The translations under genes and the position numbers were made by a program. 20,177 nucleotides of DNA from positions 1 to 20,177 of IMG/VR virus record IMGVR_UViG_3300031673_008930; one strand, 5' to 3'. Each line of letters begins with the position of its first letter. Within the stretch, counting starts at the first letter, position 1. This document shows, piece after piece, positions 1 through 20,177 of the stretch. Source of the DNA: a virus. The notes under the pieces are model-generated. The model saw nothing but the letters and a program-made list of their open reading frames with translations. It did not search any database and was not told the DNA's origin.

Positions 1-172
1 TGTAAAGGTCGTCTGCCTTTTGAAGCAGTTCCGGTTTTGCGCTAAGGGAATAGCTTCTCTGGTCTCCGATATCAAATTCTCCTTTACGGATAACTGAAGT
101 ATCGGCAGGGGCTATCCTAAGCGTTGCCTGTTCTGTAGCTTTTTTAAGTAATTCTTGCGCTTTAGTTTTCAT
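1..172 (-). CDS. Probable major capsid protein, N-terminal part (runs off left edge)
   Basis: The first 57 codons of a gene that continues beyond position 1; the product starts MKTKAQELLKKATEQ. It is too short to be in any list of long frames, but the start is well supported: an SD (GGGAGGTGA) lies 6 bases before the ATG, and the stop of the scaffold-like gene is only 2 bases upstream. The visible part is a charged helical N-terminus followed by a mixed segment, and no family motif can be seen. The call of major capsid protein rests on position: the order portal, protease, scaffold, capsid is standard in HK97-type and PBSX-like head modules. The strong SD also fits a highly made protein. That a real gene is present is near certain; its identity is inferred. 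It could instead be a decoration protein preceding the capsid gene. Confidence 0.6.
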   Translation of the reverse strand, partial: MKTKAQELLKKATEQATLRIAPADTSVIRKGEFDIGDQRSYSLSAKPELLQKADDLY

Positions 173-174
173 TG

Positions 175-936
175 TCAATCACCTCCCTTTAACTGAAATT
201 CGATTGCACCCTTACGTTCAAGGATTTCCATATATCTTTCCGGTGTGATTTCGGGCTTGGAAAGTTCTTCGATAATGCCTTCGAGTTCCGCGCAGAGTTC
301 TTTCTCTGTGTCGGTGAGCTCTTCGGCATCTTCGTCATCTTTCTTTTTCTTATCAGCGTTTGGAGCATCTGTACTTGGAGGGTCTTCAGCAGGTGGATCT
401 TCGGCAGGAGGCTCTTCTGGAGATTCCTTTGCGAAAGTCATCGATGCTTTAAACCCAACTGATGCAGCCATGTTTTCAACTACGGAAGCAAGGCCCTGGA
501 ATACTCCTTTAACGGTAGCTGCGCCTTCGCCGTAAACTGCATCGAATGCTCCAACCACTTCGTCAACAGGAGGACCTTCTGGAGTAGGTTCTGACTCTAG
601 GGCAACGTCATCTGACATTGGTTTAAACGATGGGGAGAATGAAAAACCAGCCATCTTTGAAATGTCTGATAATGCTTTGTTCATAGAGTTGATCGAGCCT
701 TTGATAAGGTTCTTCTTTTCCTTCTCTGACTCTTTCAATGATTCCAGAATCTCTTCTTTGCTTCCCTTTAACTCTGCTTCTTTCTTCGGATCTTCAAAGC
801 TTAATTCTTCGTCCATGTTGTTCACCTCCTTCTTTTCTTCACTCTTGAAGAAAACAAATTTCTTTTTTGTTGCCGGATGGTCTACCAAGCTTACTTCTTT
901 TACTACTACGTTTCTCCTTCTTCTTGCTTTATTCAT
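175..936 (-). CDS. Scaffold-like acidic head-assembly protein, with likely internal start
   Basis: A 253-aa protein between the prohead protease and the probable capsid gene, the usual place for a scaffold. Residues 10-30 carry a VSLVDHPA motif like the one near the end of S78-type prohead proteases, in a basic context. The rest is highly acidic and mostly helical by composition, with a Pro/Glu low-complexity run around residues 170-190 (EEPPAEDPPAEDPPSTDAP) and a Glu-rich tail. That composition fits a scaffold that is removed or cleaved. The start at 936 has AGGAGG eight bases upstream. A second start at Met41 (position 816) is preceded by AAGGAGGTGA, an exact complement of the 16S anti-SD, so a 213-aa form is probably also made. 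The alternative, a minor head protein, is less likely given the position. Family membership was not confirmed by search. Confidence 0.6.
   Translation of the reverse strand: MNKARRRRNVVVKEVSLVDHPATKKKFVFFKSEEKKEVNNMDEELSFEDPKKEAELKGSKEEILESLKESEKEKKNLIKGSINSMNKALSDISKMAGFSFSPSFKPMSDDVALESEPTPEGPPVDEVVGAFDAVYGEGAATVKGVFQGLASVVENMAASVGFKASMTFAKESPEEPPAEDPPAEDPPSTDAPNADKKKKDDEDAEELTDTEKELCAELEGIIEELSKPEITPERYMEILERKGAIEFQLKGGD
822..831 (-). promoter_or_regulatory. Internal ribosome binding site in the scaffold-like gene
   Basis: The minus strand reads AAGGAGGTGA, then six bases, then ATG (Met41 of the scaffold-like protein, position 816). It is a 10-base match to the anti-SD and is stronger than the SD of the annotated start at 936. 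It implies a nested 213-aa product lacking the basic VSLVDHPA N-terminus. Confidence 0.6.
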
Positions 937-952
937 TCATGTACCTCCTGAA

Positions 953-1008
953 AAAAACAAAAGCCGACAAGCACGGGTTATTCGTGCAAGTCAGCTTGGC
1001 TTGTTTTT
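953..1008 (-). terminator. Long hairpin with U-tract, three bases before the scaffold SD
   Basis: The arms are AAGCTGAC/GTCGGCTT and GCACG/CGTGC separated by a TT/TT mismatch, around a 7-base loop, with outer AAAAACAA/TTGTTTTT arms and a GCC bulge. On the minus strand it ends in a U-rich run, the form of an intrinsic terminator. It sits between the protease gene and the scaffold-like gene and almost touches the scaffold SD. It would therefore act as a terminator or attenuator, or as a stable 5' end, between the protease transcript and the scaffold-capsid transcript. The T-rich/A-rich flanks make it potentially bidirectional. Confidence 0.65.
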
Positions 1009-1131
1009 ATCGCTTGAAGATAAACTGTAAGTCATAGTAAGTAAATTCGCAATACTAGATAATTTTTTGTGTTATTTATAGTAACATCATAATTATCTAA
1101 ACCTGTCAAGTCTTTTTTGTTTATTGTCATA
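1009..1131 (-). promoter_or_regulatory. A+T-rich leader of the scaffold-capsid genes, possible promoter
   Basis: A noncoding A+T-rich gap lies between the protease stop and the hairpin. On the minus strand it contains TTGACA (1109-1104), but at 17 bases the -10 hexamer would be a poor TGTTAC. It also holds TATAAATA (1080-1073), which equals the core of T4-type late promoters. Either could drive the abundant scaffold and capsid transcript, but neither is convincing alone. A 32-codon frame (1032-1130) also fits here, without an SD at a useful distance. Confidence 0.3.
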
Positions 1132-2205
1132 TTAAGTTGCAAGGCCTCCTATGCTGAACCCGGTTAGTCCTGACTCCTTAACCATCTGCCATTCCTTGTC
1201 ATTACGCACCTTTACTGCCATTACCCATGAGCCTTTCTTGATTTTCTGGTCGTACATTTCAAAGTCGCATGGAGCGATAAAGTTTTGCGCTATTCCGAGG
1301 TTCCAGTGTGATTCCCAGTCTTTGGATAGTTCGTCTGACATTACTGGAGTCTGTCTGCCGAGACGGTCCTGATGCTGTACGGTTAGGATCTGGTAGTCTT
1401 CCATGAACTTGTACATGGCGTTTTCTATCTCTAATTCATCGAACCAGTCGCCCTGAGAGTCTATGTAGTATGGTTCGAGAACTACACCGTAAACTACCCT
1501 TCGCTCTTCGTCCATCTTGAAAAATGGTGCTGTAGATGTGAAGTGTCCGTTCTTTTCGAGCATGAGCTGTGGACCACCGGCAGGGAATATAACGAGTGAT
1601 ACTCCCTTGAAAACTATCTTTGATGCCTTTGCATTGTTTTCCTGGATGGAAAGGCGCGGACTTATACCGAAACGCATTATACCCTGACGTCTCTGATAGT
1701 CGATGAGTTTTGCGATACGTTCATCGGCAAGGTAGATATCTGCCCTGAGGACTTTATCTGCTTCATCCCATCGTGTGTTTTCAAAGTGACCTACCCATTT
1801 CCACGTTCCTTCTTCGAGGTCGTCATGGTCGCAGAAGACAGAGTTCTTGTGACGGACTTCGGGGTCGTCTCCTTCGTGGATTTCTTGCTGTAAGTACGGG
1901 ATTGAAAGCTTTATCTCTTCGGCGCTGTATAATATGCCGTTTGCCTCACCTTCCCGCAGGAGAACTTCGTCTTTCATAACGTATGGAATTTCTATTTCTG
2001 ACTTCTGTTCCTGTTCCTTGCGAACCCACTTATCTCCTTCCTTTAAATATGCTTTCTTGAACATAGTCCAGGCGTAACCACCTGGAGACTGCATGTCTGC
2101 AGACTTTCCCTGGTCGTAGTATTTCGCCCAGACGTTAGCTTGCGGAAGGTCGAGTCCTGCAGTCTTTAATGCTTGCGGTACATCTTTAAATACAGACCAA
2201 GGCAT
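1132..2205 (-). CDS. Prohead protease: ChaB-like N-terminus, protease-like domain, XkdF domain
   Basis: A 357-aa protein with three parts. Residues 1-65 look like the ChaB-like segment often found at the N-terminus of phage XkdF proteins (AWTMFKKAYLKEGDKWV). Residues about 75-215 resemble an S78-type prohead protease core, with a candidate catalytic His127 (FCDHDD), Ser182 (GISPRLSI) and the following strand FKGVSLVIFPAG. Residues about 234-357 match the XkdF putative serine protease domain: YGVVLEPYYIDSQGDW at the start, His278 (VQHQD) and Ser351 (TGFSIGG) at the end. The expected role is cleavage of scaffold and capsid N-termini during head maturation. The start is chosen because CGGAGGTGA lies just upstream and the ATG directly follows the stop of the 70-aa gene. 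Two protease-like domains in one chain are unusual; one may be inactive or structural. Confidence 0.8.
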   Translation of the reverse strand: MPWSVFKDVPQALKTAGLDLPQANVWAKYYDQGKSADMQSPGGYAWTMFKKAYLKEGDKWVRKEQEQKSEIEIPYVMKDEVLLREGEANGILYSAEEIKLSIPYLQQEIHEGDDPEVRHKNSVFCDHDDLEEGTWKWVGHFENTRWDEADKVLRADIYLADERIAKLIDYQRRQGIMRFGISPRLSIQENNAKASKIVFKGVSLVIFPAGGPQLMLEKNGHFTSTAPFFKMDEERRVVYGVVLEPYYIDSQGDWFDELEIENAMYKFMEDYQILTVQHQDRLGRQTPVMSDELSKDWESHWNLGIAQNFIAPCDFEMYDQKIKKGSWVMAVKVRNDKEWQMVKESGLTGFSIGGLAT

Positions 2206-2418
2206 TTACTTCACCTCCGTATTTCTTATTACATCGTCCTTCTTTTTTGGTTTAAGGAGTTTCTTTGGTATCCACTCAGCTCCATTTTCGGCAGAGCTGT
2301 CCATTCCGTTACTCTCAAGGACTACTGAGATCTCGGAAAGTATTTTCCGGTAAAGATCGTTTGATATTTCAACTGTTTCGTCTTTTATTATTACTACCTG
2401 CGGATCAAGGGTTTCCAT
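2206..2418 (-). CDS. Small hypothetical protein, 70 aa
   Basis: I do not recognise this protein. It is short, with an acidic first half (METLDPQVVIIKDETVEIS) and a lysine-rich C-terminus (KKLLKPKKKDD), no cysteines and no membrane segment. Its TAA is immediately followed by the ATG of the protease, and the protease SD lies within its last codons, so the two are probably translationally coupled. GGAG lies about nine bases before its own start. It could be a head-assembly cofactor or protease partner, but that is only a guess from position. That it is a real gene is supported by the compact spacing on both sides. Confidence 0.6.
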   Translation of the reverse strand: METLDPQVVIIKDETVEISNDLYRKILSEISVVLESNGMDSSAENGAEWIPKKLLKPKKKDDVIRNTEVK

Positions 2419-2422
2419 TTAT

Positions 2423-2833
2423 CTACTCCGGTGCTACGTTAAACTCTACGTTGAAGTTTGTGCAGTCTGACGGAGGAACGGTATCTTCGATTAATATCGT
2501 TGCGCATGCTTCGTCACTGTCACCGCTCTCGTTTTCATTGACATCTGTAGCGCTTACCCTATAGCACTTTAAGGTTTCAACTTCAACGGGAACTACTATT
2601 ACTTCGCTGTGAGTTAGGTTCTCTACCGGGTTTCCCTGATAGGTAAAGGGAACATCGTATTCAACTCCTGTTGCAATACTTATTGGCGGTCCTGACATTT
2701 CCTTGATTGTGTAATGGGCTATGTCTGCAGGTACGTTATGCGTCCATGAAAAGTTCAGAGTTGCATCAGCACCATAGCTTACGCCATACATTAAAAATAA
2801 ACAGGTAATGAGTAGTAAACATTTTTTCATCAT
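2423..2833 (-). CDS. Secreted single FN3-domain protein
   Basis: A 136-aa product with a Sec signal peptide (MMKKCLLLITCLFLMYGVSYGA, cleavage likely after YGA) followed by one fibronectin type III domain. FN3 hallmarks are the LNFSWTHN strand with Trp, the ADIAHYTI strand, and the CYRVSATDVNENESGDSDEAC segment, equivalent to the usual Y-x-V-x-A-x-D-x-x-G-x-E-S. Two cysteines flank that segment and could pair outside the cytoplasm. The start at 2833 is chosen over an ATG at 2839 because the SD (AAAGGAG) abuts the latter and is six bases from the former. It sits between the methylase fusion and the 70-aa gene inside the head module, so it behaves like a moron gene. Its role is unknown: surface exclusion, adhesion or a periplasmic function are all possible. 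Confidence 0.7.
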   Translation of the reverse strand: MMKKCLLLITCLFLMYGVSYGADATLNFSWTHNVPADIAHYTIKEMSGPPISIATGVEYDVPFTYQGNPVENLTHSEVIVVPVEVETLKCYRVSATDVNENESGDSDEACATILIEDTVPPSDCTNFNVEFNVAPE

Positions 2834-2846
2834 GGCCATCTCCTTT

Positions 2847-4451
2847 TTATTTAGCGTCTCTTACTTTGCTGCGGTTGTCAAACGGATAATTTGCTACGAG
2901 AAGTTCTGTCTTGTTTATCACCCCCCTCCAGGGATTAGCCTGGCTGCGAAGTTTTATGAAGCGCTGATAGAATCCGGTGAATATGTTACGACCTTGTTTT
3001 TCGTAAGTGAGCAGGAACTTTCCCTTTATGCTCTTTAGTATTTCCTGCATGGCAACAGGATCTATCTGGTATTTCCACGGGTACTGAGCGTTTGGATAGG
3101 GAGGGTCGATGAAGTGGAAGGTGTCTTTGGCATCACCTTTCCTGATTGCGTTTTCGTAAGAGTCGTTCATTATTTCTACATTTTTAAGTCTTTCGCGGAC
3201 CGGTGCAATACGCTTACATATTGTATGCGTTCTTCCGTCTGACACAGCGTTGTAACTTTTCATAAAACCGACATCTGAAAATCGTTTCAAGTACATTATT
3301 CTGTAAAACCTCTTGGAGCTGTTTTCCTTTTGTCCCGGTGTCAACTTATTATGATCAACCTTATCGGGAGTTTGGCTATCGCCAGAACTGCCTTTCGGTT
3401 TCTCATCATCGTTGAACCCGAAATCAAAAGCTCCCTCTGACTTTTCCATGAACTGCTTTTGTTCGCTTTTTAATTGTTCGAACTGTTTCTTGCTTGACTT
3501 CCAGTTAAATCGTTCGAGGGTTGCGATGTCTTCGTCTGTGCAGGTCTGGATGTACTTGTAAAGGAAGTAGATCTCCGGATCTCTGTCACAAACTATTTCG
3601 TGCGGTGATGGATCTTTCTTGAAAAAGAGTGAGCCGCCACCCATGAAGCATTCTACGTAAGTCTGGTGAGGTGGCATGAAGCGGAGTAAGTGTTTGAGCA
3701 TAAAGCGTTTACCGCCGGGAGAGCCGAACGGCTGACGAACGGATAGGGTTTCGTCAAGCTCGTCTATGTCCATTGAATAGCCGTGGTAAGCGAGGACAAC
3801 ATCCATGCCATCGGTGTAAGGCTGGATTGCCTTGTAGAGCCTGTCTCTTCCCATCTGTACGCATTGCTTGCCGAATGCCGTGAAGATAGCTTCCTGTACG
3901 CCGTATTTCTTGCAGAGGGAGATCTGATTGAGCAGGGAAACGTATTGGCGTTTGCTGTACGTTCCTTCTGTTGTTATATTGTCCTTGAAGGAATAGCCGT
4001 TTCCTATGAAGAGATCTGCTTTCTTTAAACCTTCTAGGTCGTCCGGACAGAATTCCGGTGCGTAGAGGACTGTCTTTCCGTACACGCTGAACATGACTGA
4101 CGAGCCGTTTACTTCAACGTCTTCTATGTCACCGAGAGATCCCCTGCTGTATTTTTCTGTAACTGTTGCGTCATACTTGAACAGCTTTGATAGCGGTTCG
4201 TGGTCTTCCGGATAGGCACATACTTTTTGCTTGTCACGTTTCATTATGCCGTAAGCGTGTTCCGGTTCCGGAGAGGTCAGGAAGATCATGTCTGGATTGA
4301 GCAGGCTTACTTTATCAACCCAGTCCTCGCCACAGTTAAGCATCATTCTCTTGCCTTGAGAGTCAACTACTACAGTTGAATCTGCCTGGCAGTCTGATGA
4401 CTTGACAAGAGACCTGTCTCCCTTGCAGCCTAGAAATCTTAAAGTAATCAT
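2847..4451 (-). CDS. Metallo-beta-lactamase-like domain fused to D12-class DNA adenine methylase
   Basis: A 534-aa fusion. Residues 1-225 resemble a metallo-beta-lactamase fold (opening ITLRFLGCKGDRS, then LLNPDMIFLTSPEPEHAYGI where HxHxDH would be). The metal ligands are mostly replaced there: S-P-E-P-E-H. Residues 240-534 are a Dam-like N6-adenine methyltransferase: SPGGKRFMLKHLLRFMPPHQTY and ECFMGGGSLFF (SAM-binding motif I, residues 267-277), CDRD at 288-291, and the catalytic DPPY at 449-452. A charged Lys/Glu/Asp linker (about 318-380) lies in the region of the target-recognition domain. The expected activity is methylation of adenine in phage DNA, protecting it from restriction or controlling packaging. 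The recognition site cannot be read from sequence. AAGGA lies eight bases before the ATG. The neighbours are a lipoprotein gene and the FN3 gene. Confidence 0.82.
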   Translation of the reverse strand: MITLRFLGCKGDRSLVKSSDCQADSTVVVDSQGKRMMLNCGEDWVDKVSLLNPDMIFLTSPEPEHAYGIMKRDKQKVCAYPEDHEPLSKLFKYDATVTEKYSRGSLGDIEDVEVNGSSVMFSVYGKTVLYAPEFCPDDLEGLKKADLFIGNGYSFKDNITTEGTYSKRQYVSLLNQISLCKKYGVQEAIFTAFGKQCVQMGRDRLYKAIQPYTDGMDVVLAYHGYSMDIDELDETLSVRQPFGSPGGKRFMLKHLLRFMPPHQTYVECFMGGGSLFFKKDPSPHEIVCDRDPEIYFLYKYIQTCTDEDIATLERFNWKSSKKQFEQLKSEQKQFMEKSEGAFDFGFNDDEKPKGSSGDSQTPDKVDHNKLTPGQKENSSKRFYRIMYLKRFSDVGFMKSYNAVSDGRTHTICKRIAPVRERLKNVEIMNDSYENAIRKGDAKDTFHFIDPPYPNAQYPWKYQIDPVAMQEILKSIKGKFLLTYEKQGRNIFTGFYQRFIKLRSQANPWRGVINKTELLVANYPFDNRSKVRDAK

Positions 4452-4484
4452 AGTGGTATTCCTTTATGTTACTAATTTGTGTTG

Positions 4485-4910
4485 CTATTCAACGATTACT
4501 ATTTCCTTATCTGTATCTTTTGAGTCTTCGAGGAATTCAGCGTAACCTGTAACTGCCTCCTGTCCGTAAAGCATGGTGTCGGTAACTCCGGTTCCCTTAT
4601 TGAACATATCTATGGAAACGTCAAGAACGATAGTTGCGTCTGGAGCGAGAAGCATTCTTGTGCTGTTGAGATAGCCGAATGACAGTTTAAATACAGAGAA
4701 ACCGCCTGTTCCCGGAACTGGAATCTCCATGTCTCCGCCAACTCCCTTGTTTACATATATGGTGTTGTAGCCATCTGCTGTCTGGAGCTGACCGAATGAG
4801 AACCAGCCACCTTCTTCAACTGATCCGTCAGGACGTATAGTTTTCATGGGACCGACAGTGCATGATGCAAGTACTGAAGCGCAAAGAAGTAATAATAATA
4901 AACTTTTCAT
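4485..4910 (-). CDS. Predicted lipoprotein, 141 aa
   Basis: The N-terminus is a lipoprotein signal: MKSLLLLLLCASVLASC with lipobox LASC and lipidated Cys17. The mature part is about 125 residues of beta-rich, Gly-rich sequence with no recognised domain (for example GGWFSFGQLQTADGYNTI and PGTGGFSVFKLSFGYL). It would be anchored in a host membrane. A strong GGGAGGT lies seven bases before the ATG, overlapping the stop of the portal gene. A lipoprotein beside the portal gene suggests a moron such as a superinfection-exclusion protein, but nothing in the sequence proves that. The signal and gene call are firm; the role is unknown. Confidence 0.75.
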   Translation of the reverse strand: MKSLLLLLLCASVLASCTVGPMKTIRPDGSVEEGGWFSFGQLQTADGYNTIYVNKGVGGDMEIPVPGTGGFSVFKLSFGYLNSTRMLLAPDATIVLDVSIDMFNKGTGVTDTMLYGQEAVTGYAEFLEDSKDTDKEIVIVE

Positions 4911-4912
4911 AG

Positions 4913-6208
4913 CTACCTCCCCTTGTTCTTTGTTATCCTTGCCTGATTGAATATCCTGATGGGCTGGCCGTCTGCACTCGGAGTTCTTTCAACGTGAGAG
5001 GACGTTCCCATTGGAGTCCGTGTTCCCTTTCGTGGCCACCATGTATTTCCCCATGATACAGGAGGAAGCTTGTGTTCTGCGCGTATTTCGTTTATAGTTT
5101 TAATTCCGGAGTCTGTGTACTGCGCATCTATCTTTGCCTGAACTTCCCTTTCTTCTTTGAGGGCTTCTATGTCGTCAAGGTTGTACTTTGCCTTGATGTT
5201 TTCTTTTCCTTCGAGCTGTTTGAGCTTGGTAATCCTGCTCTGTGTCTTTTTAAGTTTAGGAGATATGGTTCCTTCGTAGAACAGTTTCTTTTGCTGGTGA
5301 GCGGTAGCGTAATTGGAATGCTCCATGAGACCGAACAGGATAGGGAATACTCCCATTGCAGCAAACACTTCTTCCCGGGCCTGCTTGCGAAGTTCTATGA
5401 ATGCCATTTCTCTGTGAGTTGGTGAGATCTCTTTGTACTTAAGACCTTCCTGAAGTACGGCAGTTGTCCATGCATTTGAATAGCTTCCGTACCTTGAACC
5501 GAATGATTCTTCGAGACGGTCTATTGCATCAGTTGAAAGATGCCTGTCTGTTTCAAGGACACCACCGATACGAGCGCCCATACGGAAGAAGTTTCTATTG
5601 TAAGCAAGGGCGTAGAGATCTATGGTCATGGTTTGGGTTGTGGGAGTTATGGGAGAGAAACCGTAGAGCTCTGATATAGGATTGAAATAGCTGAAGTGAA
5701 GTATCTCGCTTGGTTCGAATGTTATTTCGCTTCCGTTCATCGTGTAGATGTATTTACCGACAAGTTTCTTTGGATCTCCGACAACTTTCATGCGGTCAGG
5801 ACGGAGCGGATAGATCTCTTTTATCTTGTTGTTCTCACGGACGAGTTCCCAGTATGCGTTTCCGGTTAGTTCGAGGAATGAGTAGGTTGCTTCCCATATA
5901 TCGTACTCGTCATTGATCGGGTTTGGGTTCTGAAGAACTTTTTTGAGTTCGTCTTCCGGAAGCTCCTTGGCTTCTTTTCCAAGTCCTTCATAGAACTTAA
6001 GCTCTACACCTGCTGCTGCGTTAGCTATTACGTATACACTTGCGTAAGTCCATGTGTACTTTGCATATGTATAGATGTGCTCTTCCATATCGGAAGGTAC
6101 GCTTGGAAATGCGTATTCCTGAGAAACAAGCTGAGTTGTCTTTGATTCTTTCGCTAACTGCCGTGGAGCTATAATCTGCCTGTTGCTCTTTATAAGCTGT
6201 GTTCCCAT
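4913..6208 (-). CDS. Phage portal protein, HK97 family
   Basis: A 431-aa protein of the usual portal size. Family features include the early strand EELPEDELKKVLQNPNP, the ELTGNAYWELVRE segment, PLRPDRMKVV, and the stretch from EPSEILHFSYFNP through LYGFSPITP to NFFRMGARIGGVLETD. Further on are the crown/stem region FAAMGVFPILFGLMEH with SNYATAHQQKKLFYEGTISP, then a charged C-terminal tail. It forms the dodecameric ring at the capsid vertex through which DNA enters and leaves. The gene follows the terminase and the small 103-aa gene, as expected. GGAG is upstream of both a GTG at 6211 (five bases) and the ATG at 6208 (eight bases); I chose the ATG. Identity is secure and only the exact start is open. 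Confidence 0.93.
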   Translation of the reverse strand: MGTQLIKSNRQIIAPRQLAKESKTTQLVSQEYAFPSVPSDMEEHIYTYAKYTWTYASVYVIANAAAGVELKFYEGLGKEAKELPEDELKKVLQNPNPINDEYDIWEATYSFLELTGNAYWELVRENNKIKEIYPLRPDRMKVVGDPKKLVGKYIYTMNGSEITFEPSEILHFSYFNPISELYGFSPITPTTQTMTIDLYALAYNRNFFRMGARIGGVLETDRHLSTDAIDRLEESFGSRYGSYSNAWTTAVLQEGLKYKEISPTHREMAFIELRKQAREEVFAAMGVFPILFGLMEHSNYATAHQQKKLFYEGTISPKLKKTQSRITKLKQLEGKENIKAKYNLDDIEALKEEREVQAKIDAQYTDSGIKTINEIRAEHKLPPVSWGNTWWPRKGTRTPMGTSSHVERTPSADGQPIRIFNQARITKNKGR

Positions 6209-6211
6209 CAC

Positions 6212-6523
6212 TTATTCTCCGGTTCCGAAAATCTGGACGAGAGATCCAGATACATTTGATGTTATATAAAATGGTGATAAATATCTGTTTGTTCCTACGT
6301 CTATGGAGATTGCTTCTCCTACGTCTATTGCTATGGAGTTTGTTACGTTTACGTCAATGTTCCCTATGAATAGCATGCCTACGTTTGATGGATGAGACTT
6401 TATTGTTATGGAATGGAACTTGTGTTGCGGTCCTACCTCTATAGACTTTCCGGCTTCGAATATTTTTATCTGCATGGTGATGAGCTGTATTGTTTTGGGT
6501 TTGAATCGATCAAGGAATCTCAT
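6212..6523 (-). CDS. Small beta-rich protein between terminase and portal, 103 aa
   Basis: I do not recognise this protein. It is dominated by short hydrophobic strands with alternating Ile/Val and Asn/Asp (NVTNSIAIDVGEAISIDVG), so a small beta-sandwich is likely. There is no signal peptide or membrane segment. It overlaps the end of the terminase gene by 14 bases and ends one base before the portal start region, so it is translationally coupled to both. GGAGA lies upstream of the ATG at 6523; MQIKIF (Met17) is a possible later start. Position suggests a head or head-tail component, but this is inference. Confidence 0.6.
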   Translation of the reverse strand: MRFLDRFKPKTIQLITMQIKIFEAGKSIEVGPQHKFHSITIKSHPSNVGMLFIGNIDVNVTNSIAIDVGEAISIDVGTNRYLSPFYITSNVSGSLVQIFGTGE

Positions 6524-9188
6524 ACATCATTCTCCTTTTCCGGTGTCCTCCGGCTCCTATGAATATTACTTGCGGTTCATATGAATAGCTGTTGGCAGCT
6601 CTCATCGACATCCATGATGCCATTAGTACGTCACTGAATTCTGCAACGGGATAGGTGGTGAATTCTCTTATCCACTGGCATGTTCCGCATTTGCATGTTC
6701 CGCTGTGGTCTTCCATGTCTGATGGAATGCGCCACATTCCGCGTGAACATTCTCCGGCAAGGCCTGGAAGTCCTATGCTTGCATCTGTCTTTTCAGATCC
6801 GGTGAAGTACGGCTGTATTTTCTGTGATGCTTCTGATGATCCGGGAATGCCTGATACCGCTATCCATTCCTGCAATGCGTACTGGTAGTTATTTGATTCA
6901 ACGTAGATGAGCTGTGGCTTGTGCTCCATGCTTACTTCTACTATCTGCCGGGCTGTTTCAGGAGATGAAAACTTACCATAACGGATGTCTACCGTGTACT
7001 TGTATTTAGTTTCAGGATCTACCGCTATGGTAAATATTGATGTCCTTTTATTATCTGCACCTCTTCTGGTGTTGGCTATGGCAAGGTCGACTCCGGTGAA
7101 CTTGTGCCATGTTTCCGGTATTTTGAAAAACGGAACCTTTAATGCTGTGAGCTGGTCGACTGTTATGAGCTGTTCATCTGCGCTTACTGTTTCAAGGCCG
7201 AATGCCCGCCAGAATTCTCTTGGGTTTATTTCTGTTTCGAACCAGTCCATGAGGGCTTGCCGTGGCCAGACTTCTTCCCAGATCGGATCGAAGTTACGGT
7301 TTATGCCTTTTGCGAATACAGCGCCTGCGAATACCTTGTGCTTGCGGAGTACTCCGGTGAGATCTGCTTCGTGGTATGGAGTGCAGATGTAAGTCATTCT
7401 TCCGTTCGGACCGAGAAGGTTTTTAAATGGAGTCCATGAGTTGTCTATGATTGACTGCCGTTGTCTGGGTTGGGAGATGGAGTTAACGTAGGTGCATGGA
7501 TCGTCAAACATGAGCCAGTCTTTTCTACCGGACGGGGCTGATGTTATTCCCATTGAGTGGATAGATGGAGATTCGTCTGTACGGTCTCGTACAACGGTAA
7601 GACGGTCGAGTTTCCAGCTCAGTTTCTTGTTTGGAATTACGTGCGGAAAAACCGTGTGGTATCTTCCGTTCTCTTCTATTGTTTCTTTAATGGCTGAGAT
7701 TGCGGAGTGGCCCATTGGCTCTGACTGTCTGACGATACCGAATCGGAGGTTTGGGTTCTTACCGAGACCGAAGGTTGGGATGCCGAGAGTTATCTGGGTT
7801 GAATTGTGAGTTATGAAATCATTTGTTATGTGATTTCTATTTTTCTCAACTGATATGAAATACGTTTCTTCAGGTGGAAGTATGTTTACAGATACTATTC
7901 TGTCCCAGAATATAGGTGCATTTAATTTTTGCAAAAGAAGATCATTTTCCTCAAGCCATGCTGCATACTTAGCAACTTTTATATCGTTACCATTGCCGGT
8001 TGTTCCAAAATGACCACTGCTTTTTTCGGAACGATCACTATACCAATCTCTTGTATGCTTTAAATAAGATCTCCATTCAGGCGGAACCACATTAATCCAG
8101 CTTCTCGAAAATTTTCTATTGTTTAGCTTGTTGCAAATATCGTCAAGGACATTGTTCTTTTCTCCCTTGAATTTTATATTCTGTCTGAATAGAAGTACCA
8201 TATCTCCACGGACAGAAAGTCTCCATGAAACATGTCGCCTGCCGTTGTATGTTCCGTTTTTTAATTTCAGGACTGAAACTATATTGAAACGCAGGAGAAG
8301 GGTTGATATGTCTTCCAGTAATTTTTTACTTACCGATGAGAATGATATTTCAAGCCTGTTCTTGTCAACTGTTCCGTCACATGCAAAGTAAGCGCCTATG
8401 AACTCTGAAAGCTGATGCAGTGGAAGTCGGAATATATTTGATGGAACTGATTTTGTGTAGGAATTTTTACCGTATAGAGAAAATAGTTTTAGAATGTTTT
8501 CGGAAGGTTGACGAAGAGTGCATCTGTATATTTTTTCCTGCGTACTGTATCCTATGCCAAGGCTGTTACATATTTCCTTAAAGTGATTAATAATCGATGT
8601 GTCCTTGTTTGTAAATGAAGGCGGATGCGAGCATGAACCATCACCAATCATGTATCCGATAAAAATATGATCTGGATTAGTTGATTGCACCGGACTGAAA
8701 TGAACTCCAGTTGCAACAGGAATGAAATCATTTACTGAAAGAAGTTCTGCGTTTTTCCATGATCCTGAAAAAGTATAGAACGGATGATTTGACGTACACT
8801 TAATTGTCCTTCCTGATTTTGTTGATACTTCAAATATTCTATGCAATCCGTTAGAAGAAACGCTTGAGCATATATCTGATTCAAATGAATGGGTTTTTAT
8901 GTTGTATGAAATTATTGATTCCTGCTTTTTTATGCTTCTTACTTCCCTTAGTTCTCCGCTAGAAAGCTGTATTAATGTTTCTCCGACTTCGCATTTCCCG
9001 TGGAATTGGGGAGCAAGTATCATCGACCATTTCTTTGACTGTATAAAATCGTGCCACTGTCGGTGAAGATCGGCTTGCTCTATGTCGAAGACGTACTCCA
9101 TGTAGTCGTTGATGTTGACTCGAGCGCGTCTTATCTTCTCTGCTTCTGATACTTTCTGAACTATGTTACCGGCATTTGCTTGTGGCAT
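6510..9188 (-). CDS. terL: Terminase large subunit interrupted by an intein
   Basis: An 892-aa precursor. Residues 1-65 and 463-892 join into a 495-aa terminase, the normal size; residues 66-462 are an intein. The spliced Walker A is APQFHGKST, interrupted between Lys65 and Ser463. Walker B is WLMFDDP (558-564), followed by the coupling-type segment TYICTPYH. The nuclease half has the acidic triad Asp701 (GVDLA), Glu764 (IYVESNN) and Asp853 (FSDVLMA). A Cys/His cluster (H828, C832, C834, C837) sits before the last acidic residue. It is the ATP-driven DNA packaging motor and nuclease that docks on the portal. The ATG at 9188 lacks a clear SD but follows the small-terminase stop by two codon-scale bases, so coupling is likely. 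Function needs protein splicing, because the intein splits the ATP-binding loop. Confidence 0.95.
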   Translation of the reverse strand: MPQANAGNIVQKVSEAEKIRRARVNINDYMEYVFDIEQADLHRQWHDFIQSKKWSMILAPQFHGKCEVGETLIQLSSGELREVRSIKKQESIISYNIKTHSFESDICSSVSSNGLHRIFEVSTKSGRTIKCTSNHPFYTFSGSWKNAELLSVNDFIPVATGVHFSPVQSTNPDHIFIGYMIGDGSCSHPPSFTNKDTSIINHFKEICNSLGIGYSTQEKIYRCTLRQPSENILKLFSLYGKNSYTKSVPSNIFRLPLHQLSEFIGAYFACDGTVDKNRLEISFSSVSKKLLEDISTLLLRFNIVSVLKLKNGTYNGRRHVSWRLSVRGDMVLLFRQNIKFKGEKNNVLDDICNKLNNRKFSRSWINVVPPEWRSYLKHTRDWYSDRSEKSSGHFGTTGNGNDIKVAKYAAWLEENDLLLQKLNAPIFWDRIVSVNILPPEETYFISVEKNRNHITNDFITHNSTQITLGIPTFGLGKNPNLRFGIVRQSEPMGHSAISAIKETIEENGRYHTVFPHVIPNKKLSWKLDRLTVVRDRTDESPSIHSMGITSAPSGRKDWLMFDDPCTYVNSISQPRQRQSIIDNSWTPFKNLLGPNGRMTYICTPYHEADLTGVLRKHKVFAGAVFAKGINRNFDPIWEEVWPRQALMDWFETEINPREFWRAFGLETVSADEQLITVDQLTALKVPFFKIPETWHKFTGVDLAIANTRRGADNKRTSIFTIAVDPETKYKYTVDIRYGKFSSPETARQIVEVSMEHKPQLIYVESNNYQYALQEWIAVSGIPGSSEASQKIQPYFTGSEKTDASIGLPGLAGECSRGMWRIPSDMEDHSGTCKCGTCQWIREFTTYPVAEFSDVLMASWMSMRAANSYSYEPQVIFIGAGGHRKRRMMYEIP
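7803..8993 (-). mobile_element. Intein with LAGLIDADG homing endonuclease in terL
   Basis: A 397-residue intein. It starts at Cys66 (CEVGETLIQLSSGELREV, block A) and has the block B TxxH motif in TSNHPFY, with SGSWKNAELLSVNDFI after it. It ends with block F/G (RIVSVNILPPEETYFISVE and NDFITHN), followed by Ser as the +1 extein residue. Cys1, the penultimate His, the terminal Asn and Ser+1 are all present, so class 1 splicing should work. Between the splicing blocks are two LAGLIDADG-type motifs, IFIGYMIGDGS and FIGAYFACDGTVD, each with its acidic residue, so the endonuclease looks intact and the element potentially mobile. By eye the segment is more A+T-rich than the flanking terminase, consistent with later arrival. 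Confidence 0.95.
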
Positions 9189-9190
9189 AG

Positions 9191-9721
9191 TTACTGTATA
9201 TCGAAGATATTGACTTCTTCTTCTGCTGAGTTTTGCGGTGGAATTATCTCTTTTACTTCATTTGATTTTTCTTTTTCTTCAAGCTGACCGACAAGAGAAA
9301 ACTTTCCAAGCTCTTCAGGCTTTCTTGATTTGCCGACAGAATCTTCATCTGAATCATTATTTACATCTTCAAGCTTTAAGCCCATGATTCCGAGAGACTC
9401 CTGGTATTCCTTCAATTTATCTATTAGTTTTATCACGAAGTCTGTTACTTCTTTCAGGGGAGCTGCCTTTACCTGTTCCTTGAACTCTCTTGATTTGATT
9501 AGCTTAATGAGGAAGCTGTGGCCTATTTCAAGGAATTCCTTTGACTGCTTTACTCTTACTATATCGTTGATGCGGAACGCTTCCTTCTTCATCCTCTGGA
9601 TTTCTGAAATGCTTATTCCAGACTGTTCGGAAGTTTTCACCAGATCGCCTTTATTGAGATAAAGGAGAGCCAGTGTGTCTTCAATAACCTTTTTACTATA
9701 CTGCATTTTAGGTGAGCTCAT
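9191..9721 (-). CDS. Probable terminase small subunit
   Basis: A 176-aa protein directly upstream of terL and transcribed first from the promoter at 9743-9771. Residues about 8-50 look like a helix-turn-helix (VIEDTLALLYLNKGDLVKTSEQSGISISEIQRMKKEAF), the DNA-binding part expected in small terminases. Residues about 60-115 are helical and hydrophobic at regular spacing, suited to ring oligomerisation. The C-terminal 60 residues are acidic and probably disordered. It would recognise the packaging start on the phage genome and hand it to the large subunit. GAGGG lies about ten bases before the chosen ATG. The call rests on position, size and the HTH; a different DNA-binding protein is possible. 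Confidence 0.72.
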   Translation of the reverse strand: MSSPKMQYSKKVIEDTLALLYLNKGDLVKTSEQSGISISEIQRMKKEAFRINDIVRVKQSKEFLEIGHSFLIKLIKSREFKEQVKAAPLKEVTDFVIKLIDKLKEYQESLGIMGLKLEDVNNDSDEDSVGKSRKPEELGKFSLVGQLEEKEKSNEVKEIIPPQNSAEEEVNIFDIQ

Positions 9722-9742
9722 GGAACAAATCCCTCTGCTTTG

Positions 9743-9771
9743 ATTATTGTCTATGCACTGTATTCTGTCAA
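9743..9771 (-). promoter_or_regulatory. Sigma70-type promoter for the terminase-portal genes
   Basis: The minus strand reads TTGACA (9771-9766), a 17-base spacer, then AATAAT (9748-9743): a perfect -35 and a 5-of-6 -10. The transcript would start near 9736, just before the GAGGG SD of the small-terminase gene. It sits in the one clear intergenic gap (9722-9806) between the glycan cassette and the packaging genes. A 12-base palindrome, TGACTTTAGTCA (9792-9803), lies upstream and could be an operator. Confidence 0.7.
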
Positions 9772-9806
9772 GTAAAAAATGATGATTGAATTGACTTTAG
9801 TCAGTG

Positions 9807-10334
9807 TTAAGTATCTATGCATGGAGAACTTCTATATTTTTCACCACTCAGTACAAGCTTTATTGACCTGTCAAATGAACGTGCGTCATCAAACGGTTCG
9901 TTTGGTTTTCGCACTAGATCGTTAATGCATTTCGGCCAGTTTGATGGGATTGGTTCATCTGTTCTGGTTGCCCAACCGAAATCAGTGAGATTTATCTTTC
10001 CGTTTAGTATGAGTATATCGTCTGGTTTGATATCGTTGTGACAGCATTTGTATTTCTTCAGGGTAGTGAGTATGTGAGCCATCTGTATTTTCCAGTCACT
10101 CGGGATGTTGTATTGAGAGATACGCTCTCCTATGAATGTGAGAAGTACGTAGCCGTTGGCAAACGTGTCGAGGACTTTAGGAACACGATCGAAATCTTTA
10201 AGCTCCTGGAGCCAGTAGAGTTCACGGGTAAGGCAGTCGCAGCCGGGATACTTCTCGAACCGTCTTTTCTTTAATACGTACTGGTTGCTGTTTCCGATGT
10301 ACGCTTCTGATGTACCCGATCTATACATGCGCAT
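9807..10334 (-). CDS. Minimal kinase-fold protein, 175 aa
   Basis: A very short protein-kinase-like fold. Visible elements in order are VLKK (candidate ATP-binding Lys22/23), Glu38 in RELYWLQEL (candidate alphaC Glu), a hinge-like YVLLTFIGE (62-70), and the catalytic loop HNDIKPDDILI (His99, Asp101, Lys103). The DFG triplet follows (118-120). The metal-binding Asn of the usual HxDxKPxN is Asp106 here. The C-lobe is almost missing, since the protein ends about 55 residues after DFG, against about 250 residues for a normal kinase. It could phosphorylate a protein, or a sugar as WaaP/WaaY-type LPS kinases do; the neighbouring sugar genes favour the second, as inference. The start at 10334 has AAGGGA upstream and overlaps the preceding methyltransferase stop. 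It is the last gene of the cassette. Confidence 0.65.
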   Translation of the reverse strand: MRMYRSGTSEAYIGNSNQYVLKKRRFEKYPGCDCLTRELYWLQELKDFDRVPKVLDTFANGYVLLTFIGERISQYNIPSDWKIQMAHILTTLKKYKCCHNDIKPDDILILNGKINLTDFGWATRTDEPIPSNWPKCINDLVRKPNEPFDDARSFDRSIKLVLSGEKYRSSPCIDT

Positions 10335-11010
10335 AATAGAGTTCCCTTCCGGGCCGTGAGCCTTCGCCTATTAGTTTGCAGTTTGGAAAATGATAGCTGA
10401 GTGCTTTAAGGAATTCTTCACGGGTGTACTTTTTGTCGGTGAGACGTTCGTTGTAGGTGAGGTGGCCGAATGATTTAACCGCGCTGTCGTCCGGACCTAT
10501 CCATTCAATGAGTATGAATTCTCCGGTAAGGCTACGGAGGTGGTTGATCATGTTTTCAAGAGAGCTCATTACTGTAGTGCATGAATATATCCAGTGAACT
10601 ATGGCGAGGGCGAGAACGATGTCGTGTCTTATTGAGTAGTTCTTTATATCTGTTACGGAACCGTTTATGTTTTTTATATTGAAGTAGTAGATGGCATCGT
10701 TCATCGTGTTTATGTGTGATGCGTCTATGTCTATGGCTGTTACGCAGTCTGCACCGTTACGTGATGCAAGGATTGACCAGAAACCTGTTCCGCACCCTAT
10801 ATCAAGTACTGATTTTCCTGTCAATCTTGCAGGTGTAAGGTATCCTTTCAGCTTGTCATACTTGAAAGCGTTCTTGTTTATATTGTCTGGGATGAGGTCA
10901 TCTTTTGTTATGACGTAGTTATTGTAGCCGGTTACTTTTGCAGTACCGTCTTCTATGATGGTGAAGGATGGCTTTGGACTTCTTATATTTGGAGTTTTAC
11001 ACAGATCCAT
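10321..11010 (-). CDS. Class I SAM-dependent methyltransferase
   Basis: A 229-aa protein with motif I SVLDIGCGTGFWS (residues 67-78), an acidic loop at TAIDID, and HDIVLALAIVHWIY at the motif IV position. The C-terminal half has GEFILIEWIGP, typical of small-molecule O- or N-methyltransferases. The frame is open further upstream, but those codons lie inside the GT-D gene; I chose Met at 11010 because the upstream stop forms TGAcATG with it. There is no strong SD, so coupling is likely. It probably methylates a sugar or other small group of the glycan made by its neighbours. The substrate cannot be told from the sequence. Confidence 0.8.
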   Translation of the reverse strand: MDLCKTPNIRSPKPSFTIIEDGTAKVTGYNNYVITKDDLIPDNINKNAFKYDKLKGYLTPARLTGKSVLDIGCGTGFWSILASRNGADCVTAIDIDASHINTMNDAIYYFNIKNINGSVTDIKNYSIRHDIVLALAIVHWIYSCTTVMSSLENMINHLRSLTGEFILIEWIGPDDSAVKSFGHLTYNERLTDKKYTREEFLKALSYHFPNCKLIGEGSRPGRELYYAHV

Positions 11011-11011
11011 G

Positions 11012-11743
11012 TCAGTATATTCCAAGGTTTGAGTTATACAGCAGCTTGAATCTTTTAGGATTGCTGTCTTTAAGTTTTTTCCACCAGCCACGCATGTTAG
11101 CTTTATCGCAGAATATGTTCCAGATTGAGCCAGCATCTATTATGGTGCATTTAGTTCCAAGAGATTTAAAGAGATCGTACACTACAACCTTTCCGGCAAG
11201 AGATGCATGAACTAATATTACAGAATCTTTAGTCGATACTTTTATGGTACGCTTTACCATATCGTCTTTCTGGGTATAGCAGTCACGTTCTATTATTGGA
11301 ATGTAATGCTTTATCGGGAAGAGTGACTCTGCATTTCTTAATGACTCCGGACCTACAAATATTATTTCCCTGTTTCTTAAAGCTTTTATAAGCGGGAACA
11401 GTTGTCCTTCCATTGAAGAACTGTGCATGATGTATCCGTTATACCACTTTATCTTTACGTTATTGTCTATGCAGAACTGAGATGAGTAATGACCGCTCAA
11501 TGCTATGTTGTACCATGTTCCGTAATAGTACTGTGGATCTGTGTGAGGCTTTACAATAGATTCGTAAAGATCTCTTCTTAGGCGTGGGAAGTAAAGATGG
11601 CCGCCCCCTGTCCTGTCTGGCAGGCCTCGCCTTCCGGTAATGATATTCCACTCTCCGTCAAAGTATCTGGCTAAAGAGAAATTAGTGTTTGAGTTAATGA
11701 GACGGACGTAGTGCTCTAGCGTGTATCTTTCTATGGATGGCAT
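11012..11743 (-). CDS. GT-D type (DUF1792-like) glycosyltransferase
   Basis: A 243-aa protein. Residues 22-37 (FSLARYFDGEWNIITG) match the RxGDGE-type opening of the DUF1792/GT-D fold, with the metal-binding D-x-E as Asp29-Gly-Glu31. The middle (EIIFVGPESLRNAESLF, about 126-142) and the late strand DSVILVHASLAGKVVVYDL also fit that family, whose members transfer glucose or related sugars to glycoproteins or glycans. It has no signal peptide or membrane segment. It overlaps the preceding CgeB-like gene by 13 bases and has AAGGA nine bases before the ATG. The family call is by motif and order of elements; donor and acceptor are unknown. Confidence 0.68.
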   Translation of the reverse strand: MPSIERYTLEHYVRLINSNTNFSLARYFDGEWNIITGRRGLPDRTGGGHLYFPRLRRDLYESIVKPHTDPQYYYGTWYNIALSGHYSSQFCIDNNVKIKWYNGYIMHSSSMEGQLFPLIKALRNREIIFVGPESLRNAESLFPIKHYIPIIERDCYTQKDDMVKRTIKVSTKDSVILVHASLAGKVVVYDLFKSLGTKCTIIDAGSIWNIFCDKANMRGWWKKLKDSNPKRFKLLYNSNLGIY

Positions 11744-12627
11744 TGTTTTATTTCCTTATTCATTTCTGCTGCTACTATTTTTAAGGTGTTTCCGTAAACT
11801 GCTTCTCTGACTTTCTGTGATATGGTCAATGACTCATCTCTGTTTTGTATGTAATAATCTATCTTGCATATAAGCTCATCGTCATAGACGAAATTGGTTA
11901 TATACTTAGATATCTCTTTTAATCCTGCGTTAAGCTCGCACATGCACAGACAGTCACTGCATGCGTATATGTCATAGACTCTTGGTGGAACCATTCCGTA
12001 CTCAAGCATGTCGGGATGGCCCGCAAAGAATGTTACCTTTCCTTTATTATAGAATTCTGAATACTGTTCGTTTGGAAAGTATGGAACGTATGTTATTCTG
12101 TCTAGTTCTTCGGTAGTTAGTTTCTTGTTCCATCCACCGCCAGCTATCATTATCTTGTACTTTTTTTTCTTTATTAATTCTTTCATAATGCTGACACGTC
12201 TTGGCTTTGAAGCATTACCCATTAGCACTATATCGTATTCCGGGTCTTTTGACGGAGGGCTGTATGTTTTTGAAGTACCGCCTATTAACAGGGAGACCGG
12301 AACGCTGAAGAATGAAGGTTCAAGAGTTAGTTTTTTTGATACTGTCCATATATGCCTGAACTGTTTCTGAAATGACATCCACTTTGGTTCTGTGAGTAGT
12401 CTTGGGTGACTGAAGAACCACATGAACTTGTATGGCGCTGAAAGGAATCTTTCGTGCGGGCTCCATGTTCCGAACAGAAACAGGTCGATGTCTCCGTTGT
12501 TACTTACTATTGTGTATCCGAGAGATGCAAATTCCCTTTCGAGATCTTTTTTTACCCAGTAGTCCTGCCATAAATTTGCGTTTGCTCCGGATGTATCGGA
12601 AGGAGATAGGATGTGAAGTTTTTTCAT
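11731..12627 (-). CDS. CgeB-like GT-B glycosyltransferase
   Basis: A 298-aa protein. The N-terminal half is Rossmann-like (MKKLHILSPSDTSGANANLW). The C-terminal half has the donor-site pattern of CgeB/DUF3880-type enzymes: MVPPRVYDIYACSDCLCMCE (212-231), then GLKEIS and VYDDELICKIDYYI. The middle strands DIVLMGNASKPRR and KIMIAGGGWN mark the start of the second domain. It would transfer a sugar from a nucleotide donor in the cytosol. The ATG overlaps the TAA of the dehydrogenase as TAATG, with AGGA about eight bases upstream. It is shorter than full CgeB proteins, and the acceptor domain appears reduced. A GT4-like enzyme is the alternative. Confidence 0.75.
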   Translation of the reverse strand: MKKLHILSPSDTSGANANLWQDYWVKKDLEREFASLGYTIVSNNGDIDLFLFGTWSPHERFLSAPYKFMWFFSHPRLLTEPKWMSFQKQFRHIWTVSKKLTLEPSFFSVPVSLLIGGTSKTYSPPSKDPEYDIVLMGNASKPRRVSIMKELIKKKKYKIMIAGGGWNKKLTTEELDRITYVPYFPNEQYSEFYNKGKVTFFAGHPDMLEYGMVPPRVYDIYACSDCLCMCELNAGLKEISKYITNFVYDDELICKIDYYIQNRDESLTISQKVREAVYGNTLKIVAAEMNKEIKQCHP

Positions 12628-13865
12628 TAGTCTCTTCCTATTCTTATTATTGTTACTTTTTTATTGTCAGCTACGTATCCCCACGGATCTATTACTGTTG
12701 AGCCACAGGGGAATGAGAAGGAAGCGAACTCTTCGTGTTTGGTTCCTATGAAGTATACGCCTGTCTGGAAGTCTGGAAGGTCGAACTTATCTATGAGGTG
12801 GTCGTACATGATTACGTTTACGCCACGTTCTTCCAGTATGTTTTTGAGAAGGATAGATGGGCTTCCGACTGTTATGTTTGTTTCCGGCTTGAATGATTTG
12901 CCGAGGATGTATACTGTGTCGCCGGGAACATTCTTTTCCATGATGAGGTCTGCCAGGAATTCAGTCTGTTTCTCACGAGCCATCATTACACTTTCAAACC
13001 AGTCATAGCTGAGATTGAGTTCACGGGATAGCCATGACAGTGCTATGTTATCGCGTGGATGGCAGCCACCACCGTCTCCCATTCCGGCATCTAAGTAACG
13101 TGTACTTATCAGGCGATCTGTTGCTAGCTTGAGGGCTGATGTTACTTCATCTACGTTACAGCCAGGAGACTTGTGGCAGATTTCCATAAGTGTGTTTACA
13201 AATGCTATCTTCATTCCTATGTAGGTGTTGTATGCGACTTTTATGAGTTCTGCGTTCTCTATGGATGTTTTATAGAACGGTTTATCGTGAATGGTTGTGT
13301 AGAATATTTCTGCCATAGTTGCTGCTGCGTGACTCTGCACTCCGAAGAGAACGAATTCAGGATTGAGAAAGTCAGGGATGGTAGTACCCATTGCTATGAA
13401 GAACGGGTTGTAACAGAGTTTTGTATGAGAGCCTATGAGTGGAAGTATCTCACGGCGTATTGTTCCCGGAAGGACTGTTGATATTATTATTACCACTTTG
13501 TCCTTTCCGAGATTTTCTATCTGGCCTGACAGTTCCTTTATTCCGTCTTTGAGAAATCCATAGTGGAAGTCTACACGTTCTTTTGGTATGCGCGTTACTC
13601 CTTCGTAACGAGGGTCGTGCGGAGTCTGGATGGGAACGAATATTATGTCGGATGAGGAAACCAGATCAGGAACGCTTACTATTTTTATGTTTGTTTTTGA
13701 CAGTAATTCCTGCGCTCCCTCTTCCTTGTATGGTAATGTTTTCGTTTCGAGCGTTTCCTTTACTTTCGGGTCCGGGTCATAACCGACAACGCTGTATCCT
13801 TTGCTTTCTATTGCGAGAGCAGATGGAAGTCCAAGTTTTCCGAGTCCCATAAATCCTATGTTCAT
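12627..13865 (-). CDS. UDP-glucose/GDP-mannose dehydrogenase family protein
   Basis: A 412-aa NAD-dependent sugar-nucleotide dehydrogenase. The N-terminal Rossmann motif is MNIGFMGLGKLGLPSALAIESKGY. The central domain has IENAELIKVAYNTYIG (catalytic-site Lys210) and KIAFVNTLMEIC. The catalytic cysteine is in GDGGGCHPRDNIAL (Cys268), corresponding to GGSCFPKD of UDP-glucose dehydrogenase. The C-terminal domain starts YILGKSFKPETNITVGSPS. It oxidises a UDP- or GDP-hexose to the uronic acid in two NAD-dependent steps, providing donors for the glycosyltransferases around it. Met at 13865 is chosen because GGAGG lies five bases upstream, whereas the ATG at 13877 has no SD. The Cys-His-Pro-Arg variant is a little unusual, and substrate specificity is open. 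Confidence 0.88.
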   Translation of the reverse strand: MNIGFMGLGKLGLPSALAIESKGYSVVGYDPDPKVKETLETKTLPYKEEGAQELLSKTNIKIVSVPDLVSSSDIIFVPIQTPHDPRYEGVTRIPKERVDFHYGFLKDGIKELSGQIENLGKDKVVIIISTVLPGTIRREILPLIGSHTKLCYNPFFIAMGTTIPDFLNPEFVLFGVQSHAAATMAEIFYTTIHDKPFYKTSIENAELIKVAYNTYIGMKIAFVNTLMEICHKSPGCNVDEVTSALKLATDRLISTRYLDAGMGDGGGCHPRDNIALSWLSRELNLSYDWFESVMMAREKQTEFLADLIMEKNVPGDTVYILGKSFKPETNITVGSPSILLKNILEERGVNVIMYDHLIDKFDLPDFQTGVYFIGTKHEEFASFSFPCGSTVIDPWGYVADNKKVTIIRIGRD

Positions 13866-13876
13866 GTTGTCCTCCA

Positions 13877-14584
13877 TTAGTATTGAAGTACCAGGTGAGA
13901 TCCCTTCCTGAATATTACTTCTTTTCCTTTGCTTATTTCATCATAGAGTTTATCGTTTATAGCTCTGATGTGATCTGGTTTTTGCTTTCGGATAGGGTGA
14001 AAGTCTATCCAGTTTACTATTATGAGCATACCTTTACTTTTCCTGAGCATGCGTTCTATTATTGGAAAGCACTTGTTGAATTCTTCTTCCTCTATGTGCT
14101 CTATTGATTCAGAAAACACTATCGTATCCCATGTTCCTGTGTACATGGTGTTAATGAGAGATTCATGTAATGTGCAGTTCTGCAGTGACAGCTTAACTTC
14201 TTTCATGTCGAAAAGCTCCCTTGTCTCTGCTACCATTTTAAATACGTCAGGTGATGGTTCTATCATTTCTGTCCGTATTCCGTAATAGCTTAGAGCTAAT
14301 GACAGATCTCCCCTGCCACCACCGATGTCAATTACTGCAGTTGGAAATCTTACCTGATGCTTTCTCAATGTGTCAAGCTGATCTCTTACGGGCATTATAG
14401 GATGTACTTTTTTTCCATTTCCCTCGAAGCTGAATATATCCTTGATAGCTCTGAATGACTTTAGGCCGAAAGCATATCCGATTGCGCATACTGTGTCTCC
14501 ATACTTAAGCTGACCCATGAGCCATGCTTTTGCTTCAGGTTTTCCCGGTCTGGTGAGTTCGCTGTATGTGTTGAAGTACGTAAT
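13877..14584 (-). CDS. SAM-dependent methyltransferase, probably with ATT start
   Basis: A class I methyltransferase of 235 aa. Motif I is AVIDIGGGRGDLSLA (about residues 83-97), an acidic tip is in EMIEPSPD, and WDTIVFSESIEHIEEEEF follows, with LIIVNWIDFHP later. The first ATG in frame is at 14518, but it has no SD and cuts off a protein-like stretch (YFNTYSELTRPGKPEAKAWL). The frame stays open up to an ATT at 14584-14582 that overlaps the preceding TAA (TAATT). This ATT lies nine bases after GGAGG, and no ATG, GTG or TTG lies between. I therefore extend the gene to the ATT. A 213-aa form from 14518 is the alternative. Role: probably methylation of a sugar in the cassette product. Confidence 0.7.
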   Translation of the reverse strand: MTYFNTYSELTRPGKPEAKAWLMGQLKYGDTVCAIGYAFGLKSFRAIKDIFSFEGNGKKVHPIMPVRDQLDTLRKHQVRFPTAVIDIGGGRGDLSLALSYYGIRTEMIEPSPDVFKMVAETRELFDMKEVKLSLQNCTLHESLINTMYTGTWDTIVFSESIEHIEEEEFNKCFPIIERMLRKSKGMLIIVNWIDFHPIRKQKPDHIRAINDKLYDEISKGKEVIFRKGSHLVLQY

Positions 14585-15249
14585 TAGAAAGATCCTCCGA
14601 ATACGCTGTTATATAATATCTTATCTTCTTTGTATGTATCTACTACCATTTCTTTTAAATCTTTATTTTCGTCAAAGAACTGTATTGCAATTTTCTTGAA
14701 CTTTATGTTCTGGTTTAGATGTTTGATTGGCTCTTCTATGCCGAATGCACATGGCAGCTCATGTATGTTCTCAAGTTTAATGTATTTGTTTACCGGAATT
14801 ATATCGCGGTTTTTATCGCTCAAGAGAATGACCGCTTTACAGTAATGCATGTCTAGTTTTTTTCCTGAAACCTGTATTGACGTAAGAAGATTTATCATCA
14901 TCTCTCTCCTTGTAGATAAATCATCACTTCTAAATATATACCTGTACTTCTTGCTTAAGGAAAGAAATCTCTGGTATGGATCTCTCAGAACTACTGCCGT
15001 GTAGTAACTGTGCAGTTCAGGATGTGTGAGATAATCTGCAATTATAAATCCGTGCTTTCTCAGTAATTCATTTGATGACGTAGAACCTGTTTTTGGAATA
15101 GAGACGAACATTTGTTTTTTTTCGTGATTAACATAGCAATGGCCCCTTGGCCTGAATCTCATCTTGAATTCAAATTCAGCTTGCGTCATAGTCATTAATC
15201 TTTTCTCAGTATTGCCACGCAGAACTTGCATCTTGGAATTATATTCCAT
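14584..15249 (-). CDS. Sulfotransferase family protein
   Basis: A 221-aa PAPS-dependent sulfotransferase-like protein. The 5'-phosphosulfate binding loop is FVSIPKTGSTSSNELL (48-63), matching the family PKxGST. The 3'-phosphate binding motif is VVLRDPYQRFLSLSKKY (86-102), with Arg89, Arg94 and Ser97 in the RDPxxRxxS pattern. Sulfotransferases move sulfate from PAPS to a hydroxyl or amine, often on carbohydrate. The host must supply PAPS, as no sulfate-activation gene is in the window. The length fits a compact single-domain member. Its start lies inside the end of the truncated homologue upstream, with GGGG about seven bases before. Its stop overlaps the ATT start of the next gene. Confidence 0.85.
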   Translation of the reverse strand: MEYNSKMQVLRGNTEKRLMTMTQAEFEFKMRFRPRGHCYVNHEKKQMFVSIPKTGSTSSNELLRKHGFIIADYLTHPELHSYYTAVVLRDPYQRFLSLSKKYRYIFRSDDLSTRREMMINLLTSIQVSGKKLDMHYCKAVILLSDKNRDIIPVNKYIKLENIHELPCAFGIEEPIKHLNQNIKFKKIAIQFFDENKDLKEMVVDTYKEDKILYNSVFGGSF

Positions 15250-15442
15250 AATAAATCCCCTTTCTCAGTTTGTTGTGAGACATTACACAGTATTCAACGA
15301 ATCCATCAAGTGGAAGCGTTCTTTCGAATGATGTCGATGCGTTCTTTGGAATATTGAGGTAGACTGCTTTGTGTGTATCGCTTACAAAGCAATCCCACCT
15401 GTCTTTTATTCTTGGATCGTACTTTAACTGGTCTATGTTCAT
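15239..15442 (-). pseudogene. Truncated sulfotransferase, N-terminal fragment (67 aa)
   Basis: This short frame has the 5'-phosphosulfate loop of sulfotransferases (AVYLNIPKNASTSFERTL, residues 26-43). It stops just where its full-length neighbour reaches the 3'-phosphate motif. Past the stop the frame gives ten residues and another stop, so this is not a single nonsense change; the C-terminal part is gone. It still has a normal start: GGAG about seven bases upstream and an ATGA overlap with the preceding glycosyltransferase. It is probably a remnant of a tandem pair that lost its end by deletion, though a short expressed protein is possible. Confidence 0.6.
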
Positions 15443-16134
15443 AGCAGGCTCCAGTTGCTTATGTCTCTAGAGCAGTTCTTTGCATACCATAACTGGTCAG
15501 GCGTAATGCTGTTTGGATTTATGTACCAGTCGAGGTGTCTTGCAATGTAGGGAGCGTGTGTTCGTATGCCAAGCTGGTGACGGATAAAGTTTGAGCCAGC
15601 CCGGTACATACCGAAAGTAGTGTCTATGCGGGCATCTATGTATCTTATTTGTTTTGATACGTTTACTGTTTTCACCTTCTTGTTCCAGAACTGCATCAGA
15701 TGTCTTCCCGTTACTTCTGTTTTCTTGGGGTAGTGGTCTGGGATGTCGTATATGTCAAGCATCGGACCTACTACGTTGCAGGATGGAAGCTCTTCAAGTA
15801 TTTCTGAATATATTCTGAGTATGTCTTTTGGTGCTGTAATTTCTATGTCGCAGTCTGTTACGATGTAGTTTGACGGAGGTCTTTCGTTAAAGTATCTATG
15901 TATTGTTATATTTACGCTATTCAAGTCTTCCTTTCTGGTTATTTTCTGGTTGTAATATACGTGAAAGCCGGAACGTGAAAGCCGTTCAAGGTAGCAGATA
16001 GTTGGCGGGAAGGTGGAGCCGTTGTCGTGGATTATTATATCTTCTACGTGATCAAGACATGTGTATGAATCAATGACAGAGCAAAGTACGCCAAGTCTAT
16101 CGCAGGTTATTATGAATATCGGAACAGGTTTCAC
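15439..16134 (-). CDS. GT-A fold glycosyltransferase (GTG start)
   Basis: A 231-aa protein with the GT-A opening PVPIFIITCDRL, a nucleotide-binding strand EDIIIHDNGS (31-40), and a DxD metal motif at SNYIVTDCDIEI (Asp94, Asp96). The C-terminal part has IDTTFGMYRAG and HAPYIARHLDWY, as in GT2-like enzymes with the acceptor side at the C-terminus. It starts with GTG (16134), overlapping the radical-SAM stop as GTGA, with AAGG about eight bases upstream. No membrane segment is present, so it acts in the cytosol. Donor and acceptor are unknown. It is one of several distinct glycosyltransferases in the cassette, indicating a multi-sugar product. Confidence 0.82.
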   Translation of the reverse strand: MKPVPIFIITCDRLGVLCSVIDSYTCLDHVEDIIIHDNGSTFPPTICYLERLSRSGFHVYYNQKITRKEDLNSVNITIHRYFNERPPSNYIVTDCDIEITAPKDILRIYSEILEELPSCNVVGPMLDIYDIPDHYPKKTEVTGRHLMQFWNKKVKTVNVSKQIRYIDARIDTTFGMYRAGSNFIRHQLGIRTHAPYIARHLDWYINPNSITPDQLWYAKNCSRDISNWSLL

Positions 16135-17339
16135 GATATGAACCTTATCATTTCCATGTGTCTTCTTTCGAAGTCTTTTGGTTTGCCATAATTGGTTTCT
16201 ATGATTGATCTTGTAGGGCTTGTCTGTACATATCTGTTCCAGTGTTTGGTAAGTATCCTTACTCCGTATTTGTCCGGGCTGTCGAATATGTCTGAGCCGG
16301 GGTATGGAGTGAAGAGTGTCACTATTACTTTATCAGGTTTTACAGTTGAGATAAAGTGTTTATTCTTTTTTATGGTATCCTCTGTTTCAAACGGCAGGCC
16401 TACCATGAAGAATGCTTTGGTCTTGAACTTGTATTTCTTTGCAAGTGCTATAGAATTTGCGTGATCGCTTGCCGTTTCTTTTTTATCAATAGCTGAAAGA
16501 ACTCTGTCGTCAGCGCATTCAACGCCGAACCCTATTTCTTTACATCCGGCGTAGTCAAGCATATCGCAGAACTCTTCATCTAGAGAGTCTGACCTTACCG
16601 AGCATCTGAATTCTATACGGAGGTCGTGGAGTTCTTCAGATAGGTTTCTTAACCATTTTTTGTTGAGCAGTAGGTTGTCGTCAAGAAAGCGGAAGTGATT
16701 GCAGTTGTAGGTTTTCTGCAGCTCTTCTATTTCGGAAGCTATGTCACCGTGATCTCGAAGGAGTACTTTGCGCGGTATGTTTGCACAGAATGAGCATTTG
16801 TGTGGACAGCCACGGCTTGCTGTTATGGTAGTTGCAATAGGACCTGTTCCGTATCTGTGTCCTTCCCAGAGTAAGTTGGTTGCTATGTGTTCAGGTTTCA
16901 TTAAGTGTCTGGACGGGAAGGGGATGTCATTGAGACTGGTTAGTGGCATTGACAGTATGTCAGGCTTCCTGTAAAGGATTGCGCTTAGGACTGCATATTC
17001 ACCGGAACCTATTATGATTACATCGAATGTATCTGTAAGGGTTTCTGCCATGAAGCTTGCATGTGGGCCTCCTATTATGTGGAACTTGTCTTTGTATATT
17101 CTGCGGAGGTATCGTGATGTGTTTACCGTCTGGTTTATCTGGGAAGTTGTTGCGGTGAAGCAGTATATGTCGTGTTCTTTTATCCTGTGTATATCGCTGT
17201 CTTCTCTTAGGTCATAGAGTATTGCCCTGTATCCGTTTCTTTCAAGGATGGATGCTATGTAGAGCAGACCGAGCGGTGGATACACCATAGGCTCTATTGA
17301 ACTGTTATCTGCAGGATTGATGAGGGCTACTGTAGTCAT
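16131..17339 (-). CDS. Radical-SAM enzyme with B12-binding-type N-terminal domain
   Basis: A 402-aa class B-like radical-SAM protein. Residues 1-150 resemble the cobalamin-binding domain: MTTVALINPADN, YPPLGLLYIASILERNGY, and IIGGPHASFMAET at the position where such proteins have GGPH. A clear DxHxxG motif is not seen. The radical-SAM domain starts at ITASRGCPHKCSFCAN, with Cys178, Cys182 and Cys185 for the 4Fe-4S cluster, followed by FRFLDDNLLL, GFGVECADDRVL and FFMVGLPFETEDT. Relatives do difficult methylations or rearrangements on lipids, tetrapyrroles, antibiotics and sugars. Here it overlaps glycosyltransferase genes on both sides, so a sugar or a glycan precursor is the likely substrate. 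The reaction cannot be told from the sequence. AAGG lies seven bases before the ATG. Confidence 0.85.
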   Translation of the reverse strand: MTTVALINPADNSSIEPMVYPPLGLLYIASILERNGYRAILYDLREDSDIHRIKEHDIYCFTATTSQINQTVNTSRYLRRIYKDKFHIIGGPHASFMAETLTDTFDVIIIGSGEYAVLSAILYRKPDILSMPLTSLNDIPFPSRHLMKPEHIATNLLWEGHRYGTGPIATTITASRGCPHKCSFCANIPRKVLLRDHGDIASEIEELQKTYNCNHFRFLDDNLLLNKKWLRNLSEELHDLRIEFRCSVRSDSLDEEFCDMLDYAGCKEIGFGVECADDRVLSAIDKKETASDHANSIALAKKYKFKTKAFFMVGLPFETEDTIKKNKHFISTVKPDKVIVTLFTPYPGSDIFDSPDKYGVRILTKHWNRYVQTSPTRSIIETNYGKPKDFERRHMEMIRFIS

Positions 17340-18027
17340 CTATGAACCTTAGAAGTTTTGCAACGTCTTCTGTTCGTTGCGGTGCTAATGCAGTGTACTG
17401 GGCTCTTACGTTATCGAACTTTCCTCTCTTTATTCTTTCTTTGCTGGTCTCGTCTTTGACTGCTTTCCCTTTAGCGAAATGCATGTGCTCTATGAACATG
17501 TCGATTCTTTTGTGCCGTCCTATTCTTTTAGCAACTTCGTTTAGCCAGGAATCGTTGAAGTCGCATGAGAAGTATGGCGGAGCGAGGTATCCTATTGTTT
17601 CCGGCCAGTTCCGGTGAACAAAGAAATATGCCCCGAACTCCCTGTGGTCCTGTATACCGTCTCTTCCGTAGACGAGAACTATCCTGTCATCGTATGAATT
17701 TATGGTGTCTGTTACTTTTACATCCCATCCCTTGGTACGGAACACAGCTTCGTCACAAATGAAACCGATTATTTGACCGGAAGATATACCGTAGCATTTG
17801 TTCCACATCTGGGATAGGAGTATACGAGCTCCTTTTATGTATGTTACTTTTATATCTTTCAGGTATGCACTCATTCTTCCTGCCCGGGCGAGTGATTCGT
17901 GATCATCTGTATCTATGTAGAAAATAAGCTCTATGGCTTTTGAGTTTGCTGCCGTATCTAATATTGACTGGTAAAGCCGGGTCATGTTATCAGGTCTTTT
18001 GCGGGTAGGGCATAGAATGGATATCAT
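17305..18027 (-). CDS. GT-A type glycosyltransferase, tandem paralogue 1
   Basis: A 240-aa protein beginning MISILCPTRKRPDNMTRLYQ, a GT2-like N-terminus. ELIFYIDTDDHES (33-45) carries the Asp cluster for metal and nucleotide binding. The second motif, GFICDEAVFRTKGWD (88-102), is shared with the next gene (CDNAVFKTKGWD), as are FVHRNWP and the late IEHMHFAKG. The two genes are clearly duplicates that have diverged. The start forms ATGA with the upstream stop and AGGA lies about nine bases before it; the end overlaps the radical-SAM gene by 35 bases. Cytosolic, donor unknown. Confidence 0.78.
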   Translation of the reverse strand: MISILCPTRKRPDNMTRLYQSILDTAANSKAIELIFYIDTDDHESLARAGRMSAYLKDIKVTYIKGARILLSQMWNKCYGISSGQIIGFICDEAVFRTKGWDVKVTDTINSYDDRIVLVYGRDGIQDHREFGAYFFVHRNWPETIGYLAPPYFSCDFNDSWLNEVAKRIGRHKRIDMFIEHMHFAKGKAVKDETSKERIKRGKFDNVRAQYTALAPQRTEDVAKLLRFIDDYSSPHQSCR

Positions 18028-18854
18028 CTGTAGTAGTCCTGAATGAAACGGGTTAGGAGTACGGAAGCGGGAAGTTCGTCTTTTCGTGATGTTATCCTGT
18101 TGTCGTATACGTCATATTTATTAAGGGTGTAGTCTGCTCCACCTTTGAACATATCGTTTCTTTCATGGCACGTCTCGTCATTAGCGGTCTTGTCTGCGTA
18201 GTGCGTGTGTTCTATCAGGATGTCTTCCCGGTATACATCCCTTCCTATTTTCTTGGCAGTATCTGTAAGCCACCTGTCTGCTTTATAGAATATGAAATAG
18301 GGAGGCGTTACGAACCCGACTGCGTTAATCCAGTTCCTGTGGATGAAGCCCATTGTTCCTAGATCATCTTTCCGCACACCATCTTTTCCGTGAACGTAGA
18401 GTATCCTGTCTGGAACTTTACGGAATTCTTCACGTATCGTTTCATCCCATCCTTTTGTCTTAAACACTGCGTTATCGCATCCGTAGAATACTATATCTCC
18501 AGTAACTTCAGATCCGCGGTATGCGTGGTTCCACATATCGCTGCCGATGAGAAGTCTTTTGTGTACGACACCTGTTATCCTTTTGCTGTCAGGATACTTA
18601 TCACGTTCCCTTGACATCATAAGGGAAAGCTTGGCTATCGATTCCCTGTCGTCTGCATCTATGAAGAATGATATCTGCAGTGAGATAGGGCTTGATGCCG
18701 TTTCATTTGCAGAATTCCAGATTCTCTGCATTATGTCTGGTCGTTTTCGTGTCGGTATGAGCAGTGTTATTATCATGTCTTCTTCTCCCGGCATCTTTAC
18801 ATCACTGAGCCGTATCTTGTATTCCTTGTTTGGATTTAGGGAGTTTAAGTTCAT
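18024..18854 (-). CDS. GT-A type glycosyltransferase, tandem paralogue 2
   Basis: A 276-aa paralogue of the gene downstream. The shared core starts at MIITLLIPTRKRPDIM (residue 27 on) and includes FFIDADDRES (64-72), CDNAVFKTKGWDE, FIHRNWIN, PPYF and LIEHTHYADK. The extra 26 residues at the N-terminus have no counterpart in the paralogue. The ATG at 18854 is part of an ATGA overlap but has a weak SD. The Met at 18776 has GGGAG eight bases upstream and lines up with the paralogue start, so translation may begin there. I keep the longer form because of the overlap. It likely adds a related sugar or linkage to that of its paralogue. Confidence 0.77.
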   Translation of the reverse strand: MNLNSLNPNKEYKIRLSDVKMPGEEDMIITLLIPTRKRPDIMQRIWNSANETASSPISLQISFFIDADDRESIAKLSLMMSRERDKYPDSKRITGVVHKRLLIGSDMWNHAYRGSEVTGDIVFYGCDNAVFKTKGWDETIREEFRKVPDRILYVHGKDGVRKDDLGTMGFIHRNWINAVGFVTPPYFIFYKADRWLTDTAKKIGRDVYREDILIEHTHYADKTANDETCHERNDMFKGGADYTLNKYDVYDNRITSRKDELPASVLLTRFIQDYYR

Positions 18855-19678
18855 AGCCGTGGCTCGAAGAACGGGTGTTTAATGTCTATGGCTTCCTGCA
18901 TGTATTCGGGATAGGAACCTTTGTATGGTTTAAGTTTTGGATTGGTGAAGTCTCGCTGTTCTGTAAGGGCATCGAGCTCTTCTTCAGACCTTACGTTCCA
19001 GCAGTTCCGGGCGTAGTTCTTGTAGAAGAATTTTGACTGTTTTCGTTTGTAGGCATCCCAGGGAAGGGCATGGCCAACGTGGAAGCACTTTACTTGTTTA
19101 AGCTCGAGGAATGTTCTGGTAGTAGCTACCGCCTGATGGTTCCCCATGTAGAGTATTGAATTGGGCCGGGAGTCTGAGTAGTATGCGGTTGGGATGTTTC
19201 TTACTATGCGGTGATGCATGTTAACGCCGAGCTTCGGGATGTAGTTGAATACGTCACCGTAGAAGTGGATGTTTCCGGTATTGATTCCGGTTATGTCTGA
19301 GTTGGCAGGATCGTTGATAGTTTCTCTTATTAACTCCAGGTCTTCGAACGACCAGAACTCGTCAGCGTCAAGCTGCAGAATGAAGTCGCAGGTAACGTGT
19401 TTTAGATATTCGTTCCGCATTACGGAATTGAATGACTTGTTGTAATTGAACAGCTCGCCGTAAGTTCCTTCCCGGTATATTATCTTGGAACCATTCAGTG
19501 ATGACGGGTACTTTTTTATAACCTCGCTTATTTCCTGCTTTGTGTTATCGGTAGACGGCCCGAACGGTGAGCCGTTTATTATTATGATCTGGTCGGCATG
19601 ATGGATGACCTGAGGGAGTGTGAATTTGATCAGCTCCTGCTCGTTGTATACTATCATGCAGACGGCAAGGGTCTTCAA
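18851..19678 (-). CDS. GT2 family glycosyltransferase (TTG start)
   Basis: A 275-aa protein with the GT2 opening TLAVCMIVYNEQELIKFTLP and the strand ADQIIIINGSP. The metal-binding motif is FILQLDADEFWSFED (Asp104, Asp106, Glu107), in the DADEFW form common in WaaE-like and peptide-glycosylating GT2 enzymes. The C-terminal part has KCFHVGHALPWDAYKRKQ and an aromatic/basic segment. The start is TTG, forming TTGA with the preceding stop, with GGAGGT seven bases upstream; this strong SD supports the unusual codon. As the first transferase of the operon it may attach the first sugar to the acceptor, which is inference. Confidence 0.85.
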   Translation of the reverse strand: MKTLAVCMIVYNEQELIKFTLPQVIHHADQIIIINGSPFGPSTDNTKQEISEVIKKYPSSLNGSKIIYREGTYGELFNYNKSFNSVMRNEYLKHVTCDFILQLDADEFWSFEDLELIRETINDPANSDITGINTGNIHFYGDVFNYIPKLGVNMHHRIVRNIPTAYYSDSRPNSILYMGNHQAVATTRTFLELKQVKCFHVGHALPWDAYKRKQSKFFYKNYARNCWNVRSEEELDALTEQRDFTNPKLKPYKGSYPEYMQEAIDIKHPFFEPRL

Positions 19679-19890
19679 GTACTTACCTCCATGAAGAATT
19701 CAGTGAGCTTGCATTCTTTTATTATATTGCGGACGAGCATGCGCATCTCGTTTGTATTTGATATGTGGCCGTGGACGTGAACTATGTCGTTACCGTCTTT
19801 GGTGTGGCCGATGTGCTTCGATGCTATTATGTAGGACTTCCGCTTCCTATCCCATGCTTTTACGTCCTGTTTGCAGAACTGACATTTCAT
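19675..19890 (-). CDS. Small Cys/His protein, possible zinc-binding, 71 aa
   Basis: It opens MKCQFCKQDVKAWDRKRK, with one CxxC pair near the N-terminus, and continues with IGHTKDGNDIVHVHGHI (about 47-44 residues from the end), rich in His. Together these could bind one metal ion. The family is not recognised. It overlaps the zinc-ribbon gene upstream as ATGA and the glycosyltransferase downstream as TTGA, and has GGAGGAG about eight bases before the ATG. It may be a small regulator or a partner of the 55-aa zinc ribbon; both are conjecture. Confidence 0.6.
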   Translation of the reverse strand: MKCQFCKQDVKAWDRKRKSYIIASKHIGHTKDGNDIVHVHGHISNTNEMRMLVRNIIKECKLTEFFMEVST

Positions 19891-20054
19891 TCTATATTCT
19901 CCTCCATGTCAAGGTCAAACATATTGCAGCAGAGTTTCTCGAAGCACAGCACCATGAAACAGTTCTCGCACTGGTAGTAGGTTGCGTTATCTTCGGTGCA
20001 ATGAACGTCTTGCAGATTTACGTAATCCTCGCAGCGCGGGCAGTAGAGTACCAT
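19887..20054 (-). CDS. Zinc-ribbon protein, 55 aa
   Basis: A short gene. The product begins MVLYCPRCEDYVNLQDV and has a second pair in YYQCENCFMVLC, giving C-x2-C (CPRC) and C-x2-C (CENC) about 20 residues apart, a classical zinc ribbon, then an acidic tail with two more cysteines. Its TGA overlaps the next ATG (ATGA). No good SD precedes the ATG at 20054; a terminator-like hairpin ends 14 bases upstream. It is the first gene of the cassette in this window. Such mini zinc ribbons are frequent in phages and may bind DNA, RNA polymerase or partner proteins; no role can be assigned. Confidence 0.7.
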   Translation of the reverse strand: MVLYCPRCEDYVNLQDVHCTEDNATYYQCENCFMVLCFEKLCCNMFDLDMEENIE

Positions 20055-20177
20055 TATGTATCACATAGAAAAACGCCCCATCGGGTGATCAGCCCTATGA
20101 GACGCTTTTCTGAGGAAGTCGGTCTGCCTAACAGTGAGAGAGTGAGAGATGTGGTGGAGGGTATTATCTCTCTTATG
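20055..20177. other. Right-edge region with hairpin; coding status unclear
   Basis: This stretch is CT-rich on the minus strand, and open frames occur on both strands without a convincing SD. One minus frame ends in TAA that overlaps the zinc-ribbon ATG (TAATG). A plus frame from 20097 (MRRFSEEVGLPNSERV) reads to the edge. The region is too short to decide. Confidence 0.3.
20069..20109 (-). terminator. Terminator-like hairpin before the glycan cassette
   Basis: On the minus strand a stem AAAAGCGTCTCATAGGG pairs with CCCGATGGGGCGTTTTT around the loop CTGATCA: 16 pairs including G-U, with one mismatch. It ends in a T-run, so it can act as an intrinsic terminator for leftward transcription. The zinc-ribbon gene starts 14 bases beyond it with no room for a promoter, so the cassette would need readthrough, antitermination or regulated attenuation. 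Confidence 0.65.

Follow-up and report, generated by a model that had tools for sequence, protein, structure and literature searches.

Protection from restriction is the most frequent role of phage methylases. Polyvalent proteins of phages and conjugative elements, as set out by Iyer et al. 2017 (PMC5512222), are multi-domain proteins linked to portal and terminase genes that join a DNA adenine methylase to other DNA-acting domains; the same paper provides the nearest precedent for the protein described here, the head-borne methylase DarB of phage P1. The words "lactamase" and "XkdF" are absent from that paper, and "ligase" appears in it three times, so far as the passages show for RNA ligases only. 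Also already known, from PHROGs, are fusions of a D12-class methyltransferase (MTase) to an XkdF-type protease (phrog_1530 and phrog_13242). Among proteins of the metallo-beta-lactamase (MBL) fold, PhnP, YhfI and RNase Z (class II phosphodiesterase) make up one family, and the phage-encoded anti-Pycsar phosphodiesterase Apyc1 retains the HxHxDH motif and two zincs (PMC9117128). Inactive MBL proteins are represented by CPSF100 and INTS9, eukaryotic RNA-processing proteins that have lost their catalytic residues and act as non-catalytic partners of active ones (PMC4819959). A word search of the open-access literature, which does not amount to proof of absence, found no description of polyvalent-type proteins containing an MBL domain.

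The window, a 20,177-base IMG/VR record, encodes on its minus strand a 534-aa protein composed of a pseudo-MBL domain followed by a D12 adenine-N6 MTase (2847..4451, -). The reading frame begins with ATG, and AAAGGA is found 9 nt upstream. Judged from the genes, the protein has the defining features of a polyvalent protein, namely at least two functionally different domains and a location with portal and terminase genes, but it is a small two-domain form and its packaging into the virion is putative. It also differs from the MTase-XkdF fusions, which place a related D12 MTase in the same head-protease neighborhood: the window encodes XkdF separately, and its MTase bears the pseudo-MBL domain instead.

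A second IMG/VR record (L002/L003) carries an identical coding sequence (1605/1605 bases) and differs from the window at 2 of 5528 overlapping bases. Since the gene is the same in both, the two records give no measure of purifying selection on the dead domain, and a search with the whole 534-aa protein gave no closer relative beyond this near-identical record. An artifact, whether an error of sequencing or assembly or a reading frame arisen by chance, would fit with the purely metagenomic source and with the apparent splitting of some related MBL genes (L017 and L197). However, the gene is identical in two records, and profile and fold evidence spans the whole frame. The second record, the profile match and the AlphaFold model refute such an artifact in practice, and we consider it barely credible.

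The MBL-fold domain occupies residues 1-230 (3762..4451, -). Residues 1-225 alone matched nothing significantly in Pfam, PHROGs or NCBIfam, and no match was returned when 50,697 phage records were searched by tblastn with the N-terminal domain. The single PDB sequence match of residues 1-225 (E 0.93), to a protein resembling a yeast killer toxin, was dismissed as chance. Residues 2-229 matched, far more strongly than chance would allow and with an E-value of 3.9e-24 (Z = 100,000), a profile of 30 other MBLs, which excluded the window and was drawn from fetched viral contigs carrying the intact MBL family. A designed probe for the intact family served as the lead for fetching loci and as one of the three rows of scan alignment A2; the profile, trees and models were built from the fetched loci only, without the probe. 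The AlphaFold (AF2) model of the domain, based on an alignment of 56 sequences, had a pLDDT of 90.7 and a pTM of 0.90. In Foldseek searches of the PDB the model matched an ELAC homologue (1zkp, 3e-12) and PhnP (3g1p, 2e-11), and VIA-align gave Z-scores of 21.7 for RNase Z, 21.4 for YhfI and 20.5 for PhnP. The model thus lies squarely among MBL phosphodiesterases and nucleases. Its likeness to PhnP, YhfI and RNase Z spans the entire domain (Z 20-22, about 210 residues, rmsd 2.6-2.9 Å), whereas the window sequence is only 13-17% identical to them, lacks HxHxDH and the later ligands and is fused to a DNA methylase. As judged by profile and model, the N-terminal domain is a member of the MBL-fold superfamily of the PhnP/RNase Z-like type.

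The metal site of this domain is lost. The nearly invariant positions of the family, in window numbering, are H60, H62, D64, H65, D133, D151, H170, H192 and D223; the window has S60, E62, E64, H65, E133, N151, Y170, A192 and H223, with His65 as the sole position retained. In the alignments, SPEPEH at residues 60-65 (4257..4274, -) replaces HxHxDH, Glu133 (4053..4055, -) replaces the metal-ligand Asp (PD to PE), and Ala192 (3876..3878, -) replaces the His of T-H-x-G. The third His falls in a region where the profile alignment has an 8-residue gap, and that His is lost. Thus HxHxDH, the third His, the bridging Asp and the last His, by which an active MBL is recognized, are all missing, and because only His65 remains, the domain is by its defining residues apparently not a metallo-hydrolase.

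These results bear on the original prediction, which had described an adenine methylase joined to a PhnP-like MBL fold whose metal site is dead. Fold, alignments and Pfam agree with that description, and the structure prediction it had proposed for residues 1-225, as a check for a different fold, yielded the MBL fold instead. Its reading of the motif as S-P-E-P-E-H stands in the alignments with relatives, but its account of the site was incomplete, as the losses extend to the later ligand positions (D133E, D151N, H170Y and H192A). The alternative ligands it had suggested, His84 and His223, find no backing: the His84 column is not a conserved ligand, and His223 replaces a nearly invariant Asp. 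A changed metal center built from Glu62, Glu64, His65, Glu133 and His223 would nevertheless leave a live hydrolase. The Asp-to-Glu changes at 64 and 133 are conservative and His65 is kept; however, Asn151, Tyr170 and Ala192 occupy the remaining family positions, and this set of residues was not found in any relative, so that we regard such a center as improbable.

The model also matches Apyc1 (VIA-align Z 18.6 and 18.4) and the AMP/GMP-bound MBLs 3qh8/3md7, and phages use Apyc1 against Pycsar (PMC9117128). Apyc1 and YhfI are cyclic-nucleotide phosphodiesterases, and a dead MBL of related fold might still capture an immune signal, either a cyclic nucleotide or one derived from a nucleotide, and blunt host signaling by holding it uncut. 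Yet the two zincs hold the phosphate in Apyc1-type enzymes (PMC9117128), and the zinc ligands are gone in the window domain, which, unlike Apyc1, is without the motif and is fused to a methylase. Moreover, the family is associated with DNA ligase and methylase rather than with known anti-signaling genes, and its position in a head module suggests late synthesis. A signal-binding role is, in our estimate, quite unlikely.

The methylase half is apparently an intact D12 adenine-N6 MTase. The domain covers about residues 238-527 (2871..3740, -) and is matched by PF02086, phrog_56 and alignment A7. Pfam MethyltransfD12 (PF02086) aligned with residues 245-463 at E 3.7e-18 and 66.6 bits (cutoff, 22), while the Dam model TIGR00571 (NCBIfam) scored 58.9 bits, below its curated cutoff of 114.85; "D12-class" is therefore the fitting name, not Dam proper. 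Both the FxGxGS-like SAM-binding motif, YVECFMGGGSLFF at residues 265-277 (3621..3659, -), and the catalytic motif DPPY at residues 449-452 (3096..3107, -), which is invariant in A7, are intact, just as the glycine-rich motif and DPPY had been read originally. Identity to phage homologues in A7 is 30-35%. Relative to them the window MTase has about 40 extra residues around 335-375, part of which is predicted with low confidence. GATC occurs in the window at 0.88 of its expected frequency, neither markedly avoided nor enriched, and does not favor any one site as the protected one.

The minus strand of the window is a compact head module consisting of a small-terminase candidate, a terminase large subunit with an intein (6510..9188, -; phrog_38, PF14890 and PF14528), a portal protein (4913..6211, -; PF04860, E 4.6e-70), a small lipoprotein-like ORF (4485..4910, -), the fusion ORF, two short ORFs, and a separate XkdF-type head maturation protease (1132..2205, -; PF14550, E 1.6e-20; phrog_3017). 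The small ORF immediately downstream of the fusion (2423..2839, -) is signal peptide-like; this call and the lipoprotein-like one were made from sequence only. A second ORF in the module has a weak XkdF-family match at its N terminus. In the second record, which repeats the region almost identically, a further ORF follows, by its sequence a candidate major capsid protein. The intein, with a LAGLIDADG endonuclease, lies at about residues 79-462 of the terminase large subunit, and related genes for ligases or polyvalent proteins (L017, L016 and L035) contain intein-like matches as well.

The combination of domains recurs in viruses. MBL, ASCH, ATP-dependent DNA ligase, D12 MTase and XkdF protease co-occur, in many orders, in viral proteins that reach 2332 aa in length. 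The genes of these proteins adjoin terminase, portal and capsid genes, and the proteins resemble polyvalent proteins. The D12 MTase family is a head-module family: among 79 MTase proteins in 77 phage loci, a count that includes redundant records, XkdF protease was found in 44, DNA ligase in 26 and MBL in 7. The order MBL-methylase, for which the original prediction knew of no standard family, recurs in L017, L043, L192, L197 and L232. It lies directly downstream of the portal gene in all of these except L197, a locus without a portal match, where a split MBL precedes the MTase and terminase is upstream; in L192 and L232 the start of MBL-MTase overlaps the end of portal. MTase-MBL or MBL-MTase combined with ligase is found in L018, L021, L023, L025, L027 and L194. 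The portals of L017 and L043 are 43% and 44% identical to that of the window, and the terminase large subunit of L017 is 37% identical. The MTases of these two loci belong to a D12 subtype other than the window's, and hence the MTase half may have been swapped, or the pairing may have arisen repeatedly. The window protein is a cut-down member of this viral multi-domain set of DNA-acting proteins encoded alongside head genes.

Several features of the related loci were recorded in passing. The MBL extends over two reading frames in L017 (5064-5639 and 5636-7054, overlapping) and in L197 (4155-4616 and 4638-8777), with a frameshift error, a programmed shift and a real split as the alternatives. 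Two or three tandem D12 MTase domains followed by XkdF protease form one protein in L193, L218, L200 and others. Proteins encoded after the ligase in L005 (8217-10205), L043 (15478-16998), L045 (8668-10098) and L223 (5494-7161) resemble a distant LigD 3'-phosphoesterase, with a LigD_N match of E 0.083 only; this tentative resemblance would suggest that phage head modules hold a set of end-repair functions like that of NHEJ.

Stand-alone cellular MBLs of the same family keep HxHxDH. As read from sequence, their neighbors in some genomes include LigD phosphoesterase and polymerase genes (L131), RtcB or archease genes (L119, L121 and L138) and an Fpg-type glycosylase gene (L134); L124 likewise lies near genes of one of these kinds. 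These neighbors point to nucleic acid repair as the probable setting of the live enzyme.

Erosion of the site is, by the aligned residues, not unique to the window among phage copies of the MBL. HxHxDH is intact in L017, L005, L011 and other relatives, whose hydrolase activity is putative. The MBL of L043 is dead, with SSSSLHH at the motif and the other ligands lost. At least five sequences (L176, L178, L183, L194 and L254) form another dead clade, with TQ, then x-D/E-x-DH, and PEF and TN at the later sites; its members are 40-57% identical, and all four whose architecture was read are fused to DNA ligase. A dead MBL can therefore be conserved. Partial losses were found in L040, L192, L197 and L232, where the motif retains its Asp and its first two His, its last His is changed to Cys or Ala, and the final His of the site is replaced by Gln, and in L029, which keeps HxHxDH and has lost the third His and Asp. 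Most MBLs were fetched with a THAHPDH pattern, and the share of dead copies is thus not estimable from these sets. A search for more dead MBLs at the N termini of other MTase proteins returned only the L187 type, with a weak E-value of 7e-6.

Independent losses of the metal site are likely, judging from the trees, in which L043 groups with L017 and its intact HxHxDH (support, 88/92) and the L176 clade lies elsewhere. AU tests did not reject the grouping of the window with the L176 clade (p 0.35), of the window with L043 (p 0.40-0.45) or of all dead copies in one clade (p 0.21). In pairwise comparison the window MBL matched L017 (E 5e-13) and did not match L176 or L194. Its end branch was the longest in the trees (2.1-2.7), which also fits decay.

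Decay is the main competing account: the MBL would have lost its substrate or partner and be drifting, and the protein would work only as an MTase, the fold surviving because it is needed for folding or because the loss is too young. Besides the long branch, the loss of ligands at nearly every position at once, the gap of 8 residues near the third His and the absence of a ligase match from the 20-kb window speak for it. Against it, the fold is still predicted with high confidence, the frame is intact, and the other dead clade has been conserved. We judge decay to be a serious possibility but a clearly less probable one than a retained function; a signal-binding role and a changed metal site are both less likely than decay.

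The explanation that we favor, with not quite even confidence, is a phage adenine-N6 MTase that protects phage DNA and whose pseudo-MBL has been kept as a non-catalytic docking domain. The MBL family normally sits in large head-module proteins that also contain ASCH, ATP-dependent DNA ligase, D12 methylase or XkdF protease domains. Lying between portal and head protease in a presumed late operon, the fusion gene would be expressed with the head genes, and the MTase probably methylates adenines in phage DNA around packaging or injection, a modification that would serve as protection against restriction. The dead MBL fold may serve, without catalysis, as a contact surface for nucleic acid or a partner and so hold the MTase in position. 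The analogy is with CPSF100 and INTS9, which the window domain resembles in its fold and lost catalytic residues; shared descent within their subfamily is not claimed. The linker between the domains (residues 231-247) is predicted with low confidence, which counts against this explanation.

Should selection indeed maintain the pseudo-MBL, this domain would parallel, in a phage, dead partners of the CPSF100 type, and the MBL of this class would have a structural role in addition to catalysis. That one late module links MBL, DNA ligase, methylase and head protease suggests a machine for DNA end processing and marking, made with the capsid in some tailed phages. A broader proposal, which we put forward as doubtful, is that phages hold a widespread, undescribed class of multi-domain head-module proteins (MBL, ASCH, nucleotidyltransferase-like, ATP-dependent ligase, LigD-phosphoesterase-like, D12 methylase and XkdF protease domains) that seal and mark the genome at packaging or entry, and that within it the MBL became a conserved non-catalytic scaffold several separate times, the window included.

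Other features of the window lie outside the fusion gene. Upstream of the head module, a long run of ORFs between 10321 and 19678 (-) includes ones that resemble a glycosyltransferase, a UDP-glucose dehydrogenase, a methyltransferase, a B12-binding radical SAM protein and a sulfotransferase, the last tentatively called from "IPKTGSTS"; together they look like an unusual sugar or surface-modification set. By the terminase genes, a 175-aa ORF (9807-10334, -) is protein kinase-like, its Pkinase match (E 4.6e-07) falling just under the cutoff. CTAG is strongly rare across the whole window, with 13 occurrences versus 36 expected.
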